A stretch of DNA of 62,314 nucleotides from NCBI GenBank assembly GCA_017463245.1, contig JAFTPN010000065.1:1-62314 (forward strand). Reading direction: 5' to 3'. The position numbers were made by a program, and so were the translations under genes. The notes below the pieces were generated by a model. The model saw nothing but the letters and a program-made list of their open reading frames with translations, searched no databases and was not told the origin of the DNA. Source of the stretch: Clostridia bacterium (GTDB lineage Bacteria > Bacillota > Clostridia > Christensenellales > Aristaeellaceae). How positions within the stretch are numbered: the stretch's first letter is position 1; every line of letters starts with the position of its first letter. This document shows positions 1-62,314 of the stretch, piece by piece.

Positions 1-154
1 CGAAGTGGGCATTGCCGGGGCCTTCCTGGCCGTCGATGGCATTCCAGGAGTGGGGCAGGCTGACCCAATAAGGCAGCTGGGGAACCTGCGCAGGATTGTG
101 CTGGGCATCCTTGGTGAACGCCCACTTGCGGTTCAGATTCAGGATCTGGCGCAT
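1..154 (-). CDS. GH2 glycoside hydrolase, N-terminal fragment (cut by window edge)
   Basis: Only the first 51 codons are present; the gene runs off the left edge. The protein opens MRQILNLNRKWAFTK and soon reaches the stretch LPHSWNAIDG. This resembles the start of the sugar-binding domain of family GH2 beta-galactosidases and beta-glucuronidases, where an LPHDWN-like motif is typical. Two in-frame ATGs lie six bases apart. The second is preferred because an AAAGGA ribosome site lies about 9 bases before it, against 3 for the first. It follows the sugar transporter gene on the same strand across a gap rich in hairpins. The catalytic domain is outside the window, so the substrate cannot be told. 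Confidence 0.7.
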   Translation of the reverse strand, partial: MRQILNLNRKWAFTKDAQHNPAQVPQLPYWVSLPHSWNAIDGQEGPGNAHF

Positions 155-186
155 AATCATTCATCCTTTCATTATTTCGGCCATCA

Positions 187-314
187 CCGCCTTTGGCGGC
201 GCTGGCTACACTCGGCAAATGCAAGCATTTGCTCTCGTTAGTCAGGGCTAAAGCCCTTCCCTCATATACCTTGAACAGAGCGAGAAGGTGCCCCGCTTAC
301 GGAACACCTTCTCG
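187..314 (-). repeat. Cluster of intergenic hairpins between transporter and GH2 gene
   Basis: Four palindromes sit one after another: CCGCC-TTT-GGCGG at 187-199, GCAAATGC-AA-GCATTTGC at 215-232, AGGGCT-AA-AGCCCT at 244-257, and a perfect 10-bp stem CGAGAAGGTG/CACCTTCTCG at 281-290 and 305-314. The last lies directly after the transporter stop codon but has no T tract, so it looks more like an RNA-processing or stability element than a simple terminator. Confidence 0.6.
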
Positions 315-332
315 TGTAGTTAACCGGGTTGA

Positions 333-1793
333 TTATGCCTTGGCTTCGTGGCGAGCCTTCAGTTCGGCATTCATGGTGGCCAGGGTCTTCTTATCCAGGT
401 TGTACACCAGACCCAAACCCACGAACATCATCACGCCAGCGATCATGTACAGGATGGCAATCAGGGTGCGCAGCTCCAGGGCGAAGTCCCAGGATAGCAG
501 ATTAACATCAATGGAGGTGAAGACGCCGTTGGCATCGGGGTTGGCGTTGTTGACATAGCCCATATTCTGCATGATGGTCAGAGCCAGAGCGGGGCCGACG
601 CCCTGAGCAAGCTTACGGAAGAAGGAGTGCAGAGAGTACACGGTGCCTTCCTCGCGCTTGCCGGTCTTCCACTCGTTGTAGTCGATGGCATCGCCCATCA
701 TAGCCCAGGACACGGTGGAGTAGATACCCATGCCTAGCGCCATGATCAGCTGCGCAACGATGTACACAATCAGATCCAGGCCGGTGTTGCCCTGGCTGAC
801 GGGAATCAGACCCAGAGGAGCAGCAAACAGCACCAGGCCGCCCAGGACGTAGCAGATGGAGCCAACGATGGACAGCTCCTTCTTGCCGTACTTGGTCACC
901 ATCTTACGGGCAAGAGGAGTGAAGACCACGATGGGGATCATGGAGAACAGAGACACCAGACCGGAGATCTGGGGATTCTGGAAGTAGATCTGGAAAGTAA
1001 CGGAAACGGCGGTGGTAGCGGCCTGCATACCGATGAACATACCCATGGCAGCCACGGTGGCGCCCACGGCGGGGCGGTTCTTCAGGAAGTTGGTCATGGC
1101 CTTCACCACGTTGAACTTCTCAAAGGCTTCGCCGGTGGTGGCATTCTGGGTATCCACACGGATCTCGGTCTTCTTGATCATGAACTGGAAGCAGATGAAG
1201 CCCAGCACACCCATGATCAGCGCGGTAACGAACACCATGGGGCCGTTGAGGGACTTATCCTCGTTATAGATCAGGAAGGGCAGGATCACCATGGGCAGCA
1301 TATTGCCCACCATGGAGCCCACGGAACGCCATGCGGACAGGGATGCGCGATCGGCTTCCTTGTCAGAGATCAGGGACAGCAGGGAGCCATAGGGCACGTT
1401 GGCCACGGTGTAGAAAGCATCCCACACCACATAGCCAGCCATAAAGATGATGATCTTCGCCCAGGTGGGAGCATTGGGGAAGGGCAGGAAGCAGCAGGCA
1501 CCGCCCACGATCAGGCCAATGGAGCCAACCCAGATGTACTGCAGGAACTTGTTGCGCTTGTACTGGCGCTTGTCAGCGTCGATCATGGAGCCGATCAGCG
1601 GATCGTTGATGGCGTCCCACACCTGCAGGATGATGATCAGCAGGGAATACCAGGCGCTCAGACCCATGACCTGAGTCCAGAACAGAGCCATCGTTCCCTT
1701 AAGAGCAAAGGACATATTGCATCCCAGATCACCAGCGGCATAGGCAAGGTTGTCGATCATACCAAACTTGCGCTTCTGCTTGATTTCAGCCAT
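333..1793 (-). CDS. GPH-family sugar:cation symporter (MFS)
   Basis: A 486-residue membrane protein with about twelve hydrophobic segments. The family call rests on the N-terminal region with LAYAAGDLGCNMSFAL and the segment WDAINDPLIGSMIDADK near residues 60-75. This matches the D-x-x-x-D-P-x-x-G motif of glycoside-pentoside-hexuronide symporters such as MelB, XynB and YicJ. These import glycosides or short oligosaccharides with Na+ or H+. It lies just upstream of a GH2 gene and divergent from an AraC-type regulator, so it probably imports the sugars this locus breaks down. Length is normal for the family. The substrate is not predictable from sequence alone. Confidence 0.9.
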   Translation of the reverse strand: MAEIKQKRKFGMIDNLAYAAGDLGCNMSFALKGTMALFWTQVMGLSAWYSLLIIILQVWDAINDPLIGSMIDADKRQYKRNKFLQYIWVGSIGLIVGGACCFLPFPNAPTWAKIIIFMAGYVVWDAFYTVANVPYGSLLSLISDKEADRASLSAWRSVGSMVGNMLPMVILPFLIYNEDKSLNGPMVFVTALIMGVLGFICFQFMIKKTEIRVDTQNATTGEAFEKFNVVKAMTNFLKNRPAVGATVAAMGMFIGMQAATTAVSVTFQIYFQNPQISGLVSLFSMIPIVVFTPLARKMVTKYGKKELSIVGSICYVLGGLVLFAAPLGLIPVSQGNTGLDLIVYIVAQLIMALGMGIYSTVSWAMMGDAIDYNEWKTGKREEGTVYSLHSFFRKLAQGVGPALALTIMQNMGYVNNANPDANGVFTSIDVNLLSWDFALELRTLIAILYMIAGVMMFVGLGLVYNLDKKTLATMNAELKARHEAKA

Positions 1794-1870
1794 AGTTTTA
1801 CCATTCCTTTCAGAGTCTTTCTCTTTTTTTATTTTCCCTATCCCCCGACAAATATCGTCAGGATCAGATA

Positions 1871-1898
1871 ATTCTATTTTACTTACACGCGCTTACAA
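1871..1898 (-). promoter_or_regulatory. Putative promoter of the GPH transporter gene
   Basis: On the minus strand TTGTAA (1893-1898) and TAGAAT (1871-1876) are 16 bp apart, upstream of the transporter. It overlaps the opposing promoter for the AraC-type gene. Confidence 0.5.
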
Positions 1899-1908
1899 TG
1901 GTTATAAT
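1879..1908 (+). promoter_or_regulatory. Putative promoter of the AraC-family gene
   Basis: TTACTT (1879-1884) is followed after 18 bp by a perfect TATAAT (1903-1908). The transcript would have a leader of about 145 bases. Confidence 0.5.
1882..1897. promoter_or_regulatory. Direct repeat CTTACA-CGCG-CTTACA, candidate AraC-type operator
   Basis: Two identical hexamers are spaced exactly 10 bp apart (one helical turn) inside the overlapping divergent promoters. AraC/XylS proteins carry two helix-turn-helix motifs and usually bind direct repeats with this period, so the neighbouring regulator is the natural candidate. The binding itself is inferred. Confidence 0.4.
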
Positions 1909-2060
1909 GATTTTTGTTTTTATTCGTAAGTTTTTTCATCCCACCACATTTGCCATAAAAATAATACGAAAATGCAAAAAAATAAGAAGGGCTTCGCCCA
2001 GCCCATGTCGAATTAGCTTATTTGATGACCATTTTGACTATTTGTTTGGGAGGGAATCCC

Positions 2061-3269
2061 ATGGCCTATGATGCTGAGATCGGCTTTTTGTGCCGCCTGA
2101 TGGATAAATACGGCGTGCAGGTGCTGCGTTTTCCCCGCAATGCCCCGCCGCAGATCGACCTGGGGCTGCGCGCAAACATCCATCTGATCAATTTGAACAG
2201 CGATTTCTTTGCCAACATGGCGCACCGCACCCTCTATGCCATCGACGATGCGCTGCTCTGCCACTACAACACCCTGCTTTTGCCCGACACCAGCGAGGTG
2301 CTGCTCATCGGCCCCTACCTCACCCAGGATGTGACCGAGCAGACCATTCTCCATCTGATGGACAAGCACCGCCTGCCCTCCGGCGCGCTGCCCATCCTCA
2401 CCCACTACTATCAGCAGCTGCCGGTCATCATCGTCAACGATACGATGATGCTGGGGCTCATCAACACCCTGGCCGAGACCCTGTGGGGCGGCGACTGCGC
2501 CTTCGAGACCGAATACCTGGAAAACACCAAGCTTTCCGAGATCACCCACAGCGAGGATCCCGCCTATCTGAGCAAGATCATGGATGCGGCCGACCTGAAG
2601 CTGATGGAAGCCCGCTACGAGGCCGAGAACCGCCTGATGTACGCCGTGTCCCACGGGCAGACCCACCAGGCGCAGATGATGATCTCCCGCGCCAGCGAGC
2701 ACGTGATGGAGCAGCGCACCATGGACAGCCTGCGCAACATCAAAAACTACGGCATCATCCTGAACGTGCTTCTGCGCAAGGCGGCAGAGGAAGGCTCCGT
2801 GCATCCCCTGCACATCGACCAGCTCTCCTCCACCATGGCACGCCGCCTGGAGCAGCTCCGCTCCCCCGCCGATGCGCTGAAGCTATTCAGCACCATGGTG
2901 CATAAATACTGCCTGCTGGTGAAGAACCACTCCATGAAGAACTACTCCCAGCTGGTGCAGCACGTGATCCTGCGCATCGACGCCGACCTCACCGCCGACC
3001 TGAGCCTGAAATCCCACGCGGATTTCCTCAACGTGAACCCCAGCTACCTCTCCACCCTGTTCAAGCGGGAGACCGGCATGACCCTCACCGACTATGTGAA
3101 CCGCCAGCGCGTGGAGCATGGCATTTTCCTGCTCAACGCCACCGATATGCAGATCCAGACCATCGCCCAGTATTGCGGCATTCCGGATGTGAACTACTTC
3201 ACCAAGACCTTCAAGAAGTTCATTGGCAAAACGCCCAAGGAGTACCGGCAGGACATCCGGGGCAGGTAA
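2061..3269 (+). CDS. AraC-family transcriptional regulator
   Basis: A 402-residue protein whose last 100 residues form a two-helix-turn-helix AraC/XylS DNA-binding domain. Visible hallmarks are FLNVNPSYLSTLFKRETGMTL for the first motif and IAQYCGIPDVNYFTKTFKKF followed by GKTPKEYR for the second. The roughly 290 residues before it match no domain I can name and carry no membrane segments, so this is probably a cytoplasmic ligand-sensing region. The start is placed at the ATG preceded by GGGAGGG, 7 bases away; an in-frame TTG/ATG 36-39 bases upstream has no ribosome site. It is divergent from the GPH transporter and likely controls it. Confidence 0.88.
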   Translation: MAYDAEIGFLCRLMDKYGVQVLRFPRNAPPQIDLGLRANIHLINLNSDFFANMAHRTLYAIDDALLCHYNTLLLPDTSEVLLIGPYLTQDVTEQTILHLMDKHRLPSGALPILTHYYQQLPVIIVNDTMMLGLINTLAETLWGGDCAFETEYLENTKLSEITHSEDPAYLSKIMDAADLKLMEARYEAENRLMYAVSHGQTHQAQMMISRASEHVMEQRTMDSLRNIKNYGIILNVLLRKAAEEGSVHPLHIDQLSSTMARRLEQLRSPADALKLFSTMVHKYCLLVKNHSMKNYSQLVQHVILRIDADLTADLSLKSHADFLNVNPSYLSTLFKRETGMTLTDYVNRQRVEHGIFLLNATDMQIQTIAQYCGIPDVNYFTKTFKKFIGKTPKEYRQDIRGR

Positions 3270-3298
3270 TGCGGCTTTCCACGAACCGCATAGCATAA

Positions 3299-3331
3299 AA
3301 CAGGCTCCCTCACACAAGGGAGCCTGTTCTT
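3299..3331. terminator. Bidirectional terminator (AraC gene / GH2 mannosidase)
   Basis: Perfect 12-bp stem AACAGGCTCCCT/AGGGAGCCTGTT with a six-base loop between two converging genes. T-rich sequence follows on both strands. Confidence 0.85.
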
Positions 3332-3335
3332 TCAT

Positions 3336-5771
3336 TTATTTCAGGTCATACACGCTGCGCAAGCGCAGGTTTTCCGCCTTGCCGCGAAGCACCCGGATGC
3401 GCTTTTCCCCGGCATTCATGTCGAAGAAATTGTCGCTGAACAGCACATCGGGATCGTCGCTCTCCACGCAGACGTGCTTGGCATAGGTCTGGGCGGTGAT
3501 CACCAGCTCCTCGCCTTCCCAGCGGCAGGAAAGCTGCGGGTCAAGCCATTGGTAGTGCTTGGGCGCACACAGCAGAGCGGTGTTCTCGGAGATCACTTTG
3601 CCGTCCACCACAAAGGCGCAGGTGAAGTAATGCTTCGTCAGGTCGCAGCGGCCGGTATAGTCGATCTTATCCAGCCACACCGTGCTCAGCGCAGGCACCG
3701 TCACGTCCATGCTGCCTTCTTCCACGATGGCGCCGGTGTTGTCCCGCAGCGCCCAGTAGGCCGTGCCGGAAACGGGCTGCATGGTCTCGTTGGCCACATT
3801 CAACCGGGCGCTGCAATCGATGGGCGCGGGGTGGAACTCGTTGATCTTGGGGTTCTCGGTGAGCTCGCCGGTTTCCTCCAGGGAGATCAGCACCGGGGCG
3901 AAGAAGCGCTTGGCGCCGTAGTGCATGGCCTTCCAGCGGCCAAAGTAGTCGATGGACGCCCAGGAGGCCACCGGCCAGCAGTCGTTCAGCTGCCAGATGA
4001 TGGTGCCCATGCAGCGGCCACGGTTGCGCCGCCAATGCTCCACGCCATAGCGGATGGCGTCCGCCTGCAAGAGCTGGGAGGCATACAGCAGGTCGTCGAA
4101 GCTGGTGGGATACTTGTAGGTCTGGCTCAGATAGGCCAGGATCTTGCCATTGGCCGCCGCATTGCGCTGGTGGCGCTCCATGATGCGGGAGAAGATGTTC
4201 CGATCCTCCGGCAGGGTGAAGCTTTCCACCGTTTTCAGCATGGGGAAGGACTGGAAGCCGAACTCCGACACATAGCGGAAGTGATACTTGCGGTAGTCGG
4301 TGAAGGGCTTCTCGCCATGCCACACGTCCCAGTAATGGGCGTCGCCCCGGTTCTCGGCGCTGGGATCATCGAAATCGCCGCCGGAGGAAGGCGAGGACGG
4401 CCACCAGTAGGTCTGGGGCGCATGCTCCTGCACGATGGCCGGCAGGATGTAGGAGTACATCTTGATGTAATCCGCAAAGTGCTTGGCACGCTTGGGTTCA
4501 AAGTCTCCCGCCTGGCCGTTCAGCAGGCTCTGCAGCGCCCGGATGGCAAAGCTCTCGTCCTCGTTGTTGCCGCAGATCAGCGCCAGGGAGGCGTGGTGGC
4601 GCAGGCGCTTCACGTTCTGCTCGGTCTCGATGCGGATGGTCTTTTCAAAGGAGGGCTTCAGGTCGTAGAAGGCGCAGGCGTACATCAGATCCATCCACAC
4701 CATCAGACCCAGCTCGTCGCAGATGTCAAAGAAGAAATCGTCCGGGTAATAGCCGCCGCCCCAGATGCGGATGGTGTTCATGTTGGCCAGCTTGGCGTCC
4801 TCCAGCAGGCGGCGGGTGCGCTCCGGATTCACCCGGCTGAGGATATTGTCCTCGGGGATATAGTCCGCGCCCATGGCAAAGACCTTCACGCCGTTGACCA
4901 CATGGCAGAACTCCTCGCCCCATTCATCCTTTTCCCGGCTGATGGTCAGGGTGCGCAGGCCGATGCGGCGCTCCCAGCAGCTGCCGGGGACTTCCGCCCT
5001 CACGGTATACAGGGGCTGCGCGCCGTAGCCCACAGGCCACCACAGCTGGGGAGAATCGATCACGATGTCCTCGCCCTGGCTCGTCCACACCTGGCCGTCG
5101 GGAGCGGTGACGGTGATGCTCACCGGCACGTCGCCCTCCACCTCAGGCTGGAAAGAGAGGGTCACGCGGTTTTCCTCGTGCTTTTGCAGCACCAATACGC
5201 TCTGGATGCGGGGCTCGTCCACCAGCTGCAATTCGATATTCCGCCAGATGCCCGCATCAGGCAGGCGGGGACCCCAGTCCCAGCCGTACATGCAATGCGC
5301 CTTGCGCACATGGGAGAAGCCGGGGGTCGCGTCGCTGGACTCCCAGCCGGGACTCTGCTCGTAGGCCGCCAGCGCAAACTCGATGGGGGAATCGAAGTGG
5401 ATCAGGATCTCGTTCTCCCCCGCGCGGAGCAGGCTCTTCACATCCCACTCCCAGGTGACGTGCATATTGTCCACGTCCGCCACCTTGCTGCCGTTGACAT
5501 ACACATGACCCAGGGTGTCCAGGCCATCGCAATGCAGCAGGATGCGGCCATGCGCCATGTTTTCCTCCGTCATCACAAAGCTGCGCTTGTACTCAAAGTC
5601 GTTGCGCAGAAGGTCAAAGGCCTCCCGCTCGTTTTCCCGCCAGAAGGGATCGGGCATGGTGCCGTCCCGCATCAGGTCAGCATAGACCGAGCCAGGAACC
5701 ACCGCCTCGTGCCAGGTTTCGGTGTCGGCCTGGCGCATCTGCCAGGCGCCGTTCAGGGTAAGCGTCTTCAT
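3336..5771 (-). CDS. Beta-mannosidase, GH2 family
   Basis: An 811-residue cytoplasmic protein with no signal peptide, resembling GH2 beta-mannosidases (EC 3.2.1.25), which release mannose from the non-reducing end of manno-oligosaccharides. The order is an N-terminal jelly-roll domain (LNGAWQMRQ, then VPGSVYADLM), a beta-sandwich, and a TIM barrel. The acid/base motif GNNEDE (Glu404) and nucleophile motif YVSEFGFQ (Glu503) are both intact. It starts 16 bp after the GH5 gene stop codon on the same strand, so the two form an operon. GH5 would cut the polymer outside the cell and this enzyme would finish the imported fragments. Specificity for mannosides is inferred from the subfamily-like sequence. 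Confidence 0.9.
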   Translation of the reverse strand: MKTLTLNGAWQMRQADTETWHEAVVPGSVYADLMRDGTMPDPFWRENEREAFDLLRNDFEYKRSFVMTEENMAHGRILLHCDGLDTLGHVYVNGSKVADVDNMHVTWEWDVKSLLRAGENEILIHFDSPIEFALAAYEQSPGWESSDATPGFSHVRKAHCMYGWDWGPRLPDAGIWRNIELQLVDEPRIQSVLVLQKHEENRVTLSFQPEVEGDVPVSITVTAPDGQVWTSQGEDIVIDSPQLWWPVGYGAQPLYTVRAEVPGSCWERRIGLRTLTISREKDEWGEEFCHVVNGVKVFAMGADYIPEDNILSRVNPERTRRLLEDAKLANMNTIRIWGGGYYPDDFFFDICDELGLMVWMDLMYACAFYDLKPSFEKTIRIETEQNVKRLRHHASLALICGNNEDESFAIRALQSLLNGQAGDFEPKRAKHFADYIKMYSYILPAIVQEHAPQTYWWPSSPSSGGDFDDPSAENRGDAHYWDVWHGEKPFTDYRKYHFRYVSEFGFQSFPMLKTVESFTLPEDRNIFSRIMERHQRNAAANGKILAYLSQTYKYPTSFDDLLYASQLLQADAIRYGVEHWRRNRGRCMGTIIWQLNDCWPVASWASIDYFGRWKAMHYGAKRFFAPVLISLEETGELTENPKINEFHPAPIDCSARLNVANETMQPVSGTAYWALRDNTGAIVEEGSMDVTVPALSTVWLDKIDYTGRCDLTKHYFTCAFVVDGKVISENTALLCAPKHYQWLDPQLSCRWEGEELVITAQTYAKHVCVESDDPDVLFSDNFFDMNAGEKRIRVLRGKAENLRLRSVYDLK

Positions 5772-5787
5772 AAGTCATTTGCTCCTT

Positions 5788-6996
5788 TTATTTCTTTTCA
5801 GGCAGAGCGTCATAGCCCGCATACTGCATCATAGCATCCACCAGGATCTGGTTCGGCCAGGTCAGCGCCCTGCGATCCAGCAGACCGAAGCGCTCGCCAT
5901 TGCCCTTGAACACATGGTTGTCCCACACCACGCAGGGGATGTTGCGGGCGCTGGCGGTGGCCACATAATAAGCATAGAAGGTGGTGCGATCCTGCAGGTT
6001 GCCGTTTTTCTCCATGGCGCCGTATTCGCCCAGCACCACCGGGATGCCGTTGGCCACATAGGTCTTGTACAGCTTGTTCATAAAGCTGATGATCTCGCTG
6101 AGCTGGCCGGCGTTGGTGATGGGATCGAAGCTGTCCACACCGGGCATCTCCAGGGCGAAGCTGTAGGGGGTATACGCATGGACGGACACGATGATGCGGT
6201 TGTCCGCAGTATCCTCCGGCAGGTGGAAATAGGTGGTGTTGCAGGCAGCATCGGGGCTGGCGCAGTAGGGCGTCACCATCAGGTAGCGGTCGGCATTCTG
6301 GCCGCCGGAGGCACGCACGGTATTCACAAAGGCCTGGTTCAGCTTATTGATGCAGCCCGCCACCTCCACGCAGTAGGGATCGTCCTGGTTGAACCACCAC
6401 TCCTGGCTGGTACCCCTGGGGCGGGGCTCGTTCATGCCCTCAAAGATCAGGTGCTGGTCGTAATCCTTAAAGCGCTCCGCCAGCTGCGTCCAGATGGTGG
6501 TGATGTACTTCTCTGCCGTGGCGTAGTTCTTCTCGTCGGGATAATAATACTGGGCATACACATCGTGGTGGGTGTTCAGGATCACATACATATCCCGCTC
6601 AATGGCCCAGTCCACCACCTGCTGCACGCGATCCAGCCAGGGGGTGTTGATGGTGAAGTTCTCATCCACATGGTTGTGCCAGCTCACCGGCAGGCGCAGG
6701 GTGTTGAAGCCCGCCTGATGCACCGTCTCGATCATCTCCTCGGTGGTCATCACGCCTACCCAGGAGCTTTCGATCTTCAGGTCGTCGCCCTTGAAGGAAT
6801 CGTTATTGGCGTCGAAGGTGTTGCCCAGGTTCCAGCCGATCTTCATGTCCTTCACAAAGGCCATGGCCTCGTTATCGGGGATATCCTGGCGATAGATAGT
6901 CCTGATCTGCGGAATGGCGGCTTCCTCGCCCTGGGCACAGGCAGCGCACAGCATAAGACTCATGAGCAGCAGGAGGGAAACGATCTTCTTGTGCAT
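5788..6996 (-). CDS. Secreted GH5 endoglycanase (cellulase or mannanase type)
   Basis: A 402-residue glycoside hydrolase of family GH5. An N-terminal signal peptide (MHKKIVSLLLLMSLMLCAAC) is followed by a barrel opening with KIGWNLGNTFDA. The GH5 signatures are all present: RLPVSWHNH near 101, the acid/base in GMNEPRPRG (Glu190) and the nucleophile in VLGEYGA (Glu324). The start chosen has AAAGGAG about 8 bases upstream; an in-frame extension upstream lacks a ribosome site and would bury the signal peptide. Position -3 before Cys20 is Cys rather than Leu, so a lipoprotein is possible but not classical. Pairing with a beta-mannosidase favours mannan or glucomannan as substrate. Confidence 0.92.
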   Translation of the reverse strand: MHKKIVSLLLLMSLMLCAACAQGEEAAIPQIRTIYRQDIPDNEAMAFVKDMKIGWNLGNTFDANNDSFKGDDLKIESSWVGVMTTEEMIETVHQAGFNTLRLPVSWHNHVDENFTINTPWLDRVQQVVDWAIERDMYVILNTHHDVYAQYYYPDEKNYATAEKYITTIWTQLAERFKDYDQHLIFEGMNEPRPRGTSQEWWFNQDDPYCVEVAGCINKLNQAFVNTVRASGGQNADRYLMVTPYCASPDAACNTTYFHLPEDTADNRIIVSVHAYTPYSFALEMPGVDSFDPITNAGQLSEIISFMNKLYKTYVANGIPVVLGEYGAMEKNGNLQDRTTFYAYYVATASARNIPCVVWDNHVFKGNGERFGLLDRRALTWPNQILVDAMMQYAGYDALPEKK

Positions 6997-7029
6997 ATCC
7001 AATTCTCCTTTTTCTCGGATGTTTGCAAC

Positions 7030-7035
7030 AGTATA
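7030..7035 (-). promoter_or_regulatory. -10 box of the GH5-mannosidase operon
   Basis: TATACT on the minus strand about 34 bases before the GH5 start. No convincing -35 is found at 16-18 bp, which would fit an activator-dependent promoter. Confidence 0.35.
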
Positions 7036-7056
7036 CCATATTGCGGACAAATGTGC

Positions 7057-7062
7057 TATAAT
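7057..7062 (+). promoter_or_regulatory. -10 box of the aldo/keto reductase gene
   Basis: Perfect TATAAT about 31 bases before the reductase start, without a good -35 hexamer. It lies only 22 bp from the opposing -10 box of the GH5 operon. Confidence 0.4.
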
Positions 7063-7093
7063 GAATCAAAACTTTGTTGAAAGGATGTATTCC

Positions 7094-8101
7094 ATGGATA
7101 CCATCCGCCTTGGCCGCACTGGCCTCACCGTGAACAAGAATGGCTTCGGCGCGCTGCCGGTGCAGCGCGTGGGCATGGAGGACGCAGCAAAGCTCCTTCG
7201 CCGGGCCTATGAGAGCGGCATCAATTATTTCGATACCGCCCGTGCCTATACCGACAGCGAGGCCAAGCTGGGTCTTGCGCTTTCCGACGTGCGGGAGAAC
7301 ATCATCATTTCCACCAAAACCCACCACTTCACCGTGGAGGGCTTCTGGGAAGATCTGCGCACCAGCCTCGCCACGCTGAAGACCAGCTACATCGACATCT
7401 ACCAGTTCCACAACCCGGCCTTCCTGCCCAAGCCCGGCGACGGCACCGGCCTGTACGAGGCCATGCTGGAGGCCAAGGCACAGGGGCTGATCCGCCACAT
7501 CGGCTTCACCAACCACCGCATCGCCCTAGCCATTGAGTGTGTGGAGTCCGGCCTGTACGACACGCTGCAATTCCCCTTCTCCTACCTGGCGGACGACAAG
7601 GAGATCGCCCTGGTGCGCCTATGCGAGGAAAAGGACGTGGGGTTCATCTGCATGAAGGCGCTGGCGGGCGGCCTCATCACCCGCTCGGACGTGGCCTATG
7701 CCTACCTGGCGCAGTACCCGGTGGCGCCCATCTGGGGCATCCAGCGGGAAAAGGAGCTGGACGAGTTCCTCTCCTACCAGGACGATCCCCCGGTGTATGA
7801 CGAGGCCATGCAGGCCTATGTGGCCAAGGAGCGCACGGAGCTGGTGGGCGAGTTCTGCCGCGGCTGCGGCTACTGCCAGCCCTGCCCCGCGGGCATTGAT
7901 ATCCAGAACTGCGCCCGCATGTCCCTGCTGCTGCGCCGCTCCCCCACCGCAGGCCACCTGAGCGAAGCAGGCCAGGCCAGCATGATGAAGATCGAAAACT
8001 GCATCCATTGCAACGCCTGCAAGTCCCGCTGCCCCTATGGGCTGGATACCCCCGCCCTGCTGCAGCGCAACCTGGAAGACTACAAAACCTTTTTGAAATA
8101 A
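7094..8101 (+). CDS. Aldo/keto reductase with C-terminal 4Fe-4S motifs
   Basis: A 335-residue protein. The N-terminal two thirds is an aldo/keto reductase barrel: LGRTGLTVNKNGFGALP, the catalytic-site stretch YFDTARAYTDSE (Asp and Tyr), STKTHH (Lys) and YQFHNP (His). The C-terminal 80 residues carry CRGCGYCQPCPAGI and CIHCNACKSRCPYGLD, two CxxCxxxCP-type clusters typical of the ferredoxin-like reductase subfamily seen in anaerobes. The ATG with AAAGG about 9 bases upstream was chosen over an ATG that sits on the ribosome site. The electron donor may be an iron-sulfur protein as well as NAD(P)H. A PHP-domain gene follows after 9 bp, so they are co-transcribed. Confidence 0.9.
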   Translation: MDTIRLGRTGLTVNKNGFGALPVQRVGMEDAAKLLRRAYESGINYFDTARAYTDSEAKLGLALSDVRENIIISTKTHHFTVEGFWEDLRTSLATLKTSYIDIYQFHNPAFLPKPGDGTGLYEAMLEAKAQGLIRHIGFTNHRIALAIECVESGLYDTLQFPFSYLADDKEIALVRLCEEKDVGFICMKALAGGLITRSDVAYAYLAQYPVAPIWGIQREKELDEFLSYQDDPPVYDEAMQAYVAKERTELVGEFCRGCGYCQPCPAGIDIQNCARMSLLLRRSPTAGHLSEAGQASMMKIENCIHCNACKSRCPYGLDTPALLQRNLEDYKTFLK

Positions 8102-8110
8102 GGAGTTCTT

Positions 8111-8902
8111 ATGGCTTATTTGTACGAGACCCATATGCACACCTGCCAGGGCAGCGCCTGCGCCTCCTCCACCGGCGCCGCCCACGCCCGCGCCTACAAG
8201 GAGCTGGGCTACACCGGCATCATCATCACCGATCACTTCTTCCGCGGCAACACCGCCGTTCCCCGCGACCTGCCCTGGGAGCAGCGCATCAACCTGTTCT
8301 GCGCCGGGTATGAGGATGCTTATCAGGAAGGCCAGCGCATCGGCCTGGATGTGTTCTTCGGCTGGGAGCAGAACTTCAACGGCGACGAATACCTGGTCTA
8401 CGGCCTGGACAAAGCCTGGCTGCTGGCGCACCCGGAAATGGAGCATTGGACCCGGCAGCAGCAGCTGGACGAAGTACACAAATACGGCGGCTGCGTCATT
8501 CAGGCGCACCCCTTCCGCGACCGTGGGTACATCGCCGCCATTCGCCTGGGCAAGCAGTTCTGCGACGGCATCGAGGTCTCCAACGCGGGCAACGCCGCCT
8601 ACAACGACGCCGCTGCCCTGCGCTATGGCAAGGAGTTCGGCTTTGTGATGACCTCCGGCTCCGACAACCATCACGCCGACAATGCCCTGAAATACCCCCA
8701 GGGCGTCACCGGCGTTGCGCTGGAAAAGAAGCTGACCTCCATCCACGACTGGGTGGACATCATCCGCACCCGCCAGCCCATCGGCCTGTGCGTACCGGAC
8801 AGCCGCTTTGACATCCGCGAGGACGCCCCCCACCTGGACACCTACTGGATGGACGAAAAAGAAGAGCTGGTCCCCACAGGGCGGGACTGGCTGCATGAGT
8901 GA
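8111..8902 (+). CDS. PHP-domain metal-dependent hydrolase
   Basis: A 263-residue single-domain PHP protein, the fold of histidinol phosphatase and polymerase-associated phosphoesterases. Metal ligands are visible in order: HMHTCQG near residue 8, ITDHFF near 38, QAHPFRDRGY near 134 and SGSDNHH near 183. Such stand-alone proteins usually hydrolyse a phosphate ester with two or three bound metal ions, but the substrate here is unknown. A good AGGAG lies 5 bases before the ATG. It is transcribed with the upstream aldo/keto reductase and ends at a strong terminator. The pairing suggests a shared small-molecule pathway, but this is only inference. Confidence 0.82.
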   Translation: MAYLYETHMHTCQGSACASSTGAAHARAYKELGYTGIIITDHFFRGNTAVPRDLPWEQRINLFCAGYEDAYQEGQRIGLDVFFGWEQNFNGDEYLVYGLDKAWLLAHPEMEHWTRQQQLDEVHKYGGCVIQAHPFRDRGYIAAIRLGKQFCDGIEVSNAGNAAYNDAAALRYGKEFGFVMTSGSDNHHADNALKYPQGVTGVALEKKLTSIHDWVDIIRTRQPIGLCVPDSRFDIREDAPHLDTYWMDEKEELVPTGRDWLHE

Positions 8903-8905
8903 GCA

Positions 8906-8940
8906 AAACCCCGGAAGCAAATGCTTCCGGGGTTTCGTTT
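8906..8940. terminator. Bidirectional terminator (PHP gene / Cys-rich gene)
   Basis: A 13-bp stem AAACCCCGGAAGC/GCTTCCGGGGTTT with a four-base loop lies between converging genes, with T-rich tails on both strands. Confidence 0.85.
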
Positions 8941-9481
8941 ACCATGTCACGCGCACCGCGCAGCGCTTGCCGCCCGTCTTGACGGATTCCAGCAGCTGTG
9001 CCTGCACCGGCGTTTCCAGCAGCTGACCGAAGAGCTTTTTCGCATAGCCGATGGTGCAGTAGCACCAGGCCTCCGGCAGCAGGCCCTCCACCCGCTTCAC
9101 GCAGCCACAGTAGCATTGCGGATAGCAGAAGATCAGCTCATTTTCGGACACATATTCCAGCCAGGCAAAGCTTTCCCGGCTGTTGAACAGCTCCACCATG
9201 CCCTGCAGGCTGCCCGCCTCCTTGCGGTATTTCGCCAGCAGCTTGGCGGTGGATGCACCATCGTTGCAGATGCACCTTTCCCGCACCCGCAGCAGGGTCT
9301 CCCGGTCATACTGCGCCGTCAGGGCTTCGCAGGCAGACTGCGCCCATTGGAACTTCTTTTCAATGCTGGCTGCCTTGGACAAGGGGAACGCCCCCTCAAA
9401 GTCCGCGGCTGCTTCCTCGCCGATCACTTCCCGGATGGCCGCCGCCATGCGCAGGGAATGGGCATTGTCGTTCTTCGGCAC
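8939..9481 (-). CDS. Conserved hypothetical Cys-rich protein
   Basis: A 180-residue soluble protein I cannot assign to a named family. It contains the cysteine cluster CYPQCYCGCVKR around residues 119-130, with further Cys at CICND and WCYCTIGY. The C-terminal pattern (G.PV...LLESVKTGG.RC.V) resembles the end of the small ligand-binding V4R-like and thiazoline-hydrolase-like families, but the match is loose. The start is a GTG with GAGGTGA a few bases upstream, placed 4 bp after the fucosidase stop codon, so it is translated from the same mRNA. The clustered cysteines suggest bound metal or redox activity. Confidence 0.6.
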   Translation of the reverse strand: MPKNDNAHSLRMAAAIREVIGEEAAADFEGAFPLSKAASIEKKFQWAQSACEALTAQYDRETLLRVRERCICNDGASTAKLLAKYRKEAGSLQGMVELFNSRESFAWLEYVSENELIFCYPQCYCGCVKRVEGLLPEAWCYCTIGYAKKLFGQLLETPVQAQLLESVKTGGKRCAVRVTW

Positions 9482-9485
9482 GGTA

Positions 9486-10754
9486 TCACCTCATCCCATG
9501 GCAATGCGCCGTCATTTCCGCAATGCGCGCCTCGCCATCGCTTTCCAGTATCTCCAGCTCGATGCGGGAGGCCGCCAGCATGGGCAGCACCGCAATGTGC
9601 TTGTGGCCGATGGTGCAGCCCTCGTAGAGCAGCACCCGGTCGGTCTTGCACACCCGCAGCCGCGCCCACAGGCGGAAGCGCTTCACCCGCTGGCCATCGG
9701 TGATATCCTCCCGGATCACCACCCGGTTCATCACCGGCACATTGGGGCTGTAGCCCCAGCCCGCATGGTAGTCCTCATGCTCAATGACGTACAGGCCGCC
9801 CTCCTGCTTCACTTCCCCATAGGGCAGCGGGCGCTGATACACGCTGCGCCACAGCTTGCCAAAGTCCTTCATCACCCGCACGTCAGCCTCGTGCAAAAGG
9901 CCGCGGCTGTTGGGACCGGCGTTGATCAGCAGATTGGCGCTGCGACCCACGCTCAGCTCGTAATTGCCCAGCAGCTGCTCCGGGGTGGTCAGGTCGGCCT
10001 CGTTGTCCTTGCAGTCAAACCAGCTGCTGGGGCGCAGGCGCATGTCGCACTCCGCAGGCATGAAGCGGGGCTCTGCTGCCCTGCCCGCATCGTTCACCGA
10101 GAAGGCGATCTGCGTGGCGATGCAGCCATTGTCCAGGCTGGCCGCGCCTTCCTCGTTGCCGATCCAGCGGATGTCCGCACCCTCCCGCAGCACATCGCCG
10201 AAGATCAGGATGCCCGGCTGCAACCGCCGGATCTCCGCGGTGATGCGGCAGTGGTCGTAGTTCTTGCCCTCGGAGCCGCAGCCGTCCAGCCACAGGTAGT
10301 CGATCTTCCCGTACCCGGTGAGCAGCTCGCTGAGCTGGCTGATGAAATACGCATCGTATTCCGCATCGGTCTGCTCCGCGTGCTCCTCGCCCCATTGGGC
10401 AGGGGAATAATACAGTCCCACCTTCATCTCCGCCCGGCGGCAGGCGTCCACAAAGGCCTGCACCACGTCGCCCCCAAAGGGCGTGGCCGCCACGGAATAG
10501 CTGGTATACTTGCTGGGCCACAGGGCAAAGCCGTCGTGATGCTTGCAGGTCATGATAGCGTAGGTGGCGCCCATGGCCTTGGCGGCTTCCATCCATTGGT
10601 CACAGTTCAGTTCCACCGGGTTGAAGGCCTCGGCGGGCATGGGCTTGCCGTCCCAGTCCTCGTGTCCCGGGAAAAAGCTGCGGATGCCGAAATGAAAAAA
10701 CGCACCGATCTCCCAGTCCAGAAAATCCAGCAGCTGCTGTGTGGGTTTAAGCAT
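9486..10754 (-). CDS. Alpha-L-fucosidase, GH29 family
   Basis: A 422-residue enzyme of family GH29, which releases alpha-linked fucose from glycans by a retaining mechanism. Family signatures are IGAFFHFGIRSFFPGHEDW at the N terminus, TCKHHDGFALWPSKYT near residue 70, and the nucleophile in YLWLDG (Asp157). The acid/base residue of GH29 is poorly conserved and cannot be pointed to. There is no signal peptide, so it acts on imported glycans. The ATG used follows AAAAGGGG; an ATG 18 bases earlier overlaps that ribosome site. It lies 30 bp after dut and 4 bp before the Cys-rich gene in an apparent ksgA-dut-fucosidase operon. Confidence 0.88.
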   Translation of the reverse strand: MLKPTQQLLDFLDWEIGAFFHFGIRSFFPGHEDWDGKPMPAEAFNPVELNCDQWMEAAKAMGATYAIMTCKHHDGFALWPSKYTSYSVAATPFGGDVVQAFVDACRRAEMKVGLYYSPAQWGEEHAEQTDAEYDAYFISQLSELLTGYGKIDYLWLDGCGSEGKNYDHCRITAEIRRLQPGILIFGDVLREGADIRWIGNEEGAASLDNGCIATQIAFSVNDAGRAAEPRFMPAECDMRLRPSSWFDCKDNEADLTTPEQLLGNYELSVGRSANLLINAGPNSRGLLHEADVRVMKDFGKLWRSVYQRPLPYGEVKQEGGLYVIEHEDYHAGWGYSPNVPVMNRVVIREDITDGQRVKRFRLWARLRVCKTDRVLLYEGCTIGHKHIAVLPMLAASRIELEILESDGEARIAEMTAHCHGMR

Positions 10755-10784
10755 GGTACGACCCCTTTTCAATCCTTGCGATTC

Positions 10785-11267
10785 TCATTTCCCCGTCGAT
10801 CCGAACCCGCCGCTACGCTCCCCGGTGACCTCCGCTTCCTCGGCCAGGCCGAAGGGCAGGAAGATCCCCTGGCAGAAGCGCTCGCCGGGGCGGAGCGTCA
10901 CCTCATGGTCACCGCCGTTCACCAGCATGACCAGGATGTGCCCCTCGTTGTCCGCATGAACATAGTCGCTGTCGATCACGCCCACGGTGTTGGCCAGGCG
11001 GATGCCATGCTTGCGCCCCAGGGACGAGCGGGGACAGTTCAGCAGCACCCAGCCCGGCTCCATAAAGCAGCGGACGCCCGTGGGGATCACCGCCGTGTCG
11101 CCAGGGCGCATGGTCACCTCCACCGGGCACACGAAGTCATAGCCCGCGCTGCCGGTGGTGGCGCGGCAGGGCAGCGGAATGTGGCTGATGTCCAGCTTCA
11201 CCCCATAGGCCGCCGCGTCCTGCTGGTATTGCTTCTCAGATATCCTTGCAAAGCGTGCAATGCTCAT
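10785..11267 (-). CDS. dut: dUTP diphosphatase (dUTPase)
   Basis: A 160-residue homotrimeric-type dUTPase that hydrolyses dUTP to dUMP and pyrophosphate, keeping uracil out of DNA and feeding dTMP synthesis. All five motifs are visible: ATTGSAGYDF (1), PRSSLGRKHG (2), NTVGVIDSDYVHADNEG (3), GERFCQGIFLPF (4) and the C-terminal arm RSGGFGSTGK (5). Motif 3 has DSDYVHADNEG where DxDYRGE is usual, a mild variation. Its ATG overlaps the ksgA stop codon (ATGA), so translation is probably coupled. Confidence 0.93.
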   Translation of the reverse strand: MSIARFARISEKQYQQDAAAYGVKLDISHIPLPCRATTGSAGYDFVCPVEVTMRPGDTAVIPTGVRCFMEPGWVLLNCPRSSLGRKHGIRLANTVGVIDSDYVHADNEGHILVMLVNGGDHEVTLRPGERFCQGIFLPFGLAEEAEVTGERSGGFGSTGK

Positions 11268-12112
11268 GCCCGTCCCTCCCGGAATGCCGTGTAGGCGTCG
11301 GCCAGCCGCGCCAGTTCCTCCAGCGTCAGCTTCTCGCCGCGCACCTTCTCATCCAGCCCGGCCTGGCTCATCAGGCCAACGGCCTCCTCCCGGCTCATAC
11401 GGAAGGTGGCGCAGAGGTTGTTGGTCATGGTCTTGCGGCGCAGGGCAAAGGCCGCACCGGCAACGCGGAAGAAATCCTCCTCGCACTTCACCGCCACGGC
11501 AGGCGTTTCCCGCACGGGCAGCAGTACAAAGGCGCTGTCCACCTTGGGCGGCGGCGTGAAAAGATGGGCGGGCACGTCCATGCCCAGCTCCGGCTCGCAG
11601 AAATACTGGCAGCGCACCGCCAGCATGCCCCAGCCATCGTCGCCAGGCTTGGAGAGGATCTTGTCCGCCACTTCCTTCTGTACCATCAGCGCCAGGCGCT
11701 TCATGGGCAGGCCGCAGGTGAGCAGCAGGGTGATCAGCGGCGTGGTGATATAATAAGGAATATTCGCCACCACGGACAGGGGCTTGCGCAGCGATGCGGT
11801 CACCTCCGGCAGGTTCAGCTGCATCACGTCCCCCTGCACCAGGGTGAAATTGGGCTTATCGTGCATAAAGGCCTGCAAAAGCGGGATGAGCCGCTCGTCC
11901 AGCTCCACAGACAGCACATGATGCGCCGCAGCGCACAGGTGCTTGGTCATGCTGCCGCTGCCGGGGCCGATCTCCAGCACGTCGTCCTCCTGCGTCACGC
12001 CGCTGCACGCCACCAAAGCGGCCAGCAGGTCTTCGTCGTAGAGGAAATTCTGGCCCAGGTTCTGCTTATATCTCAATTGACTGTCGCGAATGCGTTCCTT
12101 GGTTTTGCTCAT
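11264..12112 (-). CDS. ksgA: 16S rRNA adenine dimethyltransferase
   Basis: A 282-residue SAM-dependent enzyme that dimethylates two adjacent adenines near the 3' end of 16S rRNA, a late step of small-subunit assembly. The N-terminal KQNLGQNFLYD, SAM motif LEIGPGSGSMT and catalytic NIPYYITTP are all present, as is the C-terminal helical domain with AFALRRKTMTNNL. The start follows a near-ideal GGGAGGTGA. It is the first gene of an operon with dut and the fucosidase and is divergent from addB. Length is normal for the family. Confidence 0.94.
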   Translation of the reverse strand: MSKTKERIRDSQLRYKQNLGQNFLYDEDLLAALVACSGVTQEDDVLEIGPGSGSMTKHLCAAAHHVLSVELDERLIPLLQAFMHDKPNFTLVQGDVMQLNLPEVTASLRKPLSVVANIPYYITTPLITLLLTCGLPMKRLALMVQKEVADKILSKPGDDGWGMLAVRCQYFCEPELGMDVPAHLFTPPPKVDSAFVLLPVRETPAVAVKCEEDFFRVAGAAFALRRKTMTNNLCATFRMSREEAVGLMSQAGLDEKVRGEKLTLEELARLADAYTAFREGRA

Positions 12113-12130
12113 GGGTCTCACCTCCCGATG

Positions 12131-12159
12131 AGTATACCACATTTCCCCCGCCGGGACAA
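12131..12159 (-). promoter_or_regulatory. Promoter of the ksgA-dut operon
   Basis: TTGTCC (12154-12159) and TATACT (12131-12136) on the minus strand, spaced 17 bp, just ahead of the ksgA ribosome site. Confidence 0.7.
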
Positions 12160-12161
12160 TC

Positions 12162-12190
12162 TTGAATCCATGCCCGCTTTGTGGCATAAT
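12162..12190 (+). promoter_or_regulatory. Promoter of addB
   Basis: TTGAAT and CATAAT spaced 17 bp on the plus strand, back to back with the ksgA promoter; the two -35 boxes are only 2 bp apart. Confidence 0.65.
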
Positions 12191-12208
12191 GGACGGGAGG
12201 TGAAGGAT

Positions 12209-15200
12209 ATGCGACCAGTTCACATTCTTGGCGGCCGTGCAGGGCAGGTGCTGCCCCACTTGCTGCAATTGATCGGCCAGCGTTATGCCCAGCGCCAGCG
12301 CATCGTGCTGCTGGTGCCGGAGCAGTATACCCTCCAGGCCGAGCGTGAACTGATCCACGGGCTGAACCTGCCCGGCCTCATCGACCTGGATGTGCTGTCC
12401 CCCCGGCGGCTTTCCCGCCGCGTGGCAGAGCGGGGCGGCCGGGGCAAGCTGGCTCCCCTGGACGACCGGGGGCGCTCCATGGCGCTGAGCCAGGCGCTGA
12501 ACCTTTGCCGGGAGGAACTGGTGTATTACCGCCGGGTGGCTCAGTCCCCCGGGTTGCCGGACAAGCTTTCCAGCCTGATCGCCGACATGCAGCGCTGCGG
12601 CATGACCCCGGAGGCGCTGCTGGAGCACGCATCCACCCTGCCCCAGGGCGCCACCCGCGCCAAGGAGACCGATCTCGCCCGCATCTGGGCTGAATATAAC
12701 CGCATTCTGGAAGGCCGCTTTGCCGATGAGACCATGCAGCAGCAGGAGCTTTTGCACCGCCTTGCCCCCAGCGGAGTGCTGACGGACGTGTGCCTGTTTG
12801 TCTACGGCTTCGATGTGCTGCCCCAGCCCATGTGCGCCCTGCTGGCCGAGGCGGCTACCCTGGCGCAGGAGATCACCGTGACGCTGACCATGGACGCCAA
12901 GGAAGCCTACGATGGCCGCATTTTCCTGACCCAGCGGCGCAGCGCGGCGGAGCTGATCCGCCACCTGAAGGAGCGCGATATCCCCTGGGAGATGCGCTAC
13001 CTGCCCCACCGGGACATTCCCGGCAAGGATGCCGCGCTGACCCACCTGGAGCAGTACCTGTTCACCCGGCAGGACAAGCCCTTTGCGGGCGAGGGCAGCG
13101 CCATCCGCATCCACGCCGCTGCGCACCCCTTTGCCGAGGCAGCCCACGCCGCCCAGGTGCTGCGCGCCTGGCACGATGGGGGCATCCCCTGGAGCCGCAT
13201 GGCCGTGGCGCTGGCCTCCCCCGCCGGGCTGGACGGCATTTTAGCGGTGACTCTGCAGGCGGCGGGCATCCCCCACTACCTTGCCCGCAAGGACAGCGCC
13301 CTGCGCCATGGCCTGTGCCGACTGCTGCTGGCCGCCCTGCGCTGCGTGGGCAGCGGCTATGCCCAGCAGGATGTACTGGACGCCGCCAAGAGCGGCTTCT
13401 CCCCCCTGACGGACGAGGAATCCCTTCTATTAGAAAACTACGCGCTGGAGAACGGCATCACCCGGGGCAAGTGGCAGCGCCCCTTCACCCGGGGCGCTCA
13501 GGCCGAGGAAATGGAGCCCCTGCGCCAGCGCCTGATGGAGCCGCTGAGCATCCTCCACGATGAACTGAAAAGTGCCCGCACCGCCACCTCCTCGGTGGAG
13601 GCTGTGTTCCACCTGCTGGAAAACGTGGGCGCTTACGACCGCCTGCTCCACCGGGAGGAGGAGCTTCTCCGCCGGGGTATGCAGGCCGAGGCCGCCCAGA
13701 ACCGGCAGGTGTGGACGATCATCATGAATCTGCTGGATCAGCTCCACGCCCTCTTGGGCGAAAGCCGCGCCGCCATGAAGGACATGGCGCGGTTTATCGA
13801 GTCCGGGCTGACCAGCGCAGCCATCAGCTCCCTGCCGCCCCAGCCCGATACCGTAATGGTGGGCGAGGCTGGCCACCTGATGACCGGCAGCATCGATGCG
13901 CTGCTGGTGATGGGCTTGCAGGACGGCGTGCTGGCCTCTGGCATGGACAGCCTGATCACCGAAAGCGAGCGCGCCGCCCTGGCAGACGCCATGCGCCGAC
14001 CCATCGGCCTGACCCGCCAGGAGCAGTCCGCCCTGCGGCAGGCCGACTTCTACCGCACCATGGCGCTGCCTTTGCAGCACCTGACGCTGACCTTCTCCCA
14101 GGGCGGCCAGGACGGCGCCGCCCTGCGCCCCGCCAGCCTCATCGCCGATGTGCAGGCGCTGTTCCCGGACGTCCACATCACCGGCGGCGTGACTGCCGAT
14201 GGCTCTGACGAAGCGCCCCTCTCCCCCCTGCTGGCGCTGGACGGCCTGGCTCTGCGGCTCCGCGCCCTGGCCGACGGCCAGGATACCGACATGGACGCCC
14301 ACTGGCAGGAGGCGCTGCGCTGGCTGTGGCAAAGCGAAGCCTGGCACGGGCGCATCCGCCAGGTGGTGGACAGCCTGAACACCCGCATGGATGCAGGCAC
14401 CCTCACCCCGGAGCAGACCCGCCGCCTCTTCACCCAGGACACGGTGTCCATCTCCCGATTGGAGGAATTCGCCGCCTGCCCCTATCGGCACTTTGTGGAT
14501 TACGGTCTGAAACCTGTACAGCGCCGCCCCTTTGTGTTTGAGGCAGACGAGCGGGGCTCCTTCTTCCATGCCGCCTTGCAGGGCTATGCTACCTTAGCCT
14601 CCGCCCTGCCCAACTGGCCGCAGGTGGAGGATGATGAAATTGACCAGATGCTGGATCGGGTGCTGTCGCCCCTGACAGCTGAGTGGGAGGGCGGCCCCCT
14701 GCGGGAGGATGCCATGGGTCGCCAGCTGGGCGAGAGCTACGTCCGCGCTGTGCGCCGGGCGGCCTGGCTGTTCACCCGCCACTTGCAGAACAGCCGCTTC
14801 ACCACCTGGGGCGCGGAGGTCTCCTTTGGCACCGAGGGCGGCCTGCCTCCCGTGGTGCTGACCCTCCACGACGGCCGCCGCATCGCCCTGCGGGGTACCA
14901 TCGACCGCATCGACCGCTACGAGGGCGACAAGGGGCTGTACCTGCGGGTCATCGACTACAAGAGCAGCCAAAAGGGGCTTGATCCGGTGCGGATGTGGTA
15001 CGGTTTGCAGCTGCAGCTGCTGCTCTACCTGCGCGCCGCCACGCAGATCCGCCAGGGCGCGCTGCCCGCCGGCGCCTTCTACTTTACGGTGAAGGATCCC
15101 ATGGTCAGCGCCGATGAGGACGTGAAGGCCACCGCCGAAAAGCTCATTGCTCGCAGCCTGCACCTGAAGGGCGTTGTCCTGGCCGAGGCCGAGGTGGTGG

Positions 15201-15556
15201 ACGCCATGGACATGGACGAGAAGCAGTATTCCATTGACAAAGTGTTCAACCAGGACGGCACGGTGGCCAAGTCCGCCAATGCCCTGGAGCTGGAAGAAAT
15301 GAACGCCCTGCTGGATCACGCCCAGCGCACCGCCGCCCTTTTGGCCGACCGCATCCGGGAAGGCCGCATGGAGGTCTCCCCCGCCCAGGTGGAGCAATGG
15401 TCCGCCTGCGATTATTGCGAGTATTCCGCCGTCTGCGGGCTTGACCCCAAGCTGCCGGGCTGCGAGAAAAGGAAGCTGGAGAGCATGAGCAGGGGCGAGA
15501 TGATGGAGAAAGTGCAGGATGAATTCGGAATGCGGAATTCGGAATGCGGAATTTAG
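12209..15556 (+). CDS. addB: AddB-like helicase-exonuclease subunit
   Basis: A 1115-residue AddB-type protein, the partner of AddA in double-strand-break resection. Features are an N-terminal helicase-like region (IVLLVPEQYTLQAERELI), a RecB-type nuclease domain (GTIDRIDRYEG, then VIDYKSS near 900) and the iron-sulfur cysteines: one in EEFAACPYRHF and three in CDYCEYSAVCGLDPKLPGC. Two oddities stand out. The usual N-terminal Walker A site (GxxGxGKT) reads GGRAGQVLP, so ATP binding is likely lost. The gene is not followed by addA. The last 11 residues (EFGMRNSECGI) and the stop codon come from an intergenic repeat that has run into the gene end. Confidence 0.88.
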   Translation: MRPVHILGGRAGQVLPHLLQLIGQRYAQRQRIVLLVPEQYTLQAERELIHGLNLPGLIDLDVLSPRRLSRRVAERGGRGKLAPLDDRGRSMALSQALNLCREELVYYRRVAQSPGLPDKLSSLIADMQRCGMTPEALLEHASTLPQGATRAKETDLARIWAEYNRILEGRFADETMQQQELLHRLAPSGVLTDVCLFVYGFDVLPQPMCALLAEAATLAQEITVTLTMDAKEAYDGRIFLTQRRSAAELIRHLKERDIPWEMRYLPHRDIPGKDAALTHLEQYLFTRQDKPFAGEGSAIRIHAAAHPFAEAAHAAQVLRAWHDGGIPWSRMAVALASPAGLDGILAVTLQAAGIPHYLARKDSALRHGLCRLLLAALRCVGSGYAQQDVLDAAKSGFSPLTDEESLLLENYALENGITRGKWQRPFTRGAQAEEMEPLRQRLMEPLSILHDELKSARTATSSVEAVFHLLENVGAYDRLLHREEELLRRGMQAEAAQNRQVWTIIMNLLDQLHALLGESRAAMKDMARFIESGLTSAAISSLPPQPDTVMVGEAGHLMTGSIDALLVMGLQDGVLASGMDSLITESERAALADAMRRPIGLTRQEQSALRQADFYRTMALPLQHLTLTFSQGGQDGAALRPASLIADVQALFPDVHITGGVTADGSDEAPLSPLLALDGLALRLRALADGQDTDMDAHWQEALRWLWQSEAWHGRIRQVVDSLNTRMDAGTLTPEQTRRLFTQDTVSISRLEEFAACPYRHFVDYGLKPVQRRPFVFEADERGSFFHAALQGYATLASALPNWPQVEDDEIDQMLDRVLSPLTAEWEGGPLREDAMGRQLGESYVRAVRRAAWLFTRHLQNSRFTTWGAEVSFGTEGGLPPVVLTLHDGRRIALRGTIDRIDRYEGDKGLYLRVIDYKSSQKGLDPVRMWYGLQLQLLLYLRAATQIRQGALPAGAFYFTVKDPMVSADEDVKATAEKLIARSLHLKGVVLAEAEVVDAMDMDEKQYSIDKVFNQDGTVAKSANALELEEMNALLDHAQRTAALLADRIREGRMEVSPAQVEQWSACDYCEYSAVCGLDPKLPGCEKRKLESMSRGEMMEKVQDEFGMRNSECGI

Positions 15557-15566
15557 TTTGTGGCAC
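15521..15566 (+). repeat. GAATTCGGAATGCGG repeat, copy 1
   Basis: Two tandem units of GAATTCGGAATGCGGAATT followed by TTAGTTTGTGGCAC. It encodes the C-terminal tail and stop of addB. Other copies lie near 21.6, 28.3, 38.2 and 60.7 kb. Confidence 0.85.
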
Positions 15567-15847
15567 GGCGGGCGATCTACACTTGCCTGAACAAGCAGCA
15601 TGGCCTGCCTGCTGCTTTCCACCTCATCAGTCCCTTCGGGACAGCTTCCCCTCAAGGGGAAGCCTTGTGCACAGCCAAGCTGCTGAGCGGCCCAGAAACA
15701 AAAGAAAAACAAAGCAGCATTCCGCCCCGAAAGGGAGTCCAGAGGGCTGAAAGCCCTTTGGTCAGGGAGTCCAGAGGGGCAGAATGCCCCTCTGGTGGGG
15801 TTTGGAAAGGGGCAAAGCCCCTTTCCCCGAAACGTTTTCAATACCTA
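15567..15847. repeat. Composite palindromic repeat region between addB and the P-loop gene
   Basis: No gene is seen in this stretch. It holds a TCCCTTCGGGACAGC plus CTTCCCCTCAAGGGGAAG module (15630-15666), then three CCAGAGGG/CCCTCTGG-type hairpins (about 15736-15828), two of them led by GGGAGTCCAGAGG. The same modules recur near 28.1 and 62.1 kb. AAACGTTTTCA (15830-15840) lies between the last hairpin and the promoter. Confidence 0.7.
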
Positions 15848-15876
15848 TTGCATATTTGGGGAAAATGGGTTATAAT
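15848..15876 (+). promoter_or_regulatory. Promoter of the small P-loop gene
   Basis: TTGCAT, 17 bp, TATAAT. It lies 38 bases before the start codon. Confidence 0.75.
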
Positions 15877-15913
15877 GGGGTCAGAGAAAACAACTCACAA
15901 GGAGGCGTTTCCC

Positions 15914-16324
15914 ATGATTCAGATTATTGCAGGTAAAAAAGGCTCCGGCAAGACCAAGCGGCTTATCGATATGACCAACGAGACCGCCAAGCAGGCGACC
16001 AACGACGTGATCTTCCTGGATGACGACAACCGCTATATGTTCGACATCGATCACAAGGTTCGCTTTATCAACGCCGGTGACTACCACGTTCACACCCCTG
16101 AAATGTTCCTGGGCTTCCTCAGCGGCATGCTGAGCCAGAACTTCGACGTTGGCACCATCTTTATCGATGCCTTCACCAAGCTGTGCAAGACCGACCTGGC
16201 CGATGCCGAGCCCCTGTTCAAGACCATGGAAGAACTGTGCGCCAAGCACGATGTGAAGTTCGTCCTGTCCGTGAGCGAGGATCCCGCGGCCATGCCCGAG
16301 TTCATGAAGGCTTACATCATCTGA
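15914..16324 (+). CDS. Small P-loop NTPase of unknown function
   Basis: A 136-residue protein beginning MIQIIAGKKGSGKTKRL, with a clear Walker A (residues 7-14) and a Walker B-like FIDAF near residue 80. Small proteins of this kind are common in Clostridia, where they are sometimes labelled PilT-like although they lack the rest of the PilT family. The compact fold with no membrane segment suggests an ATP- or nucleotide-binding protein of unknown role. The start is fixed by AAGGAGG 8 bases upstream. It is a single-gene unit with its own consensus promoter and terminator. Confidence 0.8.
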   Translation: MIQIIAGKKGSGKTKRLIDMTNETAKQATNDVIFLDDDNRYMFDIDHKVRFINAGDYHVHTPEMFLGFLSGMLSQNFDVGTIFIDAFTKLCKTDLADAEPLFKTMEELCAKHDVKFVLSVSEDPAAMPEFMKAYII

Positions 16325-16349
16325 GCCGATCAACTGACGAAGTGAATAC

Positions 16350-16383
16350 AAGGGCGGTTGGTCATTGCCCGCCGCCCTTTTTG
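16350..16383 (+). terminator. Terminator of the P-loop gene
   Basis: Stem AAGGGCGG/CCGCCCTT with a short T tail, 25 bases after the stop codon. Confidence 0.8.
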
Positions 16384-16420
16384 CATTCTATCAAATTTAT
16401 CCGGTCAGGAGCTGATCCCC

Positions 16421-17920
16421 ATGTCTTTCTTCTCCACCCGTGGCGGCGCATGCGTCACCGCATCCCAGGCGATCCTTTACGGCCTGGCCTCCGATGGCGG
16501 CCTGTACGTTCCCGCCATGTTCCCGCAGATCTCCCGGCAGAAGCTTTCCGAGCTGGCCAACATGAACTACTGCCAGCGCGCCTCCGCCATCCTGCGCACC
16601 TACCTGGAGGACTTTACCATTCCGGAGATCGACGCCGCGCTGGAGGCTGCCTATGCCCCCGCCAAGTTCGACGATCCCGCGGTGGCCCCCCTGCGCAAGC
16701 TGAACGACAATACCCACGTACTGGAATTGTTCCACGGCCCCACCCTGGCCTTTAAGGACATGGCGCTGCAGCTGCTGCCCCACCTGACCACCCTCTCCGC
16801 CCGCAAGAACGGCGAAGAGCGGGAGGTGAGCATCCTGGTGGCTACCAGCGGCGATACCGGCAAGGCCGCCCTGGAAGGCTTCAAGGATGTTCCCGGCACC
16901 AGCTGCACGGTGTTCTTCCCCACCGATGGCGTCAGCGATGTGCAGAAGCTGCAAATGACCACCACCGGCGGCGACAACACCCACGTCATCGCCATCAATG
17001 GCAATTTCGACGACGCGCAGACCGGCGTGAAGAACCTGTTCTCCTCCGAGCAGTTCAATGCGGATGTGAACAGCCGCGCCAAGGTGCTGTCCTCGGCCAA
17101 CTCCATCAACTTCGGCCGCCTGGTGCCGCAGATCGTATACTACTTCAGCGCCTATGCCGATCTGATGAATTCCGGCGATATCCAGCCCGGCGACACGGTG
17201 AACTTTGTGGTTCCCACGGGCAACTTCGGCAACATTCTGGCGGCATACTACGCCCGCAGCATGGGTCTGCCCATCGGCAAGCTGATCTGCGCCAGCAACC
17301 GCAACAATGTGCTGACCGATTTCTTCGCCACCGGCACCTACGATGTGCGCCGTCAGTTCTTCAAGACCAGCTCCCCCAGCATGGATATCCTCATTTCCTC
17401 CAACCTGGAGCGCCTGCTGTTTGAAGTGGCCGACCGGGAGGGCGAATTAATCGCCCAGTGGATGAAGCTTTTGAAGGAATGCGGCAGCTACGCCGTGGGC
17501 GAGCAGCGCCTGGACTGGCTGAACAGCATCTTTGCCGCCGGCTATGCCGACGATATGCAGACCAGCGCGGAGATCCGCACGGTGTTCGAGCAGGAGGACT
17601 ACCTGATGGACACCCACACCGCCGTGGCCAGCCACGTGCTGCGCGAATATCGCGAAAAGACCGGCGACCAGACCATCACCGTGATCGTCTCCACCGCCAG
17701 CCCCTACAAGTTCGCTGCCGACGTGCTCTCCGCCCTGAAGGGCAAGGAAGCCGTGGACGGTCTGGACGCCTTCCAATGCTCCGAGGAGCTGGAGAAGGTC
17801 TCCGGCATGCCCGTTCCCCAGCAGGTGAAGGAGCTGCGGGAGCTGCCCGTGCGCCACAAGGCCAAGTGCGAGAAGGACGGCATGGCTCAGGCTGTGCTGG
17901 ATGCCTTTGACGGCAAGTAA
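16421..17920 (+). CDS. thrC: Threonine synthase
   Basis: A 499-residue PLP enzyme that converts O-phosphohomoserine to threonine, the last step of threonine synthesis. The start MSFFSTRGG, the PLP lysine in FHGPTLAFKDMA (Lys112), the phosphate-binding ATSGDTGKAA and FGRLVPQIVYYF identify the long (yeast/E. coli-like) ThrC class. AGGAG lies about 9 bases before the chosen ATG. No hom or thrB gene is adjacent. Its terminator overlaps the ribosome site of the next gene. Confidence 0.95.
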   Translation: MSFFSTRGGACVTASQAILYGLASDGGLYVPAMFPQISRQKLSELANMNYCQRASAILRTYLEDFTIPEIDAALEAAYAPAKFDDPAVAPLRKLNDNTHVLELFHGPTLAFKDMALQLLPHLTTLSARKNGEEREVSILVATSGDTGKAALEGFKDVPGTSCTVFFPTDGVSDVQKLQMTTTGGDNTHVIAINGNFDDAQTGVKNLFSSEQFNADVNSRAKVLSSANSINFGRLVPQIVYYFSAYADLMNSGDIQPGDTVNFVVPTGNFGNILAAYYARSMGLPIGKLICASNRNNVLTDFFATGTYDVRRQFFKTSSPSMDILISSNLERLLFEVADREGELIAQWMKLLKECGSYAVGEQRLDWLNSIFAAGYADDMQTSAEIRTVFEQEDYLMDTHTAVASHVLREYREKTGDQTITVIVSTASPYKFAADVLSALKGKEAVDGLDAFQCSEELEKVSGMPVPQQVKELRELPVRHKAKCEKDGMAQAVLDAFDGK

Positions 17921-17948
17921 GTTGTAACAGTTTTTTCCTGGATGAACA

Positions 17949-17993
17949 AAACCTCCCTTTCGACCGTTGTATGGGCAGAAAGGGAGGTTTTTC
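17949..17993 (+). terminator. thrC terminator-like hairpin overlapping the next ribosome site
   Basis: A 13-base stem AAACCTCCCTTTC/GAAAGGGAGGTTT followed by T residues. The 3' arm GGGAGG is also the ribosome site of the next gene. Confidence 0.8.
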
Positions 17994-17994
17994 C

Positions 17995-19026
17995 ATGAAG
18001 CAAAAGATATTCTGTTTATGCCTGCTCCTGTGCCTGATGTTCACTTCCACCGCCCTGGCTAATGAATGGGGCGCCCCCGGCAGCACCGTTGATCTGTTCA
18101 ACGGCACAGACTACAATGATTATTCCATCGAGGCTCATGATCACAGCAAGAAGCGGGACACCGTTCACTTTGTGGTCAGCACCCGCTACCACCAGCAGCT
18201 GCTGATCGCCGAAAAGGTCAACAAGAAGTGGCAGGTCGCCCAGACCTCCACCAAGGCCGTGTGGCAGCCCGGCGATCCCCAGGTCACCACCAAGTGGCCG
18301 GAGACCAAGCAGGACGACAAGGGCTTTACTCTGTTGTATAAGGACGAGAGCTATCGCTTTGAAAACAGCGAGCTGACCCAGGCCGCGTGCGGCAACCTGA
18401 CCTGCACCCTGCGGGAGGACGGCGATTATGAGGTCAGCGATGGTTCCTCCACCGCTCTGTGGCACACGCCCCATGGGCTGTTCATCAGCAATTTCAACAT
18501 TCGCCTGCTGCCCCGCAGCATGGAGGATGTGACCCGCCTGAACCAGTTCTACGACCTGGCCGTGGATATGTTCACCCCCGTCCCCATGGAGGCATCCCAG
18601 GGCAAGCCCGCCGTGTACAGCGCACCCACCGATGAATCCTGGCGGGCGAAAAGCGGCAAGGCCTACGTCAGCCTGAAAGACCCGGACGGGCTGTACCGCT
18701 TCGGCATTGTGGAGGATGGCTGGGAGCTGATCCAGTACAAGGTCAGTATGCGCACCAGCCGGGTGGGGTATATTCAGACCCAGGAAACGCAGATTGCCCC
18801 CGCCTTCGTCCAGGGCTGGCAGAGCATCCCGGTGACCACCGTGACCGATACCTATTTCACCGATGACCCGGATGTATCCCAGTTCCAGCAGGGGGCAATT
18901 CCCGCCGGCACCGACATGATCCTCCTTGCCCGCTGGGATGATTTCTACGCCTATGTGGATTTCGCTTTCGAGGGCAAGGCTGCCCGGGGCTTCGTTCCCC
19001 TGCGCGACCTGGCCGTGCATGAGTAA
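17995..19026 (+). CDS. Secreted protein of unknown function
   Basis: A 343-residue protein with a signal peptide (MKQKIFCLCLLLCLMFTSTALA) and no further membrane segment, so it is exported. I do not recognise a family for the main body, which is rich in beta-prone, Trp- and Tyr-containing segments. Around residues 200-250 a stretch (AVYSAPTDESWRAKSGKAYV, then EDGWELIQY) resembles bacterial SH3-like domains, which often bind cell-wall peptides. The start follows GGGAGG, which is locked in the stem of the thrC terminator. No separate promoter was found, so expression may rely on read-through from thrC. Confidence 0.65.
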   Translation: MKQKIFCLCLLLCLMFTSTALANEWGAPGSTVDLFNGTDYNDYSIEAHDHSKKRDTVHFVVSTRYHQQLLIAEKVNKKWQVAQTSTKAVWQPGDPQVTTKWPETKQDDKGFTLLYKDESYRFENSELTQAACGNLTCTLREDGDYEVSDGSSTALWHTPHGLFISNFNIRLLPRSMEDVTRLNQFYDLAVDMFTPVPMEASQGKPAVYSAPTDESWRAKSGKAYVSLKDPDGLYRFGIVEDGWELIQYKVSMRTSRVGYIQTQETQIAPAFVQGWQSIPVTTVTDTYFTDDPDVSQFQQGAIPAGTDMILLARWDDFYAYVDFAFEGKAARGFVPLRDLAVHE

Positions 19027-19064
19027 GAGAACATGCGCAGGTGATTATATCGAACAATAATGAA

Positions 19065-19100
19065 GAGCCGCACAGCTTATCGACTGTGCGGCTCCTTTGT
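19065..19100. terminator. Bidirectional terminator (secreted protein / gyrA)
   Basis: An 11-bp perfect stem GAGCCGCACAG/CTGTGCGGCTC with an eight-base loop between converging genes. Confidence 0.85.
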
Positions 19101-19105
19101 TATGC

Positions 19106-21586
19106 TTATTCCTCGCTGGTCTCAGCCTCGGCTTCCGTTTCCACGGCTTCCTCCGCTTCTTCCTCTTCCTTGTCGGCGCGAGCCACGGCGATCACCTGGC
19201 TGCCCTCGGCCAGCTTCATGATGCGCACACCCTGGGTGGCACGGCCGCACAGGCGCACATCCTCCACGCTGGTGCGGATGATGGTGCCGTCGTCGGTGAT
19301 CAGCAGGATGTCCTCCTCCGGGTTCACCAGCAGCAGGGCTGCCAGGTCGCCGGTCTTTTCGGTGAGGTTCATGGCGCGGATGCCCTTGCCGTTGCGTCCC
19401 TGCTCGCGATATTCATCGGGGCTGGTGCGCTTGCCATAGCCCAGGGCGGTGATGGCCAGCACCTCGCTGCCAGCATTCAGGGGACACATATCGATGATGC
19501 AGTCCTCATCGTCCAGCCTCATGGCGTGAACGCCCATGCTGGCGCGACCCATGGGACGGATGTGCTTCTCGTTGAAGCGGATGCTCATGCCCTTGCGGGT
19601 ACCCAGCATGATCTCGTCCTGGCCGTCGGTCAGCTCCACGCCCACCAGCTCGTCGCCTTCCTTGAGAACGATGGCGATCAGGCCGTTCTTGCGCAGGTTC
19701 TGGAATTCCTCGAAGGGGGTCTTCTTGATCATGCCGCCCCGGGTGGCCATCACCAGGTTGTGTCCCTCGGTCACACTGGGCACAGGCACGATGGTGGTGA
19801 CCTTTTCCTCGCCGGAGATCTGCAAGAGGTTCACAATGGCCGTGCCGCGAGCCTGGCGGCCTGCCTCCGGGATCTGGTAGCACTTGAGGCGATACACACG
19901 ACCCAGGTTGGTGAAGAACAGGATCTCGGCGTGGGTGTTCACCACGCGCATCTGCACGGCATAGTCCTCGTCCTTGGTGGTCATGCCGGAAACGCCGCGG
20001 CCGCCGCGGTGCTGGGCACGGTAGGCAGACTTGGCGATGCGCTTCACATAGCCCTCGTGGGTCAGGGTCACCACCATGTCTTCCTCGGCAATCAGGTCTT
20101 CCACGTCGATCTCGCCCTCGATGGTGGTCAGCTCGGTGCGGCGCTCGTCGGCAAACTTGTCGCGGATCACGATCAGCTCGTCCTTGATCACACCCATGAG
20201 CAGCTGCTCGTCAGCCAGAATGGCACGCAGGCGGGAGATGGTGCGCTCCAGGTCCTCGTATTCCTCCATCAGGCGCTCCCGCTCCAGGCCGGTCAGGCGG
20301 GCAAGGCGCATGTCCAGAATGGCCTGCGCCTGCTTCTCAGAGAAGTCGAAGCGCTCCATCAGGGCAGCGCGGGCGGAAGCGGTGTCCCGGTTGGCGCGGA
20401 TGATGGCCACGATCTCGTCGATATGATCCAGCGCCTTGATCAGACCCTCCAAGATGTGGGCGCGGGCTTCGGCCTTGTTCAGGTCGAAGCGGGTGCGGCG
20501 GGTGACCACATCCTTCTGATGCTCCAGATAGTAGTAGATCATCTCCCGCAGGGTCAGGATGCGGGGCTTGCCGCCCACCAGCGCCAGCATATTGGCGCCG
20601 AAGCTTTCCTGCAGGGAGGTGTGCTTGTACAGGTAGTTCAGCACCACCTGGGGGTACACGTCCTTCTTCAGCTCGATCACGATGCGCATACCGTTGCGGT
20701 CGGATTCATCGCGGATATCGCTGATGCCCTCCAGCCGCTTCTCGTGCACCAGCTCGGCGATCTTCTCCACCAGGCGAGCCTTGTTCACCTGATAGGGGAT
20801 CTCCGTCACGATGATGCGGTGGCGGTTGTTGGACATAGATTCGATGTTGGTCTTGGCGCGCACGTCGATCTTGCCATGGCCGGTGTAATAGGCCTCGCGG
20901 ATGCCGCGGCGACCCAGAATGGTGGCGCCGGTGGGGAAATCGGGGCCCTGGATATGCTCCATCAGGTCGTCGATGGTGCAGTCCGGCTTGTCGATCATGC
21001 AGATCACGCCGTTGATCACCTCGCCCAGGTTGTGGGGCGGGATGTTGGTGGCCATGCCCACGGCAATGCCGCTGGAGCCGTTCACCAGGAGGTTGGGGAA
21101 GCGGCTGGGCAGCACAGAGGGCTGCATCAGCGTCTCGTCAAAGTTGGGGTAGAACTCCACGGTGTCCTTCTCAATACCCTCCAGCAGGTAGGGCGTCAGC
21201 TTGGACATGCGTGCCTCGGTGTAACGCATAGCGGCCGCGCCGTCGCCGTCCACAGAGCCGAAGTTGCCCTGGCCGTCCACCAGGGGATAGCGGATGTTGA
21301 AGGGCTGCGCCAGGCGCACCATGGCGTCGTACACGGAGGAGTCGCCGTGGGGGTGGAACTTACCCAGCACGTCACCCACCAGACGGGCGGACTTGCGGTA
21401 CGCCTTGTCGGGGGTCATGCCCAGCTCGTTCATATCGTAGAGGATGCGGCGATGCACAGGCTTCAGGCCATCGCGGACATCGGGCAGGGCACGGTCGATG
21501 ATAACGGCCATGGCGTAGGAGATGAAGGAACGCTTGACCTCCTGTTCCAGGTTGACCGGGATCAGTTTATCTTGAATGCTGCTCAT
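19106..21586 (-). CDS. gyrA: DNA gyrase subunit A
   Basis: An 826-residue gyrase A subunit that cuts and rejoins DNA during negative supercoiling. The catalytic tyrosine is Tyr122 in AMRYTEARM, the same number as in E. coli. The quinolone region reads [10 protein letters not shown] with Ser83 and Asp87, the usual susceptible residues. The C-terminal beta-pinwheel contains QHRGGRG, a slightly altered GyrA box (QRRGGRG), which marks it as gyrase rather than topoisomerase IV. The tail is acidic. It follows gyrB on the same strand across a 147-bp gap filled with inverted repeats. Confidence 0.96.
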
Positions 21587-21623
21587 GTTGCATAGGCTCC
21601 TTTTCTATCGGAGGAGGTTGAAT

Positions 21624-21733
21624 GAATTCGGAATGCGGAATTAGGAATTCGGAATTGATGGTGTTCTCTGTGCTTGCCCAATGCGGCGCCAGGTCACAAA
21701 CTAAATTCCGCATTCAGCATTCCGAATTCCGAA

Positions 21734-21735
<2 letters not shown>
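21624..21735. repeat. GAATTCGGAATGCGG repeats, inverted pair between gyrB and gyrA
   Basis: One copy (21624-21656) and a second in opposite orientation (21694-21735, with the TTTAGTTTGTG flank on the minus strand) face each other. In the gyrB-gyrA mRNA they could fold into a large hairpin. The second copy begins exactly at the gyrB stop codon. Confidence 0.8.
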
Positions 21736-23972
<2,237 letters not shown>

Positions 23973-24031
23973 AGGGAACGCCCCCTTCCCGGCGAAAAAC
24001 CGCCTTTTCGCCATAGTAATCCAACATAAAT

Positions 24032-24037
24032 ATTATA
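24032..24037 (-). promoter_or_regulatory. -10 box for remB-gyrB
   Basis: TATAAT on the minus strand 60 bases before the preferred remB start. The -35 is weak (TTCCAT at 17 bp). Confidence 0.4.
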
Positions 24038-24101
24038 CCAAAAATCAGTTCAAAATGGAAGAGGGTTTCTTCATTATATTGCACGTTTTTTCGGGACTTT
24101 T

Positions 24102-24115
24102 CTAAAACGTTTTCA
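24102..24115. promoter_or_regulatory. cre-like palindrome CTAAAACGTTTTCA
   Basis: It matches 12 of 14 positions of the catabolite-responsive element consensus TGWAANCGNTNWCA and lies 37 bp before the glnS -35 box. A related AAACGTTTTCA precedes the P-loop gene promoter at 15830-15840. A LacI/CcpA-type site is possible but unproven. Confidence 0.3.
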
Positions 24116-24151
24116 ACCGGGGAAGAAAATCAGCTTTTCAACGGATTATCC

Positions 24152-24180
24152 TTGCACTTTCTGGCATTTGAGGATATAAT
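24152..24180 (+). promoter_or_regulatory. Promoter of glnS
   Basis: TTGCAC, 17 bp, TATAAT. Confidence 0.75.
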
Positions 24181-24233
24181 GGTCTGTACGCATGATCTTC
24201 ATGCAATCAGGGAAAAAGGAGGAACTGTTTCCT

Positions 24234-25976
24234 ATGGAAATCAACAACACGGAAACCACGACGCGCAGCAACTTCATCTGGGACGCCATCGAACAGGACT
24301 TGAAGGAAGGCAGGTACCAGCAAGTACACACGCGCTTCCCTCCCGAACCCAACGGTTATATGCACATCGGCCACTGCAAGGCGCTGATCATGGACTTCCT
24401 GACGGCGGAAAAGTACGGCGGCAAGTGCAACCTGCGCTTCGATGATACCAACCCCGCCAAGGAGGACACCGAGTACGTCGAGGCCATCAAGCGTGATATC
24501 AACTGGCTGGGCTTCCATTGGACCGGCGGCCTGTACTACGCCAGCGATTACTATGACAAGTGCTACGAGATCGCCGAGGACTGGATCCAGCGCGGCCTGG
24601 CCTATGTGGACGAGCTGACCCCCGAGCAGATGCGCGAATACCGCGGCACGCTGACCAAGCCCGGCAAGAACTCCCCCTGGCGCGACCGCCCCGCGGAGGA
24701 AAGCCTGGACCTGTTCCGCCGCATGCGCAAGGGCGAGTTCCCCGAAAAGAGCCTTACCCTCCGCGCCAAGATCGACATGGCTTCCCCCAACATCGTTATG
24801 CGCGATCCCGCCATGTACCGCATCCTGTATAAGGAGCATTGGCGCACCGGCAGCAAGTGGTGCATCTATCCCATGTACGACTTTGCGCATCCCATCGGCG
24901 ACGCGCTGGAGGGCATCAGCCACTCCCTCTGCTCCCTGGAGTATGAGATCCACCGCCCCCTGTACGACTGGGTGGTGGAACACAGCGCCCATATGCTCCC
25001 TGCCAAGCCCCGGCAGATCGAGTTCGCCCGCCTGAACATGACGCAGACGGTCATGTCCAAGCGCAAGCTCCGCGCCCTGGTTGAGGGCGGCTACGTCAAG
25101 GGCTGGGACGATCCCCGTATGCCTACCCTGAGCGCCCTGCGCCGCCGCGGCTACACCGCCGCCGCCATCCGCGACTTCGTGAGCCGCATTGGCCTTTCCA
25201 AGGCCGACTCCACCGTGGATACCCAGGTGCTGGAGGCCTGCGTGCGCCAGGATCTGGACGACAAGGCGCTGCGTGCCTCCGCCGTGCTGCACCCCATCAA
25301 GGTGGTGCTGACCAACTGGCCGGAAGGCGAAGTGAAGACCATCGAGGTGGAAAACCACCCCAAGAAGCCCGAGCTGGGCACCCACACCGTGACCCTGGGC
25401 AAAGAGATCTACATCGACACAGAGGACTTCATGGAAGTTCCCGTGGGCAAGTTCCTGCGTATGCACCCCGGCTTTGAGGTGCGCCTGAAGGCCGCCTGCA
25501 TCGTGAAGTGCGAAGGCGTTGTGAAGAACGACGACGGCTCCATTGCCGAGATTCATTGCACCGTGGACTTCGATTCCTTCGCTGGCTGCGAGGGCGCTGC
25601 CCGCAAGATCAAGGGCAAGGTGCTGCACTGGGTCAACGCCGCTGACGCCGTCCCCTTCGAAGCCCGCCTCTACGATCCCCTGCTGGCCGCCGAAACCGAG
25701 CTGGAAGAGGAAGCCGAGGTGGTGACCGAAGAGACCGAGGAAGCCGCTGAAGAGGCCACCGACGCCCTCACCCGCTCCGACTATGAATTCCTCAAGAAGG
25801 TCGACCCCAACAGCCTGACCATCTGCCAGGGCGTTGCCGAGCCTTTCATCCGCGATTGCGAACCCGGCACCACCTTCCAGTTTGTCCGCGTGGGCTACTT
25901 CTGCAAGGATCCCGATTCCACCGCCCAGCTGCCCGTGTTCAACCGCACCGTGGGGCTGAATGGCATTAAGCTGTAA
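24234..25976 (+). CDS. glnS: Glutamine--tRNA ligase
   Basis: A 580-residue class I synthetase that charges tRNA-Gln directly. It has the ATP-binding HIGHCKA, KMSKS-like VMSKRKL, the GlnRS-type PPEPNGYMHIGH N terminus and the C-terminal beta-barrel domains. The start ATG has AAGGAGG about 9 bases upstream. An acidic insert of about 35 residues rich in Glu (near residues 490-520) interrupts the anticodon-binding region and is absent from the E. coli enzyme. The presence of GlnRS means this bacterium need not depend only on GatCAB amidation for Gln-tRNA. Confidence 0.95.
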   Translation: MEINNTETTTRSNFIWDAIEQDLKEGRYQQVHTRFPPEPNGYMHIGHCKALIMDFLTAEKYGGKCNLRFDDTNPAKEDTEYVEAIKRDINWLGFHWTGGLYYASDYYDKCYEIAEDWIQRGLAYVDELTPEQMREYRGTLTKPGKNSPWRDRPAEESLDLFRRMRKGEFPEKSLTLRAKIDMASPNIVMRDPAMYRILYKEHWRTGSKWCIYPMYDFAHPIGDALEGISHSLCSLEYEIHRPLYDWVVEHSAHMLPAKPRQIEFARLNMTQTVMSKRKLRALVEGGYVKGWDDPRMPTLSALRRRGYTAAAIRDFVSRIGLSKADSTVDTQVLEACVRQDLDDKALRASAVLHPIKVVLTNWPEGEVKTIEVENHPKKPELGTHTVTLGKEIYIDTEDFMEVPVGKFLRMHPGFEVRLKAACIVKCEGVVKNDDGSIAEIHCTVDFDSFAGCEGAARKIKGKVLHWVNAADAVPFEARLYDPLLAAETELEEEAEVVTEETEEAAEEATDALTRSDYEFLKKVDPNSLTICQGVAEPFIRDCEPGTTFQFVRVGYFCKDPDSTAQLPVFNRTVGLNGIKL

Positions 25977-26011
25977 GGCGCTTTGACCAATGTAGTGCGC
26001 TGCCGCAGGTA

Positions 26012-26191
26012 AACTCCCTCCGTCAGCCGCAAGCGGCTGCCACCTCCCTCGAGAGGGAGGCTTCGTGCAGTAGCCAACCTGTCAACACGCCCCAGCTATG
26101 CACCGCCCAGTGCATTATCAAGCCGGGTCACCGCCAAAAGGCTCCCTCTCGAGGGAGCTGGCTCCGCGCTTGCGCGGAGACTGAGGGAGTT
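26012..26191. repeat. MITE-like element with about 50-bp inverted ends
   Basis: The left end begins AACTCCCTCCGTCAGCC and the right end, read on the other strand, begins AACTCCCTCAGTCTCC. Each end carries two nested hairpins: a loop-closing GCAAGC palindrome and a CTCCCTCGAGAGGGAG palindrome. No coding sequence lies inside. It sits between glnS and the DUF559 gene. No clear target-site duplication is visible. Confidence 0.65.
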
Positions 26192-26229
26192 CACGCGCCG
26201 GATAAGCACTCTGCAAGAGGAGGGATCAT

Positions 26230-26619
26230 ATGCGTCTTCCCTATGATCACAAACTTGTTCCCCTTGCCAAGTCCCTCCGCAAGCGCGCCACGCCCCAGGA
26301 AAACCACCTCTGGTATGACTTTCTGCGCAGCCATCCCGTGCGGTTCCAGCGGCAGAAGACCATCGGCCAGTTCATCGCTGACTTCTACTGCGAAAAGGCC
26401 CGCCTGGTCATCGAGCTGGACGGCTCCCAGCACTATACCCCAGGGCATATGCAATACGATGCCCAGCGCACCGCCGCTCTGGAGGCGCTTCATCTGGAAG
26501 TGCTGCGCTTTTCCAACAGCGACATCGACCAGCGCTTTCCCGCTGTATGCAAGCTGATCGATACCACCATCAACACCCGTATTCTCCAACCGGAACAAGA
26601 GAAAGAAGGATCACCATGA
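26230..26619 (+). CDS. DUF559 endonuclease-fold protein
   Basis: A 129-residue protein of the DUF559 group, with the PD-(D/E)xK-like fold related to very-short-patch repair endonucleases. Hallmarks are LRKRATPQENHLWY at the N terminus, FRRQ-like VRFQRQKTIGQFIADFYC, and VIELDGSQHY, which contains the catalytic E-x-D pattern. The start is set by GAGGAGGG. Its stop codon overlaps the gltX start (ATGA), so gltX is probably translated by coupling to it. It lies right after a MITE-like repeat and looks like an insertion ahead of a housekeeping gene. Confidence 0.85.
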   Translation: MRLPYDHKLVPLAKSLRKRATPQENHLWYDFLRSHPVRFQRQKTIGQFIADFYCEKARLVIELDGSQHYTPGHMQYDAQRTAALEALHLEVLRFSNSDIDQRFPAVCKLIDTTINTRILQPEQEKEGSP

Positions 26620-28064
26620 CCAAAGTACGTACCCGCTTTGCGCCCTCCCCCACGGGCTTTTTGCACCTGGGCGGACTGCGCGCGGCACTTTACGGATATC
26701 TCTTCGCCAAGAAAATGAACGGCGATTTCATCCTCCGCATCGAGGATACCGATCAGGAGCGCTTCGTCGAGGGCGCCACCGAGGTCATCTACGACACCCT
26801 GCGGGACTGCGGCATGAACTGGGACGAAGGCCCCGACGTGGGCGGCGATTACGGCCCCTACATCCAGTCCCAGCGCAAGGATACCTACCTGCCCTACGCC
26901 CAGCAGCTGGTGGAGAGCGGCCACGCCTACTACTGCTTCTGCACCAAGGAAGAACTGGATGAGCGCCGCGCCGCTGCCGAGGCCAGGGGCGAGGTCTTCA
27001 AGTATGACAAGCACTGCATGCACCTGACCAAGGAAGAAGTCCAGGCCAAGCTGGATGCAGGCGTGCCCTACGTCATCCGCCAGAACGCCCCCACCGAGGG
27101 CGAGACCAGCTACCACGACGAGGTCTTCGGCGACATGACCTTCCCTAATGACGTGCTGGACGATATGATCCTCATCAAGCAGGACGGCATGCCCACCTAC
27201 AACTTTGCCAACGTCATCGATGACCACCTGATGGGCATCACCCACGTGATGCGCGGCATGGAGTACCTTTCCTCCACGCCCAAGTACAACCTGCTGTACA
27301 ACGCCTTCGGCTGGGACATCCCCACCTACATCCACATGCCCCCGGTGATGCGCGACGCCACCCACAAGCTCTCCAAGCGCGACGGCGACGCCTATTATTC
27401 CGACTTTGTGAACAAGGGCTACCTGCCCGAGGCCATCATCAACTACCTGGCACTGGTGGGCTGGAATCCCGGCAACGACCGCGAGTTCTTCACCCTGGAG
27501 GAGCTGGTGGAGGCCTTCGATGTGGGCCGCATCAACAAGTCCCCCGGCATCTTCGACGTGGAGAAGCTCACCTGGTTCAACTGGGAGTACATCCGCAAGA
27601 TGGACTTCGAGAAGTACCTCGCCATGGTCACTCCCTGGTTCGACAAGGTGCTAGCGGGCAAGGGCATCGACTACCGCCGCCTGGCGCAGCTGATGCAGGA
27701 GCGCACCGAGGTCTTCAACCGTGTGCCTGACATGGTGAAGTTCCTGGGCGAGCTGCCGGAGTACGACATCGACCTGTATACCCACAAGAAGATGAAGACC
27801 AACCCCGAGGTGGCCAAGGCCGCCCTGGAGATGGTCAAGCCCGTCATCGAGGGCATCGATAACTGGACGGAGGAGACCATCCACGACGTGCTGATGGCCG
27901 CCATCGCCCAGGCTGGCCTGAAGAACGGCGCCGTCCTCTGGCCGCTGCGCATCGCCATCTCCGGCCAGGCCTCCACCCCCGGCGGCGCCATCGAGATCGC
28001 CTGGCTCCTGGGCAAGGAGGAGACCCTCCGCCGCCTCGACGCCGGTCTCGCCAAGCTGGCGTAA
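26616..28064 (+). CDS. gltX: Glutamate--tRNA ligase
   Basis: A 482-residue class I synthetase that attaches glutamate to tRNA-Glu. FAPSPTGFLHLGGLRAAL contains the HIGH-equivalent motif, and KLSKRDGD is the KMSKS-equivalent. The catalytic domain is followed by a helical anticodon-binding domain. AGAAGGA lies about 5 bases before the ATG, inside the end of the DUF559 gene. Length is normal. Composite palindromic repeats start right after its stop codon. Confidence 0.95.
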   Translation: MTKVRTRFAPSPTGFLHLGGLRAALYGYLFAKKMNGDFILRIEDTDQERFVEGATEVIYDTLRDCGMNWDEGPDVGGDYGPYIQSQRKDTYLPYAQQLVESGHAYYCFCTKEELDERRAAAEARGEVFKYDKHCMHLTKEEVQAKLDAGVPYVIRQNAPTEGETSYHDEVFGDMTFPNDVLDDMILIKQDGMPTYNFANVIDDHLMGITHVMRGMEYLSSTPKYNLLYNAFGWDIPTYIHMPPVMRDATHKLSKRDGDAYYSDFVNKGYLPEAIINYLALVGWNPGNDREFFTLEELVEAFDVGRINKSPGIFDVEKLTWFNWEYIRKMDFEKYLAMVTPWFDKVLAGKGIDYRRLAQLMQERTEVFNRVPDMVKFLGELPEYDIDLYTHKKMKTNPEVAKAALEMVKPVIEGIDNWTEETIHDVLMAAIAQAGLKNGAVLWPLRIAISGQASTPGGAIEIAWLLGKEETLRRLDAGLAKLA

Positions 28065-28290
28065 CCAGAGGGGACGTTGTCCCCTCTGGACTCCCCTACC
28101 AAAGGGTCTTCGACCCTCTGGACTCCCGTTCGGGGATGGCGTTTCGTACGCATATAAGCAGGGGTCACGGCGCAAATACGGTTGCGCCGCGACGCGGGGA
28201 CTGTAGGGCTATGCACCCGCCAAAAGCCTCCCTTGTGTAAAGGGAGGTGTCAGCCGCTTGCGGCTGACGGAGGGATTGGGTGCCACACTC
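28065..28290. repeat. Composite palindromic repeat block after gltX
   Basis: In order: CCAGAGGGGACG/CCCCTCTGG hairpin, AAGGGTCTTCGACCCT hairpin, the core GCAGGGGTCAC...GCCGCGACGCGGGG (28159-28200), then CCTCCCTTGTGTAAAGGGAGG and GTCAGCCGCTTGCGGCTGAC. The same modules in the same order recur after the DAHP synthase gene at 62.05-62.3 kb. No gene is seen here. Confidence 0.75.
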
Positions 28291-28325
28291 TAAATTCCGC
28301 ATTCCGAATTCCGCATTCCGAATTT
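28281..28325 (-). repeat. GAATTCGGAATGCGG repeat, copy before the ECF gene
   Basis: Read on the minus strand: two CGGAATGCGGAATT units, then TTAGAGTGTGGCACCC, which closely matches the flank of copy 1 (TTAGTTTGTGGCAC). Confidence 0.8.
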
Positions 28326-28344
28326 GTCACCGGAGGTGACTCCC

Positions 28345-28836
28345 ATGAGCGACAAGCAAGTTCGCCGCCTTGCCATGAGCGGCGTGATGGCTGCCCTGGT
28401 GTTCGTGATGACCTACCTGCCCAAGGTGCCTGTGCCGGTTACCGGCGGCTATGTGCATCTGGGCGATGGCATGGTGTTCCTGGCGGCCATGCTGCTGGGG
28501 CCTATGGGCGTAGCTGCTGCGGCCGTAGGCAGCGCCCTGTCCGACCTGGTAGGCGGGTACATGACCTATCTGATCCCCACCTTCCTCATCAAGGGCGTTA
28601 TGGCGCTGGTGGCCTGGAAGCTTTACAAGCCCGGCAACTGGCTGCAGATCATCATTGCCTTCATCCTGGCTGAGGTCGTGATGGTGGCTGGCTATTTTGC
28701 CTTCGAGGCTGTTCTCTATGGCGTGCCTGCGGCGCTGGGTGCCGTTGGCCCCAATGCCATCCAGGGTGTGGCCGGTGTGACCGTGGGGCTGCTCTGCGCC
28801 ACGCTGGTGCCGCGGCTGAAGGCTGTGACCAAGTAA
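28345..28836 (+). CDS. ECF transporter S component
   Basis: A 163-residue integral membrane protein with five or six hydrophobic helices. The segments MSGVMAALVFVMTYLPKVPVP and GGYVHLGDGMVFLAAMLLGP, then GSALSDLVGGY, match the substrate-specific S component family of energy-coupling factor vitamin transporters (the riboflavin/unknown-substrate group). It would work with a shared EcfAAT module encoded elsewhere. GGAGGTGA lies 6 bases before the ATG. No vitamin riboswitch is visible upstream, only repeats, so the substrate is open. Confidence 0.85.
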   Translation: MSDKQVRRLAMSGVMAALVFVMTYLPKVPVPVTGGYVHLGDGMVFLAAMLLGPMGVAAAAVGSALSDLVGGYMTYLIPTFLIKGVMALVAWKLYKPGNWLQIIIAFILAEVVMVAGYFAFEAVLYGVPAALGAVGPNAIQGVAGVTVGLLCATLVPRLKAVTK

Positions 28837-28845
28837 AAATTTACA

Positions 28846-28876
28846 AAGCATCGTCCTTTGGGCGGTGCTTCTTTTA
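28846..28876 (+). terminator. Terminator of the ECF gene
   Basis: A 10-bp stem with three G-U pairs (AAGCATCGTC/GGCGGTGCTT), then CTTTTATT. It lies directly against the next gene's promoter. Confidence 0.7.
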
Positions 28877-28905
28877 TTGACGGCATATCCATCACCCGCT
28901 ATAAT
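28877..28905 (+). promoter_or_regulatory. Promoter of the phosphodiester glycosidase-aldolase operon
   Basis: TTGACG, 17 bp, TATAAT. Confidence 0.8.
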
Positions 28906-28933
28906 AGAGAGCGACCGCAAAGGAGGTTTTTCC

Positions 28934-29857
28934 ATGAAGCGACTTCTGGCTCTGCTGATGGTGCTGCTGCTGGCCATCCCCACCGCCTATGCCACGCCTA
29001 TCCCCCTGAACGACATGACCGAAGTGCCCGAGACCAACGACGAGGGCTTTCTGCCCGAGGGCAGCGACCCGGTGTATTTCAAGGATTTCGAGGGTGGGTA
29101 CTGGTTCTATCTGGATCACGCCCTGCGGCTGGAAATCACCCGCACCCAGACCACCAAGCCGCTTCTGACCTACTACACCGCCGATATCTACCTGGCCTCC
29201 GGTGCTTCCATGTACACCGTGACCTACAATCCTGACCATCCCGGCCGCACCAACGGTCTGCCCCAGACCATGGCGCAGGAGCACAACGTGGTCTATGCCC
29301 AGAGCGGCGATTTCTACTCCTACCGCATCAGCCACGACAACTATCCCGGCCACATCGTCCGGGATGGCGAAGTGCTGTACAAAAAGAGCTACTCCAAGCT
29401 GCTGGAGCGCGTCCCCAACCTGGCCACCATCGGCTTCTTCCCCTCCGGCCGTGCCGAGGTGAACGAGGCCTGGGAGGTAACTGCCCAGGACTATGTGGAT
29501 CGCGGCGCCACCACGGTGATGGCCTTTGGCCCCCTGCTCATCCGCGATGGCGCAATGGCCGACCTCACCGCCGACGCCTACAGCCACAAGGAACCCCGCA
29601 GCTGCTTTGGCATTGTGGAGCCCAACCACTTTGTGGGGCTTCTGGTGGAAGGCCGCAAGGATCACTCCGACGGCGCTACCCTGGCCACCTGCGCCCAGAT
29701 CCTCTACGACATGGGCTGCTGGGACGCCATCAACCTGGACGGCGGCAACACCGCTGCCATGCTCTTCATGGGTGAAAGCGTCCAGCTGAGCAACAGCGGC
29801 GGCGTGGGTGAAAACGACCGCGCCATTCCCGACATCCTGTGCGCAGGCACCTATTAA
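28934..29857 (+). CDS. Secreted phosphodiester glycosidase-domain (NAGPA-like) protein
   Basis: A 307-residue exported protein with a signal peptide (MKRLLALLMVLLLAIPTAYA). The C-terminal half matches the NAGPA/DUF2233 domain: VMAFGPLLIRDGAM, RSCFGIVEPNHFVGLLVEGR and INLDGGNTAAMLFMG. In mammals this fold uncovers mannose-6-phosphate by removing GlcNAc from a phosphodiester. Bacterial relatives act in or on the cell envelope and are mostly uncharacterised. Its leader GGAGGTTTTTCCATGAAGC is identical to that of the secreted protein near 18.0 kb. The threonine aldolase gene follows after 16 bp. Confidence 0.85.
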   Translation: MKRLLALLMVLLLAIPTAYATPIPLNDMTEVPETNDEGFLPEGSDPVYFKDFEGGYWFYLDHALRLEITRTQTTKPLLTYYTADIYLASGASMYTVTYNPDHPGRTNGLPQTMAQEHNVVYAQSGDFYSYRISHDNYPGHIVRDGEVLYKKSYSKLLERVPNLATIGFFPSGRAEVNEAWEVTAQDYVDRGATTVMAFGPLLIRDGAMADLTADAYSHKEPRSCFGIVEPNHFVGLLVEGRKDHSDGATLATCAQILYDMGCWDAINLDGGNTAAMLFMGESVQLSNSGGVGENDRAIPDILCAGTY

Positions 29858-29873
29858 GAAAGGACGATTTCCC

Positions 29874-30899
29874 ATGATCCGCCTGAACTGCGACTACCTG
29901 GAGGGCTGCCACCCGGCCATCCTCCGCAAGCTGACCGAGACCAACATGGAGCAGACCGTGGGCTATGGCCTGGATCCCTATTGCGACCAGGCTGCCGCCA
30001 TGATCCGCGAAACCTTTGCCTGCCCTGAGGCCGCCGTGCATTTCCTGGTGGGCGGCACCCAGGCCAACACCACCGTCATTGCCGCCGCCCTGCGCCCCTA
30101 TGAGGGCGTTCTCTGCGCCGAGACCGGCCACATCAACGTGCATGAGACCGGCGCCATCGAGTCCAGCGGCCACAAGTGCCTGGCGCTGCCCCACAAGCAT
30201 GGCAAGATCACCGCTGCCCAGGTGGCTGCCGCCGTGGCCGCCCAGTGTGACGATGAGCACATCGTGAAGCCCGGCATGGTGTACATCAGCCTTTCCACCG
30301 AGCTGGGCACCCTGTACACCCTTGCCGAGCTGCAGGAAATGTACCGCACCTGCCAGCAGCTTGGCCTGTACCTGTTCATCGATGGCGCGCGCCTGGGCTA
30401 TGCCCTCGCCGCCCCCGCCTGCGACCTGACCCCCGCCGACCTGGCCAAGTGCTGCGATGTGTTCACCGTGGGCGGCACCAAGGTGGGCGCACTCTTTGGC
30501 GAGGCGGTGGTGATCAGCCAACCCGGGCTGAACCGCAACTTCCGCTACATGATCAAGCAGCGGGGCGGCATGCTGGCCAAAGGCCGCCTGCTGGGCGTCC
30601 AGTTCGTTGCGCTGATGGAAAACGGCCTGTACTTCACCATTGCCCGCAAGGCTGTGGAGCAGGCGCTGCGCATCCGCCAGGCGCTGGTGAACAAGGGCAT
30701 CCCGCTTTTCATCGATTCCCCCACCAACCAGCAGTACCCCATCTTCACCAAGGCACAAATGGCCGCGCTGTCCCAGCAGTTTGACCTGGCTCTGTGGGAG
30801 CCGGTGGATGACACCCGCGACGCCATGCGCGTGTGCACCTCCTGGGCGACCCCAGACGAGTACGTGGATGCCTTCATCGCTGCGGTGGAAGAGCTGTAA
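29874..30899 (+). CDS. ltaE: Low-specificity L-threonine aldolase
   Basis: A 341-residue PLP enzyme of fold type I, splitting threonine (and allo-threonine) into glycine and acetaldehyde. The PLP lysine is Lys203 in FTVGGTKVG; the Asp-containing LFIDGARLGYA and the substrate-binding HINVHETGA fit the family. AAAGGA lies 8 bases before the chosen ATG. It sits 16 bp behind the NAGPA-like gene in one operon, with no obvious metabolic link. A strong terminator follows. Confidence 0.92.
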   Translation: MIRLNCDYLEGCHPAILRKLTETNMEQTVGYGLDPYCDQAAAMIRETFACPEAAVHFLVGGTQANTTVIAAALRPYEGVLCAETGHINVHETGAIESSGHKCLALPHKHGKITAAQVAAAVAAQCDDEHIVKPGMVYISLSTELGTLYTLAELQEMYRTCQQLGLYLFIDGARLGYALAAPACDLTPADLAKCCDVFTVGGTKVGALFGEAVVISQPGLNRNFRYMIKQRGGMLAKGRLLGVQFVALMENGLYFTIARKAVEQALRIRQALVNKGIPLFIDSPTNQQYPIFTKAQMAALSQQFDLALWEPVDDTRDAMRVCTSWATPDEYVDAFIAAVEEL

Positions 30900-30918
30900 A
30901 CCATTCGATCACATAAGC

Positions 30919-30966
30919 AAAGCACACTTGCTGACCGCCCCTGTGGAGGTGCAAGTGTGCTTTTTT
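30919..30966 (+). terminator. Terminator of the aldolase operon
   Basis: A 12-bp stem AAGCACACTTGC/GCAAGTGTGCTT followed by TTTT. It lies between converging genes. Confidence 0.85.
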
Positions 30967-30988
30967 GTTTGATAGATTGCGCTTGTAA

Positions 30989-31378
30989 TCACAGCGCAAC
31001 CCCTAATTCTCTGCATTTCTCAATTGCCAGATCATGGTCTTGCAGCGCCGCGAGGTGATACCAATGCTTCGCCTGTTCGATGTCCTGTTCGACCCCGATA
31101 GCCTCTTCATAAAACCAAGCCAAATTGCATTGTCCATCTCGATCGCCATGCTCTGCTGCACGCCGAGTCCAATACAATGCTTTCGCCAGGTCTTTTTCAA
31201 CGCCAAGACCACCATAATAAAAGTAGCCTATCTGGCATTCAGCAAGGGGATATCCCCGTTCTGCCAGAACCAGATGCCCTTCGAAGCACTTATCATATTG
31301 TTTTGATTCCCAGTATTTTTCAATCAGCTCGTTGCAAATGTCCAATTCTTCACACGGCTTATAATAACTGCTTGCCAT
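30989..31378 (-). CDS. SEL1-repeat protein
   Basis: A 129-residue soluble protein made of SEL1-like tetratricopeptide repeats: AECQIGYFYYGGLGVEKDLAKALYWTRRAAEHGD near 47-80 and GQCNLAWFYEEAIGVEQDIEQAKHWYHLAA near 82-111. Such repeats form curved helical scaffolds for protein binding. The gene is richer in A and T than its neighbours, a sign of different origin. It begins 3 bp after the end of the flavin-binding gene, and a GGAGG lies 12 bases upstream of the ATG, inside that gene's end, so it is co-expressed. Confidence 0.85.
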   Translation of the reverse strand: MASSYYKPCEELDICNELIEKYWESKQYDKCFEGHLVLAERGYPLAECQIGYFYYGGLGVEKDLAKALYWTRRAAEHGDRDGQCNLAWFYEEAIGVEQDIEQAKHWYHLAALQDHDLAIEKCRELGVAL

Positions 31379-31381
31379 TCT

Positions 31382-31858
31382 TTACGATTCCTCCACCAGC
31401 TTGCCGCAGATATGCTCCGGGGTCAGCTCCAGCAGCAGGGTCTTGTCGGCATACTGGGCGATCTCCCTCTGGATATACGCATCGTCCGAGGTGAACTTGT
31501 GGCTCAGCTTCGTGGTGATATCGATGATCCTGTCCATGTCCTCCACCACCTGCATCCGGCCGAAGACGATCACGCTTTTCACGTTCAGCGCCCAATGGCC
31601 GGGGTTGCGATAGCCCTCGTCATAGGTGCAGAAGGACACCTTGTCCCCCTTGCGCAGGGCGTCCAGCCGGTGGCCGACCTTGCCGCTGTGGAAGTAGATT
31701 TTGCCGTCTTCTTCATTGTACCAATGGTTCATGGGCATGCCGTAGGGATAGTCGTCGTCGCCGATCACCGAAAGCACGCCGCGCTTCTCCGTTTTCAGCA
31801 CCTGGAGGCATTCCTCCATGGGCAGCTGCTTTTTCTTGCGGATCATTTCCCTGAACAT
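31382..31858 (-). CDS. Pyridoxamine 5'-phosphate oxidase-fold flavoprotein
   Basis: A 158-residue split-barrel protein of the pyridoxamine phosphate oxidase-like, NimA-like group that binds FMN or heme. Typical pieces are RGVLSVIGDDDYPYGMPMNHWY, GKIYFHSGKVGHRLDALRKGDKVSFCTYDEG and VKSVIVFGRM. Members often reduce nitro compounds or act in flavin redox. The start has GGGAGG 9 bases upstream; an earlier in-frame ATG 51 bases up lies within the preceding terminator region. It shares an mRNA with the SEL1 gene. Confidence 0.85.
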   Translation of the reverse strand: MFREMIRKKKQLPMEECLQVLKTEKRGVLSVIGDDDYPYGMPMNHWYNEEDGKIYFHSGKVGHRLDALRKGDKVSFCTYDEGYRNPGHWALNVKSVIVFGRMQVVEDMDRIIDITTKLSHKFTSDDAYIQREIAQYADKTLLLELTPEHICGKLVEES

Positions 31859-31894
31859 TCGTCCACGCCTCCCGTATCTTTGGTTAAGCAAAGC

Positions 31895-31922
31895 AAGCCA
31901 CGACAGCAATTTGTCGTGGCTT
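31895..31922 (-). terminator. Terminator of the CD1247-type gene
   Basis: An 11-bp stem AAGCCACGACA/TGTCGTGGCTT, with TGCTTTGCTT following on the minus strand. Confidence 0.7.
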
Positions 31923-31956
31923 GGCTTGTTGGATGGTTTACTTTTCGCTGCGGAAG

Positions 31957-32418
31957 TTACTCCTCGGTCTCCTCGTCGTCCTCTTCAAGCTCGGGGAAAA
32001 CGGGCTTGTTGCAGGCGGGGCAGAGGTAGTCCTCGTCGAAGTCCACATCGGAGGCGCGGAACTCGATCTCGTGGCCGCAGGAAGGGCAGGCGTAGGAGAT
32101 CAGCTCGTCATCCTCGTCATCCTCGCAGTCGCAGCAATCGCAGTCGTCGTCCTCGCAATCGCAGTCGTGGCAATGGCATTCATCGTCTTCGTCGTCGCCA
32201 AAGAGGGTCTCCTCCAGGTCGGCCAGATCGTCGTCGATGGACTCCACATACTCGTTCAGCTCTTCGTGAGCCTCACCCATCACTTCCAGCTCTTCGGCCA
32301 TGTCGCTCACCAGCTCCAGCAGCTCCGCCAGGAGCTTGTTGGAGTCCTTTTCCATGTTGAGCTTCATGCCAGCGGCCAGACCCTTGATGTAGCTTGCCTT
32401 GTCAGTCAGTTTGCTCAT
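31957..32418 (-). CDS. CD1247-type protein with an Asp/Cys cluster and zinc-ribbon tail
   Basis: A 153-residue acidic protein. Residues 1-70 are helical (SYIKGLAAGMKLNME...LAELLELVSDMAEEL) and match the CD1247 N-terminal domain found across Clostridia, whose function is unknown. The C-terminal end carries a ribbon with CPSCGH and CPACNK. Between them is an unusual stretch of alternating Asp, Cys and His (DECHCHDCDCEDDDCDCCDC) that looks able to bind several metal ions. It lies after efp and pepP on the same strand, separated by a hairpin-rich gap. AGGAGG-like sequence precedes the start. Confidence 0.8.
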   Translation of the reverse strand: MSKLTDKASYIKGLAAGMKLNMEKDSNKLLAELLELVSDMAEELEVMGEAHEELNEYVESIDDDLADLEETLFGDDEDDECHCHDCDCEDDDCDCCDCEDDEDDELISYACPSCGHEIEFRASDVDFDEDYLCPACNKPVFPELEEDDEETEE

Positions 32419-32460
32419 GGTTTTCCTCCTGAAAAAACATTTTCAGTCACTTACCCAAGG

Positions 32461-32535
32461 ATTCCGCACCTGCGGGTGCGGCCAAAGGGCTTTCCGATCG
32501 CCCTTTGGAAACCTTCGGCCGAAAACACTACTTGG
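32461..32535 (-). repeat. Hairpin-rich spacer between efp and the CD1247-type gene
   Basis: CCGCACC/GGGTGCGG and CCAAAGGGC/GCCCTTTGG hairpins followed by GGCCGAA. The second belongs to the CCAAAGGG/CCCTTTGG module seen at other repeat sites and may attenuate read-through from efp. Confidence 0.55.
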
Positions 32536-32553
32536 TTGATTATTATTGGATAA

Positions 32554-33111
32554 TTAGGCGCGCTCCATGTACTCACCAGAGCGGGTGTCGATACGGATCA
32601 TATCGCCGGTGTTGATGAACAGCGGCACCTGCAGGCTGTAGCCGGTCTCCAGGGTGGCGGGCTTGTAGGTGTTGGAGGCGGTGTCGCCCTTGAAGCCGGG
32701 CTCGGTGTCGGTGACCTGCAGGATCACGAAGTTGGGAGCTTCCACAGAGAAGGCGCTGCCCTTGAAGAAGCGCATGGTCACGTTGGTGCCTTCCTTCACG
32801 AAGGGGATGGCGTCTTCCACCTGGTCAGCGGACAGGGGGATCTGGTCGTAGGTCTCCACGTCCATGAAGTAGTACAGGTCGCCATCGTTGTACACATACT
32901 GCATTTCCTTGGTCTCGATGATGGCCTTGGGCATCTTGTCGGTGGGGTTGAAGGAGCGCTCAACCACAGCGCCGGTCATCACGTTCTTGATCTTGGTGCG
33001 CACAAAGGCAGCGCCCTTGCCGGGCTTCACGTGCTGGAAATCAACGATGTTCCACACGCCGCCATCCCATTCAACAGTAATGCCCTTTTTGAAATCGCCA
33101 GCAGTAATCAT
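32554..33111 (-). CDS. efp: Elongation factor P
   Basis: A 185-residue three-domain EF-P that helps ribosomes through polyproline stretches. The tip loop is KPGKGAAF with Lys32 in the position that is modified in other bacteria; the neighbouring prolines and glycines fit that of Bacillota. The middle domain with [22 protein letters not shown] is clear, and the C-terminal domain ends [18 protein letters not shown] precedes the ATG. It follows the Xaa-Pro peptidase gene on the same strand, a common pairing in Bacillota. Confidence 0.96.
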
Positions 33112-33264
33112 GATTCATTCCTCCATCTATTTCTTTTGATTTGTTTAGCGGGTTTTTTATTGAGAGCCCATCGGGCAAACAACCATTGGTTATCGCCATT
33201 ATGCACGCGGAGCACAAGCCTGGCTACCAGCGCCATTGGCGGATTGGCCGCGGCCACTGGCCGC

Positions 33265-34338
33265 TCAAAGGATAATGAGTTCCTTGGTGGGAGTGGTCAG
33301 CGGCTCGCAGCCGGTCTCGGTCACCAGGCAGGTGTTCTCGATGCGCACACCGCCCAGGCCGGGGATGTACACGCCGGGCTCCACGGTGATCACCACGCCG
33401 GGCTCCATCACATCGTCGGAGAGGTAGGACAGACGGGGATTCTCGTGGATGTCGATGCCCACCGCATGACCCAGGCTGTGGCCGAAGCGGCCTTCGTAGC
33501 CCTGGCTGTGGATGTAGTCGCGGGCGATCTTGTCCAGCTCGGCGCCGGTCTTGCCGGGCGCCAGGGCTTCCTCAGCCAGGATCTGCGCCTGGAGCACGGT
33601 GTCGTACACGCGGCGCATTTCGGTGCTGGGCTCGCCCAGAGCCACGGTGCGGGTCATGTCGGAGCAATAGCCGTCCACCTTGGCGCCGAAGTCCATGGTG
33701 ATCATGTCGCCCTTGCGCAGCTTGCGGGGGCCGGGGATGGCGTGGCACAGGCTGCCGTTCTCGCCGGAGGCGATGATGGTCTCAAAGGCGTTGCCGTCGG
33801 CGCCCAGCTTGAGCATGGTGAAGTCCAGCTCGATCTGCAGATCCTTTTCGGTCATGCCCTCTTTGATCTTGGGCAGCAGCGCCTCGAAGGCGGCGCTGGT
33901 GATGGCCGCAGCACGGCGCATGGCCTCAGCCTCGGCAGGGGTCTTGATCTGGCGGAGCTTTTCAGGTGCGCCGGCCAGGGAGAGATAGCTCACGCCATCG
34001 CCCACGGCATTGCGCAGACTTTCGAAGCTGCGCACGGTGAGGTAATCATCCTCATAGCGCAGGGTATCGACCTGATCCTCCTGGCACAATTTGGCCACCC
34101 ACTGGTTGTGACCCAGGCCACGGTCGGTCATGTTCACCTGGAAGCCGGGAGCCTGCTGCTCGGCCTGCTCCACATAGCGGAAGTCGGTGATGATCACCCG
34201 GCGGGTGCCGGAGATGAACACACAGCCTTCACCAGTATACCCCTGCGTCAGGTAGAACATATTGGAAGGATTGTGCACCACCACAGCGCTTTGCGCCGTG
34301 AGGCTCAACTGTTCTACGAGCTTATCAGAAGCTGTCAA
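33265..34338 (-). CDS. pepP: Xaa-Pro aminopeptidase, M24 family
   Basis: A 357-residue two-domain M24 metallopeptidase that cleaves N-terminal residues before proline. The N-terminal creatinase-like domain ([17 protein letters not shown]-like) precedes the pita-bread domain with metal ligands: [19 protein letters not shown] (two Asp), [14 protein letters not shown] (His), TVEPGVYI (Glu) and VRIENT (Glu). The most likely start is a TTG, since no ATG or GTG with a ribosome site lies near; AAAGG sits about 12 bases upstream. It is followed by efp, so proline-peptide turnover and polyproline translation share a locus. Confidence 0.92.
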
Positions 34339-34479
34339 AATTGTTCACTGCCTTTCCCGGATTGTCCAGCACAGCTGCGCGCAGACATATCCATCGGATA
34401 GTATACCATAAAACGCCGCCAAAGAAAAGGATTTTTTTGTGCTTCCGGGCGAATGAAATACCCTTTTCGCTTTCTTCCC

Positions 34480-34508
34480 TTCCAAATGACAAAAAAATGT
34501 GTTATAAT
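34480..34508 (+). promoter_or_regulatory. Promoter of the sensor-GGDEF/UDG operon
   Basis: TTCCAA, 17 bp, TATAAT, with a 45-base leader. Confidence 0.7.
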
Positions 34509-34552
34509 AGACAATAAGGACTTCGTTCGTTTTGAATCAGGAGGGTTTTGCC

Positions 34553-36475
34553 ATGTCGCGGAAGATCATCGGCGTTTTGGCTGCAACGCCGGAGACTATC
34601 TATGCCACCCGCATCCTGGACGCCATCGGTACTCGTTGCCAGGCCTATGGCTACGATGTAGCGGTGATCGCCACGCTGTGCGATATTTCCCTTTCCCAGG
34701 AAAAATATCTGGCCGGCGAAGAGAACATCTACAACCTGGTCAATTTCGACCGGCTGGATGGCGTGATCGTGGATTCCCTCTCCCTGATGGACAGCGTCAC
34801 CCGCACGATCATCCCCCAGATCCCTCAAATGCTGAAGGAAAAGTGCCATAAACCCGTGGTATGCCTGGGGCCGCTGCTGCCGGAGTATCCCTGCTTTATC
34901 ACCCGCAACCAGCATATTTTGAAGGACATTACCTCCCATGTGATCGATGCCCACGGCTGCCGCAATCTCTATTGCCTCACCGGCCCTGAGGGCGACGCCG
35001 ATGCCACCGACCGTCTGGCGGGCTTCCTGGCCGCGCTGGACGCCCACGGTATCCCCCGGGAGGAAAGCCAGGTCTTCTATGGCGATTTCTGGTTCCCCGG
35101 CGGCGCCGAGCTGGGACGGAAGATTGTTTCCGGCGAGGTGCCCATGCCCCAGGCGGTGATCTGCGCCAGCGACCACATGGCGCTGGGCCTGACCAACTAC
35201 CTCACCAAGCACGGCGTCCGCGTGCCGGAGGATATCATCGTCACCGGCTTCGACGCCACCCCCGAGGGCAGCATCAACACCGTGACCCTCACCAGCGCCG
35301 TGCCGGACTATGAGAGCGTCATCGTCAGCGCCATCGATGCCCTGCGCAGCCAGATCGACCCCGGCGCACCCATCCTGCCCTATGCCTACCAGGCCGGGGA
35401 GCATCTCCGATTGGGCATGAGCTGCGGCTGCAGCCACGATATCAGCACGGTGATGACCCAGATGCGGGAGTCCTTCTACAATGTGAACCAGGATCTGTCC
35501 GACGGCCAACTGACCATCGACATGGGCGTGCTGCTGGAAAGCAGCATGATGGAAGCCCTGTCCGACACCGCCTCGCCCCAGGAATGCATTTATCAGGTCT
35601 ACATCAAGACCTATCTCATGGGCCAGTATGACGAGTTTTTCCTCTGCCTGGACGAGAAATGGCTCCACGCTGACCAATGCTGCAAAAACGGCTATCCCCA
35701 GCGGATCAAAATGGTGCTGACCAACAACCATCAGCCCGATTCCGGCCACTACGAAAACGGCCCCACCTTCGAAACCAGCCTCATGCTGCCCACCCTGGGC
35801 AGCGAGGAGCACAAGCCCTCTATTTTCTATTTCATGCCCGTGCATTTCCTTGACCAGTCCATGGGCTATGCCGTTTTGCGCTTCGAGCTGGGCAAGCCCC
35901 ACCACATGACCTGCGTGATCCGCAACTGGCTGAAGAACGTGAACTCCGGCCTTCACATTTCCCGCACCGCCCACCGGCTGGAGTCCCTCTCCACCCGCGA
36001 TGGCATGACCGGCGCCTACAACCGCCGGGGCATGGAGCTGATGCTGGATCACATGCTGCGCAAGGCCGCCCCGGAGGACAATGTGCTGGCCTTCGTTATC
36101 GACATGGACAGGCTGAAGCACATCAACGATACCTTCGGCCATGCAGATGGCGACTTTGGCATCAACGCCATTTGCAGCGCCGCCATGAGCATCACCCGGG
36201 ACGACGAGCTGTGCGTCCGCGCCGGCGGCGACGAGTTCTACGTCATCGGAATCGGCGCTTATGATCCCGCCGAGGCAGAAAAGCGCATTGCCCGCTTCTA
36301 CGAGACCCTGGCCGAGGCCAACGCCAGTGCCCACAAGCCCTATACGCTGTCCGCCAGCATCGGCAGCGCCTGCATCCCCCTGGCCAGCGGCATGACGGTG
36401 ATGGGCATCATTCGCATTGCCGATGCGAAGATGTACGAAAACAAGGTGCAGAAGAAGATGCAGCGGAAGGACTGA
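34553..36475 (+). CDS. LacI-type sugar-sensor/diguanylate cyclase fusion
   Basis: A 640-residue soluble protein. Residues 1-300 form a periplasmic-binding-protein-like ligand domain of the LacI/GalR type (RKIIGVLAATPETIYATRILD, ICASDHMALGLTNYL, VPEDIIVTGFDATPEG), but without the DNA-binding helix-turn-helix and without signal peptide or membrane helix. A middle region of about 150 residues follows (DUF-like, unassigned). The C-terminal GGDEF domain has an intact active site (Gly558-Phe562) and the start motif SLSTRDGMTGAYNRRG. The inhibitory site reads RDDE (549-552), where RxxD is usual. It probably makes c-di-GMP in response to a sugar-like ligand in the cytoplasm. A UDG-like gene follows after 5 bp. 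Confidence 0.9.
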   Translation: MSRKIIGVLAATPETIYATRILDAIGTRCQAYGYDVAVIATLCDISLSQEKYLAGEENIYNLVNFDRLDGVIVDSLSLMDSVTRTIIPQIPQMLKEKCHKPVVCLGPLLPEYPCFITRNQHILKDITSHVIDAHGCRNLYCLTGPEGDADATDRLAGFLAALDAHGIPREESQVFYGDFWFPGGAELGRKIVSGEVPMPQAVICASDHMALGLTNYLTKHGVRVPEDIIVTGFDATPEGSINTVTLTSAVPDYESVIVSAIDALRSQIDPGAPILPYAYQAGEHLRLGMSCGCSHDISTVMTQMRESFYNVNQDLSDGQLTIDMGVLLESSMMEALSDTASPQECIYQVYIKTYLMGQYDEFFLCLDEKWLHADQCCKNGYPQRIKMVLTNNHQPDSGHYENGPTFETSLMLPTLGSEEHKPSIFYFMPVHFLDQSMGYAVLRFELGKPHHMTCVIRNWLKNVNSGLHISRTAHRLESLSTRDGMTGAYNRRGMELMLDHMLRKAAPEDNVLAFVIDMDRLKHINDTFGHADGDFGINAICSAAMSITRDDELCVRAGGDEFYVIGIGAYDPAEAEKRIARFYETLAEANASAHKPYTLSASIGSACIPLASGMTVMGIIRIADAKMYENKVQKKMQRKD

Positions 36476-36480
36476 GCGCC

Positions 36481-37074
36481 ATGAATATTAGGCAGCAATT
36501 GCAGCAAGCGCTGGGCGCACATCCCCACATCCAGCTGAACGATGTGGAGGTCGACCCCGCCGCCATCCGTGCCATCATGATCAACGAGGTCGTGCCGGAG
36601 GATCCTGCCCAGGACTTCTACGGCAGCAGCGGCGAGCAGTACCTTTCCACCACCATCCCCCTGTTCCAGAAGGCCGGGCTGCCCGTGGAGACCGTGGCGG
36701 ATATCCTGCGCATGGGCGTGTACATCACCAATGCGGTGAAAACGCCCAAGACCGCCTATGCCATCGAGAAAAGCAGCATCGAGGAAAGCCTCCCCTGGCT
36801 GGAGGCGGAGCTGGCGCTGTTCCCGAATGTCAAGGTCGTTATGCTCATGGGCGATGTGGCCAAGAAGATGTTCAACCAGATCGTCCGCAAGACCACCAGG
36901 CGCAACGTCATTCCCTCCGGCGCCACCTACAAGCTGCGCGCCACGCCCTTCTATTATGGCGATGTGCGGGTCATGCCCTCCTACATCATGACGGGCGGCA
37001 ATATCCTGATCGAAAAAAGCAAGGTCGCCATGGCCGCCCAGGACATCGCCGCCATGGCAGAGATCATCAAATAA
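36481..37074 (+). CDS. Uracil-DNA glycosylase superfamily protein
   Basis: A 197-residue protein resembling a Clostridial UDG-superfamily group. Key stretches are IMINEVVPEDPAQDFYGSSG, LRMGVYITNAVKTPKT and VVMLMGDVAKKMFNQ; the first corresponds to the usual active-site motif (GxNP) and the second to the glycosylase core, though an active Asp/Asn is not clear. Its start is set by GGAAGGA. It is translated 5 bp after the GGDEF protein, so both share one mRNA. Whether it repairs DNA or has taken another role is open, since its partner is a signalling enzyme. Confidence 0.7.
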   Translation: MNIRQQLQQALGAHPHIQLNDVEVDPAAIRAIMINEVVPEDPAQDFYGSSGEQYLSTTIPLFQKAGLPVETVADILRMGVYITNAVKTPKTAYAIEKSSIEESLPWLEAELALFPNVKVVMLMGDVAKKMFNQIVRKTTRRNVIPSGATYKLRATPFYYGDVRVMPSYIMTGGNILIEKSKVAMAAQDIAAMAEIIK

Positions 37075-37082
37075 GCTTCACG

Positions 37083-37105
37083 CCGGACGCCATGTCCGGT
37101 TTTTT
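37083..37105 (+). terminator. Terminator of the GGDEF-UDG operon
   Basis: CCGGAC/GTCCGG stem with a five-base loop, followed by six T residues. Confidence 0.85.
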
Positions 37106-37130
37106 CTTTGTTCCAAAACACCTTCCACCG

Positions 37131-37159
37131 TTGACGCGCCCCGCCCCGCGTGGTAGGAT
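37131..37159 (+). promoter_or_regulatory. Promoter of azlCD
   Basis: TTGACG, 17 bp, TAGGAT. Confidence 0.7.
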
Positions 37160-37199
37160 GAAGCTTGTTCCATTATACGAAATCGAGGCGAATTGACCC

Positions 37200-37901
37200 A
37201 TGAACCGCTTGTTTCTCAAGGGCGTAAAGCACGGCATCCCCATTGCGCTGGGCTACCTCTCGGTGTCCTTCACCTTCGGCATGAAGGCCGTGAGCGACGG
37301 CCTCACCTGGCAGCAGGCCGTGCTGATCTCCATGACCAATGTGACCAGCGCCGGACAGTTTGCCGGCCTGCCCCTGATGCTTGCCCAGGCCTCCCTCATC
37401 GAGGCCGCGCTGACCCAGTTCATCATCAACCTGCGCTATGCGCTGATGGGCGTGTCCCTCTCGCAAAAGCTGGATAAGACCATGACCACCCTGCACCGCA
37501 TGGCCTTCTCCTTCTGCAATACCGACGAGATCTTCGCCGTGGCCTCCTCCCAGCCGGAAAAGGTGGGCAAAGGCTACCTCTATGGCCTCATGTCCACGCC
37601 CTGGTTTGGCTGGGCGCTGGGCACGCTGCTGGGCGCGGTGGCCGGGCAGCTGCTGCCGGAGTTCTTCCGCACAGCGCTGGGCATCGCCATTTATGGCATG
37701 TTCCTGGCCATCATCCTGCCCCCTGCCCGCAAGGAGCATCCCGTGCGGGTGGTGGTGGTCATCGCCGTGGCGCTGAGCCTGTGCTTCCGCTACATCCCCG
37801 TGCTGAACCAGCTTTCCAGCGGGTTTGTGATCATCATCTGTGCCGTGGCCGCCTCCACCGTGGGCGCGCTGCTGTTCCCGGTAAAGGAGGGTGACGCATG
37901 A
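37200..37901 (+). CDS. azlC: AzlC branched-chain amino acid exporter subunit
   Basis: A 233-residue integral membrane protein of the AzlC family, the large subunit of a two-part branched-chain amino acid exporter. Characteristic parts are GIPIALGYLSVSFTFGMKA, TNVTSAGQFAGLPLM and FIINLRYALMGVSLSQKL. Seven or eight hydrophobic segments are seen. GAGGCG lies 8 bases upstream of the ATG. The stop overlaps the azlD start by four bases (ATGA), as is usual for this pair. Confidence 0.92.
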   Translation: MNRLFLKGVKHGIPIALGYLSVSFTFGMKAVSDGLTWQQAVLISMTNVTSAGQFAGLPLMLAQASLIEAALTQFIINLRYALMGVSLSQKLDKTMTTLHRMAFSFCNTDEIFAVASSQPEKVGKGYLYGLMSTPWFGWALGTLLGAVAGQLLPEFFRTALGIAIYGMFLAIILPPARKEHPVRVVVVIAVALSLCFRYIPVLNQLSSGFVIIICAVAASTVGALLFPVKEGDA

Positions 37902-38215
37902 GCTGGTCGAGCTTCTTCCCCTATCTGCTGGTGATGGCGGGCGTGACCTACCTGATCCGCATGCTGCCGCTGACGGTCTTCCGCAAGGAGATCAAGAGCG
38001 TGTTCGTCAAATCCTTCCTGCACTACGTCCCCTATGCGGTGCTGGGCGCCATGACCTTCCCGGATGTGCTCTACTCCACCGGCAGCCTGTGGACGGCGCT
38101 GGTGGGTCTGGTGGTAGCCATCATCATGGCCTGGCGCGGCCGGAGCCTTTTGAGCGTGGCCATCGGCGCGTGCCTTGCCGTTGCCGCCGCGCAAGCTGTG
38201 ATGCTGCTGCTCTGA
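37898..38215 (+). CDS. azlD: AzlD branched-chain amino acid exporter subunit
   Basis: A 105-residue protein with three or four hydrophobic helices, the small partner of AzlC. It has the family's opening pattern YLIRMLPLTVF and the middle segment LHYVPYAVLGAMTFPDVLYST. It overlaps azlC and is not followed by another gene of the set. A GAATTC-type repeat begins a few bases after its stop codon. Confidence 0.92.
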   Translation: MSWSSFFPYLLVMAGVTYLIRMLPLTVFRKEIKSVFVKSFLHYVPYAVLGAMTFPDVLYSTGSLWTALVGLVVAIIMAWRGRSLLSVAIGACLAVAAAQAVMLLL

Positions 38216-38260
38216 CCATTCATTCCGCATTCCGAATTCCGAATTCCGCATTCTCAATTC
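38216..38260. repeat. GAATTCGGAATGCGG repeat between azlD and the nucleoside phosphorylase
   Basis: CATTCCGCATTCCGAATTCC followed by GAATTCCGCATTC, starting right after the azlD stop codon. Its right part overlaps the -35 hexamer of the next promoter. Confidence 0.8.
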
Positions 38261-38279
38261 CCCTCCCCTGTGGTATAAT
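38251..38279 (+). promoter_or_regulatory. Promoter of the pyrimidine-nucleoside phosphorylase gene
   Basis: TTCTCA (inside the repeat), 17 bp, TATAAT. Confidence 0.65.
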
Positions 38280-38314
38280 GTACCCACACAGCATTGAAAA
38301 GGAGGGTTGCCTCC

Positions 38315-39640
38315 ATGAACATGGTCAACATCATTACAAAAAAGAAGCTGGGCCAGGAGCTGACTGCCCAGGAGATCGACTATTTTGTGCAGGGTGCCGC
38401 CAGGCAGACTATTCCGGATTACCAGCTGGCCGCGCTTTTGATGGCCATCCGCCTTCAGGGCATGACCGACCAGGAGACCACCCACCTCACCCTGGCCATG
38501 CGGGATTCCGGCGACGTGTGCGACCTGTCCGCCATTCCCGGCATCAAGGTGGATAAGCACTCCACCGGCGGCGTGGGCGACACCACCACCCTGGTGCTGG
38601 CGCCCCTGGTGGCTGCCTGCGGCGTTCCCGTGGCCAAGATGAGCGGCCGCGGCCTGGGGCACACCGGCGGCACGCTGGATAAGCTGGAGTCCGTTCCCGG
38701 CCTGAGCGTGGAGCTGACGGAGGACGCCTTCATCCGCCAGGTGAACAGCATCGGCGTGGCGGTGATCGGCCAGACCGGCTCCCTCGCCCCGGCGGACAAG
38801 ACCCTCTACGCCCTGCGGGACGTGACCGCCACCGTGGACAGTCTGCCGCTGATCGCCTCTTCCATCATGTCGAAAAAGCTGGCCTCCGGCGCGGATGCCA
38901 TTGTGCTGGACGTGAAGACCGGCTCCGGTGCCATTATGCAGACGCTGGAGGGTTCCATCCAGCTGGCGCAGGCCATGGTGAACATCGGTGCGCTGGCGGG
39001 CAAGCCCGTCACCGCCATCGTCACCGGCATGGAGCAGCCCCTGGGCACCCACGTGGGCAACGCCCTGGAGGTGAAGGACGCCATCGACGTGCTGTCCGGC
39101 CGAACCACCGGCGCGCTGCTGGAGGTCTCGCTGCTGCTGGGCAGCCATATGCTGGTGCTCTCCGGCCGCTGCGCCACGCCGGAAGAAGGCCGCGCCCTGT
39201 TGCAGGAGGCGCTGGACTCCCGCCGCGGCCTGGCCAAACTGAAGGAAATGTTCGCCGCCCAGGGCGGCGATCCCGCCGTGTGCGACGATGTGTCCCTGCT
39301 GCCCCAGCCCGCGGTGATCCGCACCGTGCAGGTGGGTCGCAGCGGCTATGTGGCCGAAATGGACACCACCGCCCTGGGTCTGGCTGCCCAGGCCATGGGT
39401 GCCGGACGGGTGCAGAAGACCGACGCGCTGGACTACTCCGTGGGCTTTGTGCTGCCCGTGCGCATCGGCGACCGGGTGCAGCCGGACACCACGCTTTGCA
39501 CGCTTTATGCTCGCAGCGAAGAGGATGCAGACAAGGCCGAGGCGGCCATTCGCAAGGCGATTGTGTTCGCTGATGAGCCCGTGGAAGCGCCCCCGCTGTG
39601 CTATGCCATTGTGACGAAGGACGGGATAGAGAGAAAATGA
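38315..39640 (+). CDS. pdp: Pyrimidine-nucleoside phosphorylase
   Basis: A 441-residue enzyme that splits uridine and thymidine with phosphate, salvaging pyrimidine bases (EC 2.4.2.2). It has the family signature SGRGLGHTGGTLDKLESVPG, the phosphate-binding KHSTGGVGDTTTL and KTGSGAIMQ. The C-terminal domain with SGYVAEMDTTALGLAAQAMGAGR is complete. A GGAGGG ribosome site fits the first of two nearby ATGs. The stop codon TGA forms the first bases of a TGAAGGAATGAAG-type repeat. Confidence 0.94.
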   Translation: MNMVNIITKKKLGQELTAQEIDYFVQGAARQTIPDYQLAALLMAIRLQGMTDQETTHLTLAMRDSGDVCDLSAIPGIKVDKHSTGGVGDTTTLVLAPLVAACGVPVAKMSGRGLGHTGGTLDKLESVPGLSVELTEDAFIRQVNSIGVAVIGQTGSLAPADKTLYALRDVTATVDSLPLIASSIMSKKLASGADAIVLDVKTGSGAIMQTLEGSIQLAQAMVNIGALAGKPVTAIVTGMEQPLGTHVGNALEVKDAIDVLSGRTTGALLEVSLLLGSHMLVLSGRCATPEEGRALLQEALDSRRGLAKLKEMFAAQGGDPAVCDDVSLLPQPAVIRTVQVGRSGYVAEMDTTALGLAAQAMGAGRVQKTDALDYSVGFVLPVRIGDRVQPDTTLCTLYARSEEDADKAEAAIRKAIVFADEPVEAPPLCYAIVTKDGIERK

Positions 39641-39786
39641 AGGAATGAAGACGCTGCTGCGCAGCTAATGAAGAAATGAAGCGCCTCGCTGCGCTCGGCA
39701 TGAAGGTAAGTGAACGGAAAACCACTCCATCATTCCTTCATTTCTTCATTAGCGAAGCGTCTTCATGCCCGAAGGGCGCTTCATTC
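39638..39786. repeat. Inverted TGAAG-type repeat after pdp
   Basis: AATGAAGAAATGAAG (39667-39681) pairs perfectly with CTTCATTTCTTCATT (39736-39750), and ATGAAGACGCT (39645-39655) with AGCGTCTTCAT (39756-39766), forming a nested long stem. It begins at the pdp stop codon. A separate family from the GAATTC-type repeats. No gene is seen here. Confidence 0.75.
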
Positions 39787-39793
39787 ACGCATG

Positions 39794-39828
39794 AAAAAAG
39801 CTCTTTGCATTTGCAAAGAGCTTTTTTT
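39794..39828 (-). terminator. Terminator of the tRNA-Leu gene
   Basis: Perfect stem GCTCTTTGCA/TGCAAAGAGC extended by an A tract and T tract, directly after the tRNA on the minus strand. Confidence 0.9.
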
Positions 39829-39834
39829 CGTGCG

Positions 39835-39918
39835 TGCGGGAAACAGGACTTGAACCTGCAAGTTCGTGCGAACACATGAACCTGAATCATGCGCGTCTGC
39901 CAATTCCGCCATTCCCGC
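39835..39918 (-). tRNA. tRNA-Leu (anticodon CAG)
   Basis: An 84-base cloverleaf. The acceptor stem is GCGGGAA/TTCCCGC with discriminator A. The anticodon arm CATGA-TTCAGGT-TCATG gives CAG, reading CUG. The long variable arm (GTTC...GAAC) is typical of leucine tRNA, and the T arm holds GGTTCAAGTCC. The 3' CCA is not encoded, so a CCA-adding enzyme is needed. Confidence 0.95.
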
Positions 39919-39930
39919 AGAACAGAAATG

Positions 39931-39959
39931 ATTATACCTCCGATGCGGAAGATTGTCAA
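39931..39959 (-). promoter_or_regulatory. Promoter of tRNA-Leu
   Basis: Perfect TTGACA (39954-39959), 17 bp, perfect TATAAT (39931-39936) on the minus strand, 12 bases from the tRNA 5' end: a full-consensus, strong promoter. Confidence 0.9.
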
Positions 39960-40016
39960 GCGGTTTTTTTGTTTTTCTGGCGAATGCCTTTTTGATGTTC
40001 TTTCTCCCGCAATCGG

Positions 40017-40046
40017 TTGACATGGCCGCCCTCTTGCCGCTATGAT
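40017..40046 (+). promoter_or_regulatory. Promoter of the aconitase operon
   Basis: TTGACA, 18 bp, TATGAT. Confidence 0.7.
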
Positions 40047-40101
40047 GGATGAGCAACAATTGTATACAATACGAAATCATACGTATTATGGAGGCATTAC
40101 C

Positions 40102-42033
40102 ATGAACCTTACACAGAAAATCCTCGCCGCCCACCTTTTGACCGGCGAGCTTGTCCCCGGCACGGAGATCTCCATCCGCATCGACCAGACCCTCACCCAG
40201 GACTCCACCGGCACCATGGCTTATCTGCAGTTCGAGGCCATGGGCGTGGATCGGGTCAAGACCAAGAAGTCCGTGGCCTACATCGACCACAACACCCTTC
40301 AAACTGGCTTTGAAAACGCCGACGACCACCAGTACATCCAGTCTGTGACCAAGAAGCACGGCATTTATTGCTCCAAGCCCGGCAACGGCATTTGCCACCA
40401 GGTGCAATTGGAGCGCTTCGGCGTGCCTGGCTACACCCTGCTGGGTTCCGACAGCCACACCCCCACCGGCGGCGGCATCGGCATGCTGGCCATCGGCGCG
40501 GGCGGCCTGGACGTGGCCGTGGCCATGGGCGGCGGCGCGTATTTCCTCTCCTGCCCGAAGGTGGTGGGCATCAAGCTCACCGGCAAGCTGAGCTATGGCG
40601 TGGCCGCCAAGGACATCATTCTGGAAGTGCTGCGCCGCCTCACCGTGAAGGGCGGCGTGGGCAAGGTGATGGAATACATCGGCGACGGTGTGGCCACCCT
40701 GACCGTGCCGGAGCGTGCCACCATCACCAACATGGGCGCTGAGCTGGGCGCTACCACCTCCATCTTCCCCTCTGACGAGGTGACCCGCGCTTTCCTGAAA
40801 GCTCAGGGACGCGAGCAGGACTGGACGGAGCTGAAGCCCGACGCCGACGCCACCTACGACGAGATCGTGGAGATCGACCTGAACACCCTGGAGCCCCTGG
40901 TGGCCAAGCCCCACATGCCCGACATTGTGGAAACGGTGAAGGAATGCGGCCCCATCAAGGTGGATCAGGTGTTCATCGGCTCCTGCACCAACTCTTCCTA
41001 TACCGATATGATGCGCGTTGCCCGCATCCTGAAGGGCAAGACCGTGCATCCTGATGTGAGCCTGGTCATCGGCCCCGGCTCCAAGCAGGTGCTGACCATG
41101 CTGGCCCGCAACGGCGCTCTGGCAGATATGCTGGGCGCAGGCGCCCGCATCCTGGAAAGCGCCTGCGGCCCTTGCATTGGCATGGGACAGGCACCCAAGT
41201 CCAACGCCATCTCCGTGCGCACCAACAACCGCAACTTCTTCGGCCGCAGCGGCACCAAGAGCGCGGGCATCTACCTGGTCTCCTGCGAAACCGCGGCCAT
41301 CACCGCCCTCACCGGCGTGCTGACCGACCCCCGCTGCCTGGACATCGACCTGGATATCCCCCTGCCCGAGGCCTTTGAAGTCAACGACAACCTGGTGATC
41401 CCCCCGGTGGAACCCGGTGCCGAGGACACCGTGGAAGTGGTGCGCGGCCCCAACATCAAGCCCTTCCCCATGGGCAAGGCGCTGGCCGAAGACGTGACCG
41501 GCAAGGTGCTTTTGAAGATGGAAGACAACATCACCACCGACCACATTGCGCCCTCCGATGCCAAGCTCCTGCCCTTCCGCTCCAATGTGCCCTACCTCAG
41601 CGACTTCTGCCTGACCCCCGTGGACAAGGACTTCCCCGCCCGTGCCAAGGCCGAGGGCGGCGGCATGCTGGTGGCTGGCAGCAACTATGGCCAGGGCTCC
41701 AGCCGCGAGCACGCTGCCCTGGTGCCGCTGTATCTGGGCATCCGCGCGGTGATCGCCAAGAGCTTTGCCCGCATCCACCAGGCCAATTTGATCAACAACG
41801 GCATCCTGCCCATGACCTTTGAAAACGAGGCGGATTACGACCGCATCGACATGGCCGATGTGCTGACCCTGCCCGGCGTTCGCGCCCTGGTGGAAAAGGG
41901 CAGCGAGAAGTTCGTCCTCCGCAACGAGACCAAGGGAGAGGAATACACCGTGCTGCTGCCCCTCACGGAGCGCCAGAAGGGCTGCATCCTCTGCGGCGGA
42001 TTGCTGAACTTTACCCGCGAGAGCGCCAAGTAA
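40102..42033 (+). CDS. Aconitate hydratase
   Basis: A 643-residue iron-sulfur aconitase that interconverts citrate and isocitrate. The cluster cysteines are in GSCTNSSY and SACGPCIGMGQ. The N-terminal DSTGTMAYLQF and GSDSHTPTGGGIGMLAIGAGG and the C-terminal swivel domain (GSNYGQGSSREHAAL) are all present in one chain. The short length puts it in the compact aconitase group seen in Clostridia, likely part of a branched TCA route to glutamate. GGAGG lies 8 bases before the ATG. A HAD phosphatase gene follows after 9 bp. Confidence 0.93.
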   Translation: MNLTQKILAAHLLTGELVPGTEISIRIDQTLTQDSTGTMAYLQFEAMGVDRVKTKKSVAYIDHNTLQTGFENADDHQYIQSVTKKHGIYCSKPGNGICHQVQLERFGVPGYTLLGSDSHTPTGGGIGMLAIGAGGLDVAVAMGGGAYFLSCPKVVGIKLTGKLSYGVAAKDIILEVLRRLTVKGGVGKVMEYIGDGVATLTVPERATITNMGAELGATTSIFPSDEVTRAFLKAQGREQDWTELKPDADATYDEIVEIDLNTLEPLVAKPHMPDIVETVKECGPIKVDQVFIGSCTNSSYTDMMRVARILKGKTVHPDVSLVIGPGSKQVLTMLARNGALADMLGAGARILESACGPCIGMGQAPKSNAISVRTNNRNFFGRSGTKSAGIYLVSCETAAITALTGVLTDPRCLDIDLDIPLPEAFEVNDNLVIPPVEPGAEDTVEVVRGPNIKPFPMGKALAEDVTGKVLLKMEDNITTDHIAPSDAKLLPFRSNVPYLSDFCLTPVDKDFPARAKAEGGGMLVAGSNYGQGSSREHAALVPLYLGIRAVIAKSFARIHQANLINNGILPMTFENEADYDRIDMADVLTLPGVRALVEKGSEKFVLRNETKGEEYTVLLPLTERQKGCILCGGLLNFTRESAK

Positions 42034-42042
42034 GGAGGCACC

Positions 42043-42726
42043 ATGCGTTACCGCTATCTCCTGGCCGATAACGACAACACCCTCATGGACTTTGATGCCG
42101 CGGAGCGCAAATCCCTCCGTGATGCGCTGACCGCCTTCGGCAAGCCCTTTTCCGATGAGGTGTTCACCACCTACCACCACATCAACAAGCTTTTGTGGGA
42201 AGCCCTCGAACGGGGCGAAACCACCCAGGCCGCGCTGAAGATCGAGCGCTTTGCCCAGCTGTGCCAGCACTACGGCTGGCAGGACATTGATGCCAAACAG
42301 CTGGCGGTGGTTTTCCAGGATAACCTCTCCACCCATGCCGACCTTCTGCCCGGCGCCATGCACCTTTTGCAGGCCGTTCACGGCAAAATGAAGATCGCCC
42401 TGGTGTCCAACGGCGTCAGCGCCACCCAGCGCGGCCGCCTCAGCGTGTGCGAGTTCACGCCCCTGCTGGACGCGGTGGTGATCAGCGAAGAGATCGGCGT
42501 CAGCAAGCCCAATCCCCTCATGGTGGAAAAAGCCCTTGAGCTGCTGGGCTGCACCGACAAGCGGGAGGCCGTGTTCTTTGGCGACAGCCACTCTGCGGAC
42601 ATCACCGCCGCCCACAATGCGGGCGTGGACAGCATCTGGCTCACCCGCCACGGCAAAGGCCAGAGCGACAAGGCCACCTACATCGTGGAAAGCCTGGAGG
42701 AAGCGGAAGCGCTGCTGCTGCAATAA
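42043..42726 (+). CDS. YjjG-like HAD-family nucleotidase
   Basis: A 227-residue HAD phosphatase. The motifs are DNDNTL (Asp9, Asp11), SNGV, SKPNP (Lys) and FFGDSHSADI. The cap domain is of the helical type seen in YjjG, a house-cleaning enzyme that removes phosphate from non-canonical pyrimidine nucleotides. AAGGAGG lies 5 bases before the ATG. It is translated 9 bp after aconitase. The functional role here is inferred only from subfamily resemblance. Confidence 0.85.
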   Translation: MRYRYLLADNDNTLMDFDAAERKSLRDALTAFGKPFSDEVFTTYHHINKLLWEALERGETTQAALKIERFAQLCQHYGWQDIDAKQLAVVFQDNLSTHADLLPGAMHLLQAVHGKMKIALVSNGVSATQRGRLSVCEFTPLLDAVVISEEIGVSKPNPLMVEKALELLGCTDKREAVFFGDSHSADITAAHNAGVDSIWLTRHGKGQSDKATYIVESLEEAEALLLQ

Positions 42727-42752
42727 CTCCCCGACCCCATGGGAGGTACCCT

Positions 42753-43064
42753 ATGGAACTGACCATCACCCTCAAGAATTTCCTGAATGCATCCGGCAAG
42801 CTCACCGTGTTCCCCGCCAAGCGGAAGATGAAGCTCTACGCCCTGCTGTACCTGGCGCAGAAGTTTGAGCCGGGCAGGGACTACGCCGAGCGGGAGATCA
42901 ACGACATCCTGCTGGACTGGCACACCTTCGGCGATCCTGCCACCCTGCGCCGGGAGCTGTACGACTACCACTTCCTTGACCGCAGCACGGACGGCAAGAT
43001 CTACCGACTGGCCTTGCAGCTGCCGGAGACGGACGTGGAAAGCTGGGTTCATGCACAATTGTGA
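42753..43064 (+). CDS. DUF2087 protein
   Basis: A 103-residue protein matching DUF2087, small DNA-binding-like proteins often fused to or placed near ArsR-type regulators. The core reads GKLTVFPAKRKMKLYALLYLAQKFEPGRDYAEREINDIL, then FGDPATLRRELYDYHFLDR. The winged-helix-like pattern suggests nucleic-acid contact, but the function is unknown. GGGAGG lies about 7 bases upstream. It is last in the aconitase-HAD-DUF2087 operon and ends at a hairpin terminator. Confidence 0.82.
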   Translation: MELTITLKNFLNASGKLTVFPAKRKMKLYALLYLAQKFEPGRDYAEREINDILLDWHTFGDPATLRRELYDYHFLDRSTDGKIYRLALQLPETDVESWVHAQL

Positions 43065-43076
43065 ATCAACACCCCT

Positions 43077-43107
43077 GGGGGCGATCACCGATCGCTCCCA
43101 TTTTTTA
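43077..43107 (+). terminator. Terminator of the aconitase operon
   Basis: GGGGGCGATC/GATCGCTCCC stem (one G-U pair) with a three-base loop, followed by ATTTTTTAT. It resembles one end of the repeat at 45.97 kb. Confidence 0.85.
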
Positions 43108-43178
43108 TGGCAGCGCCCCTTGCCAAGCCGCCCACGCCATGCTACACTAACAAAAAATGATCGTTTGGAGGTACTCCC

Positions 43179-43946
43179 ATGGCCTTTCTGCAAGTGCAAT
43201 TCTTTTCCGAGACGCTGAACGTGGCGTCCACCGTGAACGTCATCATGCCGGAGCCCAGCCAGGGCATCGGCATCACCGCTGCCCAGGAGGGCGATCTGCC
43301 CAAGGTGCTGTATCTCCTGCACGGCTACAGCGACGACCACTCCATCTGGATGCGCCGCACCTCCGTGGAGCGCTACGCTGCCGAGTACAACCTGGCGGTG
43401 ATCATGCCCGCGGTGAACCACAGCTTCTACAGCAACGAGCTGCATGGCGAGCGCTACTGGGATTACGTCAGCGAGGAGCTGCCCCGCGCCATGCACCGCT
43501 TCTTCCGCCTGTCCGACAAGCCCGAGGACACCTTTGTGGCCGGGCTTTCCATGGGCGGCTATGGCGCCATGAAGCTGGCGCTGACCCACCCGGAGCGCTT
43601 CGGCGCAGCGGCCAGCTTCTCCGGCGCCACAAACATCTGCGATATGACCGGCCGCAGCAAGGAGCGGCTGGACGGCTTCAAGCGGGTGTTCGGCCCCCTG
43701 AGCAAAATGAAGGGCAGCCAGCACGACCTGTTCCACCTGATGAAGACCAAGCCGGAGAACGCACCCCGGCTCTACGTCTCCTGCGGCACGGCGGACTTCC
43801 TGTATCACCAGCACCAGAAGTTCATCCCCGCGCTGAAGAAGTACGGCTGGGACGTGACCCACTACGAGGAGCCGGACGCCGTGCACGAGTGGGGCTTCTG
43901 GGATCGTGAGATCAAGAAGTTCATTCCCTTCGCCATGAACAAATAA
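43179..43946 (+). CDS. Tributyrin esterase-like alpha/beta hydrolase
   Basis: A 255-residue soluble esterase of the EstA/S-formylglutathione hydrolase type. The catalytic triad can be placed as Ser124 in AGLSMGGYG, Asp in CGTADFLY and His in DAVHEWGFWD. The oxyanion stretch is YLLHGYSDDHS. There is no signal peptide, so it acts inside the cell, probably removing acyl groups from sugars or small esters. GGAGG lies 8 bases upstream. It stands alone between terminators. Confidence 0.88.
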   Translation: MAFLQVQFFSETLNVASTVNVIMPEPSQGIGITAAQEGDLPKVLYLLHGYSDDHSIWMRRTSVERYAAEYNLAVIMPAVNHSFYSNELHGERYWDYVSEELPRAMHRFFRLSDKPEDTFVAGLSMGGYGAMKLALTHPERFGAAASFSGATNICDMTGRSKERLDGFKRVFGPLSKMKGSQHDLFHLMKTKPENAPRLYVSCGTADFLYHQHQKFIPALKKYGWDVTHYEEPDAVHEWGFWDREIKKFIPFAMNK

Positions 43947-43957
43947 GCATAAAAAGA

Positions 43958-43989
43958 CTGCTCAGCCCCGAAGGACTGAGCAGCTTTTT
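43958..43989. terminator. Bidirectional terminator (esterase / flavin reductase)
   Basis: CTGCTCAG/CTGAGCAG stem with CTTTTTT after it on the plus strand, between converging genes. Confidence 0.8.
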
Positions 43990-43997
43990 TGTGTGTC

Positions 43998-45773
43998 TTA
44001 CTTGGACAGAGCAGCGGACTCACCAGCAATGCGACCGAACACGATCGTATCAGCCAGAGCGTTGCCGCCCAGACGGTTGGCACCGTGGATACCGCCGGTC
44101 ACCTCGCCAGCAGCATACAGGTTGGAGATGATCTCGCCGTTCTCGTCATACACGCGGCACAGGGTGTCGATACGCACGCCGCCCATGGTGTGATGCACGG
44201 TGGGCACGCGGGCACCGGCGTAGAAGGGACCATTGTCGATGGGCTGGCCAAACAGGGTGCGGCCGAACTGGTCAGCCTGGCCCTCCTTGGAGCCGCCGAT
44301 GCAGTACTCGTTGTACTCAGCAATGGTAGCCTTCAGGTTGGCAGCGTCCACGTTCATCAGCACAGCCAGCTCGTCCAGGGTGTCGGCCTTCACAGCGCGG
44401 CCGGCTTCCACCAGCTGGTTAGCGGTCTCGCCGAAGTTGTTCAGCTCGTCGCCGGTGGGATAGGTATCGGAGTCCATCACGATCCACATGAGAGCGTCTT
44501 CCTGAGCAAACAGGTCGCGGGTCATGTCGTCGCGGCGGCCGCCCTCGTCGCCATAGCGCAGGCCGGACTTGTTCACGAAGATACGGGAATCAACACCGTG
44601 CTCGATGTTGCCGGACAGGGAGCCAGTCACAGGATCGCCCAGGGGCAGCAGCTGAATGTTGCCCATCTGGATGAAGTCGGCATTCAGCTTCTGGAGCATC
44701 TTCACGCCGTCACCGGTAGCGCCGGGGTGGTTGGTGGACAGCACCTTCTCGTCCAGGATGCCCCAGATGGCGTCGTAGGCCATGCGCAGCTCAACGTTCT
44801 TGGCAAAGCCGCCGGTGGCCACCACAACGCTCTTGGCATTGATGGTGATGGTGTTGCCGGTCTCGCCCGTGCAGACGATGCCGCAAGCCTCGCCCTTTTC
44901 GTTCACCAGGATCTCTTCAGCCTTGGTGTTCAGCATCAGGTCGATCTTGTCGGTGTTGTCGATGTAGTTGCCATAGGTCTCAAAGAAGCCAGCGCTGGCC
45001 TTGCCGGCAGGCTTCCAGGCGCGGGGCCACAGGCCGCCGGACACGGTGAACACAGCGTCCTCGCCCAGCCATTCCATGCCCAGTTCCTTGGTCCACTGGA
45101 TGCCGTCGTAGGCGTTCTCCACCAGGGTCATCACCAGCTCGGGATCGCCCTGCCAGTCGCCGCCGTCCATGGTCTGCCAGTAGTGCCAGTACACGGAGTC
45201 GTTCTGCTTGATGGCGAACTCGCTGCGGTCTTCCACAGCGTTCACAGCGCCGCCAGCCAGAATGGTGTTGCCGCCCACCTTGGGCATCTTTTCCACCACG
45301 ATGACCTTCGCGCCGTTCTGCTCGGCAGTGATGGCAGCAGCCAGGCCAGCGCCGCCAGCGCCGATCACGACAACGTCGGCTTCCAGGGTCTGGTCAGCGC
45401 CCTTTTCCACCACAACTTCCTTCTTTTCCATCAGGGCAGTGGTGTCAACGCCGTTGTTCTCCAGGGCGTTCTTAACAGCTTCCAGGATGCCCTTGGAAGT
45501 GAAGGTGGCACCGGAAACGGTGTCCACGTTGATGGAGTTCAGGGCCTTCATATCAGCAGGCACCTTCTCCAGAGCCAGGTCGCACACGCCGGGGGTGTCG
45601 TTGCACTCGTCCACCACAACGTCCACGATGGAGCCGTCGTCAGCCAGGGTCACGGTGACCTTGATGTCGCCCGCGAAGCCCTTGCCGGTGCCGGTGTAGC
45701 TGTTGTCAGCCAGAGCCAGACCAGCAGTCATCATCATGGCCAGAGCCAGAATCAGAGCCAGGATCTTCTTCAT
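43998..45773 (-). CDS. Exported flavinylated FAD-dependent reductase (fumarate/urocanate reductase-like)
   Basis: A 591-residue exported protein. A signal peptide (MKKILALILALAMMMTAGLALA) is followed by an FMN-binding domain with the covalent flavinylation motif DTVSGAT (Thr90 as acceptor, set by ApbE). The main FAD domain has VVIGAGGAGLAAAITAEQNG, HTMGGVRID and GANRLGGNALADTIVFG, as in fumarate, urocanate and related reductases. It would take electrons at the outside of the membrane and reduce an organic acid. The acceptor cannot be fixed from sequence. AAGGAGG lies 9 bases upstream of the start. No apbE or membrane electron carrier gene is adjacent. Confidence 0.92.
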   Translation of the reverse strand: MKKILALILALAMMMTAGLALADNSYTGTGKGFAGDIKVTVTLADDGSIVDVVVDECNDTPGVCDLALEKVPADMKALNSINVDTVSGATFTSKGILEAVKNALENNGVDTTALMEKKEVVVEKGADQTLEADVVVIGAGGAGLAAAITAEQNGAKVIVVEKMPKVGGNTILAGGAVNAVEDRSEFAIKQNDSVYWHYWQTMDGGDWQGDPELVMTLVENAYDGIQWTKELGMEWLGEDAVFTVSGGLWPRAWKPAGKASAGFFETYGNYIDNTDKIDLMLNTKAEEILVNEKGEACGIVCTGETGNTITINAKSVVVATGGFAKNVELRMAYDAIWGILDEKVLSTNHPGATGDGVKMLQKLNADFIQMGNIQLLPLGDPVTGSLSGNIEHGVDSRIFVNKSGLRYGDEGGRRDDMTRDLFAQEDALMWIVMDSDTYPTGDELNNFGETANQLVEAGRAVKADTLDELAVLMNVDAANLKATIAEYNEYCIGGSKEGQADQFGRTLFGQPIDNGPFYAGARVPTVHHTMGGVRIDTLCRVYDENGEIISNLYAAGEVTGGIHGANRLGGNALADTIVFGRIAGESAALSK

Positions 45774-45802
45774 GGTATCTTCCTCCTTATTTTTTGCACG
45801 GA

Positions 45803-45820
45803 TTGACAATTCTTTGTCAA
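45803..45820. promoter_or_regulatory. Inverted repeat TTGACAA-TTCT-TTGTCAA, candidate operator
   Basis: Perfect 7-base arms with a 4-base spacer, placed between the promoter and ribosome site of the flavin reductase gene, where a bound repressor would block transcription. It is not followed by a T tract, so it is not a terminator. Confidence 0.5.
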
Positions 45821-45832
45821 CCTTTGGTATAT

Positions 45833-45860
45833 ATTATACCATAATTCATACTGGAATCAA
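45833..45860 (-). promoter_or_regulatory. Promoter of the flavin reductase gene
   Basis: TTGATT (45855-45860), 16 bp, TATAAT (45833-45838) on the minus strand. Confidence 0.65.
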
Positions 45861-45967
45861 TAGTATTATCTTGATATACTTCAGGACTTTTTTAGCCTTC
45901 CTGAGGATGCCAGAAGCCGCCGGTGTGGAAGATTGCCAGCAGGCACCATTGCGTCACTTATGTGCCG

Positions 45968-46056
45968 GTAGGGGCGAACTGTGTTCGCCCGCCACGTTCC
46001 ATTTCCCGCCTACTATGCATTTGTGCAGCGTGCGGGCGATCACAGATCGCCCCTAC
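45968..46056. repeat. MITE-like repeat with 25-bp inverted ends
   Basis: The left end contains GGGGCGAACTGTGTTCGCCC and the right end, on the other strand, GGGGCGATCTGTGATCGCCC; outer bases GTA and GC also match. Each end is a hairpin, and the two differences between the ends swap an A-T pair for T-A, keeping the hairpin. The 39-base centre has no coding capacity. The rest of the gap between the reductase promoter and recA holds only the recA terminator. Confidence 0.75.
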
Positions 46057-46076
46057 ATCTATCCGCCGACTGCGAT

Positions 46077-46107
46077 ATCAAAAAGCCGCAGCAAAAGCGC
46101 TGCGGCT
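46077..46107 (-). terminator. Terminator of recA
   Basis: AGCCGCAGC/GCTGCGGCT stem with T-rich tail on the minus strand. Confidence 0.8.
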
Positions 46108-46113
46108 GAAGTA

Positions 46114-47247
<1,134 letters not shown>

Positions 47248-47278
47248 GTTGAACACATCCTTTCAACTCGATAGAATT

Positions 47279-47307
47279 ATCCTATCATGCTCTGTTCGCA
47301 TTTGCAA
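47279..47307 (-). promoter_or_regulatory. Promoter of recA
   Basis: TTGCAA (47302-47307), 17 bp, TAGGAT (47279-47284) on the minus strand. A CGAAC half-site in the spacer may be half a LexA box. Confidence 0.65.
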
Positions 47308-47319
47308 GGGGAACACGCG

Positions 47320-47352
47320 AAAAAAGTCGAGCGATCTGCCCGACTTTTTTCA
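47320..47352. terminator. Terminator after the GH42 gene
   Basis: AAAAAAGTCG/CGACTTTTTT stem with an eleven-base loop, between GH42 and recA. Confidence 0.8.
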
Positions 47353-47390
47353 TCTTGTTCAGGCGGCTGAACCCGCCGTCATTCCTGGCT

Positions 47391-49442
47391 TTATTCCACT
47401 TCAAACACGTCCACGCCATAGGGCGGCAGGGTCACCTCGCCCTGGCAGATCTCGCCGCTCAGCAGCGACTTCATGGGCTTGTTCAGGCGAACGCTTTCCG
47501 CCCAATGCTTGTAGTTCAGCACAAACAGATACTGCCTGCCGTCCTTCTCGCGCACCACCAGCTCCACGTTCTCCGGCGCCTCCACCAGATGGCGGAAGGG
47601 CTCTGCCGCGCCGGTATAGGCCAGTAGCTTGCGCACCGCCGCCACCGAGAAGCCCGCGCCCCAATGCAGCACACGTCCCGCGCCATAGGGATGCTCCGTC
47701 AGGGCGGGCTGACCCTTGAAGTAGCTGGTGTTGTGGCAGGCCAGCACCTTCGCGTCCTCCGCAGGATGGAGGATGTCGGCAAAGATCGGTGCGTCCAGCG
47801 CCTCCCCATCCCAGAGGATGGTGGGTGCTTCCTCCGCCGGGCTGGCGAAGGTGAAGTCCGTCACATCGCTGCCGGAAAGCTTGCCCAGCAGGCCGGGCTG
47901 GGGCAGCATGACGCACTTGCCCGTCTCGTCCTTGTAGCCGGTTCGGCAGCCGATGATCAGCGTGCCGCCCTGCTGCACATAGGCTTCCAGCAGCTGCGCC
48001 CGCGCTTCCGTCATGATCACCGCGTGGGGGTAGAACAGCACCGGGTACTTGGCCAGCTCGGCCACCTCGGTGTCCTTGCCCAGCCACACCTCGTCGTAGG
48101 GGGCATGGCTGCGCTGGGCGCCCTCGAAGATCTCCCAGCGGCTGGGGTCATGCAACCGACCATGCCAGGCGTCCACCCGGGCGTCCCACTCGTTGTCGTA
48201 ATCGCGGATCACGCCAAAGGCGGCCTTGCAGTCAGCACCGCACAGGGGCTGCAGCTTGCGGAGCATCTCCCCCACCTGCGCTACCTCGCCCAGGCGGCGG
48301 TTGTCGCGGTTGTCGTAGTCCAGAATGCCGTGCCAGTAGATCTCCGTGCCCATGATGCTGGTGCGCCAGCGGAAGAAGGAAATGCAGTCCGCGCCGTGGG
48401 CAAGGCTCTGCATCGCCCACAGGGTCAGTTGGCCGGGGCGGGGCGCAGGCGCTTCCAGGCGGGTCGTCCAGCCATTGCCGCCGGACTGCTGCTCCATGAT
48501 CATAAAGTGGGGCGAGATCGCCCGCACATTGGTCAGCTTCATGGACCAGGAGCGGTCGTTCAGGTCGCTGTGGTCAATGGTTCTGCCCAATTCAAAGGCG
48601 AAATCCGGGTAGGAGTCGTAGCTGTAAATGTCCAGCGCCTCGTCAGTCATGCGGTGGTTGTCCACATAGTCAAACAGGCCGTTGGTGGTGATGAAGCACC
48701 CCTTGCGCAGGTGGCGGCGCAGGATCTCCGACTGCATGGCGCAGAACCCCACCGCGCTTACCGAAATGAAGCGCAGGTAGTCCAGGTGCAGGTGGGGATT
48801 GATGGTGCCGCGCACCGTGGGGCGGGGCAGATGCACCTGCTGCCAGTCGGTGTAGCCCTGGTTCCAGAAGGCCGTGCCCCAGGCCTTGTTCAGTTCCGGC
48901 AGAGTGTGATACTTGTCCCTGACCCACGCCCGGAAGGCGTCGTCATCCGCCTGGGAATAGAACTCGTCCACCTCGCAGTTCAGCTCGTTGTCGATCTGCC
49001 AGCCGATGATGGCCGGGTGCTGCCCATAATGAACCGCCAACTGCTCCACGATGCGGGCGCACAGCTGCTGATACACCGGCGAATTGTAGTTGTAATGCCT
49101 GCGCAGGCCATGGCGATAGAGCACACCCTCCCTGGTGGCGTTGAGTACCTCCGGGTACTTTTCCGTGAGCCAGGCGGGCGGCGTGGCCGTGGGCGTGGAG
49201 AAAATGACCTGCATCTTTTCCTCCATGCACAGGTCAAGGAAGCGGTCGAAGAAATCGAAGTTGAACTCGCCCTCGTTCTCTTCAAACTTGCTCCAGGCAA
49301 ACTCCGCCACGCGGATCACCGTGATCCCGGCCTTCTTCATCCGCTGCAGGTCGCTGCGCCACAGGGATTCATCCCATTGCTCCGGGTAATAGCAGGTGCC
49401 CATGGTCAAGGCTGGCCAAAGGAATTTCTGTGCCTGTCTCAT
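47391..49442 (-). CDS. Beta-galactosidase, GH42 family
   Basis: A 683-residue intracellular GH42 beta-galactosidase. The opening MGTCYYPEQWDESLWRSDLQRM is typical. The acid/base is Glu153 in WQIDNELN and the nucleophile is Glu317 in FMIMEQQSG. The barrel is followed by the trimerisation domain (HAVIMTEARAQLLEAYVQQGGTL-like) and a small C-terminal beta domain. Cysteines of the zinc site found in some GH42 enzymes are not all visible. AAGGAG lies 7 bases before the start. It likely acts on imported galactosides. Confidence 0.93.
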   Translation of the reverse strand: MRQAQKFLWPALTMGTCYYPEQWDESLWRSDLQRMKKAGITVIRVAEFAWSKFEENEGEFNFDFFDRFLDLCMEEKMQVIFSTPTATPPAWLTEKYPEVLNATREGVLYRHGLRRHYNYNSPVYQQLCARIVEQLAVHYGQHPAIIGWQIDNELNCEVDEFYSQADDDAFRAWVRDKYHTLPELNKAWGTAFWNQGYTDWQQVHLPRPTVRGTINPHLHLDYLRFISVSAVGFCAMQSEILRRHLRKGCFITTNGLFDYVDNHRMTDEALDIYSYDSYPDFAFELGRTIDHSDLNDRSWSMKLTNVRAISPHFMIMEQQSGGNGWTTRLEAPAPRPGQLTLWAMQSLAHGADCISFFRWRTSIMGTEIYWHGILDYDNRDNRRLGEVAQVGEMLRKLQPLCGADCKAAFGVIRDYDNEWDARVDAWHGRLHDPSRWEIFEGAQRSHAPYDEVWLGKDTEVAELAKYPVLFYPHAVIMTEARAQLLEAYVQQGGTLIIGCRTGYKDETGKCVMLPQPGLLGKLSGSDVTDFTFASPAEEAPTILWDGEALDAPIFADILHPAEDAKVLACHNTSYFKGQPALTEHPYGAGRVLHWGAGFSVAAVRKLLAYTGAAEPFRHLVEAPENVELVVREKDGRQYLFVLNYKHWAESVRLNKPMKSLLSGEICQGEVTLPPYGVDVFEVE

Positions 49443-49522
49443 ACACTTTCTCCTTTATCAGAAACGTAAGCTGTCCTTGCTGATGTAGTTCGCGGCCAAG
49501 CGCGAAAAGCCTCCCTGCCCCA

Positions 49523-49555
49523 CAAAAAAACTCACCCGATTGCAAGCGGGTGAGT
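49523..49555 (-). terminator. Terminator of yebC
   Basis: ACTCACCCG/CGGGTGAGT stem (eight-base loop) followed by seven T residues on the minus strand. Confidence 0.88.
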
Positions 49556-49593
49556 CAATCAACTGAATGAACCAGGAAGCAAGGGAATTTCCC

Positions 49594-50340
49594 TTACTCC
49601 TCCTCTTCCTCCTCGGGAAGCTCGGCGTTGTGGTACACATTCTGCACGTCGTCGTTGTCGTCCAGCATGTCCAGCAGCTTCTGGATATTCTTGAGGGTGT
49701 CGGGATCGTCCACAGACACGGTGTTCTGGGGGATCTTGTTCACCTCGGCAGACAGGAACGACAGACCCTGCTGCTCCAGCGCCTCGCGCACGGCGGAGAA
49801 ATCGGCGGGAGAGGTGTAGATCTCGTACACGTCTTCCTCGGCCTTCATGTCCTCGGCACCGGCGTCCAGGGCCAGCATCATCATCTCGTCCTCGTCGCTG
49901 CCGGGGGTGCGCTCCACCACCAGCACGCCCTTCTCGTCAAACATGAAGGACACGGAGCCGGCGTTGCCCAGGTTGCCGCCGTTCTTGGCGAAGCAATGGC
50001 GCACATCGGACACGGTGCGGTTGCGGTTATCGGTGATGGTATCCACGATCACCGCCACGCCGCCGGGGGCATAGCCTTCGTAGGTGATCTGCTCGTAGGT
50101 CACGTCGCCCATTTCACCGGAGGCCTTCTTGATGGAACGCTGGATGTTATCGTTGGGCATATTGTTGGCCTTGGCCTTGGCGATCACGTCGCGCAGCTTG
50201 CCGTTGGACTCGGGGTTGGCGCCGCCCTCGCGCACAGCGATGGCGATCTCGCGGCCGATCTTGGTGAAAATAGCGCCGCGCTTGGCGTCGGCCTTGCCCT
50301 TCTTCGCCTGAATATTATGCCACTTGGAATGACCGGACAT
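49594..50340 (-). CDS. yebC: YebC/PmpR-family protein
   Basis: A 248-residue protein of the YebC family. The opening [22 protein letters not shown] is the family hallmark, followed by the central [23 protein letters not shown]. Members have been linked to transcription control and to rescue of ribosomes at proline stretches. The acidic tail ends in six Glu. The start is set by GGAGGGA; a longer in-frame version upstream is not supported. It is transcribed alone. Confidence 0.93.
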
Positions 50341-50391
50341 TGTATTCCCTCCTACATATATCAAAAAAGATATTCAAAACAGAAACGTGTT

Positions 50392-50421
50392 ATTATACCA
50401 CTATTCTTGTGGGCGCGTCAA
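50392..50421 (-). promoter_or_regulatory. Promoter of yebC
   Basis: TTGACG (50416-50421), 18 bp, TATAAT (50392-50397) on the minus strand. Confidence 0.7.
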
Positions 50422-50512
50422 GTTTTATCCTGCATTCCTGTCATTTTTGCAGGGGAAAATGCATTCTGCGGCGAAATCATACCCAACATCACAAAAGATA
50501 TGAGGCGACCCT

Positions 50513-51763
50513 ATGTCATACGAGCTTTATCTGAGCCAGATCGCAGCTGCCCTGGCTGAGTCCACCGGCTGCACCGAACCCTCCGCCATTGCGCTGAATG
50601 CCGCCACCGCCCGCAAGCATGTGCAGGGCGATATCATCAAGGTCACCGCCCGGCTGGATGCTTATCTTTTCAAAAATGCCATGGGCGTGGGCATTCCCGG
50701 CGCGGACGAGCGCGGCGTGGAGCTGTGCGTGGCGCTGGGCATCACCGCCGGTGACAGCGATGCAGGCATGAACGCCCTGCACACCGTGACCGCCCAGCAG
50801 CTGGCCGAGGGCAAAGCCCTGCGGGAGAAGATCACCGTGGAGATCAACCAGGAAGCCCAGGGGCTGTACATCGAAACGGTGATCGAAACGGAATGCGACT
50901 GCGTGCGGGTCATCACCAGCCAGAACCACGACCGCATTGCCCGCATCGAACACGCGCCCTTCGCCCCCTTCGTGGAAGAAGTGCAGGAAGCCGAGGCCGC
51001 CGAGACCGTGTGCGGCGACGTGGCTGCCTACCTGGACTTTGCCAACCATGTGCCGCTAGAGAAGCTGACCTTCCTGAAAGCCGCCCTGGACATGAACCGC
51101 CGGGTCTACCGCACCGCCGTGGAGAAGGGCATGGATCGCCAGGTGCTGCCCTCCATGATGCTGAAGGATCCCTCCGTGTTTGTGCAGGCCAAGCGCATGG
51201 CGGGTGCCGCCAGCTATGCCCGCATGAGCGGCGTTCCCCTGCCGGTGATGACCGCCACCGGCAGCGGCAACCAGGGGCTGACCCTGTTCCTCACCGTGGA
51301 CGCCGCCGCCCAGGCCTTCGGCGCTGGAGAAGAAAAGCTCCTGCGCGCCCTGGCGCTGGCCAACATGGTGAACATCTACATCAAGAGCCACATCGGCCCG
51401 CTGAGCAGCGTGTGCGCCTGCGGCGTGGCCTCCGGCCTGGGGGCGTCCCTGGGCGCGGTGTACCTGCTGGGCGGCGGCGAAAAAGAGATGCTCCAGGCCG
51501 CCCGCAACATCCTGGGTTCCGTCAGCGGCATGATCTGCGATGGCGCCAAGGAAGGCTGCGCCAACAAGGTCGCCCTTTCCGCTGGCCTGGCGGTGGAGGC
51601 CGCCTGCCTGGCCATGGAGGGCTGCGGCATCCACGCCCAGGACGGCATTCTGGACAACGATTTCGACCACCTCATCGCCCACCTGGGCGAACTGGTGCTG
51701 GAGGGCATGGGCAAAACCAACAGCACCATTGTGAACATCATGATGAACGAAAAGAGGTGCTGA
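50513..51763 (+). CDS. UPF0597/L-cysteine desulfidase family protein
   Basis: A 416-residue protein related to the serine dehydratase alpha chain, in the group that includes YhaM/CyuA and archaeal cysteine desulfidase. It would degrade L-cysteine to pyruvate, ammonia and sulfide using a 4Fe-4S cluster. Candidate cluster ligands are in ESTGCTEPSAIA, SVCACGVASG and GMICDGAKEGCANK; the same residues are conserved in the family. GAGGCG lies about 7 bases before the start. An acetyltransferase gene follows after 3 bp. Confidence 0.9.
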   Translation: MSYELYLSQIAAALAESTGCTEPSAIALNAATARKHVQGDIIKVTARLDAYLFKNAMGVGIPGADERGVELCVALGITAGDSDAGMNALHTVTAQQLAEGKALREKITVEINQEAQGLYIETVIETECDCVRVITSQNHDRIARIEHAPFAPFVEEVQEAEAAETVCGDVAAYLDFANHVPLEKLTFLKAALDMNRRVYRTAVEKGMDRQVLPSMMLKDPSVFVQAKRMAGAASYARMSGVPLPVMTATGSGNQGLTLFLTVDAAAQAFGAGEEKLLRALALANMVNIYIKSHIGPLSSVCACGVASGLGASLGAVYLLGGGEKEMLQAARNILGSVSGMICDGAKEGCANKVALSAGLAVEAACLAMEGCGIHAQDGILDNDFDHLIAHLGELVLEGMGKTNSTIVNIMMNEKRC

Positions 51764-51766
51764 TAC

Positions 51767-52204
51767 ATGACCATCCAGCAGGAACGCATCACCCCGGAAG
51801 CCTACATCAGCTTCCTTGCCCGCACCGATCTGGGTTCCCAATATCCCAGGGAACGCTTTGAGGAGCGCATTGCCAAGCTGGTGCAAAACGTCTCCATCAG
51901 CCTCACCGCCCGCACGGACGAGGGCGAGCTCATCGGCGTGTGCTTTGGCATCACCGACTTTGCCTACTGGCTCTTCATCACCGACCTGGGCATCGACCGC
52001 CGCTACGTGCGCCAGGGCATCGGCAAGCAGCTGATGCAGCGCGCCCTGGACATCGCCGGCGGCGAGAAGGACATCATCATGTACACCTGCGCCAACGAGA
52101 ACGCCGTTGAGTTCTACCAGAAGCAGGGCATGAGCTTTGCCGATGATGTGCTGGTGTATAACCGCGTGGAATGGACGGGGTTTGTGGTGGGGGATTGCAA
52201 ATAA
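51767..52204 (+). CDS. GNAT-family acetyltransferase
   Basis: A 145-residue GNAT enzyme, transferring an acetyl group from acetyl-CoA to an amine. Typical parts are ELIGVCFGITDFAYWLFITDLGIDRRYVRQGIGKQLM, with the acetyl-CoA loop RQGIGKQL, and the C-terminal CANENAVEFYQKQGM. The substrate is unknown. It starts 3 bp after the cysteine desulfidase-like gene, so the two share an mRNA. Confidence 0.88.
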   Translation: MTIQQERITPEAYISFLARTDLGSQYPRERFEERIAKLVQNVSISLTARTDEGELIGVCFGITDFAYWLFITDLGIDRRYVRQGIGKQLMQRALDIAGGEKDIIMYTCANENAVEFYQKQGMSFADDVLVYNRVEWTGFVVGDCK

Positions 52205-52240
52205 CATGTTGGATCAACTTGAATTTGAAGGAGATAAGTG

Positions 52241-52981
52241 ATGGATAAAAGCAAAGTCGTAACTTATACAAGCATAACCTTTGCAATCACATGGATATGT
52301 TGGTGGGGATTAGCACTACTGACCAATAACAATATCGTTGATTCTTCGCAAGGCATCTTTACTTTGATTTACTTCATTGGCGGGTTCGGCCCAACGATTG
52401 CTTCCCTCTTGATATTACCTCAAAAGTCGCTAAGATCAGTGTTTGATTTTGTTTTTTCTTGCAAGAAAAACTCTGTTGGGTACTTATTGTTGTTCTGTCT
52501 GATGCAAGGATTGATTATCGGACTCTCCTCAATGGAAACAAATCCCTTGATCCCGTGGTTTTCAACTCCCATTGTTATGCTCTCCACAACCTTTCTTGGT
52601 GGAGGGAATGAGGAATTGGGATGGCGTGGTATTATGCAACCTGAACTCGAGAAAAGATTCTCGTTCCCGATTGCGACGCTGATTACTGGATGCGTGTGGA
52701 TGCTTTGGCACGTTCCTCTATGGTTTGTGGTTGGCTCTTCACAGCAGAACATGAATTTTTTGCTTTATGCAATTTACGGGTTGATTCTAAGTTTTTGGCT
52801 TGCAACAATTCACAAAAAAACGAAAAGTATCTTTTTCTGTTGTGTGTTCCATGGGTTTTCTAATTTGATGCTATCTTTCTTTATAATAAAAGTTAATTGG
52901 ACGCTTATTGTGGGACTGATTGCATCATTAGTATTTACCATTTGGCTTTACTATAAAGAAACAGTAAAAGCAAGTGATTGA
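52241..52981 (+). CDS. CPBP-family intramembrane metalloprotease (AT-rich)
   Basis: A 246-residue membrane protein with seven or eight hydrophobic helices. It carries the glutamate motif GGGNEELGWRG and the histidine motifs WMLWHVPLW and VFHGFSN of the CPBP (CAAX/Abi) family. Such enzymes process prenylated or bacteriocin-like peptides and often give self-immunity. The DNA is visibly much richer in A and T than all its neighbours and uses AT-ending codons, a clear sign of horizontal transfer. AAGGAG lies 8 bases before the ATG. No bacteriocin gene was found next to it. Confidence 0.88.
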   Translation: MDKSKVVTYTSITFAITWICWWGLALLTNNNIVDSSQGIFTLIYFIGGFGPTIASLLILPQKSLRSVFDFVFSCKKNSVGYLLLFCLMQGLIIGLSSMETNPLIPWFSTPIVMLSTTFLGGGNEELGWRGIMQPELEKRFSFPIATLITGCVWMLWHVPLWFVVGSSQQNMNFLLYAIYGLILSFWLATIHKKTKSIFFCCVFHGFSNLMLSFFIIKVNWTLIVGLIASLVFTIWLYYKETVKASD

Positions 52982-53003
52982 AAAATTCCAATTTGACAAA
53001 CAG

Positions 53004-53039
53004 AAACACAGCCGCCTCCCACCGGAAGCGGCTGTGTTT
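53004..53039. terminator. Bidirectional terminator (CPBP / LMW phosphatase)
   Basis: A 12-bp stem AAACACAGCCGC/GCGGCTGTGTTT between converging genes. Confidence 0.8.
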
Positions 53040-53068
53040 CTTGTTTCATTCAAATGTGCTATGCGCAC

Positions 53069-53530
53069 TCATTCATCCCGTTCCATCACCCACGCCAGCA
53101 GCGCCTCGCACCCCTGGCGGATGTCCCGGTACGCAATGTCAAACCGATCCGAATACCACGGGTCGGACACCTCCCCCGGCCGGGTGGTAAAGTCCATCAG
53201 CCGGTGGATCTTCCCCTCCGGGTCGCCGCCCAGCATCCGGTGCATATTGCGGATGTTGGCATTGTCCATGCCGATCAGCAGGTCGTACTCCTCATAATCC
53301 CTGCGGGTCAGCTGCCGCGCCCCGCGCTTCTCCACCGGGATGCCCTGCCGCGCCAGCTCTGCCCTTGCCGGCGGATACACCGGGTTGCCGATCTCCTCGG
53401 TGCTGGTGGCCGCCGAGGCAATGCTGAACTGCCCCTCCAGCCCGCGCTCGCGGACGAGGTGCTTGAGGATCATCTCCGCCATGGGGCTGCGGCAGATATT
53501 GCCGTGGCAAACAAACAGTACCTTCCTCAT
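53069..53530 (-). CDS. Low-molecular-weight protein-tyrosine phosphatase
   Basis: A 153-residue enzyme with the CX5R loop VCHGNICRS (Cys8, Arg14) at the N terminus and the acid Asp in DPWYSDRFD. These remove phosphate from tyrosine residues, often in exopolysaccharide or stress control. AAGGGGAG fits the ATG. It starts 10 bp after the GH4 gene stop codon and is the last gene of an SDR-GH4-phosphatase operon. No matching tyrosine kinase is adjacent, so the link to sugar use is open. Confidence 0.92.
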   Translation of the reverse strand: MRKVLFVCHGNICRSPMAEMILKHLVRERGLEGQFSIASAATSTEEIGNPVYPPARAELARQGIPVEKRGARQLTRRDYEEYDLLIGMDNANIRNMHRMLGGDPEGKIHRLMDFTTRPGEVSDPWYSDRFDIAYRDIRQGCEALLAWVMERDE

Positions 53531-53540
53531 ACCGCTCCCC

Positions 53541-55085
53541 TTAGCGCCCGGTGGTGTAGATTTTCTTGGCGGCGGGGCGCTCCTTGGCCTTGTCGGCTTC
53601 GGCGGCGTTCTTGCGGGCGGCTTCCTTGTCGGCGGCCATTTCCTCCACCGTTTTGGTGTGCAGGCGGGCGGCGCCTTCGGTCACAATGGGCGGGATCAGC
53701 GTGCCCTCGGCCTCGGCTTTCACCCAGCGAGCCTTGGCGCGTTCGATTTCCTCGGCGTACTGGGGCAGCCATTCGGCCTGGGCGATGAGCATCTCGTCCA
53801 CCATCTGCCAGATCTCCTCGGTGTTGCACACGGCGCCCACCAGGGGATCCATCATCATGGCCTGGCGCAAAAGGTCGATGTCCGCATGGGCGGCGGCTTC
53901 CATGGCCAGGCGCTGCACGGTGATGTTCGACTGGCAGCAGGCGGCGCAGCCCAGGGGCAGATCGCCCAGCACCGGGGTGTTGATACCGAAGGTGTCCACA
54001 AAGCCGGGAACCTCCACCACGCAGTCGTCGGGCAGGTTGGTAATGACGCCGTTGTTGATCACATTGAAGTGGCCGCGGTAGACGCGCCCGGTCTCGATGG
54101 ACTCGATGATCCAGCTGCCGTGCTCCTGGGAACGGTTTTCCTGGGCATAGGTCTTGGGCGGCTCCTTGAGCCAGTTGGGGAAGTCGGTCTCGAACCAGTT
54201 GCGGCCTTCGGTGCACACGCGGAGATAGCCGCCGGTCTCGCCGTTGATCCACACACCCAGGTCGATCCAGCGCTTGATCTCGTCGGGGCGCTTGCGGTAC
54301 CACGGCACATACTCGGACAGGTGGCCGTTGGACTCGGTGGAGAAGTAGCCGAAGCGCTTCATCATGTCGATGCGCACCTTCTCCGTCTGGGCGATCTCCA
54401 CATCGGCCTGCAGGGCTTCCAGCAGCTTGCCGTTCAGCTCTTCGCCCTTGTGCTTCACAGAGAGGTACCAGGTCATGTGGTTGATGCCTGCGCACACGAT
54501 GTCGATCTCTTCCTGCTTGTAGCCCAGGGCACGGGCAATGAGCGCGTGGCCGCCCTGCACGCCATGGCACAGACCCACCGTGGGCACGCCGCCATACTTG
54601 TTGCAGTACCAGGTCACCATGGCGTTGGGATTGGTGTAGTTCAGCAGCATGCAGCCGGGGGCAGCCACCTCGCGGATGTCCCTGCACATGCCCTCCAGCA
54701 TGGCGATGTCGCGCTGGGCATACATGATGCCGCCCGCGCACAGGGTATCGCCCACGCATTGGTCAACGCCGTATTTCAGGGGGATGTTCACATCCAGCTC
54801 GAAGGCGTCCAGCAGGCCGATGCGGGCGCAGTCGATGACGTACTTGGCGTCCTTCAGCGCCTCGCGGCGATCCAGGGTGGCCTGGATCCTGATGTTCAGG
54901 CCGTTGGCCTCGATGTCCCGCTGGCAGAGCTGATACACCATGTCCAGGTTGCGGGGATTGATGTCCATAAAGGCGACCTCGATCTCCTGGAACTCCGGCA
55001 CCGCCAGCAGGTCGGACAAAAGGCCGCGGGTGAAGCCGATGGAGCCCGCGCCGATAAAGGCGATCTTGAATTTCTTCTGTTCCAT
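53541..55085 (-). CDS. GH4-family alpha-galactosidase/glycosidase
   Basis: A 514-residue NAD+- and Mn-dependent GH4 enzyme, which works by a redox-elimination route. The Rossmann start AFIGAGSIGFTRGLLSDLL, NYTNPNAM and the metal-binding cysteine in GLCHGVQGG fit the alpha-galactosidase (MelA) side of the family. An extra C-terminal tail rich in Ala, Glu and Lys (after residue 475) is not typical and may be flexible. AAGGAG lies about 8 bases upstream of the start. The SDR gene just upstream on the same strand shares its mRNA. MelA-type specificity is inferred from the Cys-His motif. Confidence 0.9.
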   Translation of the reverse strand: MEQKKFKIAFIGAGSIGFTRGLLSDLLAVPEFQEIEVAFMDINPRNLDMVYQLCQRDIEANGLNIRIQATLDRREALKDAKYVIDCARIGLLDAFELDVNIPLKYGVDQCVGDTLCAGGIMYAQRDIAMLEGMCRDIREVAAPGCMLLNYTNPNAMVTWYCNKYGGVPTVGLCHGVQGGHALIARALGYKQEEIDIVCAGINHMTWYLSVKHKGEELNGKLLEALQADVEIAQTEKVRIDMMKRFGYFSTESNGHLSEYVPWYRKRPDEIKRWIDLGVWINGETGGYLRVCTEGRNWFETDFPNWLKEPPKTYAQENRSQEHGSWIIESIETGRVYRGHFNVINNGVITNLPDDCVVEVPGFVDTFGINTPVLGDLPLGCAACCQSNITVQRLAMEAAAHADIDLLRQAMMMDPLVGAVCNTEEIWQMVDEMLIAQAEWLPQYAEEIERAKARWVKAEAEGTLIPPIVTEGAARLHTKTVEEMAADKEAARKNAAEADKAKERPAAKKIYTTGR

Positions 55086-55112
55086 AAATAAACTCCTTCC
55101 AATCATATATGC

Positions 55113-55826
55113 TTACCAGGGATATTCCTCACCGGCATAGGTCACGAAGATGGGGCCGGTCTTGTCATGGCGCTTGGTCTCGAACATGAGGCGCATGGTC
55201 TCGGCATGCTCGTAGGGATCAAAGGGCGCCTTGGCGTTGCCCGCATTGGTGCGCATCCAGCCGGGATGCACGGTGATGATGTTCAGCTTGGGGTCGTCCT
55301 TGAACTTGTTGTACAGGGTCTTGGTAGCCATGTTCAGGGCAGCCTTGGCCATGCCGTAGTCGATGTAGGTGCTGCGGTAGCAGGCGCCGATGCTCCCCGC
55401 CTCGGAGGAGATGTTCACGATCAGCGCATTCTCGGACTTCTTCAAAAGCGGCAGGAAGGCCTTGATCACCCGCAGGGGGCCAACGGTGGCCACGTTCAGG
55501 GCGGGCATCACGGTATCCAGGTCAAAGTCCTCCAGCTCCTTGTTGGTATCGGGAGAGGTGGTCACAGCGTTGTTGATGATCAGATCCATGCAGGGCGCAT
55601 ACTCCGCCACCGCAGCCGCCGCAGCGTTCACCGATTCGGTGCTGCCGATGTCCATCAGCTGGATGTGCAGCGTCTCCGGCCATTGGGTCTGCAGCTTTTC
55701 CAGCGCCTCCGAGGGCTTGCGCACTGTGGCAATCACATGGTCGCCCTGCTCCAGGTAGCGACGCACAAAGTTGAAGCCCAGCGCCATTTCGCGCCCGGTT
55801 CCGGTGATGAGTACATACTGATTCAT
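55113..55826 (-). CDS. Short-chain dehydrogenase/reductase
   Basis: A 237-residue SDR. The cofactor loop is TGTGREMALGFN; NNAV follows; the catalytic triad is Ser in NISSEAGS, then Tyr and Lys in YIDYGMAKAAL. It reduces or oxidises a carbonyl/alcohol pair with NAD(P)H. The substrate is unknown. AGGAGGT lies 7 bases before the ATG. It is first in an operon with GH4 and the tyrosine phosphatase. Confidence 0.9.
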   Translation of the reverse strand: MNQYVLITGTGREMALGFNFVRRYLEQGDHVIATVRKPSEALEKLQTQWPETLHIQLMDIGSTESVNAAAAAVAEYAPCMDLIINNAVTTSPDTNKELEDFDLDTVMPALNVATVGPLRVIKAFLPLLKKSENALIVNISSEAGSIGACYRSTYIDYGMAKAALNMATKTLYNKFKDDPKLNIITVHPGWMRTNAGNAKAPFDPYEHAETMRLMFETKRHDKTGPIFVTYAGEEYPW

Positions 55827-55885
55827 AAAGCTACCTCCTGTATTTATCCGCTTGTTCAGATCAACGTACCCATGATGTTGGCCTC

Positions 55886-55914
55886 ATTATAGCACAGCCG
55901 TCTGCGGCAGACAA
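55886..55914 (-). promoter_or_regulatory. Promoter of the SDR-GH4-phosphatase operon
   Basis: TTGTCT (55909-55914), 17 bp, TATAAT (55886-55891) on the minus strand. Confidence 0.7.
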
Positions 55915-55947
55915 TCGGTTTTTTCAAAAGAAGTTTTCCATGCAAAA

Positions 55948-55971
55948 AGCACCACCCGGGCGGATGGTGCT
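55948..55971 (-). terminator. Terminator of the DtxR-type gene
   Basis: AGCACCA/TGGTGCT stem with a T-rich tail on the minus strand. Confidence 0.65.
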
Positions 55972-55985
55972 GTGCGTCTTGGCCT

Positions 55986-56345
55986 TCAGTTCAGCTGTGC
56001 CTTGATGGCCTCGAAGGTCTTTTCGGAAATATCATGCTCGATCTTGCAGGCGTCCTCGCGGGCGGTGACGGGATCAACGCCGATCTGCACGAAAAAGGAG
56101 GCCAGCACCTTGTGCCGCTCGTAGACCCGGCGGGCAATGGCCTCGCCCTGCGCGGTGAGGGTGATCAGGTTTTCCTCGTCCATGACAATATAGCCGTTCT
56201 CCCGCAGGCGCTTCATGGCAAAGCTGACAGAGGGCTTGGTAACATTCAGGTGCGCAGCAATATCAACGGAGCGGACATAGCCCTTCTCCTCCTGCAGCAT
56301 CATGATCGTTTCCAAATAGTCCTCAGCGGATTCATGTATGTTCAT
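55986..56345 (-). CDS. DtxR/MntR-family metal-dependent repressor
   Basis: A 119-residue regulator. The helix-turn-helix is SVDIAAHLNVTKPSVSFAMKRLRENGY and the metal-binding helical domain follows (ALTAQGEAIARRVYERHKVLASFF, then DACKIEHDIS). The family senses Mn2+ or Fe2+ and represses uptake genes. The usual SH3-like third domain is absent, as in MntR. GAAGGTG lies about 7 bases before the start; a longer in-frame version is not supported. A palindrome CTACTATAGTA overlaps its promoter and may be its own operator. No metal transporter is adjacent. Confidence 0.9.
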   Translation of the reverse strand: MNIHESAEDYLETIMMLQEEKGYVRSVDIAAHLNVTKPSVSFAMKRLRENGYIVMDEENLITLTAQGEAIARRVYERHKVLASFFVQIGVDPVTAREDACKIEHDISEKTFEAIKAQLN

Positions 56346-56379
56346 GGGTGGGCACCTTCTTTCTCCATGGGTTTCTACT

Positions 56380-56408
56380 ATAGTACCATGAAGTGGAGAT
56401 TTTTGCAA
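56380..56408 (-). promoter_or_regulatory. Promoter of the DtxR-type gene with palindromic -10
   Basis: TTGCAA (56403-56408), 17 bp, TACTAT (56380-56385) on the minus strand. The -10 lies in the palindrome TACTATAGTA, a candidate autoregulatory site. Confidence 0.6.
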
Positions 56409-56431
56409 ATCTTTTGCAGAAAAGCCTCCGC

Positions 56432-56460
56432 TTGACAAATCCGCCCCCGTCCGATAGGAT
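56432..56460 (+). promoter_or_regulatory. Promoter of the YitT-type gene
   Basis: TTGACA, 17 bp, TAGGAT on the plus strand. The -10 overlaps the first possible ATG of the gene, so the true start must lie downstream. Confidence 0.7.
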
Positions 56461-57100
56461 GGAAAGGATCATTGCACGAAGGGACTTGTTAGGCTTGTTA
56501 CCCCGACTGAAACCGTTCAACTGCTTCCTGGCGCTTCTGGGCGCGGCCATCCAGGCGGTGGGCGTGAGCAACATCCATGCCTTTTCCGGCGTCACCGAGG
56601 GCGGTGTGCTGGGGGCAACGCTGCTCATCAACCATTGGCTGCACATTTCCCCCGCCCTTACCAGCCTGGTGCTGAACGCCGCCTGCTACCTGCTGGGCTG
56701 GCGCACCCTGGGGAAGGATTTCATCTGGTATTCGCTGCTCTCCGGCGGCGGATTTTCCCTGTTCTATGCCCTGTGCGAACCCTTTGCGCCCCTGTGGCCT
56801 GCTCTGGCCGCCTCGCCCCTGTGGAGCGCGCTGCTGGGGGCGGTGTTCATCGGCGTGGGCGCGGGCATGACGGTGCGGGCCGGTGGCGCCTCGGCCGGGG
56901 ACGACGCCCTGGCCATGAGCCTGAGCCGCATTCTGGGTTGGGACATCCAATGGGTGTACCTCTTCACCGACCTTTCGGTGCTGGGGCTGTCCCTGACCTA
57001 TATTCCCCTGCAAAAGCTGGCCTATTCCCTGCTCACCGTGGTGCTGAGCGGGCAGATCATCGGGTGGATCCAGAAGATGCCGAGCAAGAAAGCCACATAA
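56459..57100 (+). CDS. YitT-type membrane protein
   Basis: A membrane protein with about five hydrophobic segments of the YitT/DUF161 group: FLALLGAAIQAVGVSNIHAFSGVTEGGVLGATLLIN and VFIGVGAGMTVRAGGASAGDDALAMSLSRI. It lacks the C-terminal DUF2179 domain of full-length YitT (here about 213 residues). The ATG listed overlaps the -10 box of an otherwise strong promoter, so a downstream TTG (12 codons later, AAGGGA 10 bases upstream) is the more likely start. Function is unknown. Confidence 0.7.
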   Translation: MERIIARRDLLGLLPRLKPFNCFLALLGAAIQAVGVSNIHAFSGVTEGGVLGATLLINHWLHISPALTSLVLNAACYLLGWRTLGKDFIWYSLLSGGGFSLFYALCEPFAPLWPALAASPLWSALLGAVFIGVGAGMTVRAGGASAGDDALAMSLSRILGWDIQWVYLFTDLSVLGLSLTYIPLQKLAYSLLTVVLSGQIIGWIQKMPSKKAT

Positions 57101-57103
57101 GAA

Positions 57104-57139
57104 AAACAGCCGCCGGACATCACGCTCCAGCGGCTGTTT
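57104..57139. terminator. Bidirectional terminator (YitT / CE2 esterase)
   Basis: AAACAGCCGC/GCGGCTGTTT stem between converging genes. Confidence 0.75.
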
Positions 57140-57146
57140 GCTTCTG

Positions 57147-58226
57147 TTAGTCCTCCCAGATCTCCTCGCCCAGGGATTCAATGAACCCGCTCAGCTCCTG
57201 CGCCATGATCTCCGCCTCGGAGGCGCGGATGTGGCCGGGGGTGCCGCAGCCATTATTGCTGTACAGGAAGTGGTGGATGCGCCCATCCGTCTTGCGCAGC
57301 TCATTGCACACAGCGTCGATGGCCTTGTCCCAGTTCTCGTGGTGGTTCAGGATGGTGGTGGTCAGCACAAAGGTGGCCTTGGGGTACTTCGCCCGCAGGC
57401 TGCGGATCCATTCGGCGTACTTCTCGCGCCAAAGCTGGGCTGCCTCGCCCTCGTAATCCTGCTCCATGATGTTCACGGGGTTATGGTCGTTCTGGCCGAT
57501 GGCCAGCACCACCACATGGGGGGTGTAGCGGGTGAAGTCCCAGGGCTTCACCTGACCGAAGGCAGGGTTGTAGCGCACCTTGTCATAGCTGGAGAGCATA
57601 CCCACATAGTCCGGGCCGTTGAAATAGCCAGTCTTATCCAAGAGGGCAATGCCGCCCTGGGCAATATCGTGCAGCTCCGCGCCCAGCTTGCGGGCGGTGA
57701 GCCAGGAGTAGCTCCACCACACGTTGGAGTATTCGCCATTGTGCTGGGGGTCGGGCTTGCCCCGGTATTCCTCGGCCTCGCTGACCTCGCCTGCGGACAC
57801 GCTGTCGCCATAGACCTCCATGCGGCGGGCGGGGCGCTGGGGCGGGGGCAGCAGCTGGCCGTTTTCAGCAATGATCAGGCCGTGGAAGGTGAAAGCGTGG
57901 CTGGAATCCTGGCGCTTGAAGATATGCACCGTGTTCTCGCCCCCGTGGAGGAACTCGCTCAGGTCAATGACCGCCTCGCCGTTTTCCGGCAGCAGGGCGG
58001 CATGGAGCTGACCATCCACCAGCACGCCCAGGCGGCTCTGCCAGTAGTTGGTGCGGTTGGTGAGGCACACCTTCAGCACGCCGCCGGTAACGCGGATGCG
58101 CAGCCCAGTGGCCACGAATTCAAAGCCATAAGCGGCGGGGTCTTCATCGTCGATGCGGCCAACGTACTGGATCATGGGATCGCTGGGCATGATAAGCTTC
58201 TCGCCGGGATTGGGAACAATATCCAT
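57147..58226 (-). CDS. CE2-like acetylxylan esterase (SGNH hydrolase)
   Basis: A 359-residue esterase with an N-terminal jelly-roll domain (residues 20-130) and a C-terminal SGNH hydrolase. SGNH blocks are EVYGDSVSAGE, AQGGIAL, AIGQNDHNP and GTPGHIRASEAEI. This layout is that of carbohydrate esterase family 2, which removes acetyl groups from xylan or other sugars. There is no signal peptide, so it would act on imported oligosaccharides. GGAGG lies 7 bases upstream of the start. It shares an unusual overlapping promoter region with the DEAD-box gene. Confidence 0.82.
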   Translation of the reverse strand: MDIVPNPGEKLIMPSDPMIQYVGRIDDEDPAAYGFEFVATGLRIRVTGGVLKVCLTNRTNYWQSRLGVLVDGQLHAALLPENGEAVIDLSEFLHGGENTVHIFKRQDSSHAFTFHGLIIAENGQLLPPPQRPARRMEVYGDSVSAGEVSEAEEYRGKPDPQHNGEYSNVWWSYSWLTARKLGAELHDIAQGGIALLDKTGYFNGPDYVGMLSSYDKVRYNPAFGQVKPWDFTRYTPHVVVLAIGQNDHNPVNIMEQDYEGEAAQLWREKYAEWIRSLRAKYPKATFVLTTTILNHHENWDKAIDAVCNELRKTDGRIHHFLYSNNGCGTPGHIRASEAEIMAQELSGFIESLGEEIWED

Positions 58227-58257
58227 GGAAACGCCTCCGTTTCTTTCATCTGTACTC

Positions 58258-58286
58258 ATGATAAGACCCGGCGCGCCGATTGTCAA
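58258..58286 (-). promoter_or_regulatory. Promoter of the CE2 esterase gene
   Basis: TTGACA (58281-58286), 17 bp, TATCAT (58258-58263) on the minus strand. The -35 overlaps that of the DEAD-box gene. Confidence 0.7.
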
Positions 58287-58308
58287 TGCCGGGAAGATGT
58301 GTTATAAT
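58280..58308 (+). promoter_or_regulatory. Promoter of the DEAD-box helicase gene
   Basis: TTGTCA (58280-58285), 17 bp, TATAAT (58303-58308) on the plus strand. Confidence 0.7.
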
Positions 58309-58359
58309 AAAAATTGGTGCGCTTTTTCCGCGCACGAAATCAAAGAATAGGATGTATGT

Positions 58360-59769
58360 ATGACGTTTGAATCCCTGGGGCTGATCCCCCAACTGCTTAC
58401 AAATGTAAAGCGCTCCGGCTATGAGGAGCCTACCCCCATCCAGAAGGCCACCATTCCCCTGGTGCTGGAAGGCAAGGACGTGCTTGGCTGCGCCCAGACC
58501 GGCACCGGCAAGACTGCCGCCTTCGCCCTGCCCATGATCCAGAACCTGTGCAAAGCGCCCCGCAAGGAAAACGACCCCTGCGTGATCCGGGCGCTGATCC
58601 TCACCCCCACCCGCGAGCTGGCCATGCAGATCTACGAGAACTTCGTGCAATATGGCAAGAAGCTGCCGGTGACCCCGGCGGTGATCTTCGGCGGCGTGGG
58701 CCAGCAGGCGCAGGTGGACGCACTCCATCGCGGCGCTGACGTGGTGGTGGCCTGTCCCGGCCGCCTTTGGGACTTGATGAACCAGGGCTATGTGCGCCTG
58801 GACTGGATCGAGACCTTTGTGCTGGACGAGGCCGACCGCATGCTGGACATGGGCTTCATCCACGATGTGCGCCGCATTGCCCAGAAGCTGCCGCAAAAGC
58901 ATCAAACGCTGCTGTTCTCCGCCACCATGCCCGCCGAGGTGGAAAAACTGGCCATGGACTTGCTCCACGACCCGGAGAGCGTGAAGGTGGACCCGGTGTC
59001 CTCCACGGTGCAGGCCATCGATCAATGCCTGTACTATGTGGACAAGGCCAACAAAAAGCACCTGCTGGCGCACCTGCTTTCCCAGCCGGATGTGGAGAAC
59101 GCCCTGGTGTTCTCCCGCACCAAGCATGGCGCTGACCGCATCGTGCGCGAACTGAAGAAGGCGGGCATCGAAAGCTGCGCCATCCACGGCGACAAAAGTC
59201 AAAATGCCCGCCAGGCCGCGCTGAACAAGTTCAAGTCCGGCCAATGCAAGGTGCTCATCGCCACGGACATCGCCGCCCGGGGCATCGACATTGCAGGCCT
59301 GAGCCATGTCTTCAACTACGACCTGCCCATGGAGCCGGAGGCCTATGTGCATCGCATTGGCCGCACCGGTCGCGCAGGCCGCGAGGGCAAGGCCATCTCC
59401 TTCTGCTGCATTGATGAGATCAAGCAGCTGGGGCAGGTGGAGAAGCTGATCAAAAAGAACCTCCGCGAGGAAAAGAGCGACTGGCCCATGCAGGTGCTCA
59501 CGCCCACCGACCCCAAGGAGAAGGAAGCCGCCCGCCAATTGGCCAAGGCTGCCCGCCTGGCCAGGCTTGGCCGCACCGCGCCCCTGCCCAAAAAGGTCAG
59601 CGCCAGCGGCGAGGCCGTGGTGGAAAAGCGCAAGCCCCTGCCCAAGGCAGGCCAGCCCATCACCATCGGCAAGGACGGCAAGGTGAAAAACGCCCAGAAG
59701 CCCTCCACCCTGGCCAAGCCCGTGCAGCGCGTGAACCGCCACCGCGGGCAGAATGGCAAGCGGGGCTGA
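58360..59769 (+). CDS. DEAD-box RNA helicase
   Basis: A 469-residue ATP-dependent RNA helicase. The Q motif (YEEPTPIQKATIP), AQTGTGKT, PTRELA, VLDEADRMLDMGF, SATMPAE, HRIGRTGRAGR and the other motifs are complete. The C-terminal 90 residues are basic and low complexity, ending KPVQRVNRHRGQNGKRG, and would anchor it to RNA. It resembles the RhlE/CshA group that acts in ribosome assembly and mRNA turnover. AGGA lies about 9 bases before the ATG. Confidence 0.95.
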   Translation: MTFESLGLIPQLLTNVKRSGYEEPTPIQKATIPLVLEGKDVLGCAQTGTGKTAAFALPMIQNLCKAPRKENDPCVIRALILTPTRELAMQIYENFVQYGKKLPVTPAVIFGGVGQQAQVDALHRGADVVVACPGRLWDLMNQGYVRLDWIETFVLDEADRMLDMGFIHDVRRIAQKLPQKHQTLLFSATMPAEVEKLAMDLLHDPESVKVDPVSSTVQAIDQCLYYVDKANKKHLLAHLLSQPDVENALVFSRTKHGADRIVRELKKAGIESCAIHGDKSQNARQAALNKFKSGQCKVLIATDIAARGIDIAGLSHVFNYDLPMEPEAYVHRIGRTGRAGREGKAISFCCIDEIKQLGQVEKLIKKNLREEKSDWPMQVLTPTDPKEKEAARQLAKAARLARLGRTAPLPKKVSASGEAVVEKRKPLPKAGQPITIGKDGKVKNAQKPSTLAKPVQRVNRHRGQNGKRG

Positions 59770-59793
59770 GCAAACAGTTGAATGTATCAAAAG

Positions 59794-59825
59794 AGCTGCA
59801 TCAAGTGATTGATGCAGCTTTTTTT
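59794..59825. terminator. Bidirectional terminator (DEAD-box / secreted protein)
   Basis: AGCTGCATCA/TGATGCAGCT stem with a six-base loop and T6 on the plus strand. Confidence 0.88.
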
Positions 59826-59844
59826 CCGGCAAAAGATATTTCAA

Positions 59845-60399
59845 TTACTGTTCCACATCTTCCTCCACACAGAGCGTGCAAGCGATATCAAAACCAATGG
59901 TCGTTAACTCATTCTGGCTGATTGATGTTCCTTCATTGTTAAGCGCAAGCATAATTGCAACGCCCGTCCCCTGGGAACAATGTGCCAGAATCACCAAATT
60001 TTCGGCACTGAAAACCTTCCATTCTCGTTCCTGAAGATTAACTTGTTTTGATGTCTGCACAAAAGTTTGAGCCGTTTCTCCATCAAGACCCGCAAACAGC
60101 TGCAATGACCAACTCAAAACAGTGGCATTATCATCTTCAAGCTGATCACGGCTCAAAGAATAGGCATCGCCAACAAGCCCCATTTCCAGCGTGTTAACGG
60201 TCACAGAGTAGTCTTCACATAGATAATTGGTTATTGACAGGCCTTCCTCATCATTGGAATAGAACCCTGCACCCTCCAGCCCCGCCGGAAGCAGCAAGCT
60301 CATCTTGCCAACTTTGATCTCCTGTGTTTCCTCTGCCACCGCACAGGTCATGCTGCACACCAGGCACAGCGCCAAAACCAAAGCCGTCAGTTTACGCAT
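59845..60399 (-). CDS. Secreted hypothetical protein controlled from the XRE intergenic region
   Basis: A 184-residue exported protein: MRKLTALVLALCLVCSMTCA is a signal peptide, cleaved near AVAEE. The mature part is acidic with a few Cys and no motif I can name. It is richer in A and T than most genes here. AGGAGG lies 7-8 bases before the start. It faces the XRE regulator gene. The shared gap holds two matching inverted repeats, one of them inside this gene's promoter, so it is probably a direct target. Confidence 0.7.
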   Translation of the reverse strand: MRKLTALVLALCLVCSMTCAVAEETQEIKVGKMSLLLPAGLEGAGFYSNDEEGLSITNYLCEDYSVTVNTLEMGLVGDAYSLSRDQLEDDNATVLSWSLQLFAGLDGETAQTFVQTSKQVNLQEREWKVFSAENLVILAHCSQGTGVAIMLALNNEGTSISQNELTTIGFDIACTLCVEEDVEQ

Positions 60400-60437
60400 A
60401 GTAAAACCTCCTTCAATTTTCCAGTTTGGTTTCTTTT

Positions 60438-60466
60438 ATTATAGTAAAGATATTTACTAAAGTCAA
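60438..60466 (-). promoter_or_regulatory. Promoter of the secreted hypothetical gene
   Basis: TTGACT (60461-60466), 17 bp, TATAAT (60438-60443) on the minus strand. Confidence 0.75.
60442..60459. promoter_or_regulatory. Inverted repeat TAGTAAA-GATA-TTTACTA (operator 1)
   Basis: Perfect 7-base arms with a 4-base spacer, lying inside the -10/-35 spacer of the secreted protein promoter. A second copy lies 25 bp away, centre to centre. Confidence 0.6.
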
Positions 60467-60467
60467 C

Positions 60468-60483
60468 AGTAAATTTCTTTACT
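60468..60483. promoter_or_regulatory. Inverted repeat AGTAAA-TTTC-TTTACT (operator 2)
   Basis: Same arms and spacer length as operator 1, just upstream of the XRE ribosome site and over a TACTAT that may be its -10. Confidence 0.55.
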
Positions 60484-60513
60484 ATGTAAAATCATTTGAA
60501 AGGAGGCGAGGGC

Positions 60514-60741
60514 ATGGAGGCGTATTGCAGGATCATCCGCGACCTGCGGGAAGATGCCGACCTGACGCAGGCGCAAGTCGCCGCAATTCTCGGCACATCG
60601 CAAACGATGTACGCCCGCTATGAGCGCGGTGCCAACGAGATGCCCATTCGCCACCTCCTCGCCTTGTGCCGATATTATCACGTCAGCTCTGATTACATCC
60701 TTGGCCTGACCAAAGAAAAGAACCCCACACTCAATTCCTAA
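60514..60741 (+). CDS. XRE-family transcriptional regulator
   Basis: A 75-residue protein that is little more than a helix-turn-helix: IIRDLREDADLTQAQVAAILGTSQTMYARYERGANEMPIRHLLALCRYYHVSSDYILG. Such short Cro/CI-type proteins act as dimeric repressors on inverted repeats. Here AGTAAA-N4-TTTACT copies lie within 75 bases upstream, so it very likely controls itself and the divergent secreted protein. AAAGGAGG precedes the ATG by about 8 bases. The stop codon TAA lies at the edge of a GAATTC-type repeat. Confidence 0.88.
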   Translation: MEAYCRIIRDLREDADLTQAQVAAILGTSQTMYARYERGANEMPIRHLLALCRYYHVSSDYILGLTKEKNPTLNS

Positions 60742-60772
60742 TTCCGCATTCCGCATTCCGAATTAGTTTGTT
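60729..60772 (+). repeat. GAATTCGGAATGCGG repeat, copy after the XRE gene
   Basis: AATTCCGCATTCCGCATTCC then GAATTAGTTTGTT. It begins at the XRE stop codon and has the AATTAGTTTG flank seen at other copies. Confidence 0.8.
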
Positions 60773-60794
60773 TTGTTCTCCTTGTGTACTTCCC

Positions 60795-60824
60795 TTGACA
60801 TTCGCCCTTTTCCGGGCGTATAAT
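60795..60824 (+). promoter_or_regulatory. Promoter of the DAHP synthase leader
   Basis: Perfect TTGACA, 18 bp, perfect TATAAT. Transcription would start near 60831, 35 bases before the leader peptide. Confidence 0.85.
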
Positions 60825-60865
60825 CCACCCATGGATACAGAAACGTATCCGCAGGAGGAAACACC

Positions 60866-60928
60866 ATGCGCCATTGCTTCTACTTTACGTTTACCATCCC
60901 GGGCGGCTTTGCCGTGCCGGGTGTTTGA
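60866..60928 (+). CDS. Aromatic leader peptide of the DAHP synthase attenuator
   Basis: A 20-codon open frame, MRHCFYFTFT then IPGGFAVPGV, behind a strong CAGGAGGA ribosome site. Four of its first nine residues are Phe or Tyr (codons 5, 6, 7 and 9). It lies 35 bases after the transcription start and about 110 bases before the DAHP synthase gene, and three mutually exclusive hairpins can form from it onward. Together these are the marks of a leader peptide whose translation senses charged Phe/Tyr tRNA. Confidence 0.85.
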   Translation: MRHCFYFTFTIPGGFAVPGV

Positions 60929-61014
60929 GCGTACCGTTGAAGCAGCGCCTTGTGCTGCCGCCTTGCTGCGGCGCATACCCGGGTGGCCTTTAACGGCCTC
61001 CCGGTTTTTATTTT
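60898..61014 (+). promoter_or_regulatory. Attenuator: pause hairpin, antiterminator and terminator
   Basis: Hairpin 1:2 pairs CCCGG (60898-60902) with CCGGG (60917-60921). Antiterminator 2:3 pairs CCGGGT (60917-60922) with ACCCGG (60977-60982). Terminator 3:4 is CCGGGTGGCC...GGCCTCCCGG (60979-61004) followed by TTTTTATTTT. Ribosome stalling on the Phe/Tyr codons hides strand 1 and favours 2:3; completing the peptide hides strand 2 and favours the terminator. Confidence 0.8.
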
Positions 61015-61036
61015 CTGATATAAGGAGAGATTTCGC

Positions 61037-62050
61037 ATGATCATCGTTCTCAAGCAGGGTACGCCCCAACAGGAAATCGACAAACTGACAAATATCATCA
61101 CCGGCAAGGGCATCAACGTGAACCCCATGTTCGGTTCCGATCTCACCATTCTGGGTCTGATCGGCGACACCAGCCAGGTCGACCCCGCCCAGATCGAGTC
61201 CTTCCGCTGCGTGGAGCGCATTATGAAGGTGGCCGAGCCCTTCAAGAAGGCCAACCGTATGTTCCACCCCGGCGAGAGCATCATCAAGGTGGGCAATACC
61301 GAGGTGGGCGGCAAGAAGCTGGCCATCATGGCTGGCCCCTGCTCTGTGGAGAGCAAGGAGCAGATCACCTATGTGGCGCAGGAGGTCAAGAAGGCCGGCG
61401 CCACCATCCTGCGCGGCGGCGCCTTCAAGCCCCGCACCTCCCCCTATGCCTTCCAGGGCTTGAAGTACGATGGTCTTGCCCTGCTGGAGGAAGCCCGCGC
61501 CGCCACCGGCCTGCCCATTGTCACCGAGATCATGAGCCCCTATGACATCGAGATCTTCGACGAGAAGGTGGACTGCATCCAGGTGGGCGCCCGCAACATG
61601 CAGAACTTCGACCTGCTGCGCCTGCTGGGTCAGACCAGGAAGCCCATCCTGCTCAAGCGCGGCCTGTCCTCCACCATTGAGGAGTGGCTCATGAGCGCCG
61701 AATACATCATGGCGGGCGGCAACCCCAACGTGATCCTGTGCGAGCGCGGCATCCGCACCTACGAGACCTACACCCGCAACACCCTGGACCTCTCCGCCGT
61801 GCTGGCCGTGAAGCGCCTGAGCCACCTGCCCGTCATCGTCGATCCCAGCCACGCCACCGGCAAGTTCTGGATGGTGGAGCCCCTTGCCCGCGCCGCCATC
61901 GCCGTGGGTGCCGACGGCGTGATGATCGAAGTCCACAACGATCCCGCCAACGCCCTGTGCGACGGCGCCCAGTCCATCAAGCCCGACCTTTTCGCCGAGG
62001 TCATGAAAGACATCCGCACCATCGCCGCCTGCGTAGGCCGCGAGGCATAA
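61037..62050 (+). CDS. aroF: 3-deoxy-7-phosphoheptulonate (DAHP) synthase
   Basis: A 337-residue DAHP synthase, the first committed step to aromatic amino acids. The N-terminal ferredoxin-like regulatory domain (residues 1-70, MIIVLKQGTPQQEIDKLTNII) is followed by the barrel with GPCSVES, LRGGAFKPRTSPYAFQG, QVGARNMQN, LLKRGLSSTIEEWL and VDPSHATGK. This is the Thermotoga/Bacillus-type (I-beta) enzyme, where the N-terminal domain gives feedback control by Phe/Tyr. AAGGAGAG lies 8 bases upstream. It is preceded by an attenuator with a Phe/Tyr-rich leader, so it is controlled at both RNA and enzyme level. Confidence 0.95.
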   Translation: MIIVLKQGTPQQEIDKLTNIITGKGINVNPMFGSDLTILGLIGDTSQVDPAQIESFRCVERIMKVAEPFKKANRMFHPGESIIKVGNTEVGGKKLAIMAGPCSVESKEQITYVAQEVKKAGATILRGGAFKPRTSPYAFQGLKYDGLALLEEARAATGLPIVTEIMSPYDIEIFDEKVDCIQVGARNMQNFDLLRLLGQTRKPILLKRGLSSTIEEWLMSAEYIMAGGNPNVILCERGIRTYETYTRNTLDLSAVLAVKRLSHLPVIVDPSHATGKFWMVEPLARAAIAVGADGVMIEVHNDPANALCDGAQSIKPDLFAEVMKDIRTIAACVGREA

Positions 62051-62314
62051 GGGGGCTTTGCCCCCTTATGGATCCCCCACCAGAGAGGGCGCTGCCCTCT
62101 CTGGACTCTCCCGCGAAGGGTCTTCGACCCTTTCGAAACCCATGCGGGGGACTGTTGCTTGGCAATCTCCGAGCAGGGGTCACGCCGCGCAACGGGCGCG
62201 CCGCGACGCGGGGGAAGTAACTAAGGCTCCCCTTTATAGGGGAGCTGTCCCGAAGGGACGGAGGGGATGAGCCTCCCTTGTGTAAAGGGAGGTGGCTCGC
62301 CGCAAGGCGAGACG
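62051..62314. repeat. Composite palindromic repeat block after the DAHP synthase gene
   Basis: From the stop codon on: GGGGGCTTTGCCCCC, AGAGGGCGCTGCCCTCT, AAGGGTCTTCGACCCTT, the core GCAGGGGTCAC...GCCGCGACGCGGGG (62173-62214), CTCCCCTTTATAGGGGAG, and CCTCCCTTGTGTAAAGGGAGG. It has the same module order as the block after gltX. No gene is visible before the window ends. Confidence 0.75.

Follow-up and report, generated by a model that had tools for sequence, protein, structure and literature searches.

A probable phenylalanine-responsive leader-peptide attenuator of aroF in Clostridia and a possible tyrosine counterpart on a second DAHP synthase isozyme

Introduction

Near the end of a contig from a Clostridia bacterium (JAFTPN010000065.1, assembly GCA_017463245.1), a short frame rich in Phe lies between a strong promoter and an aroF-type gene for DAHP synthase. 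How is this gene controlled, and which amino acid is read? We refer to the whole stretch of DNA that was analysed, 62,314 nucleotides in length, as the window. An original prediction, made from the letters of the window alone, proposed transcription attenuation through a leader peptide sensing Phe and Tyr, and regarded attenuators of such type as mostly proteobacterial. The latter view is dated. The available portions of published accounts describe a His leader before hisZ/hisS* in bacilli (PMC2965389), a Leu attenuator of ilv-leu in Staphylococcus aureus (PMC5794164), and Phe leaders in Corynebacterium (PMC4046766) and Acholeplasma (PMC8632094). As far as those portions describe them, the His and Leu leaders resemble the element studied here in being ribosome-mediated and in belonging to Bacillota, but they serve other amino acids and other genes.

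Results

The predicted parts are all found before the gene: a full-consensus promoter, a strong ribosome site, a 20-codon frame, hairpins, and a T-tailed terminator (Table 1). The four strands named in the prediction are likewise present, as CCCGG (60898-60902), CCGGGT (60917-60922), ACCCGG (60977-60982), and CCTCCCGG (60997-61004). Aromatic residues of the leader frame are Phe at codons 5, 7, 9, and 15 and Tyr at codon 6, and the stop codon occupies 60926-60928. The terminator hairpin reads CCGGGTGGCC-TTTAAC-GGCCTCCCGG and is followed by TTTTTATTTT. An automated terminator scan of the leader region returned no matches, probably because the stem contains a mismatch. Overall, the 190-nt leader folded more stably than all 200 of its dinucleotide shuffles (z -5.4). 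The product of the structural gene scored above cut-off with each of the four models listed in Table 1 and is a DAHP synthase of the Bacillus subtilis type with a ferredoxin-like domain.

Table 1. Features of the aroF leader region and of related loci. Positions without a prefix are those of the window.
Feature	Position	Strand	Basis
Sigma-70 promoter, TTGACA-18-TATAAT	60795..60824	+	12/12 consensus match
Small 5' hairpin near transcript start, GGATAC-GTATCC	60833..60850	+	folds
Shine-Dalgarno of leader frame, AGGAGG	60853..60858	+	sequence, position
Leader peptide frame, MRHCFYFTFTIPGGFAVPGV then stop, 20 codons, ATG at 60866	60866..60928	+	sequence
Strand 1, outer leader hairpin within aromatic codons, TGCTTC and TACGTTTA	60875..60893	+	minimum-energy fold, swap test
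Leader-hairpin tip, CCCGG ... CCGGG (strands 1 and 2 of the original prediction)	60898..60921	+	folds
Strand 2, CCGTTGAAG, starting 5 nt past leader stop; partner is strand 1 side or terminator loop	60934..60942	+	swap test
Strand 3, CTTTAACGG, centre of terminator hairpin; 9 pairs with strand 2	60988..60996	+	swap test, complementarity
Intrinsic terminator, stem 60979-61004, T-tail 61005-61014	60979..61014	+	-18.4 kcal/mol
Ribosome site of structural gene, AAGGAG	61022..61027	+	sequence
aroF-type DAHP synthase, isozyme A, with ferredoxin-like domain	61037..62050	+	NF006421, TIGR01361, PF00793, PF18152; tree
Second DAHP synthase (L002) with Tyr-rich leader MRKARYAKYYFVLYRVCRA at L002 1356-1415 and own terminator	G000:C53:4452-5450		sequence
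T-boxes upstream of aroF, two Christensenellaceae loci without leader	L059:381-624, L061:269-514		

We searched upstream regions of relatives with a strict detector requiring an ATG, at least 5 of the 6 bases of AGGAGG, 12 to 45 codons, and at least 4 Phe or Tyr residues making up at least 20% of the frame. Of 91 DAHP synthase upstreams left after de-duplication, 41 had such a frame, as compared to 0 of 347 control upstreams (300 nt each). The 91 upstreams belong mostly to isozyme-A relatives with a few more distant genes, and the controls were those of other ORFs of at least 100 codons, mechanically chosen from the window and loci L032-L111. With 450 nt on the DAHP synthase side, there were 44 strict leaders among the 91, where dinucleotide shuffles expect 0.5. 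The sequences missed by the strict detector include genuine leaders failing its cut-offs, as well as a Christensenellaceae clade in which 12 of 13 loci had no leader even by a looser detector.

Two sets of loci were picked by eye from the listing of relatives' upstreams: 27 near loci having a leader of the window's kind, and 34 distant loci. Two loci read alongside the near set, L018 and L072, had no leader and were omitted from the 27. Another 12 of the 111 listed loci lie on the opposite strand and are outside these sets; 6 of them are copies of included loci, and the other 6 (L020, L022, L023, L027, L028, and L030) entered only the step with the tree and the looser detector. Terminators were set by hand in 6 of the 27 near loci, either because none was found automatically (L033, L034, and L055) or the hairpin was doubtful (L043, L039, and L070). 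All 34 distant loci, which had been selected for having a leader, have a terminator separating it from the gene. A later set drawn from 160 family genomes comprised 57 upstreams, made up of 17 of 21 new loci (4 copies omitted) and 40 further listed places. Here, a strict leader occurred in 36 of the 57 upstreams and was accompanied by a terminator in 35 of those 36; after removal of 8 copies, 28 of 49 had a strict leader and 27 had the terminator. The small frame, whose conservation in relatives had been put forward as a check on the prediction, thus recurs jointly with a terminator before DAHP synthase in related Clostridia.

Other parts of the leader are also retained. A promoter with at least 10 of 12 consensus positions precedes the leader frame in 24 of 27 near loci (mononucleotide-shuffle expectation 0.4). 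The 5' hairpin persists with an altered loop in L035, L032, L033, and L006, and in L039 both arms have changed (GGACGG-CCGTCC) with the pairing kept. Positioned between promoter and ribosome site, it is perhaps an RNA-stabilising element. Leader sequences vary between clades. Those of Clostridium and Anaerotruncus aroF (L066, L067, L073, L044, and 22 more loci) have a common core resembling WGFYFSAGY, within which codons are nearly fixed (GGC in 24 of 26, AGC in 20 of 26), pointing to constraint at the level of both RNA and peptide. Curated models contained nothing similar: there were no matches at E ≤ 1 for five leader peptides against NCBIfam or four against Pfam, and no Rfam family matched the window leader. 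Hence, such elements are probably unannotated.

Having found that the leader recurs, we considered which of its strands pair. Folding of the 27 near leaders gave a long leader hairpin closed by strand 1, within the aromatic codons, and strand 2, at or just past the stop codon. The CCCGG:CCGGG pairing of the original prediction is the tip of this hairpin, and its CCCGG is invariant in all 17 rows of an alignment of 17 loci (A1). Strand 2 is likewise a complement of strand 3, the central part of the terminator hairpin, where two T and CGG are invariant in 17 of 17 rows while the terminator arms are variable. We replaced column-based covariation on A1 with duplex swap tests because MAFFT fails to place one additional base that the window group has in strand 2. 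In a swap test, the duplex energy of each locus's own strand pair is compared to that of pairs exchanged between loci. Had strands 2 and 3 been selected for pairing, they would be expected to bind more strongly within a locus than after swapping.

This was the case for strands 2 and 3 in the 27 near loci, where own duplexes averaged -13.68 kcal/mol and swapped ones -11.79 kcal/mol (z -4.31, p ≤ 5e-5), and it persisted after removing the four nearest sisters (z -3.59). Strands 1 and 2 behaved similarly (z -4.25), whereas the control pairing of strand 2 with the terminator base arm did not (z +0.98). The letters themselves have turned over, as in L034, where the counterparts are CGTAAAGAG with CTCTTTACG. 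In the 34 distant loci (Clostridium, Anaerotruncus, Gracilibacteraceae, and others), with letters quite unlike those of the near set (e.g., TAATGAGT with ACTCATTA), strands 2 and 3 gave z -5.36, and the control region leaned the same way (z -2.1). The idea of this pairing arose from the near set and was then tested on it, so the later set was examined in a frame fixed before inspection and spanning both earlier frames. Its 35 loci gave z -4.97 (control +0.61), and the 27 remaining after de-duplication gave z -3.92 (control +1.07). These statistics are uncorrected for shared ancestry, which the controls share while being null except in the distant set. With a fixed frame around the stop codon, duplexes were weak (-6.1 to -8.8) in L041, L060, and L088, 3 of the 27 near loci. 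Some other loci, L084 among them, formed their strongest duplex with a strand other than the intended one.

A different wiring of the same attenuator had been proposed, in which CCGGGT (60917-60922) pairs with ACCCGG (60977-60982) as the switch. Both strands exist in the window and are complementary, yet across 27 loci, duplexes between the end of the frame and the terminator base arm are no stronger within a locus than between loci (z +0.46). Moreover, the terminator base arms vary, whereas the loop letters are invariant across the 17 rows. None of the masked folds of the window cut at 60988, 60996, or 61004 chose this pair alone, and the one cut at 60996 chose CCGTTGAAG:CTTTAACGG. We therefore consider CCGGGT:ACCCGG improbable as the switch, and CCGTTGAAG (60934-60942) with CTTTAACGG (60988-60996) is the better-supported candidate antiterminator. 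The predicted leader hairpin (1:2) and terminator (3:4) are supported, and the swap tests favour 1:2 and the new 2:3 pair, but the antiterminator that had been proposed is not supported.

We then asked how a ribosome at different codons would affect the candidate antiterminator. In these folds, only RNA ahead of the ribosome was folded, with its front edge 15 nt beyond the P site, and the antiterminator was scored as formed at 4 or more expected pairs. For transcripts ending shortly past the terminator loop, halting at the first Phe of F-x-F gave the antiterminator in 22 of 27 near loci, and halting at the second gave it in 17 of 27. It formed in 6 of 27 when no ribosome was present and in 7 of 27 when one sat at the stop codon. 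For the window transcript to 60996, a 9-pair antiterminator was the minimum-energy fold with halts at Phe5, Tyr6, Phe7, Phe9, and Phe15, and a 4-pair remnant was all that was left with the ribosome at the stop codon. Without a ribosome, strands 2 and 3 were also paired in the minimum at this length (-58.2). Just two bases later, 5.9 antiterminator pairs were expected with a halt at Phe7 and 0.2 with a halt at Phe9, implying that the time for switching is short. At full length and equilibrium, the terminator won nearly always, the antiterminator being kept in 3 of 27 loci at the first Phe and 1 of 27 at the second. The switch must therefore be kinetic, beyond what these equilibrium folds represent, with the choice made while RNA is being synthesised.

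Attenuators of the pheA/trp type have several hallmarks. A Phe/Tyr-rich frame with a ribosome site and a terminator between leader and gene are both present here. An exclusive antiterminator freed by a halt was found for transcripts shortly past the loop, though not at full-length equilibrium. The stop codon is placed such that a terminating ribosome would mask 5 of the 9 bases of strand 2. As predicted, the aromatic codons are sited where a stalled ribosome would cover the leader hairpin in the masked folds. With the leader frames of relatives and the swap tests in its favour, transcription attenuation by a leader peptide holds up as the account of this locus, and the element is very probably a ribosome-mediated attenuator of aroF with Phe as its main signal.

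The anatomy, conservation, and pairings rest on sequence, and from them we infer that the ribosome halts, that transcription terminates, and which amino acid is the signal. In the proposed mechanism, a ribosome would trail RNA polymerase along the leader frame. When Phe-tRNA is scarce, it would halt at Phe codons 5, 7, and 9, covering strand 1 and freeing strand 2. Strand 2 would then grip strand 3 as the terminator loop emerges, ahead of the second terminator arm, and aroF would be transcribed. When Phe-tRNA is plentiful, the ribosome would get to the stop codon, 5 nt ahead of strand 2, and mask its first five bases, such that the terminator would fold and transcription would end near 61010. 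With no ribosome, strand 2 would be sequestered in the leader hairpin and the terminator would fold as well. Phe would be the main signal, and Tyr possibly a weaker one via codon 6.

Could the nascent peptide rather than the codons halt the ribosome? In a TnaC-like arrest, free amino acid would be sensed instead of a shortage of charged Phe-tRNA, and the strong conservation of motifs (F[AT]F in each of the 27 near leaders and the WGFYFSAGY-like core in Clostridium and Anaerotruncus) would fit. On the other hand, the near-fixed GGC (24 of 26) and AGC (20 of 26) codons occur in loci that are often AT-rich, which suggests RNA pairing as one cause, and leader sequences differ between clades. A biosynthetic gene is also generally expected to open on scarcity of its product, not on excess. 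For these reasons, we give peptide arrest only a slim chance relative to halting at codons short of charged Phe-tRNA.

Control of aroF by a T-box, TRAP, or a metabolite riboswitch is less probable again, even though T-boxes occur elsewhere in the genome (16 matches at E ≤ 1e-3, 4 of them over cut-off) and the tyrosine operon of the Bacillus cereus group is under a T-box according to the available part of one report (PMC2494555). In the window, no Rfam family other than tRNA, elsewhere in the stretch, reached its gathering score, and around the leader there were just five noise-level Rfam matches far below cut-off. The T-box model RF00230 had no match at gathering score across the window and none at E ≤ 10 in 60700-61100. 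For TRAP, 60831-61036 contains only 4 KAG triplets at unsuited spacing. Conservation of a Phe/Tyr frame with its ribosome site also weighs against these forms of control. Least credible is the reading of the small frame as a chance ORF and of the hairpin as merely ending transcription from the upstream gene, since, although a short XRE-like frame (by eye) on the same strand ends at 60741, a strong promoter with counterparts in 24 of 27 loci separates it from the leader, and frame and terminator recur jointly before DAHP synthase in relatives.

Returning to the attenuator with strand 2:3 as its switch, we next considered which amino acid it reads. Every one of the 27 near leaders has F[AT]F, and their combined count is 113 Phe and 34 Tyr. 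These counts are from hand-listed leaders because the looser detector chose the wrong frame in L087 and a later start in L045. Therefore, it is more likely that Phe is sensed than that Phe and Tyr are sensed equally. The prediction that both are sensed is upheld for Phe but not for an equal role of Tyr, which instead dominates the leader of a second isozyme.

This second DAHP synthase, 59% identical to the first, is on another contig of the host genome. The end of its Tyr-rich leader, GCAGGGCG, pairs by eye with CGCCCTGC of its terminator. Across 17 genomes carrying both genes, the paralogue forms one clade (support 100/98), and a Tyr-rich leader precedes it in 15 of the 17, with Tyr outnumbering Phe in all 15. 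In each of the 15 genomes with both leaders, the first leader has a greater share of Phe than the second (Wilcoxon p 0.0003; the genomes are related). The simplest reading suggested by these leaders is that one isozyme responds to Phe and one to Tyr. We put at somewhat better than even the fuller reading, in which the two isozymes are run by separate attenuators, on Phe-tRNA for the window gene and Tyr-tRNA for its paralogue (G000:C53), within a Clostridia-wide aroF family that has replaced its pairing letters but kept the wiring of leader end to terminator loop.

The wider family also contains DAHP synthase leaders of mixed type, such as AYFYFRF, and a clean Phe/Tyr split may be limited to the host genus and its close kin. 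Further paralogues in the family (L190, L192, L198, L206, L213, L215, and others) carry mixed Phe/Tyr leaders (AYFYFRF, FYYFSY). Leader control of DAHP synthase looks common in the group.

Discussion

The mechanism proposed here is a classical one, and aroF genes preceded by Phe leaders are already known in Corynebacterium and Acholeplasma, going by the portions of the reports available. What may be new is the broad, apparently unannotated Clostridia-wide family, its wiring, and the possible isozyme split. Among the matches listed in a search of open literature (titles and starts of abstracts, with subscription journals mostly outside), none concerned aroF leader attenuators in Clostridia, and none dealt with leaders dividing DAHP synthase isozymes between Phe and Tyr. 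The hairpin scheme of the Escherichia coli pheA attenuator is comparable to that of the window. TyrR and TrpR regulate the DAHP synthase isozymes of that species. If true, the Phe/Tyr split would be an all-RNA counterpart of these repressor-controlled isozymes.

The closest known relative in kind is in Corynebacterium glutamicum, where aroF is preceded by the aroR leader peptide with Phe-Tyr-Phe (PMC4046766) and its transcription rises under Phe limitation (PMC11802643), according to the available parts of these sources. Like the window, it has Phe-Tyr-Phe in a leader peptide preceding aroF for DAHP synthase; unlike the window, its host is in Actinobacteria and the same parts mention no second Tyr leader on an isozyme. 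The likeness lies in the leader peptide. This leader is described in that text as responding to Phe and not Tyr (PMC11802643), which cautions against reading the signal from leader composition. In the uORFC-13-1 motif of Acholeplasma aroF, a predicted Phe uORF lies next to an intrinsic terminator and may have its own promoter and ribosome site (PMC8632094). It is similar by description, but differs in that its 24 representatives are from Acholeplasma and environmental sequences, with no isozyme pair described in the portion available. The E. coli pheA gene has a Phe leader (pheL) with attenuation, as outlined in part of one source (PMC11802643), and there attenuation controls pheA rather than DAHP synthase.

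Our results suggest that many Clostridia, including uncultured lineages, Clostridium, and Anaerotruncus, use ribosome-read leader peptides to control how the shikimate pathway is entered. They also suggest that paralogous DAHP synthases can be distinguished by the amino acid read in their leaders, making isozyme division of labour testable from sequence. Exact strands are now available for testing.

Elsewhere in the host genome, reading by eye found no leader frame upstream of the aroA-aroC-pheA operon or tyrA, with pheA assigned by PF00800 and aroA and aroC named by eye. The N-terminal domain of anthranilate synthase I was not found in the host assembly, which is 91% complete, and the organism may thus be without Trp synthesis. 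A T-box search of 20 loci without a leader gave two that reached the gathering score, located roughly 1.9 to 2.0 kb before the start of the gene (Table 1), possibly representing different control of the same pathway.

Several minor features of the window were also observed. On the minus strand, a strong promoter (TTGACT-17-TATAAT, 60438-60466) precedes a frame at 59845-60399 whose product, by eye, resembles a secreted protein. The XRE-like frame is followed by a short tandem repeat of ATTCCGC (60741-60765). Between the 3' side of aroF and the contig end (62050-62314) there are, by eye, GC-rich segments resembling inverted repeats, which may explain the break in the contig.
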